64,000 nt of DNA, taken from contig DASYUQ010000126.1 of NCBI GenBank assembly GCA_036001065.1, positions 1 through 64,000 on the forward strand, in the 5' to 3' direction. The stretch comes from Candidatus Methylomirabilota bacterium. Its GTDB lineage: Bacteria; Methylomirabilota; Methylomirabilia; Rokubacteriales; CSP1-6. Positions 1 through 64,000 of this stretch are shown here, in pieces; position 1 is the stretch's first letter; each line of letters opens with the position of its first letter. The translations under genes were made by a program, and so were the position numbers. Below the pieces are notes generated by a model that saw only the letters and a list, made by a program, of their open reading frames with translations, had not been told where the DNA came from and did no database searches.

Positions 1-44
1 CCGCTCTTGCCGCTGCGCGCGCCGCCCAGAACAAGAAGCGATGA
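1..44 (+). CDS. C-terminal end of a gene cut by the window edge
   Basis: An open frame enters from the left edge and ends at a TGA at 42-44. It encodes a short Ala/Arg/Lys-rich tail (ALAAARAAQNKKR). Too little is visible to name the protein. The TGA overlaps an ATG at 41 (ATGA), the coupling style used by several gene pairs in this window. Confidence 0.35.
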   Translation, partial: ALAAARAAQNKKR

Positions 45-193
45 CGGAATCGCCCGGGCCCTCCCTCGAAGACCGGTTGAGACGTGAGGCGCCCGGGCAG
101 GTCTCCTGGCTCTCGGATCGTCCTACTCCCCGCGCCTTCCCGGCCGACTCGGCCAGTGGCATCGCGTGCGGGTTTCGTCCCCGATTACAGTGA
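41..193 (+). CDS. possible 50-residue ORF, function unknown
   Basis: The ATG at 41 overlaps the stop codon of the preceding open frame, and the reading runs 50 codons to a TGA at 191-193. The first ~15 residues (MTESPGPSLEDRLRRE) look like a real N-terminus with a charged helix. The rest is Pro/Arg/Ala-rich and not recognisable. It could be a gene truncated by mutation or a chance frame. The region from 194 to 348 holds nothing else I can support. Confidence 0.25.
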   Translation: MTESPGPSLEDRLRREAPGQVSWLSDRPTPRAFPADSASGIACGFRPRLQ

Positions 194-348
194 CGGGGTC
201 GCGGCGGCTTCGCACCGCCTTCCCTGGGCCCTCGCGGGCACCCTGGGCACGAACGACGCCGAGACGTTAGCAGAATCCCCGCGCGCTTTCAATGCGGGCT
301 GCGCGCGATGTGGTAGAGTGCAGCGCATCCCAATCCTCAGGAGGCACC

Positions 349-1206
349 ATGGGCATGGATCGGCGGGACTTCCTCAAGCTCAGCACCGCTCTCACCTTCA
401 CCCTCGCCACCGAGCGCGCCTGGGCCCAGACCGCGAAGGTCGAGGTGCACTGGCTCGGCCAGGCGACGACCAGGCTCACGACGCTCACCGGCAAGGTGAT
501 CGTGATCGACCCGTTCCTCACGCACAACCCCAAGACGCCTCAGCAGTACAAGAACCTCGACGCGCTCGGCAAGGTCGACGTGATCCTCGTGACCCATGGC
601 CACGCCGACCATGCCGGCAACCTCGGCCGCACCGACGGATCGAGCGACACGGCGGAGCTGGCCAAGCGGACGGGCGCCAAGGTCCTCGGGCCGGCCGGTC
701 TCATCGCCACCATGATCGATCTGGGATGGGTGAGCTCCGAGCAGGGCGTTCGCTTCGGCAAGGGCGGCACGGTGACACCGCTGGGACCGCAGATCAAGAT
801 CACCCAGGTACGCGCCGAGCACTCGTCGGAGGTCACGATCACCGACCCCGCCACCAAGAAGAGCACGACCTATCCTGGCGGGGAGCCGGCGGGATTCATC
901 ATCGAGTTCGAGAACGGCTTCAAGCTCTATCACATGGGCGACACGGGGCTGTTCGGTGACATGCGGCTCATCGGCGAGTACTACAAGCCCGACCTGATCA
1001 TGATCCCGATCGGCGGCCATTTCGTCATGGACCCGCGGGCCGCGGCTTACGCGACGAGGGAGATGCTCAAGCCGCGCTACGCGATCCCGTTCCACTACGG
1101 CACGTTCCCGGTGCTCAGGGGCACGCCGCAGGAGTACCAGCAGTTCCTCGGGCAGACGACGACGCAGGTCTTCCCGATCAGCCCCGGGGACAAGCTCACG
1201 TTCTAG
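349..1206 (+). CDS. metal-dependent hydrolase, metallo-beta-lactamase fold (UPF0173/UlaG-like), exported by Tat
   Basis: This 285-residue protein belongs to the metallo-beta-lactamase fold. The metal-binding motif HGHADH is at about residues 83-88. Further conserved stretches are GPAGL, the AEHSSE segment, a YHMGDTGLFGD block near residue 205 and a late PFHYGTFP. The N-terminus carries a twin-arginine-like signal (DRRDFLKLSTAL) ending in AWAQ, so a folded metalloenzyme is probably exported. The ATG at 349 is chosen because an AGGAGG-like site sits just upstream and the Tat motif begins there; an in-frame start at 292 would bury the signal. The substrate cannot be predicted. It stands alone, convergent with the following gene. 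Confidence 0.85.
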   Translation: MGMDRRDFLKLSTALTFTLATERAWAQTAKVEVHWLGQATTRLTTLTGKVIVIDPFLTHNPKTPQQYKNLDALGKVDVILVTHGHADHAGNLGRTDGSSDTAELAKRTGAKVLGPAGLIATMIDLGWVSSEQGVRFGKGGTVTPLGPQIKITQVRAEHSSEVTITDPATKKSTTYPGGEPAGFIIEFENGFKLYHMGDTGLFGDMRLIGEYYKPDLIMIPIGGHFVMDPRAAAYATREMLKPRYAIPFHYGTFPVLRGTPQEYQQFLGQTTTQVFPISPGDKLTF

Positions 1207-1220
1207 CGGGCGGGCTCTCG

Positions 1221-1595
1221 TCACCGGCCGCGCAGGCGCTCGATCTGGCGGCGCTCGCGCTTGGTAGGCCGGCCGGCGCCCGCGGGCCGGTAGGGCGGCG
1301 GCGCGTGGCGGAGGCGCGGCGGCGCCGGCGGCGTGAGGTCGGAGTAGAGCGCGCGCGCCTCGCCGGCGGGGCCTCTGCGCTCGCTGAGCGCCACGACCCG
1401 CGCCAGACGCCGTCCGCCCGGCAGCGTGACCTTGATGAAATCGCCGGGGCGTACCAGCTTGGCCGGCTTGGCCCCATCGTCGTTGACGTCCACCTTGCCT
1501 CCGGCGCACGCGGCCGCGGCCAGGCTGCGCGTCTTGAAGAAGCGCGCGGCCCACAGCCACCTGTCCACGCGCATCGAGGGCGGGGCATCCGCCAT
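1221..1595 (-). CDS. hslR: RNA-binding S4-domain protein, Hsp15 (HslR) family
   Basis: This 124-residue protein starts with the S4 domain at residues 8-55 (MRVDRWLWAARFFKTRSLAA, then KVDVND and VRPGDFIKV). An Arg/Pro-rich tail follows, ending in a basic KRERRQIERLRGR segment, as in Hsp15. In the family, Hsp15 binds free 50S subunits carrying a nascent chain and helps recycle stalled ribosomes. Length and domain order match. It is transcribed towards the upstream hydrolase gene and converges with it. Confidence 0.85.
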   Translation of the reverse strand: MADAPPSMRVDRWLWAARFFKTRSLAAAACAGGKVDVNDDGAKPAKLVRPGDFIKVTLPGGRRLARVVALSERRGPAGEARALYSDLTPPAPPRLRHAPPPYRPAGAGRPTKRERRQIERLRGR

Positions 1596-1796
1596 GCCGT
1601 GACGGTATCATAGGCCCCGTCGTGACCACGCGGCCGGCGATCCCGGCTTCCTCGACGCGAGCACCGCGCTCGCCGGGCACAGCGAACGGCTGGCCCGCGA
1701 ATTGCGCCCGCCGCTGGTAACGACGGTGCCGGCCGACGAGAATGAAACGACGGGCCTGGGCGTCAAAGCCCGTGGTATGCGTCCATGAGGAGAGCT
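1596..1796. other. 201-bp intergenic region with an unassigned open frame
   Basis: The region separates the hslR start from the DUF3047 gene. One plus-strand frame is open from about 1605 to the TGA at 1786-1788 and has protein-like composition (for example HSERLARELRPPL). It has no plausible start codon, so it may be a gene remnant or chance. No clear terminator or promoter is visible. Confidence 0.3.
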
Positions 1797-2471
1797 ATGC
1801 GGACTGACCGGTTCCTGATGACCGCGGTGCTCGTGGCGGTGGCGGTGACGGCCTGGGCGGCGGAGCGCGTCGTCGTCGAGGACTGGCTGAAGCACCCCGT
1901 GGGCGCCAAAGGGATCCCGCCCGGCTGGAAGGGGCAGAACTGGGGGAGCCCGGCCTACGACTTCGCCGTCGTGGAGAACGACGGTAACAAAGTGCTGCAC
2001 CTCAAGAGCCGGGACGAGGGCTCGACGATCAGTAAGGAGATCAAGGGCAAGGTCAACCTGAAGGAGACGCCGATCCTCGAGTGGAAGTGGAAGGTCGTGA
2101 CGCTGCCCCAGGGCGGCGGATCCTGCAACAAGACGACCGACGACCAGGCCGCCCAGGTCTACCTCACGTGGCCGCGCTTCCCCGAGCAGCTCCGCTCCCG
2201 GATCATCGGCTACGTGTGGGACACCACCGTGCCGGCGGGAACGATCTGCAAGAGCGAGAAGACGGGTACCGTCACCTACGTCGTTCTGCGCTCCGGCCGA
2301 ACCGATCTCGGCAAGTGGGTCACCGAGCAGCGGAACGTGCGGGACGACTTCAAGAAGATCTACGGCGAGGAGCCGGAGAACCCCGCGGCTGTCTCCCTCT
2401 CCATCGACTCCAACGACACGCACTCGACGGCGGAGGTGTTCGTGGGCCCGATCGTCTTCAGAAAGCCGTGA
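1797..2471 (+). CDS. DUF3047 domain-containing exported protein
   Basis: The protein has 224 residues from the ATG at 1797; an in-frame ATG at 1785 would add four. GAGG at 1787-1790 is well placed for the later start. A signal peptide (FLMTAVLVAVAVTAWAA) precedes the mature domain, which starts at about ERVVVEDWLKHP. The body matches DUF3047: GWKG, VLHLKSRDEGSTISKEI, LEWKWKV, a DDQAAQVYLTWP block, and a late SIDSNDTHSTAEVFVGPI. The biochemical function of DUF3047 is unknown. The stop codon overlaps the GTG of the next gene (GTGA), so the two are probably co-translated. Confidence 0.8.
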   Translation: MRTDRFLMTAVLVAVAVTAWAAERVVVEDWLKHPVGAKGIPPGWKGQNWGSPAYDFAVVENDGNKVLHLKSRDEGSTISKEIKGKVNLKETPILEWKWKVVTLPQGGGSCNKTTDDQAAQVYLTWPRFPEQLRSRIIGYVWDTTVPAGTICKSEKTGTVTYVVLRSGRTDLGKWVTEQRNVRDDFKKIYGEEPENPAAVSLSIDSNDTHSTAEVFVGPIVFRKP

Positions 2472-3121
2472 CCGATCCGCGCGAGTTCGTCCGGACGCTG
2501 GCCGACGAGAACGCCGCGTTCTGGAAGGGGCGCGACGTCCGCCTCGACCCCGGGGCGCCGGCCGGGCGACGCCTCCAGCAGATCCGCTACCGCATGCGCC
2601 AGGGCGTGTACAACGAGCTGCGCTCCGTCGAGCTGCTGGCCGCGTGGATCCCCTACACGCCCGAACGGGAGATCCGGGAGCTGCTGGCCAGTCAGCTCGA
2701 CGACGAGCATCGCCATTGGCGCTTGCTGCGCCAGCGGCTCATCGCGCTCGGCGAGGACCCCGACGCCTACCGCGCGCTTCCCGAGTGGGAGGCGCTCTTC
2801 GACTGGCTCGTCGCCGCCCGCGCCCGCCCCACCCTCGAGCGCCTGGCCATGTTCCAGTTCGCCGGCGAGACGCAGTCCTGCGAGGGCTTCGAGACGCTCA
2901 TCGCCCTGGCTCGGGACGTCGACCCCGAGACGGCCGACCTCTACGCCAGGGAGATCCTGCCCGACGAGTACCGCCACGCCGCCATCGGCCACCGGGGCCT
3001 GCACCTGCTGGCCGACACGCCGGAACGTCAGCAGCTCGCGCGGGCGGCCTGCCGCGAGATGAACGAGCGCATCCTGGCCGCCTACCGCGCCCACCGGATC
3101 CGCGCCGACCGCGGCGACTAG
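2468..3121 (+). CDS. ferritin-like (possibly diiron) domain protein
   Basis: The protein has 217 residues from a GTG at 2468 that overlaps the stop of the DUF3047 gene. It is all-helical, with carboxylate/His motifs spaced as in ferritin-like four-helix bundles: DDEHRHW near residue 78, AGETQSCEGFE near 135, and EILPDEYRHAAIGHRGL near 165. These could ligate a diiron centre. The substrate is unknown. The TAG stop at 3119-3121 lies inside a CTAG tetranucleotide, exactly where the adjacent inverted-repeat element begins, so the element is inserted at the stop codon and preserves it. Confidence 0.7.
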   Translation: MTDPREFVRTLADENAAFWKGRDVRLDPGAPAGRRLQQIRYRMRQGVYNELRSVELLAAWIPYTPEREIRELLASQLDDEHRHWRLLRQRLIALGEDPDAYRALPEWEALFDWLVAARARPTLERLAMFQFAGETQSCEGFETLIALARDVDPETADLYAREILPDEYRHAAIGHRGLHLLADTPERQQLARAACREMNERILAAYRAHRIRADRGD

Positions 3122-3232
3122 TGCCGTTCCAACTATTCGCGCCTAGTGCCGTTCCAACTATTCGCGCATAGGAAGGCACCGTGTACGTCGTTCGTGGACA
3201 GATTTAGTATCAACAAGTTGGAACGGCACTAG
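3118..3232. mobile_element. miniature inverted-repeat element, copy 1 (IS630-type MITE candidate) with duplicated left end
   Basis: The ends are perfect 17-bp inverted repeats, CTAGTGCCGTTCCAACT on the left and its complement on the right. The 90-bp element at 58690-58779 is the same sequence, except that here the left 25 bp is present twice in tandem (giving 115 bp) and one base differs (cgcgca versus cgcgcc). No coding capacity is seen. The outer CTA...TAG arrangement fits insertion at the TA of CTAG, the known target preference of IS630-family elements. Its parent transposase is not in the window. Confidence 0.75.
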
Positions 3233-3314
3233 AAGAACCGGTGATCCGCGGCCGCTGCCGACTCGCCCATCTCGTGGTCGGTCTGGCCGGTGTCCTGGTG
3301 GCCGCGGCCGTCGA

Positions 3315-4283
3315 TCAACGGGCGCCGGGCCGTTCGGAGCCGAGGCCCCGAAGCTTCGGATCCAGGAGGTCGCGCAGGCCGTCGCCGAACAGGTTCAAGC
3401 CGAGAATGGTCAGCATGATGGCCGCGCCGGGGTAAAGGACCAGCCAGGGCGCCTGCTGCAGGTAGAGGCGCCCCTCCGACAGGATGTTCCCCCAGCTCGG
3501 CACGTAGGGCGGCACGCCGACGCCGAGGAACGAGAGCGCGGCCTCGGTGAGCACGGCGGCGGCGAAGACGAAGCTCCCCTGCACGATCACGGGGCTGAGG
3601 CAGTTGGGCAGAATGTGGCTGAGCATGAGGCTCGCGTCGGAGGCGCCCAGCGCGCGCGCCGCCTCGACGTAGGCGGTCTCGCGGATCACCAGCACCGAGC
3701 CGCGCACGATCCGGGCCATCCGGGGCGTGTAGACGACGGCGATGGCCAGGATCACGTTGGTGACGGAGGGGCCGAGCGAGGCCATCAGCGCGATGGCCAG
3801 AATGATGGCGGGGAAGGCCATGAGCCCGTCCATCACGCGCATGATCGGGTTGTCGAGCGCGCGGAAGTAACCGGCGAGCAGCCCTGCGCTCACGCCGGCC
3901 ACGAAGGCCAGCACCACTACGGCTGTGCCGACCAGGAGCGAGAGTCGCGCGCCGTAAACGACGCGGCTGAAGACATCGCGGCCCAGGTCGTCGGTGCCGA
4001 ACCAGCGGGCCGCGCTCGGCGCGCCGAGCCGCGCCGCCACGTCCATGTGGGTGGGGTTGCCAGCGATCACGGGTGCCAGCAGGCCGACCGCCGTGGTCAA
4101 GACCATCAGCACGGCGCCGAGCACGGCGATCTTCCGCCGCAACAGGACGGCCAGCGCCGGGGGCATCCGCCGCCGCACGGCCGGCGCCCGCGGAATCGCG
4201 ATGGTCAATCGGCCCATTTCACGGCTCGCCTCGGGCGCGCGCCGCCGCCGGCTCCGCGTCCGCCCTGCGGCTCGCACGACCAC
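3315..4283 (-). CDS. peptide/nickel-type ABC transporter permease (DppC/OppC family)
   Basis: This is an inner-membrane permease of up to 322 residues with about six membrane segments. The first is AVLGAVLMVLTTAVGLLAPVI. The permease signature EAARALGASDASLMLSHILP sits in the cytoplasmic loop that contacts the ATPase. The N-terminal segment carries the OppC-N-like region followed by the WFGTDDLGRDVFSRVVYGAR motif typical of DppC. The GTG at 4283 directly abuts the TGA of the upstream permease gene; an ATG at 4217 is an alternative. No ATPase genes follow: the operon ends here and the next sequence holds the inverted-repeat element, so the ATP-binding subunits must be encoded elsewhere or have been lost. 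Confidence 0.9.
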   Translation of the reverse strand: MVVRAAGRTRSRRRRAPEASREMGRLTIAIPRAPAVRRRMPPALAVLLRRKIAVLGAVLMVLTTAVGLLAPVIAGNPTHMDVAARLGAPSAARWFGTDDLGRDVFSRVVYGARLSLLVGTAVVVLAFVAGVSAGLLAGYFRALDNPIMRVMDGLMAFPAIILAIALMASLGPSVTNVILAIAVVYTPRMARIVRGSVLVIRETAYVEAARALGASDASLMLSHILPNCLSPVIVQGSFVFAAAVLTEAALSFLGVGVPPYVPSWGNILSEGRLYLQQAPWLVLYPGAAIMLTILGLNLFGDGLRDLLDPKLRGLGSERPGAR

Positions 4284-5228
4284 TCACCGGTACTTCACCC
4301 GCGGGTCGATCACGAGGTAGGAGAGGTCCACCAGGAGGTTCACCAACATGTAGACGCCGGCGATGACGAGCACCACCCCCTGCACCACCGGGTAGTCGCG
4401 CCTGAGCACGGCCGAGATGATGAGGCGGCCGAGCCCCGGAATGTTGAAGACGGTCTCCACCACCACCGCGCCGCTGATCAGCACGGCGAAGCTGATGCCG
4501 ATCACGGTGACCGTGGGCACCAGCGCGTTCCGCAGCGCGTGCTTGTAGACGATGGCGCGCTCACCGAGCCCCTTGGCCCGGCCGGCGACGATGAACTGCT
4601 CGCGCAGCACGTCGAGCATGCTGGAGCGGGCGATGCGCGCGATGAGCGCGGACTGGACGAGGCCGAGCGCGAAGGCCGGCAGCACGAGCGAGCGCAGCGT
4701 GGCCGGCCAGCCGTCCTCGAGCGGCGAGTAGCCGGCCACCGGGAACCAGCCGAGCCAGACGCCGAAGACCAGGACGAACAGGAGGCCCAGGAGGAAGTTC
4801 GGGATCGAGATCCCGGCCAGCGCCAGCATCATGAACGCCTGGTCGGTAGCCGAGTTGTGGTAGCGCGCGGAGAGCACGCCGGCGGGGACGCCGATGAGGA
4901 CGGCGATCAGCACGGCGGCCAGCGTCAGCAGCAGGGTCGGCTCCACGCGGTCCAGGATGGCCGCGGTCACGGGCTTGCGGAGGAAGATCGAGCGCCCCAG
5001 GTCGCCCTGGAGCAGGCGGCCGTACCAGCGCACGAGCTGGACATGGAGCGGCTGGTCGAAACCGAGCTGCTGGGCGATCTTCCCGACGTCCTCGGCGGAG
5101 GCGTCGGGACCGGCGATGATGGAGGCAGGATCGCCCGGCGCCAGGTGGATCAGCACGAAGCCCACCGTGGCCACCACCAGCGCCACCGGGATCAGCGCCA
5201 GGAGCCGCCGGAGGACGTACGTCTTCAC
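4284..5228 (-). CDS. peptide/nickel-type ABC transporter permease (DppB/OppB family)
   Basis: This 314-residue permease has six predicted membrane helices. The N-terminal helix (YVLRRLLALIPVALVVATVGFVL) is followed by the LAPGDPA motif characteristic of DppB. The ATPase-contact loop RAKGLGERAIVYKHALRNA is at about residue 215. It pairs with the DppC-type permease immediately downstream to form the heterodimeric channel for oligopeptides or a related solute. Upstream lie a broken binding-protein remnant and then an intact binding-protein gene, all on the same strand. Confidence 0.92.
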   Translation of the reverse strand: MKTYVLRRLLALIPVALVVATVGFVLIHLAPGDPASIIAGPDASAEDVGKIAQQLGFDQPLHVQLVRWYGRLLQGDLGRSIFLRKPVTAAILDRVEPTLLLTLAAVLIAVLIGVPAGVLSARYHNSATDQAFMMLALAGISIPNFLLGLLFVLVFGVWLGWFPVAGYSPLEDGWPATLRSLVLPAFALGLVQSALIARIARSSMLDVLREQFIVAGRAKGLGERAIVYKHALRNALVPTVTVIGISFAVLISGAVVVETVFNIPGLGRLIISAVLRRDYPVVQGVVLVIAGVYMLVNLLVDLSYLVIDPRVKYR

Positions 5229-5238
5229 GCCGGCGGGG

Positions 5239-5455
5239 CTACCGGTCGAGCCAGACGTTCCAGAGCATCAGGGTGGTCGTGGGGACGAACGCCCCTCGTC
5301 CGCGATGCTGTGGCCCTCGGCCAGCAGCGGGATCGGGTTGAGGTCGCGGTCGAACGGGTAGAGCGTCTCGTACATGTGCCAGGTGATCTGCTGGGTCAGC
5401 GTGGCGGTGGTCCAGTGCAGATCGAGCGAGGGGCTCGCCGTACGAGCCTCATGGC
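5239..5455 (-). pseudogene. internally deleted remnant of a second family-5 solute-binding protein
   Basis: Reading the minus strand from about 5455, one frame gives SPSLDLHWTTATLTQQITWH, then MYETLYPFDRDLNPIPLLAE and GHSIADEG. This is nearly the same as the intact binding protein next door (PSLDLHWTTAVITQQITWH, then VYETLYTYDRNYNAIPLLVE). After a frame break the sequence ends TLMLWNVWLDR-stop, matching the C-terminus of the intact protein (LNFWNVWLAPAR). The ~1.3 kb between these ends is missing. It is therefore a paralogous binding-protein gene that lost its middle, left between the intact gene and dppB. Confidence 0.8.
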
Positions 5456-5471
5456 CGGTCTTCCTTCGCCC

Positions 5472-7028
5472 TCAGCGCGCGGGCGCGAGCCACACGTTCC
5501 AGAAGTTCAGCTCCGGCGTGGACCGGAAGCCCCGCAGCTCCTTGCGTGCGACCTCGAGCGAAAAGTAGTCCCCGAACTTGACCCGGCCGACGTCCTCGTA
5601 GAAGAGAACCTGGACCTTCTCCCACATCGCCTTCCGCTTCCGGGGGTCGGTCTCCCGCGCCACGGCGTCCAGCCAGCGCTCCTTGTCCTCGTGGCACCAC
5701 CACCCGGGCCAGTTGCACTGCACGCCCGTGTTGTAAGCCGGCTCCGGGTTGAAGGTGATCCCGGTGGAGAAGGCGTCCCACAGCTCGGGCTTGTTGCGTC
5801 GCTGGACGAGCGTCGCCCAGTCGACGACCTGCAGGTCGATCCGAAAGCCGACCGCCTCCAGCTGCTGCTTGGCGACGAGCGCGTTCTTGTACATCCACTC
5901 GTACTCCCGCGTCGTGATCCAGCGCACCGGCTGGCCGGTGTAGCCCGCCTCCTTCAGGAGCTTCTGCGCCTTGGCGGGATTCCTCTGGTTGTAAAGCTCG
6001 GCGCCCACCGTCGAGTACCACTGCGCCTGCTCGACGTGCATGAGGCTCGGATCGACGCGGTAGAAGGCCCGGTGGCCGAAGCCGGCCGCCATGATCGGCT
6101 CCATGTCCAGCGCGGCCTGGAAGGCCTGCCGGATCCGCCTGTCGGTCATGAGCCCTTGCTTGTGGTTCAGCACCGCGGTGGACCAGCCCGCCGGCTTGAT
6201 GACGCCGGGCGCGACGCCCGCCATGGCCCGGATCCGCTCGAACTGGTCCTGCTTGATCTGCTGGGCGTAGTGGTACTCGCCGGTCTCCACCCCCGCCAGC
6301 CGCACCGCGACGTCAGGCACCGGAATGAAGAGGATCTCGTCGACCCAGGCCGTGCGCTTGCCTCCGAACCCTTCGGGGCCGTCGGGGCGGGCGACGTAGT
6401 CCTTGAAGCGGGCGAGCTTGATGTAGCGGTCGGGCTTGTGCTCGACGAAGCGATAGGGACCGGTGCCGACGAACTGCGAGATCTGCTGGTCGCCGGCGGC
6501 GTCCACGATCTCCTTGGGATAGATCGCGGCGCCGTTGTTGGGTCGCGCCAGGGCCATGAGCAGGGCGCCGGAGGGCTCCTTCAGGTACATCGCCACCGTG
6601 GACGGATCCTTGGCCTCCAGGCCCTCGACGTTCCGCCACACGGCCTTGCCTGGCGTCGCCATGCGACCCCAGCGGCTCAGCGAGGCCACCACGTCGGCCG
6701 AGGTCAGCTCCTTGCCGTTGTGGAAGCGGACCCCCCGGCGCAGCCTGAACGTGTACGTGCGACCCCGGTCGCCCAGCGTGTGGCCTTCGACCAGCAGCGG
6801 GATCGCGTTGTAGTTCCGGTCGTAGGTGTAGAGCGTCTCGTAGACGTGCCAGGTGATCTGCTGGGTGATGACGGCCGTCGTCCAGTGCAGATCGAGCGAC
6901 GGGGGCTCGCCGATCATCGCGGCCTTGAGCACGCCGCCCGCCCGCGGCTCCTCGGCGACAGCGGGCGCGCCCGCCAGCAGCGCGAGGCTCAGCACAAGGA
7001 CACCGGCGCCCCCGCCCCGTCTGGTCAT
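5472..7028 (-). CDS. peptide ABC transporter substrate-binding protein, solute-binding family 5
   Basis: The protein has 518 residues from the ATG at 7028, which has AGGAAG upstream; an in-frame start 10 codons earlier lacks a ribosome site. A Sec signal (VLVLSLALLAGAPAVAEEP) leads into a two-lobed SBP_bac_5 protein. Diagnostic stretches are PSLDLHWTT, the YTFRLRRGVRFHNGKELTSADVV block near residue 95, and KLLKEAGYTGQP near 350. It should capture oligopeptides or a similar solute in the periplasm for the two downstream permeases. The homologous but wrecked remnant immediately downstream shows a past tandem duplication. Confidence 0.9.
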   Translation of the reverse strand: MTRRGGGAGVLVLSLALLAGAPAVAEEPRAGGVLKAAMIGEPPSLDLHWTTAVITQQITWHVYETLYTYDRNYNAIPLLVEGHTLGDRGRTYTFRLRRGVRFHNGKELTSADVVASLSRWGRMATPGKAVWRNVEGLEAKDPSTVAMYLKEPSGALLMALARPNNGAAIYPKEIVDAAGDQQISQFVGTGPYRFVEHKPDRYIKLARFKDYVARPDGPEGFGGKRTAWVDEILFIPVPDVAVRLAGVETGEYHYAQQIKQDQFERIRAMAGVAPGVIKPAGWSTAVLNHKQGLMTDRRIRQAFQAALDMEPIMAAGFGHRAFYRVDPSLMHVEQAQWYSTVGAELYNQRNPAKAQKLLKEAGYTGQPVRWITTREYEWMYKNALVAKQQLEAVGFRIDLQVVDWATLVQRRNKPELWDAFSTGITFNPEPAYNTGVQCNWPGWWCHEDKERWLDAVARETDPRKRKAMWEKVQVLFYEDVGRVKFGDYFSLEVARKELRGFRSTPELNFWNVWLAPAR

Positions 7029-7072
7029 GGAATCTTCCTCAGGAGATGCATGCGTCACCCCGCGGCCGCGAA

Positions 7073-7687
7073 TTATAGCACCGGCAGCTCGTTCAGCCGG
7101 CGCAGGCGCCAGCGCCCCGCGGCGTGCTCGAGCACGGTGAGAGCAGCGTAGTCCTGGCCGAAGGCCAGGATGCGCCTCATCGGAAGGTCCAGCGCGCGGC
7201 AGAGCAGGACCCGATTCGTCCCGCCGTGCGCCACCACGGCGATGCGCTCGCCCGCGTGGGCGACGACCATCGCTTCGAAGGCCGGCCAGGCCCGCGCCAA
7301 CAGGTCCCCCAGGCCCTCACCGCCGGGAAAGGCAAAGTCGCCGATGCGCGCCATCCAATCCGTGAACGCTCGGGGCTCGCGCTCCGCGATCTCGGCCGCG
7401 GTGAGCCCGTCCCAGCGTCCCATGTCCATCTCGCGCAACGCCGGCGCCGCGTCCGGCCGCAGGCCGTGCGGGGCCGCGATGATCTCACCGCTGCGCCGGG
7501 CGCGCGCCAGATCGCTGGTGAACACGGCGGTGAGCGTCACGTCGCGGAGCCGCTCGGCCTGAGCCGCGCATTGCCGCTCGCCCAGCGGCGACAGGGGAAC
7601 GTCCAGGTGGCCGACGAACCGCCGGGGCTCCGCGGGCGCGACCTCGCCGTGGCGGAACAGGTAGATCAGCGTCCGGCGTGCGTCCAC
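7073..7687 (-). CDS. cobC: histidine phosphatase family protein, probable alpha-ribazole phosphatase (CobC-type)
   Basis: The 204-residue protein begins at a GTG at 7687, inside the last 22 bases of cobS. It has the phosphoglycerate-mutase-like signature LIYLFRHGEV at residues 6-15 (catalytic RHG), TSDLARARRSGEIIA near 65-80, a second-half MDMGRWDG, and AVVAHGGTNRVLL with the second active-site His. Its overlap with cobS suggests alpha-ribazole-5-phosphate dephosphorylation in the lower-ligand branch of cobalamin synthesis. The fold alone cannot exclude other small phosphate esters. Confidence 0.8.
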   Translation of the reverse strand: MDARRTLIYLFRHGEVAPAEPRRFVGHLDVPLSPLGERQCAAQAERLRDVTLTAVFTSDLARARRSGEIIAAPHGLRPDAAPALREMDMGRWDGLTAAEIAEREPRAFTDWMARIGDFAFPGGEGLGDLLARAWPAFEAMVVAHAGERIAVVAHGGTNRVLLCRALDLPMRRILAFGQDYAALTVLEHAAGRWRLRRLNELPVL

Positions 7688-8412
7688 GCCGACACCGTCA
7701 GCAGGACGATGAGCTCCGCGGCCTCCACCGCGGCCCCCAGGACGTCGCCGGTGATCCCGCCCAGCCGCACCGTGAGAAAGCGTCCCAGGCCGAGCGTGCC
7801 CAGGCAGGCGACGACGAGGGCGGCCAGCCCCAGGAGCCCGAGCGCCCCGGCCGCGATCAGACCCGCCAGGACCAGCGCCAGGACCACTGCCCGCGATTGC
7901 ACACCCGCGCGGAACGCCGCGCCGTGGCCGTCGACGCGGGCGGCCGGGAAGCAGCGCGCGAGCAGCGCGGGTGTGGCCCGCGCGATCGCGGGCGTCGCCA
8001 GCAACGCGCGCCAGCGGACCGGCGCCGGAAGCTCCGCGACCGCCGCGATCTCGAGCAGGAGGAAGAGGATCAGCCCCATGGCGCCAAAGGCGCCGATACG
8101 GCTGTCGCTCATGATCCGCAGTCGCTGGCCGGCGTCGTGGCCCGCCAGCCCGTCCAGGCAGTCGGCCAGACCGTCCAGGTGGAGGCCGCCGGTGAGCAGT
8201 TTCCACACCGTGACCGTCAGCAGCGCGGCGAGCAGCATCGGGAAGAGCCAGGCGGTGACCCGCTCGGTGGCGACCACCACCAGTCCGATCCCCAGCCCCA
8301 CCGCCGGGAACCATGGCGCCGCCCCTCCCAGCGAGGCGCCCTGCTCGTGAGGTCGCCCACCCCCGACCGGCACGATCGTCAGATAGCGCGCGGCCAGCAG
8401 GAGGCCCCTCAC
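7666..8412 (-). CDS. cobS: adenosylcobinamide-GDP ribazoletransferase (cobalamin synthase)
   Basis: This 248-residue integral membrane enzyme joins adenosylcobinamide-GDP and alpha-ribazole (or its 5-phosphate) to form adenosylcobalamin (phosphate). Family motifs are LLAARYLTIVPVG at the N-terminus, the metal-binding GGLHLDGLADCLDGLAG near residues 75-92, and SDSRIGAFGAMGLI near 101-114. Several hydrophobic helices follow. Translation starts at GTG 8412. The overlapping cobC-type phosphatase follows on the same strand. I looked for a cobalamin riboswitch in the 174 bp upstream and saw none. Confidence 0.93.
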   Translation of the reverse strand: MRGLLLAARYLTIVPVGGGRPHEQGASLGGAAPWFPAVGLGIGLVVVATERVTAWLFPMLLAALLTVTVWKLLTGGLHLDGLADCLDGLAGHDAGQRLRIMSDSRIGAFGAMGLILFLLLEIAAVAELPAPVRWRALLATPAIARATPALLARCFPAARVDGHGAAFRAGVQSRAVVLALVLAGLIAAGALGLLGLAALVVACLGTLGLGRFLTVRLGGITGDVLGAAVEAAELIVLLTVSAWTHAGR

Positions 8413-8586
8413 GGGCGCGATGCTAGCATGTTCCGCTTGACGTCCGCGGGAAGACCGCGCACGCTTAGCCTTGACGGCAGGATCGCAGCGGGCTTCGTGC
8501 CCGGGGCGACGATCGCCCGACGCCCGTGCGGCGCGGCCGGCCAGCCGTATCGAAAGCTCACCTAAAAGGATGACGAGGATACGCGC

Positions 8587-10329
8587 ATGAGCGTGACCAG
8601 CGTGACCGAAAAGTGGGTGGACGAGGCCGCCGCACTCACCCGGCCGTCCCGAGTCGTCTGGTGCGACGGCTCGAAGACCGAGTACGACGCCCTCGTCGAA
8701 GAGATGCTACGGGACGGAACGCTGTTGCCCCTCAACCCCCGGACCTATCCGAACTGCTACCTGCACCGGAGCCACCCCCAGGACGTCGCGCGAACCGAGC
8801 AGCTCACCTTCATCTGTACGCGGGAGCGCGACGACGCCGGGCCCACCAACAACTGGATGGCGCCGGCCGACGCCAAGGCCAGGGCGGGTGGCTTTCTGCG
8901 GGGGGTCATGCAGGGTCGGCCCATGTATGTCATCCCCTACCTCATGGGTCCGGCCGGCTCGTCCATGAGCCGCGTGGGGCTGATGGTCACCGACAGCGCG
9001 TATGTCGTCGCCAGCATGCACATCATGACGCGCGTGGGGCCGGCAGCCCTGCAGCACATGCGGAGCGAGGACGACCTCGTCTTCGGGCTCCACTCGCTGG
9101 GCGATCTCTCGCCCGAGCGCCGGCTCATCCTCCACTTCCCGGAGGAGAAGCTCATCTGGAGCGTGGGCTCGGGCTATGGCGGCAACGCCCTCCTCGGCAA
9201 GAAGTGCCACTCTCTCCGCATCGGCTCCTGGCAGGCCCGGCAAGAGGGCTGGCTCGCCGAGCACATGCTGATCATCGGCGTGGAGGACCCCGACGGGCGC
9301 GTCACCTACCTGGCGGCGGCGATGCCCAGCGCCTCCGGCAAGACAAATCTAGCGATGGTGGAATCGCGGCTTCCCGGCTGGCGGGTGTGGACCGTGGGCG
9401 ACGACATTGCCTGGATGCACGTGGACGCCAGTGGGCAGCTCCGCGCCACCAACCCCGAGCGCGGGTTCTTCGGCGTGGCCCCCAACACCAGTCCGAAGAC
9501 GAATCCCAACGCGATCACCATGGTCCGCTCGAACACCATCTTCACCAACGTGGCGCTGACGCCCTCCCGCGAGCCGTGGTGGGAGGGGCTCACGGCCGAG
9601 CCGCCCGCGGGGTTGGTGGATTGGCAGGGCCGACCGTGGCAGCCCGGCAGCGGCCCGGCCGCCCACCCCAACTCGCGCTTCACCGTGCTCGCGCAGCAGT
9701 GCCCGTCCCTCGCGCCGAACTGGGAAGACCCCCAGGGCGTGCCCATCGCCGGGCTCATCTTCGGCTCGCGACGCTCGCAGGTGATCCCGCTGGTCTTCGA
9801 GGCGTTCGACTGGACGCACGGCGTGTTCCTCGGCTCGGCCATGAGCACCGAGACCACGGCCGCCATCACCGGCAAGGTCGGCGTCGTCCGCCGCGACCCC
9901 ATGGCCATGCTCCCGTTCTGCGGCTACAACATGGCCGACTACTTCGCCCACTGGCTGGCCGCGGGGCGGCGTCTGGCCCGACCGCCGCGCATCTTTCGCG
10001 TGAACTGGTTCCGCCGCGACGGGGACGGGCGCTTCCTGTGGCCGGGCTACAGCGAGAACGTGCGCATCCTCAAATGGATGGTGGAGCGGATCCGCGGCAC
10101 CGCTCGGGCCGAGGAGACGCCGGTCGGCTGGGTTCCGGCCCCCGGCGCTCTCGACACCAGCGGGCTCGACGTCACCCCCGAGCGCTTGGGGCAGGCCCTC
10201 CGCTGCGACGCCCGCGAATGGCTCGCGGCCCTCGACGATCTGGGGGAGTTCTATCGGCAGTTCGGCGCACGCCTGCCCGCGCCCATCGCCCAGGCCCTGG
10301 CTGAGACGCAGAGACGTTTCCGCGCCTGA
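8587..10329 (+). CDS. pckG: phosphoenolpyruvate carboxykinase (GTP)
   Basis: This 580-residue soluble enzyme converts oxaloacetate and GTP to phosphoenolpyruvate, CO2 and GDP in gluconeogenesis. Characteristic sequences are NCYLHRSHPQDVARTE near residue 55, YVIPYLMGPAGS, the P-loop-like kinase motif MPSASGKTNLAM near 248-259, DDIAWM, GVAPNTSPKTNPNA near 300, and IFGSRRS near 393. Length matches bacterial GTP-type enzymes. The leader has a GAGGA site about 10 bases ahead of the ATG. It is divergent from cobS across 174 bp, which hold no other gene. Confidence 0.97.
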   Translation: MSVTSVTEKWVDEAAALTRPSRVVWCDGSKTEYDALVEEMLRDGTLLPLNPRTYPNCYLHRSHPQDVARTEQLTFICTRERDDAGPTNNWMAPADAKARAGGFLRGVMQGRPMYVIPYLMGPAGSSMSRVGLMVTDSAYVVASMHIMTRVGPAALQHMRSEDDLVFGLHSLGDLSPERRLILHFPEEKLIWSVGSGYGGNALLGKKCHSLRIGSWQARQEGWLAEHMLIIGVEDPDGRVTYLAAAMPSASGKTNLAMVESRLPGWRVWTVGDDIAWMHVDASGQLRATNPERGFFGVAPNTSPKTNPNAITMVRSNTIFTNVALTPSREPWWEGLTAEPPAGLVDWQGRPWQPGSGPAAHPNSRFTVLAQQCPSLAPNWEDPQGVPIAGLIFGSRRSQVIPLVFEAFDWTHGVFLGSAMSTETTAAITGKVGVVRRDPMAMLPFCGYNMADYFAHWLAAGRRLARPPRIFRVNWFRRDGDGRFLWPGYSENVRILKWMVERIRGTARAEETPVGWVPAPGALDTSGLDVTPERLGQALRCDAREWLAALDDLGEFYRQFGARLPAPIAQALAETQRRFRA

Positions 10330-10376
10330 CCATCGAGCCGGCCGGGTTGGGCAGGCGGTGATACATTGACCCGCGG

Positions 10377-10835
10377 ATGCTCGACCTCTACGCTGAGCTG
10401 CGTCGGATCGTGGAGGCGCTGGCCGTGGCCGACATCCCGTACGCGCTGGTCGGCGGTCTCGCAGTATCGATCTATACGACGCCTCGCGCCACCGAAGACA
10501 TCGATCTGCTGATTGCTCCCGCCGACCTCGAGCCGGCCGCCACTGCGTTGCAGTCCCTCGGGTTTCAATCCGCTGGCGGGCCGATGCGGGTGGCCGGGGG
10601 GCGTCTGGACATCCAGCGCCTGATCAAGATCGATGGCTCGGACCTGCTTCCCGTGGACCTCCTTCTGCCGACCGACGACGCTCTGGCAGCGCTGCTTCAG
10701 GACCGCGTGGCCATGACGGTCGAGAGTCAGTCGATCTGGGTGATCGGGATCCGCGCGCTGCGAACTCTGAAGCGCCTGCGCGGGTCACCACTCGATCGGG
10801 CAGATTTGGAAGCCCTGGGACCAGACGAACCGTGA
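10377..10835 (+). CDS. nucleotidyltransferase-fold protein (AbiEii/MNT-like)
   Basis: This 152-residue protein has a minimal pol-beta-type nucleotidyltransferase core. The VGGLAVSIYTTPRATEDIDLLI stretch supplies the GG at residues 26-27 and the two metal-binding aspartates D41 and D43, and a third candidate aspartate is D94 in PVDLLL. Similar proteins act as antitoxin- or toxin-type transferases or in abortive-infection systems, but this one is not assigned. Its stop overlaps the GTG of the next gene, so the two are translationally coupled and probably act together. Confidence 0.75.
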   Translation: MLDLYAELRRIVEALAVADIPYALVGGLAVSIYTTPRATEDIDLLIAPADLEPAATALQSLGFQSAGGPMRVAGGRLDIQRLIKIDGSDLLPVDLLLPTDDALAALLQDRVAMTVESQSIWVIGIRALRTLKRLRGSPLDRADLEALGPDEP

Positions 10836-11785
10836 CGCCTCCAGAGATCACCCAGACCCTGCGCAGGGTCGCTGCTCTCCGCGGCCTGTGCCTCAGGCTC
10901 CAACACATCCCCACTCCGGGCGAGGAGAGGCTCCTGACCCACTTCTGGGCACTGGCTGACTCCCCCCAGGAGGTGAGGCAGGACGACGTCCAGGCCGTCG
11001 CGGTCGGCTGGCGCCGGTGGTGGCGTGCCGGCGAGATAGACCGTCTCCTCTCGATGGCCGCAGCGCTCCCGCCAGCATTGATTTGCCTGGGCCGCGAGGC
11101 GACCACTCATCTCATGGCCGCTCGCGTCCGCCGCTGGAGCGAGTACCAGGACACCATCGAGCGGTGCCGTCGCTGCAAGAACCTCCGACCCACAGAAGTC
11201 GACTTCCCCCTGTGTCGGGGAGAGATTCCTCCACCGCCCCTGACGATACGCATTCTGTTCGTGGGAGTCGCCCCCGCACGGATCAATGGGCGGAGCCGGG
11301 GAATGCACTTCTATTCGAACCGGACCGATCTTCTTCGGACTGGGTTGTTCCGCGCCCTCGACGCGTCCCCGTTCGGGACTGCGCTTCTCGAGAGCAACAG
11401 GCGCAGCAGGGAGGACGGCGACAGCGCCTTCCACCGGGCCGGGTTCTTCTTCGTGCACTCTGCCAAGATTCGCCCGACTCAGCGGGACGCGCCGCCGACG
11501 ACTGTTCTCACCGCTTGTGCAGCCGAGCATCTCCGGACTGAGGTCCAACTGCTGCAGCCACGGGCCGTTTGCTTTCTCGGGAACACGCGGGGACATCTGC
11601 CCGCTGTTGCCAGCGCGCTGTTTGGACGGCGCATCGCCGATATCCCCCAGCGTGCGACCCTCGGCTCCTGGAACGGAGTCGTGGCAGTGACGGCTCAGCC
11701 GAGGCGGGGCGGCGTGCGGCGGGCCGGGCAAACCGTTCGAGCGTTCTGGCGCATCCTCGAGAACGCCGAGACCGCGGCGGGCTGA
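10832..11785 (+). CDS. uracil-DNA-glycosylase-fold protein, divergent, with unknown N-terminal domain
   Basis: The 317-residue protein begins at GTG 10832 (GTGA overlap). Residues 1-108 form an unrecognised helical domain. Residues ~110-315 resemble the family 4/5 uracil-DNA glycosylase fold: ERCRRCKNLRP with cysteines C112 and C115, C128, ILFVGVAPAR in the place of the GEAPG motif, FFVHSAKIRPTQRDAPP in the place of the NVVKCRPP strand, and LLQPRAVCFLGN in the place of LIxPKVIVxLG. The acidic catalytic residue after GEAPG and the HPS motif are not obvious, so activity on uracil-DNA is doubtful. Coupling to a nucleotidyltransferase suggests a two-gene module. Confidence 0.6.
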   Translation: MTPPEITQTLRRVAALRGLCLRLQHIPTPGEERLLTHFWALADSPQEVRQDDVQAVAVGWRRWWRAGEIDRLLSMAAALPPALICLGREATTHLMAARVRRWSEYQDTIERCRRCKNLRPTEVDFPLCRGEIPPPPLTIRILFVGVAPARINGRSRGMHFYSNRTDLLRTGLFRALDASPFGTALLESNRRSREDGDSAFHRAGFFFVHSAKIRPTQRDAPPTTVLTACAAEHLRTEVQLLQPRAVCFLGNTRGHLPAVASALFGRRIADIPQRATLGSWNGVVAVTAQPRRGGVRRAGQTVRAFWRILENAETAAG

Positions 11786-11797
11786 GTAACGCCTTTC

Positions 11798-11883
11798 GAG
11801 CGCCGGCTTTGCCGGCGCAACCCTGGGTTCGGAGGGGGCCGTCGCGCCCTGAGGGCGCGCCTGTGAAGTCGCCCCCTCCGACG
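11798..11883. repeat. intergenic double-hairpin repeat, copy A; likely also a bidirectional terminator
   Basis: The first hairpin is GCGCCGGC-TTT-GCCGGCGC (11800-11818). The second, larger one has the outer stem TCGGAGGGGGC / GCCCCCTCCGA around an inner GCGCCCT-GA-GGGCGC-type stem. It lies between the ends of two convergent genes. Its reverse complement recurs at 33453-33548 and its first hairpin recurs at 45631-45651. Confidence 0.7.
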
Positions 11884-13413
11884 TTACACGGGGTACACGC
11901 CGTTGCGGCGCGGCGGGAACTCGTGGACCTTGGTCTCGGCGTAGGCCAGGCGCTTGATCAGCTCGGCGCGCAGCGCGGAGCCGGGCACGATGTCATCCAC
12001 CAGCATCTCGGAGGCGAGCTTGTAGACGTCCACGTCGCGGGCGAACTCGTCGCGCTTCTGCCGCACGAACGCAGCGCGCTCGGACTCCGGCAGCTCCATG
12101 ATCTTGTTGTAGTAGACGGCGTTCACCGCCGGCTCCGGCCCCATGATGGCGATCTGGCCCTGGGGCAGGCTGAGCGCGGCATCGGGCTCGAAGGCCGGAC
12201 CGCACATCGCGTAGAGCCCAGCCCCGTAGCACTTGCGCACCACCACGCAGATCTTGGGCACGGTGGCCTGGGAGGTGGCGAAGATCATCTTGGCGCCGTG
12301 GCGGATGATCCCCTCGCGCTCGACCTTGGTGCCCACCATGAAGCCGGCCACATCGGCCAGATACACGAGCGGGAGGTTGTAGGCGTTGCACAGCCAGATG
12401 AAGCGCGCCGCTTTGTCCGACGAGTCGACGAAGAGCACGCCGCCCTTCACCTTCGGCTGGTTGGCGACGATGCCGACGGCGCGACCGCCGAGGCGGCCGA
12501 GGCCGACGATCACCTCCGGGGCGAACAGGCGCTTGAGCTCGAACCAGGAGCCGGCATCGAGGACGCGGTCGATCACCTCGTACATGTCGAAGTACTTCCG
12601 CTGGTCGTAGGGAACGATCTCCTCGATGGACCGCCCGGGCTTGGGATCCACCGCCGCCGTCCGGGCCGGCCGCTCCCGGTAGGACTGGGGCATGTAGGCG
12701 AGATACTGCTTGGCGAGCTCGATCGCTTCCTCGTCGGAAGGCGCCAGCACGTCGCCGCAGCCGGACACCGTGCAGTGCATGCGCGCGCCCCCCAGCTCCT
12801 CCGGAGTGGTCTTCTCGCCGATCGCCATCTCGACCATCCGGGGGCTGCCCACGTAGAGCGAGGCCTTGCCCTCCACCATGATGACGACGTCGGTGAGGGC
12901 GGGGAGATAGGCCGAGCCGGCCGGCGAGGGACCGAAGAGGATGCAGAGCTGGGGCACGACGCCGGAGAGCTGCACCTCGTTGTAGAAGATCCGCCCGGCG
13001 TGGAAGCGCCCGGGGAAGACGCTGATCTGTTCGGAGATCCGGGCGCCGGCGGCGTCGACCATATAGAGGAGAGGCACCTGCAGCCGGCCCGCCTTCTCCT
13101 GGATCCGGATGATCTTCTGGACCGTCTTTTCGCCCCAGGAGCCGGCCTTGACCGTGTAGTCGTTGGCCATGATGCAAACGGTCCGGCCGCCGACGGCGCC
13201 GACACCGGTCACCACCCCGTCGGCCGGCGTCTCCGCTTCCTGCCCCCGCGCGAAGAGCCAGTCCTCCTGGAAGTCGCTGCCGGGATCGAGCAGTAGCTTC
13301 AGGCGGTCGCGGACGAAGAGCTTGCCCTCCGCGCGGAGCTTGTCGCGGTACTTGGTGTGGCCCTGCTCGATCCGCGCCCGCTCGCGGAAATGACGCTCTT
13401 CGCCTTCGCCCAC
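11884..13413 (-). CDS. acyl-CoA carboxylase, carboxyltransferase subunit (propionyl/methylcrotonyl type)
   Basis: This 509-residue enzyme is the biotin-dependent carboxyltransferase component that moves carboxyl from carboxybiotin to an acyl-CoA. Both crotonase-fold halves are present: GVVTGVGAVGGRTVCIMANDYTVKAGSWG and PLLYMVDAAGARISEQ in the N-half, and RLGGRAVGIVANQP, PLVYLADVAGFMVG and YGAGLYAMCGPAFEPD in the C-half. The FGPSPAGSAYLPALTD block is typical of the propionyl/methylcrotonyl/geranyl-type subunits. No biotin carboxylase or biotin carrier gene is adjacent, so the substrate stays open. Translation starts at GTG 13413. Confidence 0.9.
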   Translation of the reverse strand: MGEGEERHFRERARIEQGHTKYRDKLRAEGKLFVRDRLKLLLDPGSDFQEDWLFARGQEAETPADGVVTGVGAVGGRTVCIMANDYTVKAGSWGEKTVQKIIRIQEKAGRLQVPLLYMVDAAGARISEQISVFPGRFHAGRIFYNEVQLSGVVPQLCILFGPSPAGSAYLPALTDVVIMVEGKASLYVGSPRMVEMAIGEKTTPEELGGARMHCTVSGCGDVLAPSDEEAIELAKQYLAYMPQSYRERPARTAAVDPKPGRSIEEIVPYDQRKYFDMYEVIDRVLDAGSWFELKRLFAPEVIVGLGRLGGRAVGIVANQPKVKGGVLFVDSSDKAARFIWLCNAYNLPLVYLADVAGFMVGTKVEREGIIRHGAKMIFATSQATVPKICVVVRKCYGAGLYAMCGPAFEPDAALSLPQGQIAIMGPEPAVNAVYYNKIMELPESERAAFVRQKRDEFARDVDVYKLASEMLVDDIVPGSALRAELIKRLAYAETKVHEFPPRRNGVYPV

Positions 13414-13429
13414 CCTGCCTCCCGGAACG

Positions 13430-14437
13430 CTATGGACTCGGCGAGACGACGATGATGAGCACGCCGTTGCCGTGGGGGGGTCCGCCGATGACGGCCGGCG
13501 CGCCGGGGGCGGCCTGGATCACCGTGTTCACCTCGGCGACGCGACCGCGGAGGAGCCGGACCCGCAGCCGGACCGGCGACGCGGACTCCGGCGTGATCTC
13601 GAGCTGCCGGTCCCCCGGCACGGCGAAGCGCTGGCTGGAGCCGACGGCGGCCTGCCCGCGGTAGCGCTCCAGCAACGCGTACTCGCGATACCGGAGCGTC
13701 TGTCGGAGGCGGGGCAGGAGCCGCTCCAGATCGGCCGGTACGCGCGAGCCGCCGGCGGGGGCATCGCTGGCCAGCAGCACCTGGGCGCCGAACCTCACCG
13801 CCTGCTCCGCCCGGACGACGACTGGCGCCAGCAGCATCACCAGCGCCAGGACCAGGACCAGCAGCGGTCCCAGCGCCTGGCGCAGGCGCTGGCGGGCGTT
13901 GTGCAGGCGCGACATCACCGTGCCCATCGGAATGTCCAGCACCTCGGCAATCTCCCGGTACGAGAGCCCTTGGAGATCGCCCAACATGATAATCGCGCGG
14001 TGATGCGGAGGCAAAGCCTCCAGCGCCCGCCGGACGCGCTCCCGGTCCTCGGCGCGCATCGCGACGTCGTCCGGCGCCGGACCTGGATCGACCATGACCC
14101 GCGCCCAGTCCTCCTCCGGCACCGGCTCGGTGCCGAACGCGCGCCCCCGGGCCGCCCGCTGCCGCGCCCGGTCGGTGGCGGCGTTGATCGCGATTCGGAA
14201 CAGCCAGGTGTAAAACGCCGACTGCCCCCGGAACGACGGCAGCGCCTGCCAGGCCCGGACGAAGGCCTCCTGGGCCACGTCCCACGCCTCTTCGGGATCC
14301 CGGAGGTAGTTGCAGGCGAGGCGCCACACGCGCTCACGGTATTTCTCCACCAGCGGCTCGAAGGCCGCCAGGTCGCCCTGCCGGCATCGCTCGACCAGCG
14401 CCTGATCGTCGGTGTCCACCGGGTGTCGGTTGCCCAC
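13430..14437 (-). CDS. ECF sigma factor fused to a membrane segment and an extracytoplasmic domain
   Basis: The protein has 335 residues. Residues 10-95 are sigma region 2 (DLAAFEPLVEKYRERVWRLA, WDVAQEAFVRAWQ) and 130-188 are region 4 (LPPHHRAIIMLGDLQGLSYR and MGTVMSRLHNARQRLRQAL). Without a stop, it runs into a hydrophobic segment at 190-209 ending VVVRAEQ, which looks like a signal or anchor. A ~125-residue unknown domain follows, ending PPHGNGVLIIVVSPSP. Ordinary ECF sigma factors end after region 4. Here the sigma factor may be tethered to the membrane, or two genes have been fused. No anti-sigma gene is adjacent. The acyl-CoA carboxylase gene follows 16 bp downstream. Confidence 0.85.
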   Translation of the reverse strand: MGNRHPVDTDDQALVERCRQGDLAAFEPLVEKYRERVWRLACNYLRDPEEAWDVAQEAFVRAWQALPSFRGQSAFYTWLFRIAINAATDRARQRAARGRAFGTEPVPEEDWARVMVDPGPAPDDVAMRAEDRERVRRALEALPPHHRAIIMLGDLQGLSYREIAEVLDIPMGTVMSRLHNARQRLRQALGPLLVLVLALVMLLAPVVVRAEQAVRFGAQVLLASDAPAGGSRVPADLERLLPRLRQTLRYREYALLERYRGQAAVGSSQRFAVPGDRQLEITPESASPVRLRVRLLRGRVAEVNTVIQAAPGAPAVIGGPPHGNGVLIIVVSPSP

Positions 14438-14479
14438 CCCGCGCCGTCAGGGCTTAGACGCCGGGGCGGCGGAGCCGAT

Positions 14480-14971
14480 TCATCGGCGCACGGCTCGCCG
14501 ACGCGCGCGCCGGTTCGCGTCATCGCCGGCAGGCGTGAGCGTGAGGAGAGCGTCGAGGCCGAGCAGGTAGCTCTGGGGGCCGAAGCCGGAGATCTGTCCC
14601 CGGGCGACGGCGGCGATCACCGAGTGGCGCCGGAACTCCTCCCGGCCGTGGACGTTGCTGAGGTGCACTTCGACCACCGGCAGGCGGATCCCCGCCACCG
14701 TGTCGCGGAGCGCGATCGAGTAGTGGGTGAAGGCGCCCGGGTTGAAGACGATCCCGGTGAAGCCCTCACGCTCGGCGCCCTGCAGCCAGTCGATGAGCTC
14801 CCCTTCGACGTTCGACTGACGACACACCACCCGCATCCCCCGCCGCCGCCCGTGGGACTGGATCAGGCGATCGAGCGCCGCCAGCGACAACGACCCATAG
14901 ATGGTGGGCTCGCGGACGCCGAGGAGGTTGAGGTTGGGACCGTGGAGCACGAGCCCGGCCGGAGATCTCAT
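14480..14971 (-). CDS. aroQ: 3-dehydroquinate dehydratase, type II
   Basis: This 163-residue enzyme catalyses the third shikimate-pathway step, 3-dehydroquinate to 3-dehydroshikimate. Type II hallmarks are HGPNLNLLGVREPTIYG at residues 9-25 (with the catalytic Tyr), QSNVEGELIDWLQ near 52-64, NPGAFTHYSIALRD near 77-90 and VEVHLSNVHGREEFRRHS near 100-117 (catalytic His). The C-terminal tail is short and Arg-rich. The ATG at 14971 fits the usual N-terminus. It precedes the sigma factor gene on the same strand by 42 bp. Confidence 0.95.
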   Translation of the reverse strand: MRSPAGLVLHGPNLNLLGVREPTIYGSLSLAALDRLIQSHGRRRGMRVVCRQSNVEGELIDWLQGAEREGFTGIVFNPGAFTHYSIALRDTVAGIRLPVVEVHLSNVHGREEFRRHSVIAAVARGQISGFGPQSYLLGLDALLTLTPAGDDANRRARRRAVRR

Positions 14972-15007
14972 GGCCGCCAGGATACCATCACGGCGTGGAG
15001 GCCGGCG

Positions 15008-15739
15008 TCAACGAGCGCCGAACGACGACAACGCCCAGTCGGCGGCCACGAAGAGGACGAGGCCGCCGATCACCGTCCAGGCCAGCGCGGGGCCGCCCTC
15101 GCGGTTCACCTCGGGGACCAGGTCCGAGGCCGCCACGTAGATCGTCACGCCGGCCGACAGGGCCAGCGCGTATCCGATGTGGCTCTCGGCCAGCAGGCTC
15201 GTGGCCAGCGCGCCGAGCACGGTGAGCACCCCGAGCGCGAGGCCGGCGCCCAGCGCGGCGGCGCGGGATCGTCCGGTGGCCAGCACGATGGAGGCGACCG
15301 TGAACCCCTCGGGCAGCTTGTGCAGCACGACCGCCAGGAACAGCAGGAGGCCGAGCGTGGGATCGATCATGAACCCCGCGGCGATGGCCACGCCGTCGAA
15401 GAGCGTGTGCACGCCGAGACCAAGCAGGGCCAGGTAGCCGGCCGAGGGCCGCAGAAACGCGTCGGCGTGGATCTCTTCCCCGAAGTGGAAGTGGGGTGCC
15501 ACGGTGTGCTCGAAGAGATGGATCCCGAAATAGCCCAGGAGCACGAACAGGAAGGCGTGAGGGACGTGGGCGCTCTCGGGCAGCATCCGCACGAACGCCG
15601 CCGCCAGCATGAAGCCGGCGCCCAGGGCCACGAAGTAACGCAGCGGCGCCCGGCGCCGACGATGCACGCTGGTGACGAATGCGGCGCCCGCCAAGTCCGC
15701 GGCGGCGGCCACGGCCACGAAGGCCCACTGTGCTAACAT
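15008..15739 (-). CDS. ZIP family divalent metal transporter
   Basis: This 243-residue membrane protein has about eight helices. The metal-binding helices are clear: LGVHTLFDGVAIAAGF (TM4, HxxxDG) and LHKLPEGFTVASI (TM5, HKLPEG). A His-rich stretch, HLFEHTVAPHFHFGEEIHAD, lies in the loop between TM3 and TM4. Family members move Zn2+, Fe2+ or related cations into the cytoplasm. The specificity here is unknown. It is divergent from gspE with only 17 bp between the start codons, so the promoters overlap. Confidence 0.9.
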   Translation of the reverse strand: MLAQWAFVAVAAAADLAGAAFVTSVHRRRRAPLRYFVALGAGFMLAAAFVRMLPESAHVPHAFLFVLLGYFGIHLFEHTVAPHFHFGEEIHADAFLRPSAGYLALLGLGVHTLFDGVAIAAGFMIDPTLGLLLFLAVVLHKLPEGFTVASIVLATGRSRAAALGAGLALGVLTVLGALATSLLAESHIGYALALSAGVTIYVAASDLVPEVNREGGPALAWTVIGGLVLFVAADWALSSFGAR

Positions 15740-15756
15740 GACCGCTGGAGCATAGC

Positions 15757-17451
15757 ATGGCCATCGCGACGTCGACCCGGCTCCTCGGCGAGATTCTGAT
15801 CGCCGACGGCATCACCACGCCCGAGATGGTCGCGCTGGCGCTGAACCGCATGCGCACGACCGGCGAGCGCCTGGGCGAGGCGCTGGTGGGGCTCGGCGCC
15901 GCCACCAAGGAGGACGTGCTGCGTGCGGTCGCGCGCCAGCAGAACCTGCCGTACCTCTCGCGCGACGAGCTGCCGTCACCCCTGCCCGTCATCAAGAACC
16001 TCTCGCCCAAGTACCTCCGCCAGTACGTCGTCTGTCCGGTGAGCGTCGACGGCAGCCTCCTCACCGTGGCGACCTCCGAGCCGCTGAACCCGGTCATCGT
16101 GGACGATCTGCACCAGTGGACCGGCCTCAGCGTGCGCATCGTGGTGAGCGTGCCCGAGGTGATCCTGGAAGCGATCGACCGCACCTACGACGGCGCCGCC
16201 AGCCCGCTGCAGCGGATCGTCGAAGGCATGGAGGACGAGCGGGGACCCGACGGCGAGGAGGACGTGAATCACCTGCGCGACATGGCGTTCGAGGCGCCGG
16301 TGATCCGCCTGGTCAACCTGCTCGTCGAGAGCGCGATCGGGGCGGAGGCGTCCGACATCCACATCGAGCCGTTCGAGGACACCCTGCGCGTGCGCTACCG
16401 CATCGACGGCGTCCTGTACGACCAGGAGTCGCCCCCCCGGCGTCTGCGCGACGCGGTGACCTCGCGCATCAAGCTGATGGCGGAGATGAACATCGCCGAG
16501 CGGCGCCTGCCCCAGGACGGCCGCCTCCGCGTGTCCCTCCTGGGCCGGCGCGTCGACATCCGCGTCTCCACGATCCCCACCGTGCACGGCGAGTCCATCG
16601 TGATGCGGCTGCTCGACCGTCAGAGCGTCTTCCTGCCCCTCGAGCGCCTCGGCTTCGGTGCCGAGACGCTCAAGCACTTCGAGGCGCTCATCGAGCGGCC
16701 GCACGGGATCCTCCTCGTCACCGGCCCCACCGGCTCGGGCAAGACCACGACGCTCTACGGCGCGCTCGACAAGATCAACTCCCCGGACCGGAAGATCATC
16801 ACGATCGAAGACCCGGTGGAATATCAGCTGAAGGGCGTGAACCAGATTCCGGTGAAACCGAAGATCGGTCTGACATTCGCCACCGGCCTCCGACATATCG
16901 TGCGTCAGGATCCCGACGTGATCCTGGTGGGGGAGATCCGAGACCTGGAAACGGTGGACATCGCGATCCAGGCGGCCCTCACCGGCCACCTCGTCTTCTC
17001 CACGCTCCACACCAACGACGCCCCGGGCGCCATCCCCCGCCTGCAAGACATGGGCGCCGAGCCCTACCTGGTGGCGTCGGTGCTGGAAGGCGTGCTGGCC
17101 CAGCGTCTCGTACGCCGCATCTGTCCGGAGTGCCGGGCGCCCCACACGCCGACGGCCGCCGACATCGAGGCGCTCGGCGTCGCCGCCCCGCCCGGGGTGC
17201 AGCTCTACCGCGGGCGCGGGTGCGACCAGTGCCGGGGAACGGGCTACCGGGGACGTACGGGGATCTACGAGCTGTTCCCGATCACCGAAGACGCGCGGAG
17301 CCTCATCCTCCGCCGCGCGTCGAGCCGCGAGATCCGCCGCCTGGCCATCGAGGCCGGTATGACGACGCTGCGACTCGACGGCTGGGCCAAGGCCTGCCAG
17401 GGCGTCACCACGCTCGAGGAAGTCCTGGGCGTCACGCAGGAAGACGCCTGA
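15757..17451 (+). CDS. gspE: type II secretion system ATPase GspE
   Basis: This 564-residue cytoplasmic ATPase powers pseudopilus assembly. It has an N-terminal T2SSE_N/MshEN-like region (residues 1-150: LGEILIADGITTPEMVALAL), then the ATPase core with Walker A GPTGSGKTTTLYG near 325, the Asp box around TIEDPVEYQL, Walker B ILVGEIRD near 390 and the His box FSTLHTNDAPGA. A zinc tetracysteine (CPECR ... CDQCRGTGYRGRTG) is at 460-510. It heads the operon E-F-G-H-I-J-K-L-M-C-D. Confidence 0.95.
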   Translation: MAIATSTRLLGEILIADGITTPEMVALALNRMRTTGERLGEALVGLGAATKEDVLRAVARQQNLPYLSRDELPSPLPVIKNLSPKYLRQYVVCPVSVDGSLLTVATSEPLNPVIVDDLHQWTGLSVRIVVSVPEVILEAIDRTYDGAASPLQRIVEGMEDERGPDGEEDVNHLRDMAFEAPVIRLVNLLVESAIGAEASDIHIEPFEDTLRVRYRIDGVLYDQESPPRRLRDAVTSRIKLMAEMNIAERRLPQDGRLRVSLLGRRVDIRVSTIPTVHGESIVMRLLDRQSVFLPLERLGFGAETLKHFEALIERPHGILLVTGPTGSGKTTTLYGALDKINSPDRKIITIEDPVEYQLKGVNQIPVKPKIGLTFATGLRHIVRQDPDVILVGEIRDLETVDIAIQAALTGHLVFSTLHTNDAPGAIPRLQDMGAEPYLVASVLEGVLAQRLVRRICPECRAPHTPTAADIEALGVAAPPGVQLYRGRGCDQCRGTGYRGRTGIYELFPITEDARSLILRRASSREIRRLAIEAGMTTLRLDGWAKACQGVTTLEEVLGVTQEDA

Positions 17452-17456
17452 GCCCG

Positions 17457-18668
17457 ATGCCCGTTTACGTCTATCGCGCGGCCGACCGGCGCGGGCAGAC
17501 GATCGACGGCGTCATGGAGGCGCCGGATGCCCGGGCCGTGATCGAGCGGCTGCACCGCGAGGCGTACTTCCCCATCCGGGTAGCGCCCCACGCCGAGCGA
17601 GGTCCGTGGCTGAGCCTCGCCCTGTCGGGACGGGTCCGGCAGCGCGATCTCCTCGCGTTCACCCAGCAGCTGGCCACCCTGGTCGAGGCGGGCGTGCCGC
17701 TCGATCGCGCGCTCGGCATCCTCGAGGAACTGGCGACCAACCCGCGCCTCCGGGTCATCGTGGCGGACCTGCTGCGGACCGTACGCGGCGGCGGCTCGCT
17801 GAGCGATGCCCTCGCCAAGCACCATCCGCGCCCCTTCCCCCGCCTCTACATCAACATGGTCCGCGCGGGCGAAAAGGGCGGGGTCCTCGAGTTGGCGCTG
17901 CGGCGTCTGGCCGAGTTCCTGGAATCGCGCGCGGCCTTCACCGAGGCCATCATCTCGGCGATGGCCTATCCGCTGGTCATCACCGGCGTGGGGGCCGGCG
18001 CCGTCGTCTTCCTGCTCACGTTCGTGATCCCGCGCTTCGCCACGATCTTCGCCGACCTCAAGCAGACGATCCCCCTGCCGACGCAGATCCTGCTCGTCGT
18101 GAGCGGCGTCGTCCGGGAGTACTGGTGGGCGGGGGCGCTGGTCGGCCTGGCCGCGGTCCTGGCCTGGCGCGTGTGGACCCGCACGCCCGAGGGGCGCCTG
18201 CAGTGGGATCAGGTGCTCCTGCGCCTGCCCCGCTTCGGCGAGCTCATGATGAAGGTCGAGACCGCGCGTTTCGCCCGCACGCTCGGCACCATGCTCAAGA
18301 GCGGGGTGCCGGTGCTGGGAGCGCTGGCCGTCGTCGGCGACATGATGTCGAACCAGGTGATCGCGCGGGCCGTCGAGCGCGTGGCCGAGACCGTCAAGCG
18401 GGGGAGCAGCATCGCGGCGGCCCTGAGCGAGCACGCGCACCTGCCGGCGCTGGCCGTGCACATGGTCCGGGTCGGGGAGGAGACGGGCCGTCTGGAGGAA
18501 ATGCTGCTGAAGACCGCCGAGACCTTCGAGGGCGACGTCCGCACGGAGCTGAAACGGTTCATCGCGCTCCTGGAGCCCGCGATCATCCTCGGAATGGGGG
18601 TGCTGGTGGCGTTCATCGTCGTCGCGATGCTCATGGCCATCTTCTCGATCAACGAGCTCCCGCTGTGA
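17457..18668 (+). CDS. gspF: type II secretion inner-membrane platform protein GspF
   Basis: The protein has 403 residues from the ATG at 17457, five bases after the gspE stop. Two T2SSF domains are present. The first begins LLAFTQQLATLVEAGVPLDRAL and the second ETARFARTLGTMLKSGVPVLGAL. Three membrane helices include VITGVGAGAVVFLLTFVIP and the C-terminal IILGMGVLVAFIVVAMLMAIF. It forms the platform that couples GspE to pseudopilin assembly. The last two codons overlap a GTG (GTGA) in frame with gspG. Confidence 0.95.
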   Translation: MPVYVYRAADRRGQTIDGVMEAPDARAVIERLHREAYFPIRVAPHAERGPWLSLALSGRVRQRDLLAFTQQLATLVEAGVPLDRALGILEELATNPRLRVIVADLLRTVRGGGSLSDALAKHHPRPFPRLYINMVRAGEKGGVLELALRRLAEFLESRAAFTEAIISAMAYPLVITGVGAGAVVFLLTFVIPRFATIFADLKQTIPLPTQILLVVSGVVREYWWAGALVGLAAVLAWRVWTRTPEGRLQWDQVLLRLPRFGELMMKVETARFARTLGTMLKSGVPVLGALAVVGDMMSNQVIARAVERVAETVKRGSSIAAALSEHAHLPALAVHMVRVGEETGRLEEMLLKTAETFEGDVRTELKRFIALLEPAIILGMGVLVAFIVVAMLMAIFSINELPL

Positions 18669-19288
18669 TCGGCGATCGTGCCTGCGCCGGGGGGTGGCCG
18701 GGGAGCGGTCCCCGTCCGCCAGCAGATGCTGAGCGGCGCCGGGGAGGGGGAGGTCCCGGAGCGAGTTGTAGTTCGAAGCGACGGGGCCTCCCCCTCCCCG
18801 GCGCCGACCAAGAGCCGGACGGGGGCCGTGACCCGGACAGGCCCCGCCGGCGCGGGCGCCGCGCGATCACCGACCAGCGGGGGTTCACGCTGATCGAGCT
18901 GCTGGTGGTCATCATCATCCTGGGCCTGCTGGTAGGGCTGGTGGGACCGCGGCTCTTCGGGCGCGTGGGGCAGTCCAAGACGGCCGCGGCGCGGGCGCAG
19001 ATCGAACTGCTCGGCGCGGCGCTGGACCAGTACCGCCTCGACGTGGGGCGCTACCCCGACACGGGCCAGGGCCTCGACGTGCTGGTGCGGAACCCGGGTA
19101 CCCCCAACTGGAGCGGCCCCTACCTCAAGAGGGACGTGCCGAAGGACCCCTGGGGCAACCCCTACAAGTACCGCTGCTGCCCGGGACAGCACGGCGATTA
19201 CGACCTCTGGTCCGAAGGCGCCGACGGCGCCCCCGGCGGCGAAGGGGAGAACGTCGACGCGACGTCATGGGACAGCGGGTCGAAATAG
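18665..19288 (+). CDS. gspG: major pseudopilin GspG, start uncertain
   Basis: The recognisable pseudopilin begins at RG-FTLIELLVVIIILGLLVGLVGPRLF with the prepilin peptidase site before F and the essential Glu at +5. GspG motifs follow: ALDQYRLDVGRYPDTGQGLDVLV, PYLKRDVPKDPWGNPYKY and GDYDLWSEGADG. The frame has no ATG or TTG near this site. The only in-frame standard start is GTG 18665, overlapping the gspF stop, which gives 207 residues with an abnormal ~72-residue Gly/Pro/Arg-rich leader. That leader region contains a long inverted repeat (18706-18827), so either the repeat was inserted into the leader or a rare start (such as ATC 18866) is used. Confidence 0.85.
   Translation: MIGDRACAGGWPGSGPRPPADAERRRGGGGPGASCSSKRRGLPLPGADQEPDGGRDPDRPRRRGRRAITDQRGFTLIELLVVIIILGLLVGLVGPRLFGRVGQSKTAAARAQIELLGAALDQYRLDVGRYPDTGQGLDVLVRNPGTPNWSGPYLKRDVPKDPWGNPYKYRCCPGQHGDYDLWSEGADGAPGGEGENVDATSWDSGSK
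18706..18827. repeat. long inverted repeat between gspF and the gspG pseudopilin core
   Basis: A perfect 20-bp stem, CGGCGCCGGGGAGGGGGAGG (18734-18753) with its complement at 18787-18806, extends inward by about five further pairs. An outer arm (ggtccccgtccg at 18706 with cggacgggggcc at 18816) pairs as well. It could form a strong hairpin that tunes expression of gspG relative to gspE/F. It may be an inserted REP-like element. No second copy was seen in the window. Confidence 0.75.
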
Positions 19289-19713
19289 ACGAACGCGGGT
19301 TCACCCTCCTCGAGCTGCTGGTCACCTTGCTGGTCCTCGCCGTCGTCCTGGGTCTGGCCGGGCCCACGATCGGGCGCAGCGTGGAGGGGGTCCGGATGCG
19401 CGCCGAGGTATCGCGCTTCGCGGCGATGCTCCGCCACGCCCGGGAGCAGGCGATCACCACGCGGCGCCCCCACTCCCTCCTGGTGGACCCGCCCGGGCAC
19501 CGGGTGTTGATCATGGGCAACGACGAAGTGCGCGAGACACGCGCATTGCCGGCGCACCTCACGGTCGAGGCGGAGCCGCCGCCAGCGCTCACCGTCCGCT
19601 TCGAGCCGTACGGCGTCTCGAACGGCGGCACCTTCCGGCTGACCTCGGGCGACATCCGCTATCGGGTCACGGTCGATCCCCTCACCGGCCGTGTCCGCAC
19701 GGAGCGGCTGTGA
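19267..19713 (+). CDS. gspH: minor pseudopilin GspH
   Basis: This 148-residue protein has a short leader cleaved at G-FTLLELLVTLLVLAVVLG (residues 11-30, Glu at +5). A GspH-like globular part includes RMRAEVSRFAAMLRHAREQAITTRRPHSLLVD and ends DPLTGRVRTERL. It would join the pseudopilus tip. Its start lies inside the end of gspG (22-bp overlap), and its TGA overlaps the GTG of the next gene. Confidence 0.88.
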   Translation: MGQRVEIDERGFTLLELLVTLLVLAVVLGLAGPTIGRSVEGVRMRAEVSRFAAMLRHAREQAITTRRPHSLLVDPPGHRVLIMGNDEVRETRALPAHLTVEAEPPPALTVRFEPYGVSNGGTFRLTSGDIRYRVTVDPLTGRVRTERL

Positions 19714-20153
19714 TCCCCGGCCGGCCGCGGCCGGCGCGGAACGCCCACGGGGACTCGGGGTTCACGCTGCTCGAAGTGCTGGTGGCGCTCGCGATCCTCG
19801 GCCTGGCGGTGGTGGCGTCGATCCAGGCGTTCGCGCAAGGGCTGCGGCTGCTCAAGCTCTCCGGGGATCACCAGCAGGCGATGCTCCTGGCAGATCTGAA
19901 GGTGCGGGAGGTCGTCACGCCGGAGGAGGGGCGTGAGGAGCGCGACGAGGGCCGGTTCCACTGGGAGCGAACGACCAAGCTCGTCCCGGCGCCGGAGCTG
20001 ACGCCGCTGGCCGGGCCGCTTCGATGGCACATCTACGAGATCGCGGTGCGGGTCTCGTGGGACGAACGGCGGCAGGTCGAGATCACGACGCTCCGCACGG
20101 TCCCGGCCCAGCCGGCGCCGGGGCCTCCCAGCCTCAGTCCGAGAGCGCGCTGA
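19710..20153 (+). CDS. gspI: minor pseudopilin GspI
   Basis: This 147-residue protein begins at GTG 19710 overlapping the gspH stop (GTGA). The prepilin motif is SG-FTLLEVLVALAILGLAVVASIQAF, and the VLVALAILGLA core is typical of GspI. It is followed by QGLRLLKLSGDHQQAMLLADLK. In T2SS it nucleates the tip complex with GspJ and GspK. The Pro-rich C-terminus ends exactly at the gspJ start (TGATG). Confidence 0.9.
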   Translation: MIPGRPRPARNAHGDSGFTLLEVLVALAILGLAVVASIQAFAQGLRLLKLSGDHQQAMLLADLKVREVVTPEEGREERDEGRFHWERTTKLVPAPELTPLAGPLRWHIYEIAVRVSWDERRQVEITTLRTVPAQPAPGPPSLSPRAR

Positions 20154-20767
20154 TGCGCCGTCGTGGCCAGCGGGGTTTCACCCTTCTCGAGCTCATCCTC
20201 GCGCTGGCGATCGTCGGCGCCCTGGTCGCGGTCGCCTTCGGCGGCCTGCGAGTGGCGCTCGCCGCCTGGACCCAGGGCGAGGACCGGGCCGAGGCCCATC
20301 AGCATCTGCGCAGTGTCGCGCTGATCCTCGGCCGCACGCTGGCAGGGACATACCCCTACCGCGCGGCGGCGGAGCTGGCGCCCAACCCCGTCATCCTCTT
20401 CCGGGGCACCGAGAATCGGGTCGAGCTGGTCACCCAGGCCGCGCCGTTCCCGCTGGCGATCCCCGTCGCGTTCACCGCGGTCGTGATCGCGCTCGAGACC
20501 GACCAGGGACCCGCGCTGGTCGTCCGCCAGCGCGCCCTGCCCAATCGCGATCCCTTCATCCAGGCCGCGGTCGCGCTGCACGATCCCGGCATCCAGGCTC
20601 TCGAGTTCCGCTACCTGAACCAGAGCGGCGCCTGGCAGCCGACGTGGGACGCCGAAGCCGAGCAGGGGCTTCCGCGAGCGGTGCAGGTCACGGTGGCGAC
20701 GACGCGGGGGGGACGGACCGAAACGCTGCCGCCCCTGACGGTCGTGCTCCGCACGGGGACGCTGTGA
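20153..20767 (+). CDS. gspJ: minor pseudopilin GspJ
   Basis: The protein has 204 residues from the ATG at 20153, which overlaps the gspI stop. The leader MRRRGQRG precedes FTLLELILALAIVGALVAVAFGGLRVAL. The globular domain is long, as expected for GspJ, with LEFRYLNQSGAWQPTWD near residue 145 and a final beta segment TLPPLTVVLRTGTL. It is part of the I-J-K tip complex. The stop overlaps the GTG of gspK. Confidence 0.9.
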   Translation: MRRRGQRGFTLLELILALAIVGALVAVAFGGLRVALAAWTQGEDRAEAHQHLRSVALILGRTLAGTYPYRAAAELAPNPVILFRGTENRVELVTQAAPFPLAIPVAFTAVVIALETDQGPALVVRQRALPNRDPFIQAAVALHDPGIQALEFRYLNQSGAWQPTWDAEAEQGLPRAVQVTVATTRGGRTETLPPLTVVLRTGTL

Positions 20768-21702
20768 AGCCCGCCGCCGGCGCCAGCGAGCGCGGCTTTG
20801 CGCTGGTCGCCGTGCTCCTGGTGCTGTCGCTCGTGGGCATCATCGGCGCCGAGTTCGCGTACTCGATGCGCCTGGAGGCGAGCGCGGTCCGCGCCTGGAA
20901 GGACGGCATCACCGCCGCCCATCTGGCCGAGGCGGGGGTCGAGCAGGCCATGCGCGAGATCGCCGCCGACGCCGCCTACGTGGCCGTGGCCGACGACGGC
21001 GAGCTGACGTTCTACACGCGCGAGCGCATCGCCCGGCCGCGCTTGCCGCGCAGTGGGGTATCCCTGGGGGGCGGTCAGTTCTCCTACCGGGTCACGGACG
21101 AGGAGGCGCGGCTGAACCTCAACACCTCGCCGCCCGACCGGGTCGACCGCCTGCTGCTCGTCCTCGGTCTCACCAAGGCCGAGCGCGACGTCATCGTCGA
21201 TTCGCTGCAGGACTGGATGGATCCCAACGAGGAGCACCGCGCGAACGGCGCCGAGAGCGAGGACTACTACCTCAAGCTCCCGATTCCCCACCAGTCGCGC
21301 AACGGCCCTCTGGAGTCCGTGGCCGAGCTGCTCCAGATCCGCGGCGTCACGCCGCGGATCTTCAACGGCGACGGCGACACGCCGGCCCTGGCGGACCTGG
21401 TCACGGTCAAGACCCCGGGCCAGACCAACATCAACACCGCCAGCCTGCCGGTGCTGCGTGCGCTCGGCCTGTCCGACGCCGAGATCTCCGACATCAGCCA
21501 GGGGCGCCGCGACAGCCCCTACCCGACGGTGCCGGGACGCTTCACGGGCCGCGGCCTGGTCACCACCACGCGAACGTTCCGGATCGAGGCGCAAGGCCTG
21601 GTGGACGGCCAGGTGCGCGCCCGCCTGACCGCCGTCGTCCAGAGGCGCGCCGACGCCATCACCGGGTCGATCGTCGTGCTGGAGTGGTCAGGCGCCCACT
21701 GA
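20764..21702 (+). CDS. gspK: minor pseudopilin GspK
   Basis: The protein has 312 residues from GTG 20764. The leader ends RG-FALVAVLLVLSLVGIIGAEFAYSM; position +5 is not Glu, as is known for GspK. The large alpha-helical domain contains DEEARLNLNTSPP, LLLVLGLTKAERDVIVDSLQD, DWMDPNEEHRANGAE with acidic ion-binding residues, and NINTASLPVLRALGLSDAE. It caps the pseudopilus tip. A 102-bp gap follows before gspL, the longest break in the operon, with no gene in it. Confidence 0.92.
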   Translation: MKPAAGASERGFALVAVLLVLSLVGIIGAEFAYSMRLEASAVRAWKDGITAAHLAEAGVEQAMREIAADAAYVAVADDGELTFYTRERIARPRLPRSGVSLGGGQFSYRVTDEEARLNLNTSPPDRVDRLLLVLGLTKAERDVIVDSLQDWMDPNEEHRANGAESEDYYLKLPIPHQSRNGPLESVAELLQIRGVTPRIFNGDGDTPALADLVTVKTPGQTNINTASLPVLRALGLSDAEISDISQGRRDSPYPTVPGRFTGRGLVTTTRTFRIEAQGLVDGQVRARLTAVVQRRADAITGSIVVLEWSGAH

Positions 21703-21804
21703 TCGGCCTAGCCCCTCACAACCGAATTCCCCAAGCGCAACAAGACGTTGCGCATGACTCGCCATTCGGCGTAAGCTCTGGGCGGGAAGCGTAAGCTTGG
21801 CCCA

Positions 21805-23337
21805 GTGATACTCGATCCCACCCGACTCGCGATTTTCCTGCTCAGCGACCGCCTCGTCGCCGTGGCGATTCAGAGGCGTCGGGTCGAAGCCTTCGTGGTC
21901 GACGCCGAGAATTCCGCGGCCGCGCTCAGGGCCGAGCTCGACCAGCGCCGGCTCGCGCCCCGCACGGTGGCCATCGGACTGCCGCGCGCCTCGGTCACCG
22001 TCAAGCCGATCGAGCTGCCGTCCGTAGGCGGCGAACTCCGGGACATGGTCAGGTTCGAGCTGGAGCGCCACCTGCCGTCGGGCGGTGACGATTCCCCCTT
22101 CGACTACCTGCCCCTGCCCCCCGAGAGCGACGGCGGGCCCGCGCCGGCGGCGCAGGAGGTGCTGATCGCCGCCGCCGACCGGCGGGTCGTCGACGGGGCG
22201 CTCCGCATCGCCGAGGACGCCAAGCTGCGGCCCGTCTCGATCACCGTCGCCTCGCACAACCTCACCGCGCTCGTCCCGCGTCAGCGCCGCGGCAGGGTCG
22301 TCTGGGTCCATCGAGTCGGCGACGGGACCGACCTGCTTTTTCTCTCGGGGCCGACGCTGGTCCTCAGCCGCACCCTGCCCGAGGCCGACCACACCGTCAT
22401 CGCCGACGCCATCCGGCGCAGCTTCGTTCTCGCCCACTGGCGCGGCTGCGATGCGATCTGGATCTCCGGGGATGCCACGGCCGACGCCGCGGGCGCCCTG
22501 GCCGATCTGGGAGCGCCCGTCACCGAGCCTCCCTTCACGTCATCGGCGCGCCAGCGGCTGGCTGCGATCACCGAGACGCCGCGAGGCGCGTTCGATCTGG
22601 CGCTGGCGGTCGCCTCGGCCGGTCGCGTCCGGCCTCTGGAGCTGATCCCTCCCGCGTTGCGACCCCGGCACCTCACGCGCCCCCAGATGATGACGGCCGG
22701 AATGCTGGCGGCGACGCTCCTGCTGGGCCTGGGCGCTCTCCTGGTCCCGGGTTACCAGAACAGCCGGCGTCTGGCCGACCTCAACGCGCGGATCGCGCGG
22801 CTCGACCCCGAGGTCCGCGCCGTGGAGAAGGTGGTGCAGGAGCTGGACCGCAAGCGGCGCCTGCTGGCGACCGTCCAGTCGATCGAATCCACGACCATCC
22901 GGCCGCTGCCGGTCGTCCGCGAGCTCACCGAGCTGCTGCCGACCGACGCCTGGTTGACGATGCTCGCCCTCGACACGAAGGGCGTGGAGCTCACCGGGCA
23001 GGCGGCCGCGGCCGCCGCGCTCATCCCGCTCCTCGAAAACTCCCCGCGCTTCGAGCGGGTCGAGTTCTCTTCGCCGGTGACCCGCGGGCGCGACCGCGAG
23101 CAGTTCAGGATCCGGGCGACCTGGGAGGCCTCCGCCACGGTCGCCGGCGCGCCGGCCAGCGCGACCCCGCCCACCGGCCGCCCGCCGACGCTGCCGCCGC
23201 TGCCGACGCAGCGCCCCGGTCCTCCGACGGTCGGCGCGCCCGCCGAGCCTCCGCAGGCCCCGCTGCCCGAGGGGCTCCCCATGCAGCCGCGCCGGTCGTT
23301 TCCGCCGACGGCGATTCCCGGATCGGGAGCCAGATGA
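21805..23337 (+). CDS. gspL: GspL-type assembly protein with PilM-like and PilN-like parts
   Basis: The protein has 510 residues from GTG 21805. Residues 1-280 form an actin-like, PilM/GspL cytoplasmic domain (AIGLPRASVTVKPIELPSVG, DMVRFELERHLP). A single membrane helix near 300 (MMTAGMLAATLLLGLGALLVPG) is followed by a coiled coil and a PilN-like periplasmic domain (VVRELTELLPTDAWLTMLALD). The tail is Pro-rich. It should link GspE to the periplasmic M/C proteins. Its stop overlaps the next ATG (ATGA). Confidence 0.88.
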   Translation: MILDPTRLAIFLLSDRLVAVAIQRRRVEAFVVDAENSAAALRAELDQRRLAPRTVAIGLPRASVTVKPIELPSVGGELRDMVRFELERHLPSGGDDSPFDYLPLPPESDGGPAPAAQEVLIAAADRRVVDGALRIAEDAKLRPVSITVASHNLTALVPRQRRGRVVWVHRVGDGTDLLFLSGPTLVLSRTLPEADHTVIADAIRRSFVLAHWRGCDAIWISGDATADAAGALADLGAPVTEPPFTSSARQRLAAITETPRGAFDLALAVASAGRVRPLELIPPALRPRHLTRPQMMTAGMLAATLLLGLGALLVPGYQNSRRLADLNARIARLDPEVRAVEKVVQELDRKRRLLATVQSIESTTIRPLPVVRELTELLPTDAWLTMLALDTKGVELTGQAAAAAALIPLLENSPRFERVEFSSPVTRGRDREQFRIRATWEASATVAGAPASATPPTGRPPTLPPLPTQRPGPPTVGAPAEPPQAPLPEGLPMQPRRSFPPTAIPGSGAR

Positions 23338-23903
23338 TCGGCAATCTCTCTCGCCGCGAACGCGTCCTGGTCACGCTCGGCGCCCTGGTGGCGCTGCTCA
23401 TCATCGGCTGGGAAGGCCTCGTGCAGCCGATCCGCGAGCGGCAGCGCGTCGCCGCCGAGCTGGCGCCTATCCGCGAGCAGGTACTGGCGCGCCGGCAAGA
23501 GCTGGTCGCGCGCAGGTCCGCGATCGCAGCGGAGCTGGAGGCGACGAACGCGCGGTTGGAAGCGCTGAGCGCCCGACTTCTGCCCGGGGCCACGCCGGCC
23601 GTCGCCGCGTCCGAGCTCCAGAAGCTGGTCAAGGAGATGGCCGGGCAGGCGACGACCGAGGTGCGGAGCGAGCGCATTCTGCCACCGGTCGAGCGCGCCG
23701 AGCTGCTCGAGATCCCCCTGGAGATCACGGTCTCGGGCGATATCCGCCAGCTCGTGGATCTCCTCGCTCGGCTGGACCGTGCGCCCAAGCTGCTGGCGGT
23801 GCAGGACCTCAAGGTGCGGGTCGTCAACATCAGCCAGCCCAAGGACCTGCTGGCGACGTTGACGCTCTCCGGTTTCATCCTTCCTGGCAGGATCAGGACC
23901 TGA
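23334..23903 (+). CDS. gspM: GspM/PilO-like assembly protein
   Basis: This 189-residue protein has a short cytoplasmic start (MIGNLSRRERVLV), one membrane helix (TLGALVALLIIGWEGLVQPI), a heptad-rich coiled coil (ELVARRSAIAAELEATNARLEALSA) and a ferredoxin-like periplasmic domain ending LATLTLSGFILPG. This is the GspM/PilO plan. It partners GspL, whose stop overlaps its start. The next gene begins on its stop codon (TGATG). Confidence 0.85.
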   Translation: MIGNLSRRERVLVTLGALVALLIIGWEGLVQPIRERQRVAAELAPIREQVLARRQELVARRSAIAAELEATNARLEALSARLLPGATPAVAASELQKLVKEMAGQATTEVRSERILPPVERAELLEIPLEITVSGDIRQLVDLLARLDRAPKLLAVQDLKVRVVNISQPKDLLATLTLSGFILPGRIRT

Positions 23904-24622
23904 TGTCCAAGCGACTCCTCATCGTGAACACACTGCTGGCGGCCATGGCCCTGCTGTTCGCGGCATACATCGTGCGGGAGCTGACCCGGCCGGCGCCCGC
24001 GTCGGGGCCGGCCCGGGCCCGCGCCGGGGCTCCCCCCGCCGCTTCCGCCGCGCCTGCCGCCACTCCGCCCGCGTCCGGCTCCCCGGCGATCATCGCCGGC
24101 CGAAATCTCTTCAGCCCGACGCGCAACGAGGCCCCGGCGACGCCGGCCGGCCTCACCCAGGCGTCGCTGGTGGGCAAACCGAACCTCTACGGGGTAGTGC
24201 TCCGGGATGGTGCGCCGATTGCGTATCTCGAGGACCCGGTGACCAAGCGGGTGGCTGGCTATCGCGTGGGCGACGCGGTAGCCGGCGGCAAGCTGACGAA
24301 GATCGCCGCCGATCACGTGATTCTCGCGCGCCCGGAAGGCACCCTCGACGTCCGCCTGCACGATCCGGCGAGACCTCGGCCCGCGCCCCCGATGGGGCCG
24401 CCGGGCCAGGTCCAGCCGGCGCCCCCGGGCGTTCCAATGCCTCCGCCGCAATCGCTGCCGGGCGTCATCCCGCCGGTGGCACCCTCGCAACCGCCACCTC
24501 GGCCGCAGGTACAACCCCCTATGCCGGGCCAGGCCATCCAGCCGCCGCTGCCGCCGGCCCCGTTCCGTCGCCCGCTGCCGCCGGGCTTGCGGCGCTTCCC
24601 CAGTGATGCTCCGACCCAATAG
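23903..24622 (+). CDS. gspC: GspC-like inner-membrane connector lacking a PDZ domain
   Basis: This 239-residue protein has an N-terminal membrane anchor (LLIVNTLLAAMALLFAAYIV), a Pro/Ala linker and a homology-region core (NLFSPTRN ... PNLYGVVLRDGAPIAYLEDPVTKRVAGYRVGDAVAGG) that in GspC contacts the secretin. Instead of a PDZ or coiled-coil domain it ends in ~80 Pro-rich residues. A paralogue with the same core is encoded at 42463-43296. The 3' end overlaps the start of gspD by 20 bp. Confidence 0.82.
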   Translation: MSKRLLIVNTLLAAMALLFAAYIVRELTRPAPASGPARARAGAPPAASAAPAATPPASGSPAIIAGRNLFSPTRNEAPATPAGLTQASLVGKPNLYGVVLRDGAPIAYLEDPVTKRVAGYRVGDAVAGGKLTKIAADHVILARPEGTLDVRLHDPARPRPAPPMGPPGQVQPAPPGVPMPPPQSLPGVIPPVAPSQPPPRPQVQPPMPGQAIQPPLPPAPFRRPLPPGLRRFPSDAPTQ

Positions 24623-26987
24623 CCTCGGCGCCGTCGCCGTCCTGCTCGTGCTGGCGCCGTGGCTCGGCTCCTGCGCCGCCCCGAAGCCTCGGCCGGTGCC
24701 GCCGCCCGCGGCGCAGCCCGTCCCGCCGCCGCCCCTAGCCCCGCCTCCTCCGGCGGCGGAACCCGCCTCGCCGCCTTCGATCGGGCCGCGACCGCAAACG
24801 GTGCAGGAGCCGCCGACCGTCCAGATTCCGTCCCCTCCCCCGACGCCGCCAGCCCCCCCGACGGCGCCGCCGGTGCCGCCCGGTCAGCGCGGCCGGTTCG
24901 TCGTCCTGAACTTCGACAACGCCGACATCGAGACCGTGGTCCACGCGGCCAGCGAGATCCTGGGCTTCAACTACGTCCTGGCCCCCGACGTGCGGGGCAA
25001 GGTGACGGTGCAGACCTCCGGCCGGATCCCCCAGGAGGACGTGTTCGGCGTTCTGCTGGCGGTCCTCGAGGTCCACGGCTTCACCGCCGTCAAGTCCGGG
25101 AGCCTCTACAAGATCGTCCGCCTCGAGGGCGCGCGGGAACGGGCGGTGCCGACGATCATCGGAGCCGATCCCGATCCCAATCGCACGAGCGACGAGGTCA
25201 TCACGCAGATCATCCCGGTACGCTATTCGTCGGTGACCGACCTGGGCACGCTGCTGCGCCCGCTGATCTCGAGCCGCGGCACCCTGATCGCGCACCGCGA
25301 GACCAACATCCTGATCATCACCGATGCCGCGTCCAACGTACTCCGGCTGCTCAACATCATCCGCCTCGTCGACGTGGAGGTGGCCCTGGACGAGCTGCAG
25401 ATCGTCCCCATCCGCTTCGCCGATGCGAACGACCTGGCGACGATCCTCAATCAGCTCTTCGCCAGCGGACGGCTCCGCCGCGCCGCCCCCTCGGCCCCCG
25501 GCGCCCCGCCGACTCCGCCACCCACGGCGCCCGGAACGCTGCAGCCGCCGACCGCCCCGGCGCCGCGGACGCCCGGCGAGACCGTGGGGGCCGAACGCGC
25601 GCCCCTCATCGTGGCCGAGCGCCGCTCCAACTCGCTCATCATCCACGCCCGCAAGCCCGAGGTGGAGATGATCCGCAAGCTGATCAACCAGCTCGACATC
25701 AACATCTACGGCGGCCGCCGGGTGTTCATCTACTACGCGGAGAGCGCCAAGGCCAAGGACCTGGCCGCCACCCTGAACGCGATCTATGGGGGGCAGCCCC
25801 AGCCGACGAGCACCACGCCGACGCCCTCGACGCCGCGCCGACCGGGCGAACCTGCGCCATATGTGCCCCCACCGCCGCCGCCACCGCCCACCACACCGGG
25901 CGCGCCGCCCGGCGGCGCTGCCGCGCCCATCGGGGAGTTGGGTCTCATCGAGGGTCAGGTCCGCTTCATCCCGGACGAGACCACCAACTCGGTCATCGTC
26001 ACGACCTTCCCGCGGAACTGGCCCGAGATCGAGGCCACCATCAAGCAGCTCGACCGCCAGCCGCGCCAGGTGCTCATCGAGGTGCTGGTGGCGGAGATCA
26101 CGCTCACCGACGATCTCCGCCTCGGCATCGACTGGGCCATCAAGTCGGGCTCGTACCGGGTGGCCCAGTCCGCCATCACGACCGCGCCGACGGCGGCGAT
26201 CGTATCGCCGAGCCGCGAGCTGCCCGTGCCGGGGGCGCCGCTCGGGCTGCCTGCGGGCGGCCTCACCGCCTTCGCCTTCCAGTCGGACAGGTTCTTCGCG
26301 CTGCTCAACGCGTTCGCCTCCGAGAACCGCGTCAACGTCCTCTCGAACCCGCACGTGATGACGTCGGAGAACAAGAAGGCGGTCATCAACGTCTCGAACT
26401 CGATCCCGATCGTCACCAGCCAGCAGGTGCCGATCGGCGGGACGACGACGCCCACGGCGACGGCCACGACTTCGGTCATCGGCACCCAGACGGTCGAGTA
26501 CCGCGACGCCGGCGTCATCCTGACGGTGACGCCCCGGATCGGCGAGCGTGGCACCGTGGCCCTCGACGTCAAACAGGAGGTGAACGACATCGGCGCCGAG
26601 GAACCGCCCACCGGCTCCAAGCGGATCATCAAGCGCGAAGCGGAGACCTCCGTGGTCCTGATGAACAATCAGACGCTCGTGCTGGGCGGGCTGATTCGAG
26701 ACAAGCGCACGGTCGAAGACCGGGGGATCCCGTTCCTCAAGAACATCCCGATCCTCGGGTATTTCTTCGGCGCCAAGGTCCGGACCCTCGAGAAGACCGA
26801 GCTACTGATCCTGATCACGCCGCGCGTGATCGGCACGGCGCTGGACGCCGGCCGGATCACGGAAGAGATGCGGCGGGCGACGCCGGAGGTGGACGAGGCG
26901 ATCCGGCGGTCGCCGCGCCAGCCCACGCCGCTCCCGCCGCCCGAGCAGGTGCCGCAGCCTCCGCAGCCTGCGCCCTCGGCGCCATAG
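24603..26987 (+). CDS. gspD: type II secretion outer-membrane secretin GspD, lipoprotein form
   Basis: This 794-residue secretin starts at GTG 24603 or ATG 24606. The signal ends in a lipobox LGSC (Cys about 24), then a long Pro-rich linker. N0 begins at FVVLNFDNADIETVVHAASEILG (about 100). N1-N3 repeats follow (VRYSSVTDLGTLLRPLIS, VPIRFADANDLATILNQLF, IYYAESAKAKDLAATLNAIYGG) with Pro-rich insertions between them. The secretin barrel spans about 490-730 and includes VLSNPHVMTSENKKA and GIPFLKNIPILGYFFGAK. A lipidated secretin may target the outer membrane without a separate GspS pilotin; none is seen here. Confidence 0.95.
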   Translation: MMLRPNSLGAVAVLLVLAPWLGSCAAPKPRPVPPPAAQPVPPPPLAPPPPAAEPASPPSIGPRPQTVQEPPTVQIPSPPPTPPAPPTAPPVPPGQRGRFVVLNFDNADIETVVHAASEILGFNYVLAPDVRGKVTVQTSGRIPQEDVFGVLLAVLEVHGFTAVKSGSLYKIVRLEGARERAVPTIIGADPDPNRTSDEVITQIIPVRYSSVTDLGTLLRPLISSRGTLIAHRETNILIITDAASNVLRLLNIIRLVDVEVALDELQIVPIRFADANDLATILNQLFASGRLRRAAPSAPGAPPTPPPTAPGTLQPPTAPAPRTPGETVGAERAPLIVAERRSNSLIIHARKPEVEMIRKLINQLDINIYGGRRVFIYYAESAKAKDLAATLNAIYGGQPQPTSTTPTPSTPRRPGEPAPYVPPPPPPPPTTPGAPPGGAAAPIGELGLIEGQVRFIPDETTNSVIVTTFPRNWPEIEATIKQLDRQPRQVLIEVLVAEITLTDDLRLGIDWAIKSGSYRVAQSAITTAPTAAIVSPSRELPVPGAPLGLPAGGLTAFAFQSDRFFALLNAFASENRVNVLSNPHVMTSENKKAVINVSNSIPIVTSQQVPIGGTTTPTATATTSVIGTQTVEYRDAGVILTVTPRIGERGTVALDVKQEVNDIGAEEPPTGSKRIIKREAETSVVLMNNQTLVLGGLIRDKRTVEDRGIPFLKNIPILGYFFGAKVRTLEKTELLILITPRVIGTALDAGRITEEMRRATPEVDEAIRRSPRQPTPLPPPEQVPQPPQPAPSAP

Positions 26988-27060
26988 CCGCGGCTGGAAC
27001 GGCCCAGCCCCGCCTCCCCACACGCCCTCGGAGTCTCACCGTGTGAGGTAGACTGGCCGG

Positions 27061-27110
27061 CACCGCCCGCTGCCGTCAGCGGACGAGGGGAGACGACAGC
27101 CTGCGGGCGG
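27061..27110. terminator. possible hairpin between convergent gspD and the LuxR regulator gene
   Basis: ACCGCCCGC at 27062-27070 is complementary to GCGGGCGGT near 27103-27111, with a loop of about 32 bases and no T-run. It lies between the ends of two convergent genes, so a terminator role is plausible but weakly supported. Confidence 0.35.
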
Positions 27111-27827
27111 TCAGTCCGAGTCTTGGACGGGCGCGACCTGAAGGGTGTAGATCGCGAGCTGGAGTCTGCTGGCCAGGTTCAGCTTTCGAAAGATGCTGGT
27201 CAGATGCGTCTTGACCGTCGTCTCGACGATGGACAGGCTCTCGGCGATCTCCCGGTTGGCGGCGCCCCGGGCGACGAGGCCGCTGATCTGCCGCTCCCGG
27301 AGGGTCAGCTTCCGGTACCGCTCATGGCCTTTCCCTCCACGCTTGCGCTCGAGCGCCGTGAGCTCTTCGACCAGCCGATTGATGACGCGCCGCCGCACCC
27401 AGAACTCGCCCTTCTCCACCAGGTGAATCGCCTTGAGGAGCAGCCGCGGATCGGTCGTCCGCGAGCAATATCCCTTGGCGCCTTCCTTCAAGGCTCCGAC
27501 GGCCGCCGAGTCATCGGGCGACCGGACCAGGAGCACCGTCCTGGTGGATGGGCTCAGCGCGTGGATCGACCGGAGGCTCCCGGGTCGGTGGAAGCCTGCC
27601 ATCGGGAAATCGAGGAGAAGAATCGTCGGGTTGAGCTCGTCCAGCGCCCGTTCGACTTCCCCCCGGTCCCGGGCCTCGTGAATCGGCGTAACACTCGGCT
27701 CTTGCCCGAGCCTCCGGAGCAGGCGCCGGCGTAGCGCGGCGTCGGACCCGGCGACCAGGACGCACGCCTTGCGCCGACCATGGCCGGAAAGGTGCCGATC
27801 GAGCGGCTTTCGGGTGTGAAGTACCAC
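27111..27827 (-). CDS. LuxR-family response regulator with a degenerate receiver domain
   Basis: The protein has up to 238 residues from GTG 27827. Residues ~20-140 have the receiver fold, with D73 in ILLLDFPMAG at the phosphoacceptor position. The acidic pair expected near residue 27 is replaced by GS, and the conserved Lys of GYxxK is Arg (GYCSR), so phosphorylation is doubtful. Residues 170-235 are the LuxR HTH (LTLRERQISGLVARGAANRE and VETTVKTHLTSIFRKLN). No sensor kinase is adjacent. It converges with gspD. The 255 bp upstream contain no gene and presumably its promoter. Confidence 0.85.
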   Translation of the reverse strand: MVLHTRKPLDRHLSGHGRRKACVLVAGSDAALRRRLLRRLGQEPSVTPIHEARDRGEVERALDELNPTILLLDFPMAGFHRPGSLRSIHALSPSTRTVLLVRSPDDSAAVGALKEGAKGYCSRTTDPRLLLKAIHLVEKGEFWVRRRVINRLVEELTALERKRGGKGHERYRKLTLRERQISGLVARGAANREIAESLSIVETTVKTHLTSIFRKLNLASRLQLAIYTLQVAPVQDSD

Positions 27828-28082
27828 GGCCCCTCGCTTTTGCAGAAGGCAAGACGCAATAGTCGTTCCACAGCAGGGCCCTCAATTTTTCGCGCCTTTC
27901 TCGTCTCCCGCGCTTCCTTCCAGGGAGACCTTCCCGGGAGCACGCGGAAAACTTCCCTGGGTGAGGCGACCGGCGCCCGAGGTTGGCCGCGGCGCGTCCC
28001 GGGGGGACCGGCGTTACCAGCGGATCAACGTGGCGTCAGCGACGGACTGGGGGGGACCGCCAGGCCCTCGCGACGACCGGGT
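27828..28082. other. 255-bp intergenic region upstream of the LuxR-type regulator
   Basis: It includes a less GC-rich patch (caatttttcgcgcctttctcg near 27882) that could hold the promoter of the minus-strand regulator gene. I see no coding sequence, hairpin or repeat that I can support. Confidence 0.4.
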
Positions 28083-28868
28083 TCATCGCCCGGTGAAGCG
28101 GGGCGGGCGCTTGTCGAAAAAGGCATCCAGCCCCTCCCGGTGGTCCTCGCTGGTGATGGCGAGGGCCTGGGAGAAGGCTTCCAGGTCCAGCGCGGACGGC
28201 AGGTCGGACGCCGCCGCCCGGTTCACCAGATGCTTGGCCAGGCGGAGCGCCAGCGGCGGTCCGGCCGCGATCCGCTCGGCGAGCGCGCGCGTGGTCGCGT
28301 CGAGCTCGGCGGCCGGGACGACGCGATTGACCAGACCGATGCGGTGCGCCTGGGCGGCGTCGATCACCTCCGCCGTGAAGATCAGCTCCTTGGCCCGGCC
28401 GAGGCCGACCAGGCGCGACAGCAGCCAGGTGCCCCCGCCGTCGGGCACCAGTCCGATCTTCCCGAACACCTCGCCGAATCGCGCCCGATCGGAGGCCACG
28501 ACCAGGTCGCAGCAGAGCGCCAGGTTGCAGCCCGCGCCCACCGCGAAGCCGTCGACCCTGGCGATGGTGGGGCGCGGGAAGTCGACCAGGCGCAGCACCA
28601 GCCGGTTCAAGAGCGCCACCCGGGCGCGTCCTTCCGCGGCCGTGTGGCGCCGGTCACGCATGAGCTTGACGTCTCCGCCCGCACAGAAGTGTTCCCCGGC
28701 CCCGCTGAGGACCACCACCCGCGCCTCCGGGTCGGCCTCGATCTCGTCCAGGGCCGCGACCAGCTCGCGGCGCATCGCCATGTCCAGGGCGTTGCGGGCG
28801 TTCGGACGGTTCAGCGTGATCGTCGCGATCGGCCCGGACCGCCCGCTGAGCAGCGTGGAGTAGCCCAT
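28083..28868 (-). CDS. enoyl-CoA hydratase/isomerase family protein
   Basis: This 261-residue crotonase-fold enzyme has an N-terminal ITLNRPNARNALDMAMRREL, the oxyanion-hole segment GAGEHFCAGGDVKLM near residues 55-70, and FAVGAGCNLALCCDLVVASDRARFGEVFGKIGLVPDGGG near 108-146. Glu and Asp sit at positions compatible with hydratase or isomerase chemistry on acyl-CoA thioesters. The likely role is beta-oxidation-like or aromatic-acid catabolism; the substrate is unknown. The isochorismatase-like and MFS genes lie directly upstream on the same strand, which suggests one operon. Confidence 0.92.
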   Translation of the reverse strand: MGYSTLLSGRSGPIATITLNRPNARNALDMAMRRELVAALDEIEADPEARVVVLSGAGEHFCAGGDVKLMRDRRHTAAEGRARVALLNRLVLRLVDFPRPTIARVDGFAVGAGCNLALCCDLVVASDRARFGEVFGKIGLVPDGGGTWLLSRLVGLGRAKELIFTAEVIDAAQAHRIGLVNRVVPAAELDATTRALAERIAAGPPLALRLAKHLVNRAAASDLPSALDLEAFSQALAITSEDHREGLDAFFDKRPPRFTGR

Positions 28869-28890
28869 CGCGCCCTCCTTCAGGCTCCGA

Positions 28891-29451
28891 TCAGCCGGTG
28901 ACGTCGGCCGCGCGTTTGATCTCGGCGAGGAACCCGCTCAGGCTGCCGAGATGCGTGCGGTGGACCTGGTCGTGCGGGACGACCTGACCGTCCGGCCCCC
29001 GCACGTCCATCGCGGCGGTGGCGTCGGCCAGCACGGTCACCTGGAAGCCGCGATGCGCGGCCTCGCGGGTGGTGGTGTCGACGCACATCTGGGTCATGAA
29101 GCCGGTCACGATCAGCCGCTCGACGCCCTGCTCGCGGAGCGCCTGCTCGAGTGGCGTGCCCGTGAACGAGCCCGGCAGGTGCTTGGTGATCACCGGCTCG
29201 CCGCTCACCGGCGTCGCCTCCGGGTGAATCGCCAGCGCGGGGCTCCCCGGCGCGAAGATCGTGGCGCCCGGCCGATGGCTCTCGTGCACGATGTGGAACA
29301 CGGGGAGCTCCCGCCTCCGCGCCCACTCCAGCACGCGCGCGATCTGCTTCACCGCGCGGGGACCGTCGGGGAGCACCATCCGCCCGACGGGCGCGAAGTA
29401 CTCTTGCTGGGCATCGATGACGATCACGGCGGTCTTCTCTGGCGTGGCCAT
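28891..29451 (-). CDS. isochorismatase-family cysteine hydrolase
   Basis: The protein has 186 residues from the ATG at 29451. The triad of the family is visible: Asp in VIVIDAQQEYF (about D13), Lys in ITKHLPGSFTGT and Cys in LIVTGFMTQMCVDTTTREA (about C123). Family members hydrolyse isochorismate, nicotinamide, carbamoylated amines and related amides, and the substrate here cannot be set. It lies 2 bp after the MFS gene stop, so a transported compound may be its substrate. Confidence 0.9.
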   Translation of the reverse strand: MATPEKTAVIVIDAQQEYFAPVGRMVLPDGPRAVKQIARVLEWARRRELPVFHIVHESHRPGATIFAPGSPALAIHPEATPVSGEPVITKHLPGSFTGTPLEQALREQGVERLIVTGFMTQMCVDTTTREAAHRGFQVTVLADATAAMDVRGPDGQVVPHDQVHRTHLGSLSGFLAEIKRAADVTG

Positions 29452-29453
29452 GG

Positions 29454-30710
29454 TCAGCGTCCTCCCGCCACCAGACTGAGCGCGGGTAGCGCCCGCGCGC
29501 CTTCGTCGATCGTGAGGCTCACCAGGCAGGCGGCGGCAAGGATCGCGCCTCCGACGGCGAAGACGGCGCCGTACCCGCCGGTCAGCTCGAAGAGGAACCC
29601 GCCCAGCCACGAGCCCAGCGCGGCGCCCGTCTGGTGGACGAGAAACATCGTGCCGAGCACCGAGCCGACCGAGTAGCGTCCGAAGATGTTCGCGGTGAGC
29701 GCGGAGGTCATCGCGAAGGTGCCCCCCATGGTGGCGCCCCCCAGCGCGGCCACGAGGAGCAGCGCCGCCGCGTGATCACGGATCAGGAAGAGTCCCAAGA
29801 ACGCGAGCGCGCGCCCGCCGTAGATCGATACCAGGACAGGGCGGCAGCCGAAGCGGTCGGCGGCGGCGCCCAGTGCCACCGCGAAGCCGATGCCGGTCCC
29901 ACCGAGCAGCCCCAGCGCCCCCGACGCCAGCATGGAAGAGTAGCCGTGGTCGGTCAGCATGGGCACGCCATGGGCGGCCAGCAGGCTCATCGTGAAGCCG
30001 CAGGTCGAAAGCGCTCCCGCCAACTGCCAGAAGGAGGCGGTCTGCACGGCGTCGGTCACGTTGGTGCGCTCGGGCCCGGGGATGGAGGCGCCCCGCTCGG
30101 CCGGCCATCCGTCCGGCGCCAGCCCCATCGACTCCGGTGAGTCACGCACAATGAAGACGCTGAGCGGCATCATGACCAGGAACAGCACGAGTCCCATGAC
30201 CCCGTACGTCGCACGCCAACCGATCGTCAGGATGAGCCACATCACGACGGGGACGAGCAGGCTCATTCCCCCCATCGAGGCGCCGCCCAGGATCGAGAGC
30301 GCGGTGGCCCGCCGGTGCCAGAACCATCGGGCCACCACCGCCGAGGCGACGACAGGACCGGTGGCGGCCAGGCCGAGCGCCAGGCACACCCCGTAGATCA
30401 GGTAGAGTTGCCACAGGTGCGTCACCAGCCCGGTGGCGGCGGCGGACGCGGCCAGCACGAGCGTGCCGGCGATGGTCACCGGACGGGCGCCGGCGCGATC
30501 GACGAGCCAGCCCACCAGCGGGACGAAGGCGCCGTAGAGAAACAGTCCCACGGCGACGGCCAGCGAGAAGCTGGCGCGATCGAGCCCCAGCTCGGCCACG
30601 ATCGGCTTGAGGAACGGACCGATGGTGAAGCGCACCCCGGTGGAGATGAAGACCATCGCGGCGAAGGCGAGCGTGACCCACCAGCCGAAGAAGACACGCG
30701 AGGGCGGCAT
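29454..30710 (-). CDS. MFS transporter (monocarboxylate/oxalate-formate-type)
   Basis: The protein has 418 residues from the ATG at 30710; a GTG at 30746 is an alternative start. Twelve hydrophobic segments are visible. FFGWWVTLAFAAMVFISTGVRFTIGPFLKPI at the N-terminus and the loop motif GWLVDRAGARPVTIAG between TM2 and TM3 are typical of the MCT/OFA-like families that carry carboxylates. It is in tandem with the isochorismatase-like hydrolase and enoyl-CoA hydratase genes, consistent with uptake of an organic acid or amide for degradation. It is divergent from btpA across 57 bp. Confidence 0.88.
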   Translation of the reverse strand: MPPSRVFFGWWVTLAFAAMVFISTGVRFTIGPFLKPIVAELGLDRASFSLAVAVGLFLYGAFVPLVGWLVDRAGARPVTIAGTLVLAASAAATGLVTHLWQLYLIYGVCLALGLAATGPVVASAVVARWFWHRRATALSILGGASMGGMSLLVPVVMWLILTIGWRATYGVMGLVLFLVMMPLSVFIVRDSPESMGLAPDGWPAERGASIPGPERTNVTDAVQTASFWQLAGALSTCGFTMSLLAAHGVPMLTDHGYSSMLASGALGLLGGTGIGFAVALGAAADRFGCRPVLVSIYGGRALAFLGLFLIRDHAAALLLVAALGGATMGGTFAMTSALTANIFGRYSVGSVLGTMFLVHQTGAALGSWLGGFLFELTGGYGAVFAVGGAILAAACLVSLTIDEGARALPALSLVAGGR

Positions 30711-30767
30711 CGACGTTTCAGGCGCCACTATAGCTGACGAACCCACGTGTTACAATCCAGCACCCGG

Positions 30768-31550
30768 ATGCGACTCGAGCGCACGCTCATCGGCATGGTG
30801 CACGTGCCCCCGCTCCCGGGCAGCCCGCGCTGGGAGGGCTCGATGGAGCGCGTGACGGCGCTGGCCCTCGCCGACGCCCGCGCCCTCCTCGAAGGCGGCA
30901 TGGACGCGCTGCTCGTGGAGAATCACGGCGACGTCCCCTTCACGGCCGGTCGGGTCGAGCCCGCCACCGTCGCCGCGCTGGCGGTCGTGGTGGCCGAGAT
31001 CCGCCGGGCCTTGCCAGGCGTTCCACTCGGCGTCAACGTGCTCAAGAACGACGCGCGGGCGGCGCTGGCCATCGCCTGCGCGGCCGGCGCCCGGTTCATC
31101 CGCGTCAACGTCCACGCCGGCGCCGTGGTGGCCGATCAGGGCATCGTCCAGTCCGACGCCTACCACACCCTGCGCGACCGACGGCTGCTCGACGCCGACG
31201 TCCAGCTCTTCGCCGACGTCCAGGGCAAGCACGCGGTGCCGCTGGGCGCCGTCGAGCTGGAGCAGGAGGCGCGCGATCTCGTTCATCGCGGCCTGGCCGA
31301 CGCGCTGGTCGTCTCCGGCAAGGGCACCGGCGAGGCCACGCCCATCGCCGACGTCAAGCGGGTGCGGAGCGTCGTCCCCGCCGTCCCGCTGCTGGTCGGC
31401 AGCGGCGTCACCGCCGACACCGTGTCGGAGCTCCTGTCGGTCGCCGATGGCGTCATCGTCGGCACGTTCGTCAAGCGCGACGGAAACGTGCGACAGCCGG
31501 TGGACCCCGAACGCGTGCGGAGACTGGTCGCCGCAGCCCGTGGCCGCTAG
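30768..31550 (+). CDS. BtpA/SgcQ family TIM-barrel protein
   Basis: The protein has 260 residues from the ATG at 30768; a TTG seven codons upstream is possible. Conserved segments are IGMVHVPPLPGSPRW at residues 8-22, ALLEGGMDALLVENHGDVPF near 44, GVNVLKNDARAALAIA near 90, RVNVHAGAVVADQGI near 113, VSGKGTGEATPI near 185 and LLVGSGVTADTV. BtpA was linked to photosystem I stability in cyanobacteria and SgcQ is a sugar-related homologue. No photosynthesis genes are here, so the role is unknown. The next gene starts inside its 3' end (11-bp overlap). Confidence 0.88.
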   Translation: MRLERTLIGMVHVPPLPGSPRWEGSMERVTALALADARALLEGGMDALLVENHGDVPFTAGRVEPATVAALAVVVAEIRRALPGVPLGVNVLKNDARAALAIACAAGARFIRVNVHAGAVVADQGIVQSDAYHTLRDRRLLDADVQLFADVQGKHAVPLGAVELEQEARDLVHRGLADALVVSGKGTGEATPIADVKRVRSVVPAVPLLVGSGVTADTVSELLSVADGVIVGTFVKRDGNVRQPVDPERVRRLVAAARGR

Positions 31551-32670
31551 CGCTGCCCACCGCCGGCTCGCCGTCCTGCTGCTGGCGGGGCTGATGGCGG
31601 CGAGCGGCTGTCGGACACTGGTGCCCCCCGACCCCGCGCGGGTGGCCGAGCTGTCACCTGCCCTCGGCCAGCTTCTCCTGGTTGGGTTCACCGGCGCGGA
31701 GGCGGACGACAATGCCGAGCTGGAGCACCTGCTCTGCGAGGCGCGCGTCGGCGGCGTCGTGCTCTTCGCGCGCAACATCGTCGACGCGCCCCAGGTGGCG
31801 CGGCTGACGGCGCGCCTCCGGGAGCGAGCCCTGGCCTGCACGGGCCGCCCACCGCTCGTGGCCGTCGACGCCGAGGGAGGGCAGGTGATGCGGCTCGGCC
31901 CCTCCACCGGCCACACGCCGACGCTGTCGGCCGAGGAGCTGGGGGCGGCGAACGACATGACCGTGACCGAGCTGGAGGCGCGACGCATCGGCGCCATGCT
32001 CCGCGCGGCCGGCATCAACTGGAACCTCGCCCCCGTGGTAGACGTCGGCTACAACCCGGCCAACCCTGTCATCGTCGGCGTCGGTCGCAGCTTCGGCGCC
32101 GACGCCGCGCTCGTCACCGATCACGCGCGCGCGTTCATCCGCGGCATGCGGGAGGCGGGCGTGTTGACGGCGCTCAAGCACTTCCCCGGCCACGGCTCGA
32201 GCTTTGCCGACTCGCACCGAGGCTTCGTGGACGTCACCGAGACGGCCCGTCCCGGCGTGGAGCTCCTGCCCTACCGCACGCTGATCACCGAGCGCTTCGC
32301 CGACAGCGTCATGACGGCGCACGTCTTCAACCGTCACCTCGATCGCCGCTATCCGGCCACGCTCTCCCGCGCCACGGTGACGGGGCTGCTCCGGGGTGAC
32401 CTGGGCTTCGACGGCCCGGTGGTGACCGATGACCTCCGGATGGGCGCGATCGAGCAGCACTACGGCCTGGACGAGGCGGCGGTGCTGGCCCTGGGCGCGG
32501 GCGCCGACATGCTCCTGATCGCCGATGACCGGCTGCCCGACGGGCGGTCGGCCGCGGGCCTCGCCCTGGCCGCGCTCCGGCACGCGCTGGCCGAGGGCCG
32601 GCTCGACCTCGAGCGCGTCGCCGCCGCGCTCCGGCACGTCGAAGCCTTGCGGGAGCGGATCGCCCGCTGA
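31540..32670 (+). CDS. nagZ: beta-N-acetylhexosaminidase (NagZ-like, GH3), predicted lipoprotein
   Basis: The protein has 376 residues from GTG 31540. The signal ends in AASGC (Cys about 24), so it is predicted to be lipidated, unlike the cytoplasmic NagZ of enterobacteria. The GH3 domain shows GQLLLVGFTG, GGVVLFARNI, PLVAVDAEGGQVMRLG, WNLAPVVDV, the substrate-binding KHFPGHGSSFADSHRG near residue 208 and the catalytic-Asp region VVTDDLRMGAIEQHY near 290. It should release GlcNAc from muropeptides during peptidoglycan recycling. It is translationally coupled to btpA. Confidence 0.92.
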   Translation: MAASAAHRRLAVLLLAGLMAASGCRTLVPPDPARVAELSPALGQLLLVGFTGAEADDNAELEHLLCEARVGGVVLFARNIVDAPQVARLTARLRERALACTGRPPLVAVDAEGGQVMRLGPSTGHTPTLSAEELGAANDMTVTELEARRIGAMLRAAGINWNLAPVVDVGYNPANPVIVGVGRSFGADAALVTDHARAFIRGMREAGVLTALKHFPGHGSSFADSHRGFVDVTETARPGVELLPYRTLITERFADSVMTAHVFNRHLDRRYPATLSRATVTGLLRGDLGFDGPVVTDDLRMGAIEQHYGLDEAAVLALGAGADMLLIADDRLPDGRSAAGLALAALRHALAEGRLDLERVAAALRHVEALRERIAR

Positions 32671-32703
32671 GGCGTCGAGGCGAGCCCCCGCCGTGCGGAT
32701 GCC

Positions 32704-33471
32704 TCATCCCATCACCCAGCCGCCGCTCGGGTGGAGCACCTGGCCGGTGAGGTAGCCCGCCTCCTCCGCGGCCAGGAACACGGCGCAGTAGGCCACGTCC
32801 TCCACGCCGCCCAGCCGGCGCACGGGCAGCTCCCGGGGGCGGCGCTCCCGGTATTCCGACGTCATGACCTCCCGGCTCATGTCCGTCTCGATGCCGCCCG
32901 GCGCGATGGCGTTCACGGTGATGCCGTAGGAGCCGAACTCGTTGGCGGTGGCTCGCGTGAAGCTCTCCACGGCGCCCTTGGTGGCGGCATAGGCGGCGAA
33001 GCCGCCACTCCCGATCGCGCGCCGGGCGAGTTGGGAGGAGAGGTTGATGATCCGGCCGTAGCGGCGCTCCATCATTGCCGGCAGCGCGTAGCGCGTGCAG
33101 AGCAGCGTGCCGGTGACGTTGACCGCGAACATCTCCTCGTATCTCGCCACCGGGATCTCCAGAAACGAGCCGTGCACCATCACCCCGGCGTTGTTGACCA
33201 GGATGTCGAGGCGGTCGAAGCGCGCGAGCGTGGCGTCGACCAGACCGCGGACCTCGTTCTCGCGGCCGACGTCCGCCTTGAGGGCCACGGCCAGACGCCC
33301 GAGCTTCACGAGCTGGTCGACGACCTCCTCCGCCGCCGCCCGGCTCGCCCGGTAGTTGACCGCGACGTGCGCCCCCTCGCGTCCGAAGGCGAGCGCGATC
33401 GCGCGCCCGAAACCGCGCCCGGCGCCCGTCACCAGCGCCACCTGCCCGTCAAGTCGGAGGGGGCGATTCAC
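32704..33471 (-). CDS. SDR family oxidoreductase (FabG-like)
   Basis: The protein has 255 residues from GTG 33471; a GTG at 33483 would add four. It has a Rossmann domain with VALVTGAGRGFGRAIA (TGxxxGxG) at residues 11-26, NNAGVMVHG near 88, and the catalytic Ser in NLSSQLARRA with YAATKGAVESFTRA (YxxxK) near 155. The 5' end lies inside a repeat element (33453-33548): the first codons and any ribosome-binding site are made of repeat sequence. The substrate is unknown. Confidence 0.9.
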   Translation of the reverse strand: MNRPLRLDGQVALVTGAGRGFGRAIALAFGREGAHVAVNYRASRAAAEEVVDQLVKLGRLAVALKADVGRENEVRGLVDATLARFDRLDILVNNAGVMVHGSFLEIPVARYEEMFAVNVTGTLLCTRYALPAMMERRYGRIINLSSQLARRAIGSGGFAAYAATKGAVESFTRATANEFGSYGITVNAIAPGGIETDMSREVMTSEYRERRPRELPVRRLGGVEDVAYCAVFLAAEEAGYLTGQVLHPSGGWVMG

Positions 33472-33548
33472 AGGCGCGCCCACCGGGCGCGACGGCCCCC
33501 TCCGAGACCTCCCCCAGGATCGCTGGCGCCGGCGGAGCCGGCGCTCGA
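33453..33548. repeat. intergenic double-hairpin repeat, copy B, overlapping an SDR gene start
   Basis: On the minus strand this reads as copy A (11798-11883): hairpin GCGCCGGC-3 nt-GCCGGCGC (33526-33544), then a GGAGGGGGCCGTCGCGCCC segment, and the complementary GCCCCCTCCGAC arm. It covers both candidate start codons of the downstream SDR gene. The remaining bases to 33577 hold nothing else. Confidence 0.7.
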
Positions 33549-33577
33549 ACCGCCTTCAAGACTCGTCACGCGCTCCC

Positions 33578-34399
33578 TCACCGCTGGGAGAGGTAGTGCT
33601 CGGCGATCTCGATGGGCCGCGCGATCCACAGGTCCTTCTGGGCAAGCATGTGCTGGATGAGCCGCTCCACCATGCGCATCCGCGAGGGGCGCCCGATCAC
33701 CTGGGGATGCATCATGAGATTCCAGAAGCCCCCCTCGTCGTAAGCGCCCTCGAACTCCTCCTTCCAGATGTCGAAGACCTCTTCCTGGCTCCAGATCCCG
33801 TTGCCCACCGGCGGCACCGCGCTGAAGCCGAAGTAGACCCAGTCGTCGTTGACCCACGCCGTGGGCAGCTCCACCAGCTCGCCGAATTTCGTCTTGTGGC
33901 AGTACGGCAGGTCGCTGTCCATCAGGTTGCTGTGGTAGACGAAGTCGTGCTTCCGCAGCAGCTCCATCGTGTGCTTGCTGGGATCGCAGGAGGGCGCGCG
34001 GGAGCCCCGGGGACGGACGCCCAGGATCTTCTCGAAGATGTCCAGCGTCTTGAGCAGGAGCGCCTCTTCCTCCTCCGGACCGGGCAGCGTGAACGGCCGC
34101 TCGTGCAGGTACCCGTGATGGCCCACCTCGTGGCCGCGGCGGACGATCTCCTGGCAGAGGTCGGGATAGCGCTCGATGATCCAGCCCGGGATGAACCAGC
34201 CCGCCTTGATGTCGTAGCGCTCGAGGATTCTCAGGATGCGGGGCGCCCCGGTCTTCGGCCCGTAGGCGCCCATGCCCATGTGCAGCGGGCGCTCGGCCAG
34301 CGCCGGGTCGCGGTGGATCCAGGGGCTCTCGCCGTCCAGGTCGAACGTGATCGTCACCGCGCAGCGGGCGCCCTTCGGCCAGGTGATCGCTCGCTCCAT
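33578..34399 (-). CDS. polysaccharide deacetylase family protein (PuuE/peptidoglycan deacetylase-like)
   Basis: The protein has 273 residues from the ATG at 34399, preceded by GGGGAGGG; a start seven codons earlier lacks this. NodB-homology motifs are CAVTITFDLDGESPW (metal Asp pair) near residue 17, HEVGHHGYLHE (HxxxH) near 98 and the RGSRAPSCDPS motif near 130. Later come FWNLMMHPQVIGRPSR and RPIEIAEHYL. Close relatives include allantoinase-type PuuE and imidase-like enzymes, so the substrate may be a small amide rather than a polysaccharide. Confidence 0.87.
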   Translation of the reverse strand: MERAITWPKGARCAVTITFDLDGESPWIHRDPALAERPLHMGMGAYGPKTGAPRILRILERYDIKAGWFIPGWIIERYPDLCQEIVRRGHEVGHHGYLHERPFTLPGPEEEEALLLKTLDIFEKILGVRPRGSRAPSCDPSKHTMELLRKHDFVYHSNLMDSDLPYCHKTKFGELVELPTAWVNDDWVYFGFSAVPPVGNGIWSQEEVFDIWKEEFEGAYDEGGFWNLMMHPQVIGRPSRMRMVERLIQHMLAQKDLWIARPIEIAEHYLSQR

Positions 34400-34457
34400 G
34401 ACGGCCCTCCCCTCAGACACTCATCGAGGCGTAGAGTCTCAAGGCCGGCCCATCCTA

Positions 34458-35372
34458 TCACCTGGCGACGAGGCGCTCGACCTCACCGCGCGACGGCAGC
34501 GAGGCCTGAGCGCCCCGGCGGGTACAGGCCAGCGCCGCGGCCGCGTTGGCGAAGATCAGGGCCTCACGCAACTCGCGACCTTCGCCCAGCGCCACGGCCA
34601 GAGCCCCGTTGAAGGCGTCGCCCGCCGCGGTGGTGTCGAGGGCGGTCACGGCCAGGGCCGGCACCTGCTGCATGCCGTGGGCCGTGCAGGCCAGCACGCC
34701 CTCGGCGCCGAGGGTGACGAGCACGGTGCCCACGCCGCGCGCGCGGAGGACCTCCCCGGCCCGGGCGGCCTCGGCGTGGCTGCCGACGGCGACGCCGCTC
34801 AAGCGCTCGGCCTCGCCCGTGTTCGGCGTGAGGTAATCGACCAGCGTCCAGCACTCGAGGGCCGTCTCCGGGACGGGGGCCGGGTTGAGCACCGTGATCG
34901 CCCGCCGGCGCCGCGCCCGCTCGAGCACCCACATCACCGTCGGCAGCGGAGTCTCCAGCTGGCAGACGACGACGTCGGCCCAGGCGAAGTCCTCGGCCAG
35001 CGCGCTGACGTGCTCGACGGCGAGGAGGCGGTTGGCGCCGGGCGCCACGGCGATCTGATTACGACCTTCGGCGTCCACCACGATGAGCGCGGTGCCGGTG
35101 GCGGCCGCGCTGGTGGCGTTGACGCCGGCGACGTCGATGCCCTCGCCCAGGAGCGCCTCGCGGATGGCGCGCCCCGACGCGTCGTCGCCGACGCAGGCGA
35201 TGAACTTCACCTCGGCGCCCAAACGCCGGGCCGCCACCGCCTGGTTGGCGCCCTTGCCCCCGTGATTGACGAGCAGGGTGCCGCCCGACACCGTCTCCCC
35301 CGGGCGGGGCAGCCGCGCCACCGCCACGGTGAAGTCGACGTTGGCGGAGCCGATCACGAGGACCCGGGACAC
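34458..35372 (-). CDS. rbsK: ribokinase-like PfkB family carbohydrate kinase
   Basis: The protein has 304 residues from GTG 35372, overlapping the nucleoside hydrolase stop by 19 bp. PfkB signatures are VLVIGSANVDFTVAV, LLVNHGGKGANQAVAARRLGA near residue 40 and DTTAAGDAFNGALAVAL near 245 (catalytic Asp in GDAF). Ribose phosphorylation fits the coupling to a nucleoside hydrolase, which releases ribose from nucleosides. The exact sugar is inferred from this context. Confidence 0.9.
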   Translation of the reverse strand: MSRVLVIGSANVDFTVAVARLPRPGETVSGGTLLVNHGGKGANQAVAARRLGAEVKFIACVGDDASGRAIREALLGEGIDVAGVNATSAAATGTALIVVDAEGRNQIAVAPGANRLLAVEHVSALAEDFAWADVVVCQLETPLPTVMWVLERARRRRAITVLNPAPVPETALECWTLVDYLTPNTGEAERLSGVAVGSHAEAARAGEVLRARGVGTVLVTLGAEGVLACTAHGMQQVPALAVTALDTTAAGDAFNGALAVALGEGRELREALIFANAAAALACTRRGAQASLPSRGEVERLVAR

Positions 35373-36253
35373 AACCGCTCGAGAAACGTCGCGAGAAAGC
35401 GCGGGCGATCCACCCGCGCCGCCACGCGACAGTTGGAGGCGCCGGCCGCCCGCCGCGTGGCGCCGTCCGGCCCGATCTCGAGCCGGGCCTCCTCCCACTC
35501 GACGAGCGTCGGATCCGCGGCGGCGGCCACGGCGAGCGGATCGTGGAGGTACATCGCGCCGCCATCCAGCCGGAACGCGCGGCGGGTGAAAGCGGCGATG
35601 CGCGAGGCCAGCGGCCCCGGCGTCTTGGCCAGGGCCGCCTCGAGGTCGGCCCGGGCGAGCGTCGCCTGGCGGGTGGCGTCGAGCGGCACCAGGTCGATGG
35701 GCAGATCGGCGGTGAAGACGCGCCCGGCGGCGTCGGGATCGACATGCATGTTGAACTCCGCGGTCGGCGTCACGTTGCCGGGGACGTCGACGGCGCCGCC
35801 CATCACGACGACCCGATCGACCCCCGCCAGGGCGGCGCGGTCGGCGGCCAGCGCGAGCGCCAGATTGGTCAGCGGCCCCAGCGCCACCAGCGTGAGCCGC
35901 TCGCCGAGCCGTCGGGCCGTCTCGGCGATGAGCCCGGCCGCGCTCTGACTGATCGGCGCCAGGGTGACCGGGGGCCAGTCGTCGAGGTCGCCGAGACCGT
36001 CCTCGCCGTGATACCGCGCCGCCGTCTGGAGCGGGCGGGCCAGCGGCCGGGCCGCGCCCACCGCCACGGCGGGTCGCGGCTGGGGCCGTCGCAACGCCAG
36101 CAGGCGGAAGACGTTGGTGGTCCCGCGCTCCACGGCGACGTTGCCGGCGACGGTGGTGATCGCCTCGACCTCGACTCCGTGCGAGCCCCAGGCCAGGAGC
36201 AACGCGAGGGCGTCGTCGATCCCGGGGTCGGTGTCGATGAGGACGGTGGTCAT
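35354..36253 (-). CDS. inosine-uridine-type nucleoside hydrolase
   Basis: The 299-residue enzyme opens with the calcium-binding signature VLIDTDPGIDDALALLLAW (DTDPGIDD). VVVMGGAVDVPGNVTPTAEFNMHVDPDAAGRVF near residues 150-180 is the second family block, and YLHDPLAVAAAADPTL near 245 contains the His/Asp pair. It hydrolyses the N-glycosidic bond of nucleosides. The downstream overlapping ribokinase would phosphorylate the ribose, giving a two-gene salvage unit. It is divergent from the SelW-like gene across 66 bp. Confidence 0.93.
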   Translation of the reverse strand: MTTVLIDTDPGIDDALALLLAWGSHGVEVEAITTVAGNVAVERGTTNVFRLLALRRPQPRPAVAVGAARPLARPLQTAARYHGEDGLGDLDDWPPVTLAPISQSAAGLIAETARRLGERLTLVALGPLTNLALALAADRAALAGVDRVVVMGGAVDVPGNVTPTAEFNMHVDPDAAGRVFTADLPIDLVPLDATRQATLARADLEAALAKTPGPLASRIAAFTRRAFRLDGGAMYLHDPLAVAAAADPTLVEWEEARLEIGPDGATRRAAGASNCRVAARVDRPRFLATFLERLCPGSS

Positions 36254-36319
36254 CGAATCCCTGTCGGCTGGGTGGGCATCCTATACAATAACTTCACCAT
36301 CGCGTTCAGGAGGGGACGG
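36254..36319. promoter_or_regulatory. shared divergent promoter region with ribosome site of the SelW-like gene
   Basis: The 66 bp between two divergent start codons contain a TATACAAT box (about 36282-36289), a plausible -10 for the plus strand. AGGAGGGG at 36308-36315, five bases before the ATG at 36320, is a near-ideal ribosome site and fixes the start of the selenoprotein gene. Confidence 0.5.
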
Positions 36320-36547
36320 ATGCAGATCCGGATCAAGTACTGCGGCGAGTGAAACTACCTGCCCCAGGCCTCCAGTTTGCAGGCCGCCATCAAGAAGAAG
36401 TACGGCATCACCGCCGAGCTCGACGAGGGCATGGGCGGAATCTTCGAGGTCTTCATCGACGGCAAGAGCGTCTACTCCAACCAGACGACGTACCGGTTCC
36501 CCGAGCCCGAAGAGATCTTCGCCAAGATCGACGCCGCTAAGAAGTAG
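36320..36547 (+). CDS. SelW/Rdx-family selenoprotein with in-frame UGA (CxxU motif)
   Basis: Read with UGA at 36350-36352 as selenocysteine, the 75-residue protein starts MQIRIKYCGE-U-NYLPQASSL and continues LQAAIKKKYGITAEL, GMGGIFEVFIDGKSVYSN, then YRFPEPEEIFAKIDAAKK and TAG. This is the whole SelT/SelW/SelH (Rdx) family pattern: N-terminal beta strand, YCxx[C/U]xY redox motif at residues 7-13, amphipathic helix, GxGGxFEVxxDG and FPxxxEI. Without UGA readthrough the gene would be 10 codons long and the rest would be an orphan. A strong ribosome site precedes the ATG. A hairpin suited to a bacterial SECIS follows the UGA. The stop overlaps the end of the convergent CoA-transferase gene by 11 bp. 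Confidence 0.88.
36367..36385 (+). promoter_or_regulatory. candidate bacterial SECIS hairpin
   Basis: Fourteen bases after the UGA, GGCCT (36367-36371) pairs with AGGCC (36381-36385) around a 9-base loop, CCAGTTTGC, that contains GU. The loop G is 23 bases from the UGA, within the spacing seen for bacterial SECIS elements. An alternative five-pair stem, CCTGC (36358-36362) with GCAGG (36379-36383), overlaps it. Confidence 0.5.
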
Positions 36548-37799
36548 CACCGCGCTCCAGCTCCTCCCGAAACCGCGGGTGGGCCACCGCCACCAGGGCC
36601 GCGACCCGCTCCCGCACTCCCCGCCCGCGAAGGCGCGCCGCGCCGTACTCCGTCACCACCCAGTCGGCCAGGAACCGCGGCGTGGTCACGGCGGCGCCCT
36701 CCGTCAGGTGGGGCACGATCCGCGATACCTCGCCGTCGCGCCCCGTCGCCGGCAGCGCGATGATCGAGGCGCCGCCCGCTGAGCGGGAGGCGCCCAGCAC
36801 GAAGTCGAACTGACCACCGATCCCCGCCACCTGACGCGGCCCCAGGCTCTCGGCCGTCACCTGTCCGGTGAGGTCCACCTCCAGGCCCGAGTTGATCGCG
36901 ACGAACCGGTCGAGTTGCGCCACGACGTGAGGATCGTGGACCCACTCCGACGACTCCATGTTGACGAGCGGGTTGTCGTCGATGAACGCGAACAGCCGCC
37001 GGGTGCCCATGGCCTCGGCGACGTCCATCCGTCCGCGGTGCACGCGCTTGCCGGCGTTGGTGACGACGCCGCGCTCGACGAGCGCCACCGAGGCGTCGAC
37101 CAGCAGCGAGTGGAGCGCGAGATTGCGATGGGTGCCGAGCGCTTCCAGCACCGCCTGGGGAATCGCGCCCACGCCCACCTGGACGGTGGCGCCGTCGGGA
37201 ACGAGGGCCGCCACGTGCCGGCCGACGGCGCGCTCGACCTCCGTGATCAGCGGCGGCGGATACTCGAGGAGCGGCTCGTCGACCTCCACCCAGGCGTCGA
37301 TCTGGCTGCGGTGCAGGTACGCGTTGCCGCGCGTGCGCGGCATGTTCGGGTTCACCTGCGCCAGCACCAGGGGCGCCTGCCGCGCGGCAGGGAGCGCGAC
37401 GCCGACCGCCAGGCCCAGGCTCAGATAGCCGTGGCCATCGGGCGGGGCGCAGTGCACGAGGACGCAGTCCGGCGCCCAGGACCCGCGATGGCCGGCGGTG
37501 ACGAGATCGAAGTAGCGCGCCGGCACGAACTCGACCCGCCCGCGCCGGTGGGCGTCCTCCAGCCGCGGCGACATGTGCCACGTCGCGAATCGCAAGGGAG
37601 CCATCTGGGGGCGGGCGAACGGGTAGTCGCCCAGATGGATCCCGCCCACGAGCGTGAGATCGCGCAGCCGGTCGGCCTGCCGGCAGATCTCCCCCACCAA
37701 GCCTACCGGCTCGCCGCACGCGGGCGGCAGCAACACCTTCATGCCGGGGGCGAGCCTCGCCACCGCGTCGGCCAGCGTCGTCTTGGTGAAGGAGCGCAT
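36537..37799 (-). CDS. acetyl-CoA hydrolase/transferase family protein (4-hydroxybutyrate CoA-transferase-like)
   Basis: The protein has 420 residues from the ATG at 37799. N-terminal domain: VLLPPACGEPVGLV and DLTLVGGIHLGDYPF. C-terminal domain: ATVQVGVGAIPQAVLEAL, LALHSLLVDASVALVERGVV, NPLVNMESSEWVHDP near residue 270 (the E of the MESSE segment fits the catalytic Glu), GLEVDLTGQVTAESLGPRQVAGIGGQFDF and ATTPRFLADWVVTEYGAARLRG. Family members swap CoA between carboxylates. The substrate is unknown. It is divergent from the small lipoprotein gene across 44 bp, and its 3' end overlaps the SelW-like gene. Confidence 0.9.
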   Translation of the reverse strand: MRSFTKTTLADAVARLAPGMKVLLPPACGEPVGLVGEICRQADRLRDLTLVGGIHLGDYPFARPQMAPLRFATWHMSPRLEDAHRRGRVEFVPARYFDLVTAGHRGSWAPDCVLVHCAPPDGHGYLSLGLAVGVALPAARQAPLVLAQVNPNMPRTRGNAYLHRSQIDAWVEVDEPLLEYPPPLITEVERAVGRHVAALVPDGATVQVGVGAIPQAVLEALGTHRNLALHSLLVDASVALVERGVVTNAGKRVHRGRMDVAEAMGTRRLFAFIDDNPLVNMESSEWVHDPHVVAQLDRFVAINSGLEVDLTGQVTAESLGPRQVAGIGGQFDFVLGASRSAGGASIIALPATGRDGEVSRIVPHLTEGAAVTTPRFLADWVVTEYGAARLRGRGVRERVAALVAVAHPRFREELERGATS

Positions 37800-37843
37800 G
37801 ATTGGCGCCGTATATATACCCGATGGCGCGCTAGAATGGCGCC
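37800..37843. promoter_or_regulatory. divergent promoter region with repeated GGCGCC boxes
   Basis: The 44 bp contain ATTGGCGCC, GATGGCGCG and AATGGCGCC boxes around a TATATATAC stretch. The AT-rich core is the likely -10 region for one or both genes, and the three similar boxes could be operator half-sites. This is suggestive only. Confidence 0.35.
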
Positions 37844-38020
37844 ATGAAACGACCGAGCGCGCTCGCCCTCTGCCTGCTCGCCCTGCTCGTGCTGGCCGCC
37901 TGCGCCACGCCGACCCGGCCGAGTCCGCCGGAATCCTCACCGCGCGTCCGCTGTCTGACGGATCCGCGCGAGAGCGGCACCCGTCCGCTCATCTTCCTCT
38001 TCTGCATCGAGAGTCCGTAA
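37844..38020 (+). CDS. small predicted lipoprotein, 58 residues
   Basis: MKRPSALALCLLALLVLAAC gives a typical lipoprotein signal with LAAC lipobox (Cys 20). The mature part is only ~39 residues: Pro/Ser-rich, then VRCLTDPRESGTRPLIFLFC with two further cysteines. The function is unknown. The stop TAA overlaps the ATG of the following SDR gene (TAATG), which supports it as a real, translated gene. Confidence 0.65.
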   Translation: MKRPSALALCLLALLVLAACATPTRPSPPESSPRVRCLTDPRESGTRPLIFLFCIESP

Positions 38021-38784
38021 TGGCGGCCCCCCGTGTCGCCCTGATCACCGGCGGCGGCCGGGGCATCGGCCGCGAGATCGCGCTGGCGCTCGCCCGCGAG
38101 GGGCTGGTGATCGCGGTGGCGGCGCGGACGCGCCGGCAGGTCGAGGAGACCGCGGCCGCCGCGCGCGAGCTGGGCGCCACCGCGCTCGGCGTAGCGCTGG
38201 ATGTCACCGAGCCCGCGGCCGTCGGCGCGGCCGTGGGCGAGGTCGCGCGGGCGCTGGGCCCCGTGGATGTCCTCGTCAACAACGCGGGCATCGCCGAGTC
38301 CGCGCCGTTCGCGAAGACGGACCTCGCGCACTGGGAGCGCCACCTGCGCGTCAACGTGACGGGCCCCTATCTGCTGATCCGCGAGGTCCTTCCCGGCATG
38401 CTCGAGCGGGGCTGGGGCCGCGTCGTCAACATCGCGTCGCTGGCGGGGCTGGCCGGCGCCCCCTACCTGAGCGCCTACGCGACCTCCAAGCACGCGCTGG
38501 TCGGACTCACGCGCGCGCTGGCCGCCGAAGTGGCGGGCCAGGGCGTCACCGTGAACGCGATCTGTCCGGGCTATGTGGCGACCGACATGGTCTGGCGTGG
38601 GGCCCGGAACATCGCGGCCAAGACGGGCCGCCCGTTCGAAGAAGCCGTCGCCGCGATGGCCCGCACGAATTCCGGCGGACGGCTCATCGAGCCGAGCGAG
38701 GTGGCGGTGGCCGCGGTGAAGCTGCTCCAGGACGAGCAGACGAACGGTGAGACCATCATCCTCGACGGCTCTCCGCGCCACTGA
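38020..38784 (+). CDS. SDR family NAD(P)-dependent oxidoreductase
   Basis: The protein has 254 residues from the ATG at 38020. Cofactor motif VALITGGGRGIGREIALAL is at residues 6-24, NNAGIAESAP near 87, catalytic Ser in NIASLAGLAGAPYLS, and YATSKHALVGLTRAL (YxxxK) near 155. ICPGYVATDM and the C-terminal TNGETIILDGS complete the classical SDR pattern, similar to 3-hydroxyacyl-CoA dehydrogenases. It is coupled to the small lipoprotein gene and followed 12 bp later by a RidA gene. Confidence 0.92.
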   Translation: MAAPRVALITGGGRGIGREIALALAREGLVIAVAARTRRQVEETAAAARELGATALGVALDVTEPAAVGAAVGEVARALGPVDVLVNNAGIAESAPFAKTDLAHWERHLRVNVTGPYLLIREVLPGMLERGWGRVVNIASLAGLAGAPYLSAYATSKHALVGLTRALAAEVAGQGVTVNAICPGYVATDMVWRGARNIAAKTGRPFEEAVAAMARTNSGGRLIEPSEVAVAAVKLLQDEQTNGETIILDGSPRH

Positions 38785-38796
38785 CCGGAGGAGGAC

Positions 38797-39231
38797 ATGA
38801 GCCGCCACATCGAGCCCCTCAATCCGCCCACGCTCTGCAAAGCCGTCGGCTTCTCCCACGGGTTCGAGGCGCGGGGGGGCCGCCTGCTCTTCATCGCCGG
38901 CCAGGTGGCGCGTGACCGGAACGGTCACGTCGTCGGCCAGGGCGACCTGGTCGCCCAGTTCCGCCAGGTGTGCGAGAACCTCAAGGCGCTGGTCACCGCC
39001 GCCGGCGGCCAGATGACGGACATCGTCAAGCTCACGATCTACGTCCTCGACGCCCACGACTACAAGGCCAAGCTGAAGGCGATCGGCGGGGTCTACCGGC
39101 AGTACTTCGGCAAGCACTTCCCGGCGATGACGCTGGTGGGCGCCCGCGACCTCTTCGACGCCGCCGATGGCTGCCTGATCGAGATCGAGGGCGTCGGCGT
39201 ACTGCCGTACGATCCGCAGACGCCCAGATAG
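38797..39231 (+). CDS. RidA/YjgF family protein
   Basis: The 144-residue protein has the RidA pattern: KAVGFSHGFEARGGRLLFIAGQVARDRNGHVVGQGDLVAQFRQ, then DIVKLTIYVLDAHDYKAKLKAIG and FPAMTLVGARDLFDAADGCLIEIEGVGVL. The Arg that binds the enamine carboxylate in true deaminases is here in the VGARDLF segment. It may remove reactive enamine/imine intermediates or act in the pathway of the SDR just upstream. GGAGGAGG precedes the ATG. Confidence 0.9.
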   Translation: MSRHIEPLNPPTLCKAVGFSHGFEARGGRLLFIAGQVARDRNGHVVGQGDLVAQFRQVCENLKALVTAAGGQMTDIVKLTIYVLDAHDYKAKLKAIGGVYRQYFGKHFPAMTLVGARDLFDAADGCLIEIEGVGVLPYDPQTPR

Positions 39232-39403
39232 GGAAGCCGTTTTCATAGCTCCCGCGAAGCGCGCGAACGCCTTTCGTGCGCTCCTGACCGAGGCCGACTA
39301 CGAGATCCAGCCGCTCACGTACCCCTTCCGGGAGCGGCGCGAGGTGACTCCCGAGGAGTTCTGTGGTTCGCCGGCGACCAATTTCCTGGCCCGGCCCCGC
39401 GGC
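39232..39403 (+). pseudogene. 172-bp gap with a probable coding fragment
   Basis: A plus-strand frame without a start, from about 39244, reads KRANAFRALLTEADYEIQPL, then TYPFRERREVTPEEFCGSP before losing protein-like composition. This looks like a remnant of an unidentified gene rather than a functional ORF. No promoter or terminator is clear. Confidence 0.3.
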
Positions 39404-39730
39404 TCAGTGACAAACGATGGTGTCGAGCAGCGTGCAGTGGACCGGGTCGGCCGGGGCCTTCGCGTTCCAGGCGGATGAAAACGTGCTGAGAACGACAGCC
39501 AGCGCCCGCGGATCCCGTTGGGTGTTCCATCGCAGGAGGAACGGCTCCGCGATGCGGATGATCTCCTCTTGCTGCTCCACCGTGAGCGAGGCCCATTTGT
39601 GCTGCCCGCGGGATGGTAGTCCGGCCACGACCTCGTGAGCGAGCTGCCAGTTTGTCGGGGGCCGCCCCGCCGTCGACAGGGGCGTGCACGCCGTCACGCC
39701 GAGAAGGAGGAGGAGCACGATCAGGGGCAC
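39404..39730 (-). CDS. small predicted lipoprotein at the end of the gspA/gspB cluster
   Basis: This 108-residue protein has a lipoprotein signal (PLIVLLLLLGVTAC, Cys about 15). The mature part contains NWQLAHEVVAGLPSRGQHKW, a helical LTVEQQEEIIRIAEPFLLRW and two C-terminal cysteines (HCTLLDTIVC). I do not recognise the family. It is 37 bp downstream of the GspB-like gene on the same strand, so it may be a pilotin-like accessory, but nothing in the sequence shows that directly. Confidence 0.6.
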   Translation of the reverse strand: MPLIVLLLLLGVTACTPLSTAGRPPTNWQLAHEVVAGLPSRGQHKWASLTVEQQEEIIRIAEPFLLRWNTQRDPRALAVVLSTFSSAWNAKAPADPVHCTLLDTIVCH

Positions 39731-39767
39731 CGATCCCGGTCCTCGTCAGGGTCACCTTCCGAAGATC

Positions 39768-40568
39768 TCACCGCTCCGTTCCGGCGGCCCCGGCGGCCGG
39801 GCTGGACCGCTGGCCGACCAGCAGCAGGAAACGACGCCCCTGATAACTCAGGATCACTCCTTCTTCAATGATCTTCTCGACGCGAACGTCCCCGTCGATC
39901 GTCTGACCCTCGACGTATCTGCGGTTGTTGATGAAGACCATTCGCTGCGGCGCCATCTCGGAGTAGACCAGCGCCTCGAGCCTGAGGTTCGCAACCGTCT
40001 CGCCGAGCGCCGCCGGCGGTTCCGTCGACATCGGCCGAGACGCGGCGTCCGGCTCGGCGACCGGCTCCCCCGTTGCCTTCCGCTCCGAGGTGCTGGGGGC
40101 CGCCGGGGCCACGCCTCGGACGGCGGTCTGGCTGGTCGCCGGCTTCGCAGGACGTGGCGCCGGTCCGGTCGGCTTCGGCCGTTCGATCCGGGGCGCGCTC
40201 GAGGCATCGTGGCCCGGCCGGACCGCCGGCGCCGCTGACCTCTCCCCCTGGACCGGATCCACGCGCGTCACTGGCTCAGCCGTGAGCCGTGCCGTCACCG
40301 GTGACGTCGCTGGCTCCCGGACCATGGCCGGCTCCGGCTTCGCCCCGCTACCGCTGGAGCCGGCGGGGACCAGGGCCACGCCGATGCGATCAAGACGAAC
40401 GACCGCGATCAGGACGGCGGCGTTCACCAACAACACTACGGCGAGTCCCCACGCCCATCGCGGCTGATGCGCGTATGGTCTCGGCCGCGGCCCCGGTATC
40501 TGGGCAGCGACACGCCCGGAGTCCCGCTCTTGTTCGGCTTTCTTCAGTGCGTCCAGAATGTAGGACAT
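39768..40568 (-). CDS. gspB: GspB-like general secretion pathway protein
   Basis: The 266-residue protein starts with the hallmark MSYILDALKKAEQER. A membrane helix follows (WAWGLAVVLLVNAAVLIAVV, residues 38-58), then ~120 Pro/Ala/Thr-rich residues, and a C-terminal GspB domain with LRLEALVYSEMAPQRMVFIN, YVEGQTIDGDVRVEKI and GVILSYQGRRFLLLVG. GspA and GspB work together to help the secretin pass and anchor in peptidoglycan. It lies 12 bp after the gspA-type gene. Confidence 0.88.
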   Translation of the reverse strand: MSYILDALKKAEQERDSGRVAAQIPGPRPRPYAHQPRWAWGLAVVLLVNAAVLIAVVRLDRIGVALVPAGSSGSGAKPEPAMVREPATSPVTARLTAEPVTRVDPVQGERSAAPAVRPGHDASSAPRIERPKPTGPAPRPAKPATSQTAVRGVAPAAPSTSERKATGEPVAEPDAASRPMSTEPPAALGETVANLRLEALVYSEMAPQRMVFINNRRYVEGQTIDGDVRVEKIIEEGVILSYQGRRFLLLVGQRSSPAAGAAGTER

Positions 40569-40580
40569 GGCCCCGGCGAG

Positions 40581-42293
40581 CTAGCGTCGGGCGGACCCGA
40601 GGGAGGGAATACTGGGGTCGCGGATGGCGACCAGACGAGCCAGCGTCTCCGGGCCCACGATCCCGTCCGGCAGCAGCGACTGGTCCCGTTGAAATGCGGC
40701 GACCCTTCTCCGCAGCTCCTCGTCATAGAGCTCGACGTCGGTCGCCCTGACCGGTCCACCGTCGACCTCGCCCAGCCGCAGCCTTACCCACGCCACCTCT
40801 TTGCCGCGGGTGCCGGGGGGCACGATCGTGATCAGGGTGGGCGGCTTCCAGAGAAGAGTGAACGCGCCGTCCCAGAAACGCTCGATCTCGCCGAGCGGAA
40901 ACGTGAACTGCCGCTGACCGAACTCGAGGGTGGCGGTCTCTTCGTCGACGGCCGTGACGGTCGCGTAGTGTTTGACTCCGGCGGGGGTCACGAGCTCGAC
41001 GACGGCAGGCAGGTTGAAGCGGCGGAGCACGTTCCACGTCCCTCTCTTCGACAGGCACTCCAGCCCGGCCGAGCGTCCTGCCTCGCAGGCCAGACGGCCT
41101 CCCTGACCCCGGTACTCCACGTGCCATAGGGAATAGAGATTCGTGAACGCGGAAGCTCTGTCGCTCTCGAGGAGCCCGTCGGCGAGGACGGCGGCCAGCT
41201 CGGCCTTGTCCGGTAGCTCGGCCCCGCCGGCGCTCGCGCGGGCCAGCATGGCCGGGGCCGGGCCGTCGCCCTCGCCGGGTTTCTCGGCCGTGGGAAGCAC
41301 GCCCACGGAAGCGGGCGTCGGTGAGGCGCGGCCACCGGTGAGCGCCGCCAGGCGACCTTGCCAGTCCGTTGCCCGGACGGTCGGTCCGGCGCGCTCGGAA
41401 GTCAACAGCGCCGAGGCCCCCGCCAGCGCCACCAGCAGCCCGGCCGCGGCCCACAGCAATTGACGGGCGTGGCGGCGCCGGCGGGGGCGGCCGAACACTT
41501 CGCGGCCGGCTCGCCGAACCAGCGCCGCGTCGATCCGATGCGCGTCGCTGGCGTAGGCGCCGAGGAGCGCGCGGTCGCAAATGACGTTGATCAACCGCGG
41601 AATCCCGCGTGACAGGCGATGCACCTCGCGCAGGGCGCGCTGGTCGAAGATTTCGCCCGGCTGACCGGCCACCCCCAGCCGGTGGAGGATGTAGGCCCGC
41701 GTTTCCGACTCGGTGAACGGCAGCAGATGGTAGCGAGCCGTGACCCGCTGCGCCAGCTGGCGCAGCTCCTTGCCATCGAGCAGCTGAACCAGTTCCGGCT
41801 GACCGATGAGGATGATCTGCAGCAGCTTTTCTCTCGTCGTTTCTAGATTCGTGAGGAGCCGGATCTGCTCGAGTACCTCGGCGCTCAGATTCTGAGCCTC
41901 GTCGATGATGAGAACGGTTCGACGCCCCCGTCCGTGCGCCTCCAGCAGGTGATGGTACAGCGCATCGACGAGCACCTTCAGGCTCGTCGATCCGGAAGGG
42001 TACGGGACGCGCAGCTCGTCACACACCGTCGCCATCAGCTCGAGAGCGGTCAGCCGGGGATTGAGGATGAGCGCGGCGTCGACGTCACCGGGCAGTCGCT
42101 GGAGGAAGTAGCGGCAGACCGTCGTCTTTCCGGTTCCGACTTCGCCGGTCAGCTGGACGAAGCCGCCGGCCTCTCCAACGCCGTACAGCAGATGCGCCAG
42201 GGCTTCGCGATGGCGGGTGCTCAGATAGAGGAATCGCGGATCAGGGGCGATGGAAAACGGCCGCTCCACGAGGCCGAAGAACGACGCGTACAC
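40581..42293 (-). CDS. gspA: GspA/ExeA-type ATPase with peptidoglycan-binding domain
   Basis: The protein has 570 residues. The AAA domain at 1-260 shows MYASFFGLVERPFSIAPDPRFLYLS, Walker A GEVGTGKTT near 50, Walker B TVLIIDEAQNL near 128 and sensor IILIGQPELVQLL. One membrane helix is near 278-297 (LLWAAAGLLVALAGASALL). The C-terminal part has a C39-peptidase-like region (LYSLWHVEYRGQGG) and a peptidoglycan-binding domain ending LRRRVAAFQRDQSLLPDGIVGPETLARL. It is the partner of GspB and divergent from the second gspC-like gene. Confidence 0.92.
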   Translation of the reverse strand: MYASFFGLVERPFSIAPDPRFLYLSTRHREALAHLLYGVGEAGGFVQLTGEVGTGKTTVCRYFLQRLPGDVDAALILNPRLTALELMATVCDELRVPYPSGSTSLKVLVDALYHHLLEAHGRGRRTVLIIDEAQNLSAEVLEQIRLLTNLETTREKLLQIILIGQPELVQLLDGKELRQLAQRVTARYHLLPFTESETRAYILHRLGVAGQPGEIFDQRALREVHRLSRGIPRLINVICDRALLGAYASDAHRIDAALVRRAGREVFGRPRRRRHARQLLWAAAGLLVALAGASALLTSERAGPTVRATDWQGRLAALTGGRASPTPASVGVLPTAEKPGEGDGPAPAMLARASAGGAELPDKAELAAVLADGLLESDRASAFTNLYSLWHVEYRGQGGRLACEAGRSAGLECLSKRGTWNVLRRFNLPAVVELVTPAGVKHYATVTAVDEETATLEFGQRQFTFPLGEIERFWDGAFTLLWKPPTLITIVPPGTRGKEVAWVRLRLGEVDGGPVRATDVELYDEELRRRVAAFQRDQSLLPDGIVGPETLARLVAIRDPSIPSLGSARR

Positions 42294-42462
42294 GGACTAC
42301 CCGGCGGCCTCGACGCGCCAGACGCTGTTCCGTCGCGTGCTCTGGCCCCACCCAGCCGCTCCGAGGACGGCCGACATGGCGCTCAAGGTAGACGACCGAT
42401 CTGCTGCAGTCAAGGATCGGGGGGCCGTTGTTGTCGAACGACCCCTTTGAGGTTTAGATTGT

Positions 42463-43296
42463 GTGCCGATGTCACGCGGGCCGGCGAAGCTGCTCACGAA
42501 GTGGGGGCTGTCAAGCTCTCTGCTCCTCCTGGAGCTCTGGCCATGGGCCCTGAGCGGACTGCGCCGCTGGTGGACCGCCGCCCGGTGGCGGACCACGCTC
42601 GAGCGCCTGCCCCGCGCGCTCGGGGAGCTGCGGGCGAAATGGTCGCCGTCCGAGCCCTCGATCGTGCTCGACCGCCTGCGCCACACGCTGTCGGAGCTGC
42701 CGGCAAAGTGGTCGATGTCCAGGCCGCTGACTGCGCTCAACCTCCTGCTGGCCGGGATTTTGGTCGTCTTTGCGATCCAGCTCCTCCGCGGCTTGTCCGC
42801 TCCCTCTCCCCTTCCCCCGACCCCGGTTGACCGTCCCCTCGTCGCCGTCGTGTCGGCCAAGAAAGACTCCGGACCGGCCTGGCCACCGTTCACCGCTCAT
42901 GGCGGGATCGTCGCCCGGAACCTGTTCAACCCCGACCGCTCCGAGACAGGCCGGTCCGATGCGACCCGCCGGGCCCTGCCCGTGGCGGCGAAGCCGGTTC
43001 TCTACGGCGTGGTGATCGGCGAAGAGAGCCGGGTGGCTTACCTCGAGGATCCGTCCACGAACCGGATCTTCGGCTATAAGGTTGGGGACATGGTGGCCGG
43101 GGGGCAGCTGGAGCAGATCGAGACGGATCGGGTGGTCATCAAGGGCGTCGACGGGCGCCTGGAGGTCATGCTCAGCGGGCCGAACAAGCCCCGGCCGGCG
43201 GTCGACGCGTCGATGTCGCCTCAGGTCGTCCGCCCCGCCCCGACCGTGCCGTCGGTTCCGCGCTTCCCGCTGGGAGCGGGCAGCCCGTTCAGATAG
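42463..43296 (+). CDS. second GspC-like protein with N-terminal tandem repeats
   Basis: The 277-residue protein starts at GTG 42463 or ATG 42469. The C-terminal core (NLFNPDRS, KPVLYGVVIGEESRVAYLED, FGYKVGDMVAGGQLEQIETD) is a clear paralogue of the GspC-like protein at 23903. It has a membrane helix at about 90-110 (LNLLLAGILVVFAIQLLRGL). Unlike its paralogue it has a ~90-residue N-terminal extension with two copies of a 23-residue unit (LERLPRALGELRAKW... and LDRLRHTLSELPAKW...). It belongs to the secondary gspA/gspB cluster. The 169-bp divergent gap upstream holds the promoters and no gene. Confidence 0.8.
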   Translation: MPMSRGPAKLLTKWGLSSSLLLLELWPWALSGLRRWWTAARWRTTLERLPRALGELRAKWSPSEPSIVLDRLRHTLSELPAKWSMSRPLTALNLLLAGILVVFAIQLLRGLSAPSPLPPTPVDRPLVAVVSAKKDSGPAWPPFTAHGGIVARNLFNPDRSETGRSDATRRALPVAAKPVLYGVVIGEESRVAYLEDPSTNRIFGYKVGDMVAGGQLEQIETDRVVIKGVDGRLEVMLSGPNKPRPAVDASMSPQVVRPAPTVPSVPRFPLGAGSPFR

Positions 43297-43303
43297 GGCC
43301 ACC

Positions 43304-45559
43304 TCACCGCAGCCGCGGCGTGAAGTCCTTGACCGACACGTACTGGCTCGGCCACGGCAGGTCGTAGCCCTGCTCCCAGGCAGCGTGACGCGTCCAGTAG
43401 GGATCGTAGAGGTGGGCGCGCGCCAGGACGCAGAGGTCGGCGCGGCCGGCGGCCAGGATGGAGTTGACGTCGGCGTGCGACGAGATGTTCCCCACGGTGG
43501 CCGTGGGGATTCCCGCCTCGTGACGGATGCGATCGCTGAAGGGCGTCTGGTAGAGACGGCCGTGGACGGGCTGGGCGTGGGGCACGGTCTGCCCCGTCGA
43601 CACGGTGATGAGGTCGCAGCCGTGTTCCTTGAGCATGAGCGCCACCTCCACCGCCTCCTCCGCGCTGAGCCCGCCCGGGGCCCAGTCGGTGGCCGAGATC
43701 TTCACCGACATCGGCTTGCTTCGCGGCCAGGCGGCGCGCACGGCGGCGAACACCTCGAGGGGGTAGCGCATCCGGTGGGCGAGCGGTCCGCCGTACTGGT
43801 CCCGTCGGATGTTCGTGAGCGGCGAGATGAAGCTCGAGAGCAGGTAGCCGTGGGCCATGTGCAGCTCGAGCAAGTCGAAGCCCGCCTCCTCGGCCATGCG
43901 GGCGGCCTGGACGAACTGCTCGCGTACCCGATCCATGTCGCTGCGGTCCATCTCCTTCGGCACCTGGCTCTGGGGCAGGTAGGGGATCGGTGACGCGGAG
44001 ATCAGCGGCCAGTTGCCGTCGGGCAGCGGCTCGTCGATCCCCTCCCAGAGCCGTCGCGTCGAGCCCTTACGGCCGGCGTGGGCGAGCTGGAGCGCGATCC
44101 TGGCCGGCGTGTGCCGGTGGACGAAGTCCACGATGCGCTGCCAGGCGGCCACGTGCTCGGGCTTGTACATGCCCGTGCAGCCCGGACTGATCCGGCCCTC
44201 GCGGCTCACGTCGGTCATCTCCGCCACCACCAGCGCCGCCCCCCCCACCGCGCGCGAGCCCAGATTGACGAGGTGCCAGTCGCCGGGGGCGCCATCCTCG
44301 GCCGAGTACTGGCACATCGGCGAGACGACGACACGGTTGGCGAGCACGAGGTCGCGCAGCCGGAACGGCGTGAACATCGGCGGCGGAGCCGGTTGGGCGG
44401 CGACGCGGAGGCCGCTCTGGTCGGCCGCCTTGGCCGCGAACCAGCGGTCGACCGTCTCCACGAACTTGGGGTCGCGGACTCTGAGGTTCTCGTGGGTGAC
44501 GCGCAGGCTGCGCGTGAGCAGGCTGACGGCGAACTGCAGCGGCTCGAGCCGGCCGTAGTAGCGCTCGGTCTGCTCGAACCACTCGAGGCTCACCAGGGCC
44601 GCCCGCTGCGCGCTCTCCACCAGCGGGCGCCGCTCGTCCTCGTAGGCCGCCAGGGCGCTGGGGACGTTGCGGTACTGCTGGAGGGCCCGGCTCAGCGCGA
44701 TGGCGTCCTCCATGGCCAGCTTGGTGCCCGACCCGATGGAGAAGTGCGCGGTGTGGGCGGCGTCGCCGATGAGGACGAGGTTCCGCCAGTGCCACCGCTC
44801 GTTGCCGACCGTCGGGAAGCCGCGCCAGAGGGAGCGGTTCTTCAGCATCCGGTGGCCGTCGAGCTCGCGGGCGAAGAGCCGCTCGGTGAAGGCCAGCGTG
44901 TCGTCCTCGCTGGCGCCCGGGAGCCCGGCCCGCCTCCAGGTCCCCTCCGTCGCTTCCAGGATGAAGGTCGAGTGGCGGGCGTCGTAGCGATAGGCGTGCA
45001 CGCGCCAGAGGCCGTGTTCGCTCTCCTTGAAGAGGAAGGTGAAGGCCGGGAACGGGAACGTCGTGCCGAGCCAGACGAACCGGTTCGGGCGCGCGTCGAT
45101 CCGCGGACGGAAGTGCTGGGCGTAGCGCGCGCGGACGGCGCTGTTGACGCCGTCGGCGGCCAGGATGAGGTCGGCGTCCGCGAACGGCGCCACGTCGCTC
45201 ACCTCTTGCTGGAACTCGAGCGTCACGCCGAGCTGGCGGCAGCGCCGGTGCAGGATATCGAGCAGGCGCTGGCGGCTGAGCCCGGAGAACCCGTGCCCGG
45301 TGGAGGTCAGCACCTGGCCCTGGTAATGGATATCGATGTCGTCCCAGTGGGCGAAGGCGCGGGTGATCTCCTCGTAGCTCTCGCGGTCGGCCTCGGCGAA
45401 GTTCTCGAGGGTGGCGTCGGAGAAGACCACGCCGAAGCCGAAGGTGTCGTCGGGCCGGTTGCGCTCGAGGACGGTGATGTCGTGCGACGGGTCGGCCTTC
45501 TTCATTAAAATCCCGAAGTAGAGCCCGGCCGGCCCGCCGCCGATGCTGACGATCTTCAC
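43304..45559 (-). CDS. bifunctional salicylyl-CoA 5-hydroxylase/oxidoreductase
   Basis: The 751-residue fusion has two domains. Residues 1-380 are an FAD monooxygenase ([64 protein letters not shown]). Residues 390-750 are an old-yellow-enzyme-type FMN oxidoreductase ([64 protein letters not shown]). This arrangement is known for enzymes that convert salicylyl-CoA to gentisyl-CoA. It points to aromatic-acid catabolism, though the partner CoA-ligase is not in the window. A TAGAAT box lies 11 bases before the GTG at 45559. Confidence 0.9.
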
Positions 45560-45630
45560 ACGGCGATTCTACACCGCGCTCCCCGCCTGTCTGGATGGCG
45601 CGAGCTCGCTGCGACCACGGCTCGCCGTTC

Positions 45631-45651
45631 GGGCGCAGGCTTCGCCTGCGC
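45631..45651. terminator. hairpin GCGCAGGC-TTC-GCCTGCGC, repeat copy C
   Basis: The eight-base stem with a three-base loop (45633-45651) is followed by caatccttcctgggggagg, which is shared with the other hairpin repeats at 11800 and 33526. It sits 25 bases after the stop of the minus-strand sugar permease gene and before the promoter of the hydroxylase gene, so it may end that operon. Confidence 0.55.
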
Positions 45652-45675
45652 AATCCTTCCTGGGGGAGGCATGGG

Positions 45676-46512
45676 CTACCCCTTCACTCCGCCGGCGCCC
45701 CAGCCCTGGATCAGATAGCGCTGCACGCCGGCGAAGAAGCCGATGGTCGGCACCGTGATCATCACCCCGGCCGCCATGATCATGCCCCAGTCCACGATCG
45801 TGGCGTTGAACAGGTCGTTGACGCCGACGGGCAGCGTCTTGAGCTCGTCCGAGGTGATGAGCACGAGGGCGAACAGAAAGTCGTTCCAGGCCAGGATGAA
45901 CGTGAAGATGCCGGCGGCGATGAGGCCGGGCAGGCTCAGCGGGAGCACCACGTGCCACACCGCCCGCGGACGCCCGGCGCCGTCCACCAGCGCCGCCTCC
46001 TCCAGCTCCAGCGGCACGCTCAGGAAGAACGCGCGCAGGAGCCACAGGCAGAACGGCAGGCAGAAGGTCGTGTAGGACAGCACCAGGGCCAGGTGCGTGT
46101 TCACGATGCCCAGCTGCCGGACCAGAATGTAAAAGGGAATGATGATCATGATGGGGGCGAACATATAGGTCATCAAGATCAGGCCGGCCACCGTCTCCCG
46201 CCCCCGGAACCTGAAGCGGGTGAGGCTGTAGGCCCCGAGCGCCGACACCACCAGGGTCAGCACCACCGTGGTGAAGGAGACGAGGATGCTGTTCCAGAAG
46301 TACACGGCGAAGTTCGTCTCCCGGAAGAGCTGGACGAAGTTGTCGAGCGTGGCGCGGTGGGGCACCAGCGTGGGCGTGGCGAAGATCTCCCCGGGCGGCT
46401 TGAGCGAGGTGGAGAGCATCCAGAAGAAGGGGAAGGCGCCGATCAGGAGCAGGCCCGCCGCCCCCGCGTAGAGCGTCGCGGTCCGGGTCACCGTGCCCCT
46501 GCCCAGTCTCAC
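45676..46512 (-). CDS. carbohydrate ABC transporter permease (MalG-type)
   Basis: The protein has 278 residues from GTG 46512, which overlaps the stop of the MalF-type gene (GTGA). Six membrane helices are predicted, the first being LYAGAAGLLLIGAFPFFWMLSTSLK. The ATPase-contact motif EAALVDGAGRPRAVWHVVLPLSLPG is near residue 188. The start RLGRGTVTRTATLYAG fits MalG-like N-termini. It forms a heterodimer with the upstream permease. No ATPase follows; such transporters often share a common MsmK/UgpC-type ATPase encoded elsewhere. Confidence 0.92.
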   Translation of the reverse strand: MRLGRGTVTRTATLYAGAAGLLLIGAFPFFWMLSTSLKPPGEIFATPTLVPHRATLDNFVQLFRETNFAVYFWNSILVSFTTVVLTLVVSALGAYSLTRFRFRGRETVAGLILMTYMFAPIMIIIPFYILVRQLGIVNTHLALVLSYTTFCLPFCLWLLRAFFLSVPLELEEAALVDGAGRPRAVWHVVLPLSLPGLIAAGIFTFILAWNDFLFALVLITSDELKTLPVGVNDLFNATIVDWGMIMAAGVMITVPTIGFFAGVQRYLIQGWGAGGVKG

Positions 46513-47459
46513 GCCACCACCTCCTCGTCCCGGAACAGGCGGAAGTAGACGGCGGTGGCGCCCAGCAGGAGCGCGAACATGATGACGGCCAGCGCGGCGC
46601 CCATGCCGGCCTGCAGGTAGGTGAACGTCCGCGCGTAGGCGTAGATCGGCAGCGTCCGGACGTAGCGGCTCACGCCGCCCTCGCCGGCCATGAGCCACAC
46701 CGTGTCGAACTTGGTGAACATCCAGATGCTGCGCAGCAGCACGATGACGAAGAGGACGTTGCGCGTCTGGGGCAGCGTGACGTGGACGAAGCGCCGCCAG
46801 GCGCCGGCGCCGTCCACCTTGGCCGCCTCGTAGAGCTCGGGCGGGATCGTCTGCAGCCGGGCCAGATACGTCACCACCACGAAGGGGAAGAACTGCCAGA
46901 CGCTGGTCAGGATCAGGGACCACATGATGTAGTCCTTGCCGAGCCAGGCCACCGGCGTCCTCACCAGCCCGGAGGCTACCAGCAGATGATTCACCAGCCC
47001 GTACGAGTCGTTCAGGAGCCACTTCCAGAGAATGACGGCCACGATCGTGGGGATCATGTACGGGAAGAGGACGACGCCCCGCAGCAGGTTGCGTCCCCGG
47101 AAGGCCTCGTTGAGGAGCAGCGCCGCCATGATCCCCAGACCGAGCTGCAGCACCATCGTGGCCCCGGCGTAGACGACGCCGTAGTGGACGCTGCTCCAGA
47201 ACTCTTCGTCGGTGGCGAAGTACCGGTAGTGCTGCAGCCCCACGAAGGCCTGGGCGGGGAGGAACGCGTGCTTGTCGAAGAGGCTCAGCCAGCAGTTGTA
47301 GAGGATCGGGTAGAGGACCAGCCCCCCGATGAGGAGCAGGGACGGGGCGAGCAGCAGCCAGCCGATGACCGGCCCCCGCCGCCGCCGAGAGGATGCGCGT
47401 GCGAAGCGGTGAGCGCGGGAAGGGGCCCGGAGCGAGCGAAGGCCCGTCCCCGCGCTCAC
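46509..47459 (-). CDS. carbohydrate ABC transporter permease (MalF-type)
   Basis: The 316-residue permease has a basic N-terminus (FARASSRRRRGPV), the first membrane helix GWLLLAPSLLLIGGLVLYPILY, and the family sequence SLFDKHAFLPAQAFVGLQHYRYF. The contact loop EAAKVDGAGAWRRFVHVTLPQTRN is near residue 200. It starts at GTG 47459, seven bases after the binding-protein stop codon. It should import a sugar or polyol together with the MalG-type subunit downstream. Confidence 0.92.
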   Translation of the reverse strand: MSAGTGLRSLRAPSRAHRFARASSRRRRGPVIGWLLLAPSLLLIGGLVLYPILYNCWLSLFDKHAFLPAQAFVGLQHYRYFATDEEFWSSVHYGVVYAGATMVLQLGLGIMAALLLNEAFRGRNLLRGVVLFPYMIPTIVAVILWKWLLNDSYGLVNHLLVASGLVRTPVAWLGKDYIMWSLILTSVWQFFPFVVVTYLARLQTIPPELYEAAKVDGAGAWRRFVHVTLPQTRNVLFVIVLLRSIWMFTKFDTVWLMAGEGGVSRYVRTLPIYAYARTFTYLQAGMGAALAVIMFALLLGATAVYFRLFRDEEVVA

Positions 47460-47466
47460 CGCCCCG

Positions 47467-48828
47467 TCACGACCAGCGCTTGAACCCGAGCTGCGCCAGC
47501 AGCTCTTCGGCGCGCTTCTGGGCGCGGTCCGCCTCGGCCTTCGGGTTCTTCTCGCCCACCATCACCTCCACGATGAGGTCGGCCACGATGCCCGAACCGT
47601 CCAGCTCGGCCAGGAACGGCAGCAGGTTGTCGTCGGGACGGCTGAACCCGATAGGCAGGAAGCGCCCCTGGCTGAGCCCCGTCACCATGAAGTCGTGCCA
47701 GGTGCGCCACTTCTGGATGCGCGGATGCGCGAGGTACTCGGGATCGTTGAGCATCGACTTGAAGATCGGCGTGAGGTGGATGGGCACCGTGTGGCAGTAC
47801 TTCAGGTAGTGCTCGCGCTTGTAGAACATCCGGAGGAACTCGAACGCTTCATTAGGGTACTTCGACTGCGTGAACACCGCCCAGTTCTCGCCGTCGAGGG
47901 CCGAGATGCCCTTCGGGCCGGATGGGCCGCGCGGCTTGAACATGGGTTGGAAGTGCTCGGGGTCGCGCATGCCCTCCGGCGCGTAGCGCTCGATGTAGCC
48001 GATCGTCCGCGCGCCGGACAGGTACACCATGGCGACCTTGCCGGTCGAGAGCGCCGCCAGCGTGTCGAGGTACTTCTGCCCGGACCAGCCCGCCGGCATG
48101 TACTTGTTCAGCTTCTGGAGGTATTCCAGCGTCGACACCATCGCCCGGCCGTTGAGCTGGGGTCGCCAGGTCTTGGCATCGACCCAGCTCCCGCCGTTGG
48201 AGGCCAGCCACTCGGCGGGATGGACGAAGCCGATGTAGAGCTTTTCGCCGGGCATCTGCAGCCCGTAGCGCTTGCCGTCGTCGGTCAGCGCCGCCGTGAG
48301 CTTGAGGAAGTCGGCGTGGGTCTCGGGGGGCTTGAGGCCCTTCTGCTCGCGCAGGTCCCGCCGCTCGGCGATGTAGGTCGCGCCCATGGCGTGAGTGACC
48401 CCGTAGTACTTGCCGTCGAAGAGCTGCAGCTTGAGCGTCGCCTCGTGGATGTCCTTCTCGCCCAGCGCCCGGATCAGCTCGTCCATCGGACGGAGCAGCC
48501 CCTTCTTCCAGAGCGACGCGGTCATGAACGGATTGAGGTGGGTGAGATCCGGGGGGCTGCCCGCCGCCAGCGCGGCCAGCAGCTTGGTGTTGAGGTCGCC
48601 CCAACCCAGCGCCTGCTGCTTGACCTTGAAGCCGGGGAACTTCCGCTCGAACTCGGCGATGCTGGTGTCCTGGATGGTCTTGACGGTCTGGGGCTCGACC
48701 TCGGTGTGCCAGACCTGGAGCTCGCGCACCTGCTGGCCCAGGGCGGCGGGAGCGCGGCCGAGCAGCGCGGCGCCCGCCGCGCTGGCCGTACCGATCAGAA
48801 ATTGACGCCGTGTCGTCGTCTTGGCCAT
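47467..48828 (-). CDS. carbohydrate ABC transporter substrate-binding protein, Tat-exported
   Basis: The protein has 453 residues from the ATG at 48828, with AGGAGAAGG upstream. The N-terminus TTRRQFLIGTASAAGAALLG is a twin-arginine signal, unlike the Sec signal of the peptide-binding protein in this window. Mature SBP_bac_1 features are ELQVWHTEVEPQ, FERKFPGFKVKQQALGWGDLNTKLLAALAAGSPPDL and KLTAALTDDGKRYGL. The two permease genes follow directly. Confidence 0.9.
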   Translation of the reverse strand: MAKTTTRRQFLIGTASAAGAALLGRAPAALGQQVRELQVWHTEVEPQTVKTIQDTSIAEFERKFPGFKVKQQALGWGDLNTKLLAALAAGSPPDLTHLNPFMTASLWKKGLLRPMDELIRALGEKDIHEATLKLQLFDGKYYGVTHAMGATYIAERRDLREQKGLKPPETHADFLKLTAALTDDGKRYGLQMPGEKLYIGFVHPAEWLASNGGSWVDAKTWRPQLNGRAMVSTLEYLQKLNKYMPAGWSGQKYLDTLAALSTGKVAMVYLSGARTIGYIERYAPEGMRDPEHFQPMFKPRGPSGPKGISALDGENWAVFTQSKYPNEAFEFLRMFYKREHYLKYCHTVPIHLTPIFKSMLNDPEYLAHPRIQKWRTWHDFMVTGLSQGRFLPIGFSRPDDNLLPFLAELDGSGIVADLIVEVMVGEKNPKAEADRAQKRAEELLAQLGFKRWS

Positions 48829-48975
48829 GGCCCTTCTCCTTCCCTGGTCGGTCGACGTCGCCCGGTGCTCGCGTCGAATTGCGGCGGAGTCTAGGCGCGC
48901 GCCCGGACGGCTGTCAAGCGCTCGTGGTATACATGACGGGAGCGCAACGCCGTCCCGGCGCGTGAGGAGGAGATC
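48829..48975. promoter_or_regulatory. 147-bp divergent intergenic region
   Basis: This region separates the minus-strand sugar-binding protein gene from the plus-strand DUF1059 gene and must hold both promoters. GAGGAGGAG at 48964-48972 is the ribosome site for the plus-strand gene. I see no hairpin or operator that I can support. Confidence 0.35.
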
Positions 48976-49152
48976 ATGCCGAAGGTTCTCAGGTGCGGGG
49001 ATCTGATGCCCGGCTGCAACGCCGTGATCGAGGGCAAGGATGTCGCCGAGGTGATGGCCAAGGGCGCCGAGCACGCCAAGAAGGCCCACGGGATGGCCAC
49101 GATCCCGCCCGACATGGCCAAGAAGGTTCAGGCCGCGATCAAGGACAAGTAG
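48976..49152 (+). CDS. DUF1059 family small protein, 58 residues
   Basis: MPKVLRCGDLMPGCNAVIEG is followed by VAEVMAKGAEHAKKAHGM and IPPDMAKKVQAAIKD. This is the DUF1059 pattern: two conserved cysteines (C7, C14) and an AxHAxxxHG-type segment. The function is unknown. The ATG at 48976 has GAGGAGGAG upstream. Its last 25 bases overlap the 3' end of the convergent geranylgeranyl-reductase-like gene. Confidence 0.82.
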   Translation: MPKVLRCGDLMPGCNAVIEGKDVAEVMAKGAEHAKKAHGMATIPPDMAKKVQAAIKDK

Positions 49153-50363
49153 CGACTGAGCCGCCGGCGCAGCGCCGCCCGGAAGAACCGCCAGGCCATT
49201 TCGAACTTCCGGCGGCGCAGCGCCTCCTCCCCCAGCGCGACGCGCGCGAAGAGGCGGCAGAGCCTGGCGTCACTGGCGGCGGCCCGGACGATGGAGTCGG
49301 CCAGGCCGGGGTTGGAGAAGAGTCTCCGCTGGACGCGGACCGAGTCGGCCAGCTCCTCGCCGATCTCCCGCCGCCAGCGCGCTTCGTACTGGCATAGTGT
49401 CGCCGCTGTGCAGTCGCGCGCCTCCAGGGCGAGAGCCGCCGTCTGCCCCGCGTGCTGCCCGGTGACCATCGCGTAGTAGATCCCCTCGCCCGTGTAGCCG
49501 TTGACGAAGCCGCCCGCGTCGCCGCAGACGATCACCCGGTCGGCGAACGTGCGGGCGATCGGGCCCGCCAGCGGCAGCCGATAGGCCTTGAAGTTCCTGC
49601 GGTTCGAGCGCCCGCGGACGACGCCCTTGGCCCTCGCCTCGTCGAGGAAGCGGCGGTGGTGGTCGTAGGGCGCGCCCTCGAGCCGCGTCTTGAAGAACGA
49701 CAGGAGGAAGCCGACACCCGCATCGACGTGGCGGTGCTTGGGGAACACGTAGCCGTAGCCCGGGTAGCCCTTGTAGCCGTAGGCGACGTATATCGCCTCC
49801 GGATCGGCGACCGCCAGCTCCGCCAGCTCGGTCTCCTCCATGGTGTCGATCGCCAGCGCGTCGTCGGCGAAGCCGTCACTCAGCCCCGCCTGCCGGGCGA
49901 CCACGCTGTTGACGCCGTCGGCGCCGATCACGACCCGGGCCGTGAAGGCGCGGCCGTCGATCGAGCGCACGGCCACATCGTCGGCGCCGCGCTCGATCTC
50001 GACAACCCGCGCCCCCTCGACCACTTCGACGCCCAGCGCGCGCGCCAGGTCGAGCAGCGCCGCGTCGAACTCGAGCCGGCGGAAGGTCAGATAGAGAGGC
50101 GCCTCCAGCTCGGCCACCACCGCGGCGCCCGCCGGCGACTCCATGCGCACGCGGCGGATCTCGTGGAGCGCGACGGTGCGGTGGAGATAGTCGGCCAGCT
50201 CCGGGAAGCGGCGGAGGACACCGTACCGGATGCCGCCGCCGCAGGGCTTGTCGCGGGGGAATCGCTTCTTGTCGAGGAGCAGCGCGCGCGCGCCGCGGCG
50301 GGCCAGCGCGATGGCCGCCGTCGAGCCGGCGGGCCCGCCGCCCACGATGATGACGTCCGCCAC
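49128..50363 (-). CDS. geranylgeranyl reductase family FAD-dependent protein
   Basis: The protein has 411 residues from GTG 50363. The FAD-binding start VADVIIVGGGPAGSTAAIALARRG is at residues 1-24, the PCGGGIRYGVL motif near 48-58, LYLTFRRLEFDAALLDLARALG near 88, VVIGADGVNSVVARQAG near 135 and VIVCGDAGGFVNGYTGEGIYYAMVTG near 270. The family saturates isoprenoid chains such as those of archaeal lipids, chlorophyll or menaquinone; quinone side-chain reduction is a reasonable guess here. It starts inside the end of the upstream membrane-protein region (6-bp spacing). Confidence 0.9.
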   Translation of the reverse strand: MADVIIVGGGPAGSTAAIALARRGARALLLDKKRFPRDKPCGGGIRYGVLRRFPELADYLHRTVALHEIRRVRMESPAGAAVVAELEAPLYLTFRRLEFDAALLDLARALGVEVVEGARVVEIERGADDVAVRSIDGRAFTARVVIGADGVNSVVARQAGLSDGFADDALAIDTMEETELAELAVADPEAIYVAYGYKGYPGYGYVFPKHRHVDAGVGFLLSFFKTRLEGAPYDHHRRFLDEARAKGVVRGRSNRRNFKAYRLPLAGPIARTFADRVIVCGDAGGFVNGYTGEGIYYAMVTGQHAGQTAALALEARDCTAATLCQYEARWRREIGEELADSVRVQRRLFSNPGLADSIVRAAASDARLCRLFARVALGEEALRRRKFEMAWRFFRAALRRRLSRYLSLIAA

Positions 50364-50368
50364 GGGCT

Positions 50369-50764
50369 TCAGGGCCGTCTTCCCCGTCGCCAACCCCGCC
50401 AGGCCAGCGTCGCCGTCACCGTCTGGCTGACGACGAGGCCGACCACCCAGAGGCGCGAGACGGCGCCGCTTCTGAAGTCGCCGGCCGCGATCTCGCGGCC
50501 GTGGTCGAAGACAGCGCCCGCCGTCCAGATGATCCCGACTCCGATGGTGATGATCCAGCCGGCCCGCCGGTCCTGGCCCACCAGGACGAGCCCCAGCCAC
50601 TGGAGCGCCAGAAATCCACCCAGGAGAAACGCGACGGCCGGCGTGGACAGCCCCACTCGGGGGCCGATCCCCTCCCCGAAGTCCTCCACGACGTGGGGCA
50701 GGATGAAGGGCAGGCCGGCCAGGGAGACGGCGATCGTCGCGGCGCGGTGAAGCATGGCACGCAT
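50369..50764 (-). CDS. small membrane protein of unknown function, four helices
   Basis: The protein has 131 residues from the ATG at 50764. Four hydrophobic segments are visible: TIAVSLAGLPFILPHVV, VAFLLGGFLALQWLGLVLVG, WIITIGVGIIWTAGAVF, and LWVVGLVVSQTVTATLAW. No family is recognised. It is directly upstream of the geranylgeranyl-reductase-like gene on the same strand and divergent from the helicase gene, with 24 bp between start codons. Confidence 0.6.
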   Translation of the reverse strand: MRAMLHRAATIAVSLAGLPFILPHVVEDFGEGIGPRVGLSTPAVAFLLGGFLALQWLGLVLVGQDRRAGWIITIGVGIIWTAGAVFDHGREIAAGDFRSGAVSRLWVVGLVVSQTVTATLAWRGWRRGRRP

Positions 50765-50788
50765 TATCGCCGATTGGGATAATGGCCG

Positions 50789-55126
<4,338 letters not shown>

Positions 55127-55129
55127 GCC

Positions 55130-55498
55130 ATGGTGACCCGGACGTCCCGCATCCGCACCAAGCGCGTCTACGACCTCACCGGGCCCGACGACGGCACGCG
55201 GGTGCTCGTCATGCGTCTGTGGCCGCGCGGGGTCCGCAAGGACCGCATCGATCTCTGGCTGAGGGAGCTGGGGCCAGTCACGCCGCTGCTGCGCGGGTTC
55301 CTCGGCGGACGGGTCGGGTGGGCGGAGTACCGCCGCTGCTACCTCGCCGGCCTCGCGCGGCCCGAGGCCCGGGCGCAGCTCACGGAGCTGCGGGGGCTGG
55401 CCCGCCAGGGGCCGGTCACGCTGCTCTGCCGCTGCCCGGAGGAATCGCGCTGCCACCGCTCGCTGCTCAAGGGTCATCTGGCGAAGCGGCTGTTGTAG
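55130..55498 (+). CDS. DUF488 family protein
   Basis: This 122-residue protein shows the DUF488 pattern: RIRTKRVYDLTGPDDGTRVLVMRLWPRGVRKDRIDLWLRELGP near the N-terminus and VTLLCRCPEESRCHRSLLKGHL at the C-terminus, with the conserved Cys/His cluster. The biochemical function is unknown. It starts 3 bp after the helicase gene stop and is probably co-transcribed with it. Downstream, the next gene begins 10 bp after its stop. Confidence 0.88.
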   Translation: MVTRTSRIRTKRVYDLTGPDDGTRVLVMRLWPRGVRKDRIDLWLRELGPVTPLLRGFLGGRVGWAEYRRCYLAGLARPEARAQLTELRGLARQGPVTLLCRCPEESRCHRSLLKGHLAKRLL

Positions 55499-55508
55499 AC
55501 TGGGCGGC

Positions 55509-55931
55509 GTGCCGCGCCCCGTCCTCCCGCTGCTGGCCGGGCTGACGCTGCTCGTCGCCGGCGCCGTCGGCGCCGAGCACGAGGTCTACTACCGCTACGT
55601 CGTCCTCGGCTACGTCCAGGACGCCCACGGCGAGCCCGTGCGCGCCGGGACCGTCGAGGTGGTGCGGGACAAGACGGGCTTCTCGTATCTGGCGGAAACG
55701 AACGACGATGGGCTGTTCGTGGTGGTCGCGCGGCTCGGCGACGAGAGCGTGGGCGAGACGCTGACGCTGCGGGTGGGCGCCGTCCGGACGCGCATCACGG
55801 CCCGGTTCGACCCCGCCAATCACGCCGACGACCGGGGAACGCGGGTGGATCTGGAAGCGACGCGATTCGTGGAGCGCCCGGCCGCGTTCCACTCGACGCT
55901 GACGCGCTTTCTCGCCACTCCGGAGCGCTGA
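55509..55931 (+). CDS. exported protein with a carboxypeptidase-regulatory/transthyretin-like fold
   Basis: The 140-residue protein starts at GTG 55509. A signal peptide (LPLLAGLTLLVAGAVGAEH) precedes a beta-sandwich-like domain: YRYVVLGYVQDAHGEPVRAGTVEVVRDKTGFSYLAETNDDGLFVVVARL has the G-x-V-x-D-x-x-G-x-P-V start typical of the CarboxypepD_reg/transthyretin-like class. It is probably periplasmic or surface-associated. The exact function is unknown. Confidence 0.65.
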   Translation: MPRPVLPLLAGLTLLVAGAVGAEHEVYYRYVVLGYVQDAHGEPVRAGTVEVVRDKTGFSYLAETNDDGLFVVVARLGDESVGETLTLRVGAVRTRITARFDPANHADDRGTRVDLEATRFVERPAAFHSTLTRFLATPER

Positions 55932-56210
55932 ATGGGGGAGGCCATGAAGACCGCAGGCAAGCGGGTGAAGGCGTACGTCCTCATCGAGACGGCGGCGGGC
56001 AAAGCCAAGGCGGTGAAGAAGGCGCTGGCCAAGCTCAAGGGCGGCCCTTCGACCATGGTCCAGCTCGACGGCATCACCGGCCCCTACGACTTCATCGCCA
56101 TCGTCGAGGGGCCCAGCCTCGACGCCGTCGGCCGGCTCGTCACCGACGGCATCGGGATCATCGACGGCGTGACCCGCACGACGACGTGCGTGGCCGTGGC
56201 CATCGGCTGA
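55932..56210 (+). CDS. Lrp/AsnC ligand-binding (RAM) domain protein without HTH
   Basis: The protein has 92 residues from the ATG at 55932, with GGAG six bases upstream; an ATG at 55944 is an alternative. The sequence KAYVLIETAAGKAKAVKKAL, then VQLDGITGPYDFIAIVEGPSLDAVGRLVTDGIGIIDGVTRTTTCVAVA, is a stand-alone RAM domain. Such proteins bind small effectors or partner with full Lrp regulators. It has no DNA-binding part of its own. Confidence 0.82.
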   Translation: MGEAMKTAGKRVKAYVLIETAAGKAKAVKKALAKLKGGPSTMVQLDGITGPYDFIAIVEGPSLDAVGRLVTDGIGIIDGVTRTTTCVAVAIG

Positions 56211-56226
56211 CCGGCGAGACGAGCCG

Positions 56227-57183
56227 GTGAAGGTGCTGATCGTCGGCGGCACCGAGTTCATCAGCTTCCACCTCGTGCGGGCACTGCTCCGCGCCGGCCA
56301 CGAGGTGGCGCTGCTCAACCGCGGCCGCCATCCCGAGCGCGTTCCCGCCGGAGTCAGGACCGTGGAGTGCGACCGCAAGGACCACGGGGCCCTGCATAGT
56401 GTGCTGGCGACGGAACGGGTCGACGCGCTGGTCGACATCACGTACGCGCCCACGACCGGCCCGGACGTGGATGCCCTGCTGGACGCGCTCGACGGCCGCG
56501 TGGGCCACGTGCTGTTCGTCTCCAGCGGCCGCGTCTACGACCACGCACTGCCCATTCCCTTCGACGAGGCGACGCCCCGCAACCTCTACTGGGGCGACTA
56601 CGCCCGGAACAAGATCGCCGGCGAGGACGCCGTCCTCCGCCGCCATCGCGAGCGCGGGCTGCCCGCCACGATCGTCAGGCCGACCCACGTCTATGGCCCC
56701 ATGAACACGCGCAACAACGAGACCTTTTTCTTCGACCGCCTGGTGCGGGGACGGCCGATCCTGCTCCCCGGCGCCGGCGGCTGGCTGCGCCAGTTCGGGC
56801 ACGTGGAGGATCTCGCCGACGCGATGGCCGCGATGCTGGGTGACCGGCGGGCCTTCGGCCAGGCCTACAACGTCACCGGCGAGGAGATCGTCACCCAGGC
56901 CGGCTTCGTCGAGCTGACTGCCGATGTGATCAAGCGCCCGCTGGCGCTCGTCCCCTGCCCGGCGCCGCCCGGAGGGCCGCCGGTGCCGTTCGGTCAGAAC
57001 CTCGTCTACGATTGTCACGCCGTGTACACCACGACCAAGGTCCGGGCCGAGCTGGGGATCCGGCCGCGCTACACGCTGGCCTCCGGCCTGGCCCAGACCT
57101 TCGAGTGGTACCTGCGCGAGGGACTCGACCGCCGCGACATCGACTTCTCGGCCGAGGACGCGCTGCTCCGGCGGGTGACATGA
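56227..57183 (+). CDS. NAD-dependent epimerase/dehydratase family protein
   Basis: The protein has 318 residues from GTG 56227. It is an extended SDR with VLIVGGTEFISFHLVRALLRAGHEVALLNRG (GxxxxxxxL Rossmann start), VLFVSSGRVYDH near residue 96 and YWGDYARNKIAGEDAVLRR (YxxxK) near 120. IVRPTHVYGPMNTRNNE near 158 supports the epimerase/reductase-like class related to plant-type 3,8-divinyl or CSP41-like proteins. The substrate is unknown. Its stop overlaps the ATG of the next gene (ATGA). Confidence 0.88.
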   Translation: MKVLIVGGTEFISFHLVRALLRAGHEVALLNRGRHPERVPAGVRTVECDRKDHGALHSVLATERVDALVDITYAPTTGPDVDALLDALDGRVGHVLFVSSGRVYDHALPIPFDEATPRNLYWGDYARNKIAGEDAVLRRHRERGLPATIVRPTHVYGPMNTRNNETFFFDRLVRGRPILLPGAGGWLRQFGHVEDLADAMAAMLGDRRAFGQAYNVTGEEIVTQAGFVELTADVIKRPLALVPCPAPPGGPPVPFGQNLVYDCHAVYTTTKVRAELGIRPRYTLASGLAQTFEWYLREGLDRRDIDFSAEDALLRRVT

Positions 57184-58133
57184 CGCCGGCGGCGACGGCC
57201 ACCGTGCTGCTCTACCATCCTTACGAGGCGGCGCGCTACGCGGCGCTCGTGCGGGGCGCGCGCGGCCGCATGAATCTCCAGGTCGTGGCCACGCCCGATG
57301 CCGCCGCAAAGTTCATCGCCGAGACCGATGTGCTCTACGCCTGGCAGTTCCCCCCACGGCTCTACGACAAAGCGGGGCGTCTCAGGTGGCTCCAGGCCAT
57401 GGGCGCGGGCATCGAGTGGGCACTCGTGCCCGAGCTGCCCGCCCGCGTCACCGTGACCCGGGCGCCCGGCGTCTTCGGCCCCTGGATGGCGGAGTACGTC
57501 ATCGGCTGGTGCGCGTGGGTCACCCAGCGCATGGCGACCTACCGGGAGGCCCAGCGCCAGCGCCGGTGGATCGGCGACGTGCTGCCCCGCCGTCTGGGCG
57601 GCACCACGCTGGCGATCGTCGGCCTGGGCGACATCGGCCGCGTCATCGGCCGCGCGGCCCGCGCCCTCGGCATGCGCGTCGTCGGCGTCAGCCGCTCCGG
57701 CCGCCCCGTCCCGGAAGCGCACCGGGTGTATCGAACGGCCGCGCTGACCCGCGCGCTCTCCGAGGCCGACTGGGTCGTGGTCGTGCTGCCGCTCACGCCC
57801 CAGACGCGCGGCCTGATCGGCGAGCGCGAGCTGGCGGCGATGCGTCCGACGGCGTGGCTCATCAACATCGGGCGCGGGGCCGTGGTGGACGAGAGCGCGC
57901 TCGCCCGCGCCCTGGAGGCCCGGCGCATCGGCGGCGCCGTGCTCGACGTCTTCCGGAGCGAGCCGCTGCCGCCGACGCATCCGCTCTGGGGCTTCGACAA
58001 CGTCGTCATCACGCCCCACGTCTCGGGCCCCAGCACCCCGGAGGAGATCGCGCCGATCTTCAACGACAATCTCGCGCGCTTTCTCGCCGGCCGCCGGCTG
58101 CGTCACGTCGTCGATCGCGCGCGCGGCTACTGA
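57180..58133 (+). CDS. D-2-hydroxyacid dehydrogenase
   Basis: The protein has 317 residues from the ATG at 57180. NAD-binding TTLAIVGLGDIGRVIGRAARALGMRVVGVSRSG is near 140-170. The catalytic set is present: Arg in WLINIGRGAVVDESALA, Glu in DVFRSEPLPPTHPLWGFDNV, and His in VITPHVSGPS. The enzyme reduces 2-oxoacids (glyoxylate, hydroxypyruvate or similar). It is coupled to the epimerase gene, so the two may act on related sugar or acid intermediates. The sigma-54-like boxes start eight bases after its stop. Confidence 0.9.
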   Translation: MTPAATATVLLYHPYEAARYAALVRGARGRMNLQVVATPDAAAKFIAETDVLYAWQFPPRLYDKAGRLRWLQAMGAGIEWALVPELPARVTVTRAPGVFGPWMAEYVIGWCAWVTQRMATYREAQRQRRWIGDVLPRRLGGTTLAIVGLGDIGRVIGRAARALGMRVVGVSRSGRPVPEAHRVYRTAALTRALSEADWVVVVLPLTPQTRGLIGERELAAMRPTAWLINIGRGAVVDESALARALEARRIGGAVLDVFRSEPLPPTHPLWGFDNVVITPHVSGPSTPEEIAPIFNDNLARFLAGRRLRHVVDRARGY

Positions 58134-58140
58134 CTTCAGC

Positions 58141-58186
58141 GGCACCACCCTTGCCGTTGGTGCTGATTCATCGGCACCGTCCTTGC
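58141..58186 (+). promoter_or_regulatory. two tandem sigma-54-type (-24/-12) boxes upstream of the gvpA-like gene
   Basis: GGCAC-N5-TTGC occurs at 58141-58154 and again at 58173-58186, 32 bp apart. Both match the consensus TGGCAC-N5-TTGC in every position except the first T, with identical spacing. The first site would give a leader of about 34 bases before the ATG at 58200. The second would start transcription nearly at the ATG. Confidence 0.55.
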
Positions 58187-58199
58187 ACCCCGAACGAGC

Positions 58200-58604
58200 A
58201 TGGCCGTCCAGAGGTCGCTCACGACGAAGAGTTACGCCGACGTGCTCGAGCGAGTGCTCGACAAGGGCGTCGTCGTCGATGCCCGGCTCAGTATTTCCCT
58301 GGCCGGCATCGGCCTCATCGGCTTCGATGCCCTGGTGGTGGTCGCGTCGATTCCGGCGTTTGTGAAGTTTTCCCGGGCGGAGGAGCGCGACGGTGCCACG
58401 TTCCCACCGCCGGAGACCCGGCCGCAGACGGAGCGGCCGATCCGCACGACGCGCGGGCCGCGCGGCGCGCGCCACCCTCTCCGCAGCTCCCCGCCGCTGC
58501 TGCGGTGCCCGCAGGGGTGCACGTTCGAGGGCGCGGGCGCGCAGCCGGTCACGACACCCTGCCCCTACCGCCCGCGCCGCGTCTGCGTGCTGCAGCCGCG
58601 CTGA
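58200..58604 (+). CDS. GvpA-like gas vesicle structural protein with aberrant C-terminal tail
   Basis: Residues 12-60 (SYADVLERVLDKGVVVDARLSISLAGIGLIGFDALVVVASI, then PAFVKFSRAE) match the GvpA/GvpJ/GvpM core helix-strand-strand-helix. The start ATG gives MAVQRSLTTKSYADVL, a typical GvpA N-terminus. After about residue 62 the sequence turns Pro/Arg-rich without similarity to any Gvp protein, which suggests a frameshift or an unusual tail. No other gvp gene is in the window. An inverted-repeat element follows 85 bp downstream. Confidence 0.7.
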   Translation: MAVQRSLTTKSYADVLERVLDKGVVVDARLSISLAGIGLIGFDALVVVASIPAFVKFSRAEERDGATFPPPETRPQTERPIRTTRGPRGARHPLRSSPPLLRCPQGCTFEGAGAQPVTTPCPYRPRRVCVLQPR

Positions 58605-58689
58605 TCGGTTACGTCTTCGAGATGAGGAACCGCCCGAGCGCGGATAGCCGGCGTCGTTCTTGACCCGGCTGAAGCGCTCCTTCGAAGCG

Positions 58690-58779
58690 CTAGTGCCGTT
58701 CCAACTATTCGCGCCTAGGAAGGCACCGTGTACGTCGTTCGTGGACAGATTTAGTATCAACAAGTTGGAACGGCACTAG
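58690..58779. mobile_element. miniature inverted-repeat element, copy 2 (IS630-type MITE candidate)
   Basis: This is the 90-bp form, with 17-bp perfect terminal inverted repeats CTAGTGCCGTTCCAACT and their complement at the right end. It matches the copy at 3118-3232 except for that copy's extra 25-bp left end and one base. An internal CCTAGG includes another CTAG, the site where copy 1 carries its extra left-end unit. It encodes no protein. Confidence 0.8.
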
Positions 58780-59041
58780 CCGACGATGTCGCCGTCGCGC
58801 AGGATCGCCCCCGTCGCGCAGGCTGCCGGAGCGATCCGGCGACCTTCGGCGGGCAGTCGGCGTGGGTAATCGAGATCCGCGGTGGTGGCCGGCGGCGGGT
58901 GGGTGGCGAGGGCCTCCGAGACCCGTTCGCGCCGAGCGGGACTGCGCCGAACGCGGGGTGTGCATCGGCGCCGCCGCGTACATCGGCGGCGAGCTCGTGG
59001 TCGAGGACGCTCTCGCCACCTGCCCGCCGCCGACGAGCAGC
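58780..59041. other. 262-bp region between the element and the DJ-1 gene, unassigned
   Basis: A minus-strand frame ending at the element (stop from CTAG at 58776) encodes TTADLDYPRRLPAEGRRIAP, then GAILRDGDIVG, with protein-like composition. Other frames also have no stops for long stretches. No start or known family is recognisable, so it may be the 3' end of a broken gene. Confidence 0.3.
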
Positions 59042-59566
59042 TTACGCCTTCGCCAGCGCCTGGATGATCGCCCGGCAGAACGCCGGCAGATCGTCGGGCT
59101 TCCGCGACGTGATCAGATTCCCATCGACCACGACTTCGGCATCCTTCCAATCGGCGCCGGCAGCGATCAGGTCGTCCTTGATCGAGAAGAACGACGTCGC
59201 CTTCCGCCCCTTCAGGATGCCGGCGGAGACGAGCATCCAGCCGGCGTGGCAGATGGCCGCGACCACCTTGCCCTGCTGGGCGGCGTCGCGGACGAGCTGC
59301 ACCATCGCCGGGTGCCGACGCATCATGTCGGGGGCGTACCCACCGGGGACGACGATCGCGTCGAACTCCACCGCCTTCACCTGGTCGGCCTGGACGTCGA
59401 CGGTGACGGGGTAGCCGTGTTTGGAGGTGTAGGACTTGGCGCCGCCCGCGCCCACCACCTTGACCTCGGCGCCCTCTTCCTTGAAGCGGTAGTAGGGCAC
59501 CCACAGCTCCATCTCCTGGTACATGTTCTCGGCCAGGACCGCGATGCGCTTGCCTTCGAGCCTCAT
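59042..59566 (-). CDS. DJ-1/PfpI family protein
   Basis: The protein has 174 residues from the ATG at 59566, with GAGGTG upstream. It opens with KRIAVLAENMYQEMELWVPYYRFKEEGAEV, has DAIVVPGGYAPDMMRRHPAMVQLV near residue 72 and the nucleophile elbow VVAAICHAGWMLVSAGIL (Cys about 105) with a following His. It ends RKPDDLPAFCRAIIQAL. Family members are glyoxalases, deglycase-like enzymes or proteases. It is third in the succinate-semialdehyde-dehydrogenase operon, 11 bp after the zinc-ribbon gene. Confidence 0.92.
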   Translation of the reverse strand: MRLEGKRIAVLAENMYQEMELWVPYYRFKEEGAEVKVVGAGGAKSYTSKHGYPVTVDVQADQVKAVEFDAIVVPGGYAPDMMRRHPAMVQLVRDAAQQGKVVAAICHAGWMLVSAGILKGRKATSFFSIKDDLIAAGADWKDAEVVVDGNLITSRKPDDLPAFCRAIIQALAKA

Positions 59567-59577
59567 GGTCACCTCAC

Positions 59578-59742
59578 TCAAGACTTTCGGGATGTCTTCA
59601 CAAAGAACGTGCCCACCAGCGGTTGCATCTCTTTGCCGCCGCACTGGGGACACGCCGCGCTCCCCTTGTCGTGCTCGCCCATGGACATGGCCACGGTCAC
59701 TTCCTTCTTGCACTTCTCACAGTAGTACTCATAGAGAGGCAT
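59578..59742 (-). CDS. small FmdB-type zinc-ribbon protein
   Basis: MPLYEYYCEKCKKEVTVAMS, then AACPQCGGKEMQPLVGTFFVKTS gives 54 residues with two CxxC knuckles (CEKC, CPQC). This is the FmdB/CxxC regulatory zinc-ribbon family. AGAGGGGGAG lies just upstream of the ATG at 59742. It lies between the dehydrogenase and the DJ-1 gene and is probably co-transcribed. Its function is not known beyond likely zinc binding. Confidence 0.88.
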   Translation of the reverse strand: MPLYEYYCEKCKKEVTVAMSMGEHDKGSAACPQCGGKEMQPLVGTFFVKTSRKS

Positions 59743-59774
59743 ACCGGCTCCCCCTCTCGACGTTGGTGTGAAGT

Positions 59775-61229
59775 TCAGCCCAGATTGACGACGACCGATT
59801 TCACCTCCGTGTACTCCTCGATGCCCTCGTGTCCACCTTCCCGCCCGATTCCCGACTCCTTGAAGCCGCCGAAGGGGATCTCGTGCGTGTAGCCCGTCGC
59901 GTCGTTGGCGCCGACAAGCCCGTACTCGAGCTGCTCGGCCACCCGCATGAGGCGCGCCAGGTCCCGCGTGTAGAAGTAGGCCGCCAGCCCGAAGCGGGTG
60001 GCATTCGCTCGGCGGACCACCTCGTCCTCGGCCTCGAACGTGAGAATGGGCGCCGCCGGGCCGAAGATCTCCTCCTGGGCGATCGCCATGTCGTCGGTGA
60101 CGTCGAGCAGCACGGCCGGAGCGTAGAAGAAGCCCTTGGCGTGCACGCCCTCGGTCAGGTAGTGCCCGCCGCAGACGAGCCGCGCCCCCCGCTTGACCGC
60201 GTCCTCGACCAGCGCGTGGACCTTGGCGCGCGTCTCCTCGTTGATCAGCGGCCCCACCTGGGCGCCCGGCTCGAAGCCCGGGCCCACCTTCAACCGCTTC
60301 ACGGCGTCGACGAACGCGGGGATGAAGCGGTCGGCGATCCCGCGCTGGACGTAGATCCGGTTGGCGCAGATGCACGACTGCCCGCCCACGCGGAGGAACT
60401 TCATCGCCACGGCGCCCTCCACCGCGGGCTCCAGATCGGCGTCGTCGAACACGATGAACGGCGCATTGCCGCCCAGCTCGAAGCTGAGGCGTTTGATCTG
60501 CCGGGCGGCCTGCTCCATGATCCCCTTGCCCACGTCCGTCGAGCCGGTGAAGCCGATCTTGCGGATCAGCGGGTGGGTGAGCAGCTCGTTGCCGACCAGG
60601 CGCGAGCGGTTGGTGGTCAGCACGTTGAGCACGCCGGCGGGCAGCCCGGCGTCCTGGGTGATCTTGGCGATGGCCAGCGCCGTGAGCGGCGTGGCCGAGG
60701 CCGGCTTGAGCACCACCGTGCAGCCGGCGGCCAGGGCCGGGGCGATCTTGCGGGTGACCATGGTGGCCGGGAAGTTCCACGGCGTTACCGCGGCCACCGG
60801 CCCGATGGGCTGGTGGAGCACCCAGTACCGCTTGCCGGGCTGGGGCGACGGGATCCACTCCCCCGTCAGGCGGCGCGCTTCCTCGGCGAACCAGCCGAAG
60901 TAGCCGAGCGAGAACTGGACCTCCTTCTTGGCCTCCTCGAAGGGCTTGCCGTTCTCGAGCGTGACCAGACGCGCCAGCTCGTCCCGGCGCTCCTGCATCA
61001 GCTCCTGGATGCCGAGCAGGACCCGCCCGCGGTCCTTGGGCGCGAGCAACGACCACTCGCGAAAGGCCGCGTGGGCCGCCGCCACCGCGCGCTGGATCTC
61101 GGGGGCGGCCCCGTTGGTGACCGTGGCCACCACGGACTGGTCGGCGGGGTTGACGATGTCGAACGTCGCGCCGCCCTCGGCAAGGATCCACTCGCCGTTG
61201 ATGTACATCCGCTTGACGTCACCGCTCAT
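59775..61229 (-). CDS. gabD: NAD(P)-dependent succinate-semialdehyde dehydrogenase
   Basis: The 484-residue aldehyde dehydrogenase contains VTPWNFPATMVTRKIAPALAAGCTVVLKPA, GFTGSTDVGKGIMEQAARQIKRLSFELGGNAP (NAD site and catalytic Glu) near residue 240, and QSCICANRIYVQ with the nucleophilic Cys near 288. EEIFGPAAPIL and GLVGANDATGYTHEIPFGGFKESGIGREGG match succinate-semialdehyde dehydrogenases best. It oxidises succinic semialdehyde or a similar aldehyde to the acid. The zinc-ribbon and DJ-1 genes follow on the same strand. Confidence 0.9.
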   Translation of the reverse strand: MSGDVKRMYINGEWILAEGGATFDIVNPADQSVVATVTNGAAPEIQRAVAAAHAAFREWSLLAPKDRGRVLLGIQELMQERRDELARLVTLENGKPFEEAKKEVQFSLGYFGWFAEEARRLTGEWIPSPQPGKRYWVLHQPIGPVAAVTPWNFPATMVTRKIAPALAAGCTVVLKPASATPLTALAIAKITQDAGLPAGVLNVLTTNRSRLVGNELLTHPLIRKIGFTGSTDVGKGIMEQAARQIKRLSFELGGNAPFIVFDDADLEPAVEGAVAMKFLRVGGQSCICANRIYVQRGIADRFIPAFVDAVKRLKVGPGFEPGAQVGPLINEETRAKVHALVEDAVKRGARLVCGGHYLTEGVHAKGFFYAPAVLLDVTDDMAIAQEEIFGPAAPILTFEAEDEVVRRANATRFGLAAYFYTRDLARLMRVAEQLEYGLVGANDATGYTHEIPFGGFKESGIGREGGHEGIEEYTEVKSVVVNLG

Positions 61230-61463
61230 GCATCGTCCTCCTGAGGAAGATACCCGCCGGGAGACCCCAAGGCTACGCCGCGGACACGAGCGTGGCTAGA
61301 CGCACCGCGCCAACTCATCGGAGGGGGCCTCGGCCGCTCCGAACGCCGGCTTGGCCGGCCAGGCCGAGGAGCGAGCCTGACCAGGCCCGAGGAAGGAGCC
61401 GACCGGAGCGTACGCGATTGTGCGTGAGGATCGGCGACGATCGAGAACGAAGTCAGGCGACGC
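61230..61463. repeat. 234-bp gap with palindromic GC-rich repeats, possible diverged copy D
   Basis: TCGGAGGGGGCC at 61318-61329 and CGAACGCCGGC-TTG-GCCGGCC near 61340-61360 resemble parts of the repeat at 11798-11883, but in a different order. CCTCGGCC (61328) also pairs with GGCCGAGG (61362). No coding sequence is supported. It lies between the amidase stop and the dehydrogenase start. Confidence 0.35.
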
Positions 61464-62798
61464 TCATCGGCATTGCATTGCCAGCCAGCGGGCCGTGCGC
61501 AGAAGACGCCCATCGCCGTGGCGCGGTCCGACGAGCTGAACGCCGAGCGGCAAGCCGTTCGCCCCCTGCATCAGCGGCACACCGACCGCGGGCATTCCGC
61601 ACAGCGTCCACAGGGCGCAGAACACGGGATCGCCGGTGGAGGCCAGACCTTTGGGCGCGGTCCCGAGAGCGGCCGGGGTCAGGATCGCGTCGTAGCGCTG
61701 CTCGAACAGCTCGACGAAGCTCTGGTGGAGGGGCCGGATGCGAGCGACCGCCCGCTGGTAGTCGAGCGCGCGCACCTGTCGGCCACGCTCGAGCTGGGCC
61801 CGCAGCGACTCCGAGAGGCGGTCGCGGCCCTTCTCCCACTCCCGGTCGAGATTCGCCGCCATCTCGGCTTCCATGATCGTCCGCTGCCACTCCCATGCTT
61901 CGGCCGCCGACGGGAACAGCTCGATCTCCTCCACCCGGTCGCCGAGGTGCGCGATGAGCTCGGCGAACGCCGCCTTCGTCTCCTCGTCCGCGCGCTCCCA
62001 GTACGGCGTCTTCACGAACGCGAACATCGGCGGCAGCGGCGGCTCCTGCGTCGCCACCTCCACGAAGGGGATGCGCGCGCGCGGCCGCGTGTCCGGATCG
62101 CGCTCGTCGTAGCCCACCAGCTGCTCCGCGAGCAGCGCGAGATCCTCGACCGTGCGCGCGAACAGGCCGACGTGGTCCAGCGTGCGGGAGAGCATGTACA
62201 CGCCGTGGCGCGGGATCAGGCCGTGGGTGGGTTTGAAGCCGTAGACGCCACAGAACGACGCCGGACGGATGGTCGAGCCGGTGGTCTGGCTACCGAGGGC
62301 GAGCGGCACCATGCCGGCGGCCACCGCCGCCGCCGAGCCGCTGGAGGAGCCGCCCGGCGTGTGCTCGGGATTGTGTGGATTGCGCGTCTTGCCCGGCGCG
62401 CGGACGGCGAACTCCGTCGTCACCGTCTTGCCCATGATCACGGCTCCCGCCGCGCGCAGCATCGCCACCACGGTGGCGTCACGGGAGGGCGTACGGCCGG
62501 CGTACAGCACCGAGCCGTTCTCGGTGGGCATGTCGGCGGTGTCGATGATGTCCTTGATGCCCACCGGCACGCCGTGCAGCGGCCCGGTCGGCCGCCCCTC
62601 CCGGCGCCAGTCGTCGGCTGCCCGGGCCTGACCGAGCGCGTGAGCGGGATCGAGGAACGCCCAGGCCTGGACTCGCGCGTCCATTTCGCCCACCCGCGCC
62701 AGGCACGCCTCGACCAGTTGCTCCGAGCTGATGACACCGTCACGGATCAGCCGCGCCGCCTCCGACGCCGACACCCAATAGAGATTCGTCAAATCCAT
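61464..62798 (-). CDS. amidase, amidase-signature family
   Basis: The 444-residue serine hydrolase shows the Ser-Ser-Lys triad: Lys in VPVGIKDIIDTADMPT near residue 82 and the two Ser in GGSSSGSAAAVAAGMVPLALGSQTTGSTIRPASFCGVYGFKPTHG near 150-190. The C-terminal half holds AILTPAALGTAPKGL, ALWTLCGMPAVGVPLMQG and GVQLVGPRHGDGRLLRTARWL. It hydrolyses an unknown amide. It is on the same strand as the TRAP permease just upstream, which may bring in its substrate. Confidence 0.92.
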   Translation of the reverse strand: MDLTNLYWVSASEAARLIRDGVISSEQLVEACLARVGEMDARVQAWAFLDPAHALGQARAADDWRREGRPTGPLHGVPVGIKDIIDTADMPTENGSVLYAGRTPSRDATVVAMLRAAGAVIMGKTVTTEFAVRAPGKTRNPHNPEHTPGGSSSGSAAAVAAGMVPLALGSQTTGSTIRPASFCGVYGFKPTHGLIPRHGVYMLSRTLDHVGLFARTVEDLALLAEQLVGYDERDPDTRPRARIPFVEVATQEPPLPPMFAFVKTPYWERADEETKAAFAELIAHLGDRVEEIELFPSAAEAWEWQRTIMEAEMAANLDREWEKGRDRLSESLRAQLERGRQVRALDYQRAVARIRPLHQSFVELFEQRYDAILTPAALGTAPKGLASTGDPVFCALWTLCGMPAVGVPLMQGANGLPLGVQLVGPRHGDGRLLRTARWLAMQCR

Positions 62799-62981
62799 GG
62801 CACGCGCGCCGCCGGCCGGCGGGGGGCGATCGGAGAGAGTCCGGATGACCCGTTCCTGCCGCGTGATCCTGCGAAACAGCGGGGGCGAATGGGAATGGCG
62901 CGCGGGTGATCGGTTCTCGGCGCCTCGTGGTCAGAGGACCCTCTCCGGTCGTCCCCCGCCCGTCGGCGGTAATGTCGGGGC
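62799..62981. other. 183-bp gap between the amidase start and the TRAP permease stop
   Basis: I see no coding sequence, repeat or convincing hairpin. It must contain the promoter of the amidase gene unless the amidase is co-transcribed with the TRAP genes. Confidence 0.3.
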
Positions 62982-64000
62982 TCAGGCGCCATACAAGAAC
63001 TCAGGAAGCCACAGCGTCATGCCCGGCCAGATGTACATGAACACGAGGCAGATGAGGACGATGATCATGTACGGCATCATGCCGGCGAAGATCTGGTTCA
63101 GTGTGACGTGCTTGGGCGACACGCCCTTGAGATAGAACGCCGACATCGCCACCGGCGGGGACAGGAACGCCGCCTGGAGGTTGACCGCCACCATGATGCC
63201 GAACAGGACCGGGTCCACCTGGAAGTGGGTCAGCAGCGGGATGAAGATCGGGCAGAAGATGACGATGATCTCCGTCCACTCCAGCGGCCAGCCGAGCAGG
63301 AAGATGATCAGCTGAGCTATGACCTGGAACCCCAGCGGCGACAGGTTCATGCTCAGCACCCAGCGCTCGATCAGCCCCTGGCCGCCGTGGAGCGCGAACA
63401 CCGCCGAGAACAGCGCCGAGCCGATGAAGAGCCAGCACACCATGGCCGTCGTCTTCGCGGTCAGGAAAACGGACTGCTTCATGTTCACGCGCAGGTCTTT
63501 CGACGTCCGGAGATTCCAAAGCCCCGGAACGACGGCGCCGGCGAGCGTCCCTCCGATCGAGCCGGCGACCACGAGGGCGGCCCAGTCCTCGCCCTGCCAC
63601 CACCCGAGCGTGAACCCGATGATGAACCCGACCAGGCTCCACCACCAGACCTGACGCGCGTACTTCGCCATGACCGCCAGATACAGCGCACCGAGGGCGC
63701 CGATCGCCGCGGACTCGGTGGCGGTGGTGATGCCGAACAGGATGACCGCCAGCACGACGACCGTGAGGACGCCGAGCGGCACGACGGACACGACCAGCTC
63801 CTTCAGGATCTCGAGCTGCTCGCCGTCCATGCGCCAGAAGTAGTAGAGGAGGAGCAGGCCGGAGGCCGTCGCCAACCCCCAGAACCAGGCATAGAAGTGC
63901 CCGGGGATTCTGCCCACGCCGGCCACGCCGGTCGGCTCGGCTATCGGCAGGCCCAGCTGCTCGGGTGGCCCCGCGGCGGCCTTGGGCGTTTCCGCCGGCT
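62982..64000 (-). CDS. TRAP transporter large permease (DctM-type), 5' end beyond the window
   Basis: The frame is open to the right edge, so the N-terminus is missing; at least 338 residues are visible. It has many membrane helices, including LVVSVVPLGVLTVVVLAVILFGITTATESAAIGALGALYL, with the family motif GITTATESAAIG, and AVFALHGGQGLIERWVLSM. IIFLLGWPLEWTEIIVIFCPIFIPLL and VNLQAAFLSPPVAMSAFYLKGVSP close the domain. This is the C-terminal half of the large subunit of a TRAP transporter for organic acids. A Pro/Ala-rich stretch (ETPKAAAGPPEQL) precedes it in the middle of the protein. Confidence 0.9.
   Translation of the reverse strand, partial: PAETPKAAAGPPEQLGLPIAEPTGVAGVGRIPGHFYAWFWGLATASGLLLLYYFWRMDGEQLEILKELVVSVVPLGVLTVVVLAVILFGITTATESAAIGALGALYLAVMAKYARQVWWWSLVGFIIGFTLGWWQGEDWAALVVAGSIGGTLAGAVVPGLWNLRTSKDLRVNMKQSVFLTAKTTAMVCWLFIGSALFSAVFALHGGQGLIERWVLSMNLSPLGFQVIAQLIIFLLGWPLEWTEIIVIFCPIFIPLLTHFQVDPVLFGIMVAVNLQAAFLSPPVAMSAFYLKGVSPKHVTLNQIFAGMMPYMIIVLICLVFMYIWPGMTLWLPEFLYGA

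Follow-up and report, generated by a model that had tools for sequence, protein, structure and literature searches.

Short CTAG-flanked repeats in a Methylomirabilota genome: possibly a new, unusually small kind of jumping DNA

An element at the stop codon of a host gene

The window analysed here, a stretch of 64,000 nucleotides from a Methylomirabilota genome (G000), contains two copies of a short repeat whose parts are listed in Table 1. The first copy abuts a host gene, whose reading frame closes with GGC GAC TAG, and a CTAG stands at both edges of the element. Its two arms, at 3118-3134 and at 3216-3232, form a perfect inverted repeat, complementary at 17 of 17 positions. In its standard form the element measures 82 bp between CTAGs, again with 17-bp perfect arms when the CTAG is counted, and the first window copy is atypical in having an extra 25-bp tandem left end (3118-3142, followed by 3143-3167). 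The element is a MITE in its features: short and non-coding, with terminal inverted repeats, a target duplication and a longer parent that has the same ends.

Table 1. Features of the two element copies and of the host gene (window positions)
Feature	Position	Strand	Remarks
Host gene, 217 aa, predicted haem-oxygenase-like (CADD/TenA/PqqC-type) fold	2468..3121	+	GTG start overlaps upstream DUF3047 gene
CTAG at end of host gene = left CTAG	3118..3121	+	TAG 3119-3121 is the host stop; empty site in G001
Extra left-end unit	3122..3142	+	with 3118-3121, a 25-bp tandem unit
CTAG junction joining two tandem left-end units	3143..3146	+	
Left end unit of 82-bp element (TGCCGTTCCAACTATTCGCGC)	3147..3167	+	
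Subterminal box	3168..3171	+	usually CTAG, here ATAG (mutated); on conserved CNAR box, +22-25
Right unit, including right inverted repeat 3216-3228	3172..3228	+	
GIY-YIG gene remnant in right unit	start GTG 3181, TAG 3205-3207	+	8-codon stub
Right CTAG, duplicated target	3229..3232	+	TAG is the nuclease-gene stop in full-length relatives
Second window copy, standard 82 bp	58694..58775	+	flanking CTAG 58690-58693 and 58776-58779

The original prediction held that the element had inserted at the host stop codon and regenerated it, and that a relative would keep an empty CTAG at this position. Both are borne out. The ortholog in a genome of the same genus (G001, locus L062; 94% at the amino acid level) reads CGGCGACTAGGAGAGCCGG, an empty site with a single CTAG (gaCTAGgag) and the same stop. 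The duplicated target is CTAG, as seen from one CTAG in the empty sites of this relative versus two around the element, and the actual length of the duplication could be TA or CTAG. Symmetric flanks other than CTAG (CCAG, CTGG, TTAG) are rare.

The description of the host gene as ferritin-like proves wrong at the level of the fold. A Pfam search with the host protein gave no match, and its structural model (pLDDT 93) is closest to TenA, CADD and PqqC folds (TM about 0.65-0.70), with no E-value below 1e-3. Residues E50/E55, E80xxH83, E134 and E167xxH170 are invariant in the homologue alignment. We therefore reject the ferritin identity; on the model, the protein is predicted to be haem-oxygenase-like and may bind metal.

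Copy number and insertion at stop codons

Within the 4.46 Mb of G000 (239 contigs), the end sequence matches 363 times, against 15 matches for a reversed control pattern, and the core matches 155 times, numbers well above what chance would give. In the 684 kb of DNA examined around copies, 133 copies have both ends. Almost all of these (131) measure 82 bp, 100 share one identical 82-bp sequence, and 127 lie between two CTAGs, which is the target pattern that had been predicted for the genome's copies. The element is absent from G001, the one same-genus genome compared. For thirteen insertion sites, an alignment to 716 kb of this relative was possible; none of the 13 carries the element there, and six, including the window site, keep one CTAG. 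Because the core copies number some 155, 100 of the 133 both-ended copies are identical and the relative's sites lack the element, the burst is recent.

The preference for stop codons was measured after splicing out the elements and calling genes with a simple heuristic codon model. For 77 of 122 mapped insertions in G000, the site is exactly a CTAG that supplies the TAG stop of a gene; 38 lie between genes and 7 within them. The background, consisting of 172 CTAGs that have no insertion, from the same DNA near the insertions, divides into 51, 79 and 42, respectively (stop versus rest: odds ratio 4.06, p=1.5e-8, Fisher's test; related copies in the same genome are not independent observations). 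The share at stops, where copies had been expected, is about 2.1 times that among unoccupied CTAGs. This bias persists under stricter gene-score cut-offs, and insertions inside genes are depleted (p=1.3e-5). A cruder test based on open reading frames, applied to other genomes from several phyla, places 50 of 80 versus 119 of 508 at stops (odds ratio 5.4, p=1.6e-11).

CTAG itself is under-represented (344 occurrences versus 1876 expected from composition) and is low in the relative too. Scaled from the density in the relative, the total in G000 is estimated at roughly 1,200, so that insertions may occupy about one in eight of them. We propose that insertions would gather at stops through the rarity of CTAG within genes and its frequency, as C plus TAG, at gene ends. 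There, an insertion would survive selection because the stop is regenerated. The window site had been put forward as a clean example of a harmless insertion, and harmless it is, yet this understated the case, since insertion at stop codons is the dominant mode.

Two other readings of these counts deserve consideration. The stop bias might arise from a benefit, such as a hairpin at the 3′ end, or from active targeting, for instance of transcribed gene ends, rather than from survivorship. Stops are indeed over-used about threefold even against unoccupied intergenic CTAGs (odds ratio 3.1, p=2e-5), and copies at stops are slightly more often in same-strand orientation (49:28, p=0.02). We nevertheless consider benefit or targeting unlikely: occupied and unoccupied stop CTAGs have similar flanks, the element sequence shows no evident T-tract terminator, and the depletion inside genes fits selection, which could also thin intergenic copies on the promoter side. 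That many contigs terminate at the repeat, as is expected of a draft MAG, might suggest an artefact of assembly or binning, or a structural repeat that does not move. This has next to no probability and is refuted in practice by matched CTAG flanks in about 120 different places in the genome, by the empty sites in the relative and by the occurrence of the same ends across many independent assemblies.

The longer parent and its relatives in other phyla

Elements of 312 bp with the same ends and CTAGs occur in G000 (C5, C33, C116, C187 and C202), together with pieces at contig ends. The 82-bp form corresponds to the left ~42 nt and the right ~40 nt of this longer element, and on that correspondence we conclude that it arose by deletion from a GIY-YIG mobile element of ~312 bp and is probably non-autonomous. 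The term MITE, used in the original prediction, suits the short derivative, but the parent is a GIY-YIG unit and no known insertion sequence.

The sole open reading frame of the 312-bp element encodes a 93-aa GIY-YIG protein (PF01541, E=4e-11). It enters the right repeat, where AAG TTG GAA CGG CAC TAG encodes KLERH and takes its stop from the CTAG; this ending is invariant in all seven of the nuclease proteins aligned. Outside the terminal codons, dN/dS is 0.08-0.38 where not saturated, indicating that the nuclease gene is under purifying selection. A profile search matches UPF0213 1zg2 (E=6.9e-10), and the predicted fold (pLDDT 81) is nearest to UPF0213, then to Slx1, with no Foldseek E-value below 1e-3. 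No close homologue was found in a search of plasmids, phages and viruses. Probable catalytic residues are missing from several full-length copies (a stop in C33 and Gly in L279 at E62; Cys16 in L242; Cys5/His16 in L380), as expected of decaying elements. Genome G052, with about 125 end pairs, contains no intact GIY-YIG copy; the short copies there are old and have diverged.

When GTDB contigs were scanned for CTAGTGCCGTTCCAACT, at least 120 stretches matched, and their sources include MAGs of Methylomirabilota, Acidobacteria, Gemmatimonadetes, Nitrospirae and Tectomicrobia. Further sources among the matches listed are MAGs of Beta-, Gamma- and Deltaproteobacteria, Omnitrophota, Armatimonadetes and Bacteroidetes; matches that consist of one isolated end, such as those in Bacteroidetes, may have arisen by chance. 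Full-length GIY-YIG elements of 301-318 bp, which have these ends and in most cases lie between CTAGs, are found in at least five phyla (Nitrospirota, Gemmatimonadota, Acidobacteriota, Deltaproteobacteria and Methylomirabilota). Short copies of ~100 bp are also present in other genomes. Among 71 distinct examples, preselected at 98-102 bp, both ends retain the 13-bp repeat together with a T-rich stretch and, at +20-25, a GCCNA box; there is little conservation past +27, and the interior shows no favoured RNA fold (z about 0). The distance between paired ends is 99-101 bp in 67 of the 104 pairs counted in other genomes. This length is held despite unrelated interiors, and the sizes of 64 and 82 bp in G000 and the common 100 bp form steps of 18 bp. 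Two copies, at the 3′ end of L140 and at about 2690 in L172, both break at CAGATTTAG into a common CCCCGATCCGAAAT and then diverge.

The GCCNA box of the short copies falls at the position of the internal CTAG in the G000 element, and the tandem units of G000 (25, 61 and 86 bp) are all joined at CTAG. These junctions suggest that the internal box can serve as a target or cut site, and the arrays are equally well explained by insertion of one copy into the internal CTAG of another, together with deletion. Lone left or right units at other CTAG sites are absent from the G000 DNA examined, which argues against simple cutting and ligation at every CTAG; movement therefore seems to need both ends. 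In another Methylomirabilota genome, diverged tandem arrays of 25-bp left ends (L301 5671-5860 and L328 247-338) are joined at CTAA or CCAA, not at CTAG.

Candidate mechanisms and known systems

No transposase of the IS701, IS630, IS481, IS4/IS5 or Y1 families lies between any of the end pairs examined, and the GIY-YIG gene is the only gene ever found there. As to candidate drivers elsewhere in the genome, the IS701 domain DDE_5 (PF13546) is absent from G000 and eight other genomes searched, and the IS630 domain DDE_3 (PF13358) is absent from G000. IS481 has eight matches in G000; the four loci read do not have these ends as termini, and one of them merely has an 82-bp copy adjoining. For IS4/IS5 there is a single DDE_Tnp_1 match in G000, with these ends not nearby. 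Y1 is represented in G000 only by a split remnant that has no copies beside it; G052 has no Y1, and the remaining Y1 genes of G050 and G055 are unflanked by copies. Two long end pairs in other genomes enclose no transposon and turned out to be two separate ~100-bp copies (L300) and a degenerate copy plus ordinary rsmG/parA/parB-type genes (L348). At L436 in G055 (634-2025), a 333-aa Y1/RAYT-type gene sits between two element copies of ~68 bp, and the host sequence left of both looks similar by eye.

The family has defined ends, a duplicated CTAG, a recent amplification and a selected nuclease gene that shares those ends, and no transposase with these ends accompanies it. We infer, from sequence, that the nuclease moves the element. 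It would recognise paired, possibly hairpin-forming ends, each composed of the 13-17 bp inverted repeat and the GCCNA box, and would cut at CTAG; the cut element would be joined into a new CTAG, duplicating the target, and short copies would be mobilised in trans. To our knowledge, no strand-joining activity is described for a 93-aa nuclease; the joining step would then fall to host enzymes or to a reaction as yet undescribed. Also weighing against the nuclease as the mover are the catalytic losses in full-length copies, the lack of an intact GIY-YIG copy in G052 (though the short copies of that genome are old) and the Y1 gene at L436. The feature in the window is thus described, probably correctly, as an 82-bp non-autonomous derivative mobilised in trans, its GIY-YIG parent moving by means of the nuclease. 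We lean somewhat less firmly, if still on the side of acceptance, towards the wider proposition that ~310-bp autonomous transposable elements in at least five bacterial phyla are moved by one GIY-YIG nuclease, without a DDE, tyrosine or serine enzyme, and spare their hosts by way of CTAG stops.

Insertion sequences of the IS630, IS5, IS701 and IS481 types use CTAG or YTAR targets, and, like the present element, duplicate a CTAG-type target on insertion. An ordinary MITE driven in trans by a DDE transposase of one of these types, with the GIY-YIG gene as a passenger, would account for the IS-like traits (a 4-bp CTAG target, TG..CA ends and short perfect inverted repeats), and IS481 and IS5/IS4-type transposases are present in G000. 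Such a driver is nonetheless improbable given the searches above: its gene is never enclosed by these ends, two of the candidate domains are missing from the burst genome, and the matches to the others that were read there lack these ends. Further, the one enclosed gene is under purifying selection and has its C-terminus encoded by the end itself. The autonomous unit is about 1/4-1/3 of the length of a typical insertion sequence. Mobilisation by a RAYT (Y1 tyrosine transposase), with hairpin ends acting as in REP elements, has an even smaller probability. REP elements have a tetranucleotide at the base of the hairpin, which the CTAG at the hairpin base here resembles; both are multicopy, hairpin-forming sequences near genes, and the Y1 gene at L436 is flanked by copies. 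However, an intact RAYT is missing from the genome that underwent the burst and from G052, other Y1 genes in G050 and G055 stand apart from copies, and the likeness of the host DNA beside both G055 copies means that the pair may be a segmental duplication. The target duplication and nuclease-bearing parent also differ from REP/RAYT systems.

The element also differs from other known systems. Bacterial MITEs are likewise short, lack a full open reading frame, have perfect inverted repeats and target duplications, reach many near-identical copies and arise as internal deletion derivatives. Here, unlike in those, the parent has a GIY-YIG nuclease instead of a transposase, the CTAG target comes with a preference for stop codons, and ~100-bp versions in other phyla keep length and ends, not interior. 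Free-standing GIY-YIG homing endonucleases, such as relatives of I-TevI, are also the only gene of a selfish unit. A homing endonuclease copies into one cognate site via flanking homology, whereas the present copies occupy more than 100 unrelated contexts that have only CTAG in common, with inverted repeats and a target duplication; we therefore reject a homing element. The closest proteins in sequence and fold are UPF0213 and Slx1 (PDB 1zg2, 1ywl, 6seh), for which the searchable literature holds no description as parts of inverted-repeat mobile elements.

Other small GIY-YIG genes also adjoin repeats. Three of them (L250, L262 and L269, about 1300-1950) lie beside TCATTGCGAGC or GCAATC-type palindromic repeats, which suggests a wider class of GIY-YIG-linked short elements. 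Those at L247, L248 and L245 lie next to partial tRNA-like sequences in duplicate (GGGGCCGTGGTGTAGCCTGGTTAACACG; CCCCGGCAGCTCAATGGTGGAGCGAG), as though tRNA genes had been their insertion sites, and at L261 (around 1350-1800) a GIY-YIG gene lies between a 23-nt inverted repeat (ATCTCAGTGCTTGATTTCATATG) and more hairpins.

Known DNA transposons are grouped by enzyme into DDE, HUH/Y1, tyrosine, serine and Cas1-like types. Our literature search, with preprints and most subscription papers outside its scope, found no description of the present element, which may represent a new type of jumping DNA of unusually small size. If so, a mobile unit with a GIY-YIG nuclease as its sole gene would add a class of transposon enzyme, and, at ~310 bp, few known autonomous mobile elements would be as small. 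A 2006 survey of GIY-YIG proteins left open whether others of them act as molecular parasites (PMC1564403), and such a unit would settle that point too. The family accounts for a repeat found in many environmental phyla, and provides a quantified case of target choice that renders insertions harmless, about 60% of which hit and regenerate stop codons.

Follow-up and report, generated by a model that had tools for sequence, protein, structure and literature searches.

In the sigmaE/RseA system of Escherichia coli and in AlgU/MucA, the sigma factor is controlled by a membrane anti-sigma factor, and the two genes are adjacent. Other ECF sigma factors carry a membrane part within their own polypeptide. 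ECF52, ECF48 and ECF53 (e.g., SCO4117 of Streptomyces) combine an ECF sigma factor with a transmembrane segment and an outer domain, carry a zinc-finger anti-sigma domain inside the fusion, and are proposed to be released by proteolysis (PMC8999054; PMC5826349). In IutY (ECF243) of Pseudomonas putida sigma factor and membrane part likewise form one protein, which is released by RseP-type cleavage and in which the fused part is the anti-sigma factor itself (PMC8999054). Signal peptidase acts as the site-1 protease on the anti-sigma factor RsiP, followed by RasP (PMC8844934), and RseP has a role in the removal of signal peptides (PMC8144685).

Here we analyzed a window, i.e., a whole stretch of 64,000 nucleotides from a Candidatus Methylomirabilota bacterium of the order Rokubacteriales (contig DASYUQ010000126.1), in which an ECF sigma factor runs in frame through a signal-peptide-like segment into a secretin-like domain (Table 1). 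Its sigma domain is 40-41% identical to the structures of E. coli sigmaE and AlgU (Foldseek against PDB), from which the protein differs by its fused outer domain. Unlike ECF52, ECF48 and ECF53, it contains no zinc-finger anti-sigma domain, the zinc-finger anti-sigma factor being a distant separate gene; and whereas the fused part of IutY is an anti-sigma factor, here it is a predicted exported secretin-like protein. The C-terminal 146 residues matched no Pfam or NCBIfam family, the IutY-type FecR-like region included. As fused zinc finger and FecR region are both absent, we do not file the protein under these groups; it is a further form of C-terminally extended ECF sigma factor, distinct from ECF52/48/53 and IutY. 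In a literature search of partial coverage we found no precedent for a sigma factor that is joined to an exported protein and lacks an anti-sigma domain.

Table 1. Features of the fused gene and its surroundings (window coordinates)
Feature	Position	Strand	Basis or remark
Gene joining an ECF sigma factor to a signal-peptide-like segment and a secretin-like C-domain	13430..14437	-	335 aa, GTG start
Sigma domain, residues 1-190, regions 2 and 4	13868..14437	-	Pfam; Foldseek vs PDB
Hydrophobic segment, residues ~192-208, then signal-peptidase-like motif VRA/EQ (slash, predicted cut)	13814..13864	-	structure model; (-3,-1) rule
Secretin-like beta domain at the C-terminus, predicted to lie outside the inner membrane	13433..13807	-	structure model; VIA-align; hhalign
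Putative ECF promoter immediately before the fused gene, GAAT-N17-CGTCTAA, overlapping the aroQ stop	14454..14481	-	motif count
aroQ (type II dehydroquinase), upstream neighbour	14480..14971	-	Pfam
Acyl-CoA carboxylase carboxyltransferase subunit, downstream neighbour	11884..13413	-	Pfam
Type II secretion cluster from gspE (15757) to the secretin gene gspD (24603-26987), running divergently from the ZIP-aroQ-fusion-carboxylase genes	15757..26987	+	Pfam T2SSE; Secretin domain 26313-26831; ORFs

The fused gene and its conservation

Pfam recognized Sigma70_r2 (8e-20) and Sigma70_r4_2 (3e-16) within residues 29-187, and the protein scored above the cut-off of the NCBIfam sigma70-ECF superfamily; regions 2 and 4 without region 3 place it among the ECF (group IV) sigma factors. 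Beyond residue 190 neither zf-HC2 nor any other domain was found with Pfam or NCBIfam. The exact start codon, for which we used the GTG, is uncertain. Region 4 of the sigma factor (sigma4) joins, without a linker, a hydrophobic stretch ending in VVVRA/EQ, and in the full-length model the two form one continuous helix (residues 167-199; pLDDT 79 overall, pTM 0.39, the relative placement of the parts being unsure). The sequence-only reading of this locus had described a sigma factor continuing in frame into a hydrophobic segment and a putative outer domain, with no anti-sigma gene adjacent, and the analysis supports all of this. The hydrophobic segment is single and its inner flank positively charged, and therefore the sigma factor is predicted to lie inside and the C-domain outside. 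On the strand opposite the fusion, aroQ and ZIP runs a 754-codon open frame (window 13472-15736, plus strand); it is a shadow frame of GC-rich DNA and unlikely to be a gene.

The same fusion was looked for in relatives. In all 26 loci whose proteins were read, drawn from 40 genomes searched with the window's own included, the two parts form one unbroken frame with no stop between them, of 335 codons in the window (L021 and L023 are cut 5' by a contig end). This rules out a sequencing or assembly artefact and, within the order, two genes with a conserved stop; chance origin is excluded by the conservation of the fusion at 52-92% identity across the order. The fused sigma factors form one clade in the sigma tree (support 96/99). 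A profile of the C-domain matched 66 of 95 genomes of the phylum: 55 of the 60 that belong to the window's order (families f1-f4), and 11 of the 35 from outside it. The order's five unmatched genomes are 64-87% complete. As far as they are named, the C-domain-bearing genomes of the order are all Rokubacteria, soil bacteria that are not known to have cultured strains. Among named records Candidatus Rokubacteria bacterium 13_1_40CM_69_27 is the next relative (92%). Of 80 loci retained from such records, 10 match from end to end, each of them labelled Rokubacteria or Rokuibacteriota, while the match of the remaining 70 is mainly to the sigma part. At one locus, L074 (G070:C120), the C-domain is split by a frameshift into two overlapping frames, through assembly error or decay. 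The C-domain is divergent in a subclade formed by L017, L018, L020 and L021 (genomes G015, G007, G021 and G020), where the GG of the IGGP motif is replaced by AG or VG.

Modelled alone with 37 sequences, the C-domain of ~124 residues gave pLDDT 93.1 and pTM 0.86. Foldseek of this model against PDB returned nothing significant, and Pfam, NCBIfam and PDB-sequence searches yielded no family above cut-off. With VIA-align, secretins occupied rows 1-21 (Z 6.5-8.7, rmsd 3.7-4.8, 98-102 residues), a Z near 8 being by itself attainable through a common arrangement of elements. When aligned by hhalign to 32 secretin domains from these genomes, the C-domain scored 35.4 (E 4e-5, 48 columns); 100 column shuffles averaged 12.3 and never exceeded 20.1, and the reversed control gave 10; the single-sequence GspD of the window gave nothing. 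The Pfam Secretin family (PF00263) did not match the C-domain of the window, and one operon homologue of the domain reached 14.4 bits (cut-off 27.5). A PDZ-like identity was not adopted, its weak rows (E 0.0014 and above) being at odds with the structure rows. On the model and the profiles, we read the C-domain as a trimmed secretin-like domain lying below the Pfam secretin cut-off: it appears to resemble the secretin domain of GspD, InvG, RcpA and pIV in fold and profile, but what follows the GG motif is much reduced in length and the ring-forming N-domains are absent.

In each of the 26 fusions the stretch following sigma4 shows a basic flank and a hydrophobic core, whose best 17 residues average at least 2.0 on the Kyte-Doolittle scale. 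With its n-, h- and c-regions and small residues at -3 and -1 it looks like a signal peptidase I substrate; the (-3,-1) rule, which is lax, holds in all 26 and strict AxA in 22. This regularity suggests that export processing splits the fused protein, cleavage here being a prediction, and the h-region could also be an uncleaved anchor. Since the segment resembles a cleavable signal peptide, membrane anchoring is possibly transient.

The genes on either side of the fusion are aroQ and the carboxylase subunit, and the aroQ-fusion order is kept in all 24 testable loci. Our family searches covered two genes of the type II secretion cluster, gspE and gspD. Among the 21 genomes (of 26) whose contig reaches far enough, 18 have one or the other within ~14 kb upstream of the fusion, the exceptions being G003, G017 and G019. 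This neighbourhood may be hitch-hiking.

Three-gene operons in relatives and a lone anti-sigma gene

The sequence-only reading had asked whether the C-domain exists as a separate protein next to ECF sigma genes, and had held that two separate genes in relatives would speak against the fusion. A separate protein was indeed found in families f8 (L061-L065) and f9 (L068, L069, L071, which is cut at its start, and L070, cut within sigma) and in two genomes of f1 (L066 and L067). These loci carry an operon in the order sigma factor, single-pass anti-sigma factor ending in IWV, and separate secreted protein with its own signal peptide. The genes overlap by 4-8 bases or are separated by 1-20 bases; in the seven loci measured, sigma and anti-sigma genes range from an 8-base overlap to a 4-base gap, and the third gene follows with a 4-base overlap or a 20-base gap. 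Thus the two-gene alternative fails inside the order, where 26 of 26 loci are fused, and holds in the sister families, whose C-domain is secreted as a protein of its own. L066 (G014:C60) and L067 (G090:C206) are intact operons present as a second copy beside the fusion, so that two genomes of the window's family each combine both architectures. For the operon anti-sigma factors, zf-HC2 scored above the Pfam cut-off in L061 and fell just short of it in L068, while Pfam gave no such match in L066. In f7 a sigma gene adjoins an anti-sigma gene at contig ends. Apparent 336-codon fusions in f9 were rejected, as the frame runs across the anti-sigma gene and the f9 sigma gene has its own stop.

Fused and operon sigma factors fell on one side of the sigma tree (94/83) when five long-branch rows were left out, long-branch rows being omitted from the second anti-sigma tree too; with these rows kept the same grouping received only 55/28. 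Because the same parts form a tight operon in relatives, we conclude that the fusion arose by loss of the anti-sigma gene from between the other two. On this reading the ancestor had three overlapping genes: one for an ECF sigma factor of RpoE type, one for a zinc-finger anti-sigma factor with a single membrane pass, and one for a secretin-like protein that was secreted. Removal of the middle gene in Rokubacteria made sigma4 run into the signal peptide of the third protein, and an anti-sigma factor of the same family is now encoded alone elsewhere in the genome.

For most of the order's genomes, the top match to a profile of the operon anti-sigma factors (A3) was a lone gene, not next to a sigma factor. 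It adjoins a DUF502-like membrane protein in the loci read (by Pfam for one of them), and no sigma gene was found within 1.5 kb of it at any of 30 loci by a sigma profile run on ORFs, which did detect the sigma genes of all 20 comparison loci. At a cut-off of 1e-30, which two f8 operon anti-sigma factors also passed, the lone gene is present in 53 of the 60 genomes: 50 have it together with the fusion, three have it alone, five have the fusion only and two have neither. A profile of the lone anti-sigma factors (A5) gave 87-110 bits with the operon anti-sigma factors of f7-f9, at most 62.5 bits with unrelated ones, and only 36-42 bits with the two from f1 operons. The lone anti-sigma factors form one clade (92/97) in the anti-sigma tree; one clade of lone and operon anti-sigma factors was not recovered in the tree without long-branch rows. 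Pfam found zf-HC2 in lone anti-sigma factors L166 (1.4e-7) and L158 (4.9e-9) and no match to it in L159. The fusion occurs without a clear lone anti-sigma gene in G009, G077, G015, G020 and G021, among which G015 and G021 are 93% and 97% complete and belong to one subclade. Three of the four genomes of the subclade with the divergent C-domain have no clear lone anti-sigma gene.

A promoter motif shared by the fusion and the lone anti-sigma gene

A common motif was seen by eye in the upstream sequences (TGAAT..CGTCTAA before fusions, GAATA..CGTCYRA before lone anti-sigma genes) and counted afterwards. In its strict form, GAAT-N16-18-CGTCYRA, it precedes 21 of 24 fusions, L021 and L023 being left out for want of a gene start, and 26 of 30 lone anti-sigma genes, in genomes that are related to each other; shuffles gave means of 0.00 and 0.01, respectively, and the opposite strand none. 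In the window's own genome the copy before the lone gene lies outside the window (G000:C1:39718-39746). Seven exact matches occur in this whole genome, two of them the fusion and lone anti-sigma sites, and none with the reversed-pattern control. Searched for exact matches, five whole genomes gave 43, of which 37 were followed up by sequence, and among these only the fusion and the lone anti-sigma gene recur in all five. Unrelated sigma genes had the motif in 0 of 20 cases, the sole carrier among 21 other sigma genes (L212, loose form) being an f7 operon sigma factor. The genome-wide and unrelated-sigma controls are independent of the choice by eye, the shuffle counts not fully so. A classical GGAAC-type -35 element was not enriched before fusion or lone anti-sigma genes.

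The motif also precedes the f7 operons, in loose form, and the f9 operons; in f8 operons CGTCTA is present and a clear GAAT at the right distance was not seen. At the fusion loci that were inspected, TGA in the -35 motif doubles as the aroQ stop codon. As a putative promoter, the shared motif would show co-regulation of the fusion and the lone anti-sigma gene, not binding between their products. The sequence-only reading had held that a sigma factor tethered by its own tail would not need a separate anti-sigma factor; this is probably wrong, given a homologue encoded alone in 53 of 60 genomes and the promoter motif that it shares with the fusion.

Other sites were noted. The motif stands before a dksA/traR-type zinc-finger gene in L270 (G014:C48; Pfam 9.6e-13), followed there by a frame that we take to be acyltransferase-like, and likewise before its counterpart in L280 (G004:C34). 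This gene recurs with the motif in two of the five genomes and is a possible further target; a similar site lies at G063:C117:83418. An exact match antisense inside gspD (window 26669-26697, minus strand), found also in G001 and in the second secretin gene of G000 (C56), is likely a chance match in conserved codons.

Proposed regulation and alternative readings

We consider it probable, though well short of certain, that the locus belongs to a rearranged sigma/anti-sigma/exported-protein system in which the lone anti-sigma factor restrains the tethered sigma factor, a feedback loop operates and release takes two proteolytic steps. The fused protein would insert with the sigma factor inside and the secretin-like domain outside, and the lone anti-sigma factor would hold the tethered sigma factor inactive in trans. 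As the sigma factor is part of an exported protein, its release would most simply take two steps: signal peptidase would free the outer domain, leaving a remnant signal helix on the sigma factor, and an intramembrane (site-2) protease would then clear that helix and set the sigma factor free. Once active, it would transcribe its own fusion gene and the anti-sigma gene, closing the loop. The same sequence of a signal peptidase site as first cut and a site-2 protease thereafter is described for RsiP/sigmaP (PMC8844934), where however the anti-sigma factor is cut, while in Rokubacteria the site is in the sigma polypeptide and its cleavage is inferred.

The proposal can be taken further, to a secretion-coupled switch in which the sigma polypeptide is a signal-peptidase substrate. 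Export of the secretin-like domain, in a locus usually adjoining type II secretion genes, would be the first cut, clearance of the remnant helix would free the sigma factor and so tie its own transcription to successful export, and the relocated anti-sigma factor would be the brake. This stronger version we regard as rather unlikely. A rival reading, possible if on the whole doubtful, makes the C-domain the output and not the sensor: the sigma factor would be a pro-piece of the very product that it targets, and the loop would serve mainly to raise the amount of the exported secretin-like protein. In relatives the domain is encoded last in an operon that is probably autoregulated, and the fusion and anti-sigma genes were the only motif targets found in all five genomes, which speaks for this; yet only exact matches were searched, and the dksA/traR-type gene recurs in two of the five. 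The sequence-only reading took the C-domain for the probable sensor; because it was originally a separate operon product, it may just as well be an effector.

If the lone anti-sigma factor served another sigma factor, the fusion could be, in line with the sequence-only reading, a self-sufficient membrane-tethered sigma factor, anchored by its tail, sensing through its outer domain and released by proteolysis of the tail. The anti-sigma gene is indeed not adjacent to the fusion, no linker separates sigma4 from the hydrophobic helix, a clear lone anti-sigma gene is missing from five genomes with the fusion, and sigma factors regulated by membrane extensions, IutY and ECF52, are described (PMC8999054). 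Against it, no sigma gene lies beside the lone anti-sigma gene, which is of the same family, occurs in 53 of 60 genomes and has a private promoter in common with the fusion, and we judge this reading unlikely. Still less credible to us is that one frame yields two proteins, the exported domain being made mainly from an internal start at the sigma4 Met of GTVMSRL, with the full-length protein a by-product or processed. From this Met on, the residues do look like a classical signal peptide (MSRLHNARKRLR.. followed by h-region and AxA), but its Shine-Dalgarno score is at most 3 in 26 of 26 loci, control in-frame codons averaging 2.75, whereas operon copies of the exported protein score 3-8; moreover, a conserved Met is expected in ECF sigma4 anyway.

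In the rearranged system that we favour, Rokubacteria would preserve a rarely seen intermediate: the complete operon persists in relatives, and in one order the outer genes are fused and the middle gene relocated with the promoter still common. An unannotated exported domain is thereby linked to sigma factor control by a gene-fusion argument, and the absence of an adjacent anti-sigma gene need not mean the absence of an anti-sigma factor. The fusion further suggests that a signal peptide can act as the tether of a sigma factor, and the type II secretion neighbourhood together with the secretin-like domain is of interest. If it is true that export processing releases the sigma factor, transcription would be directly coupled to secretion in these bacteria.
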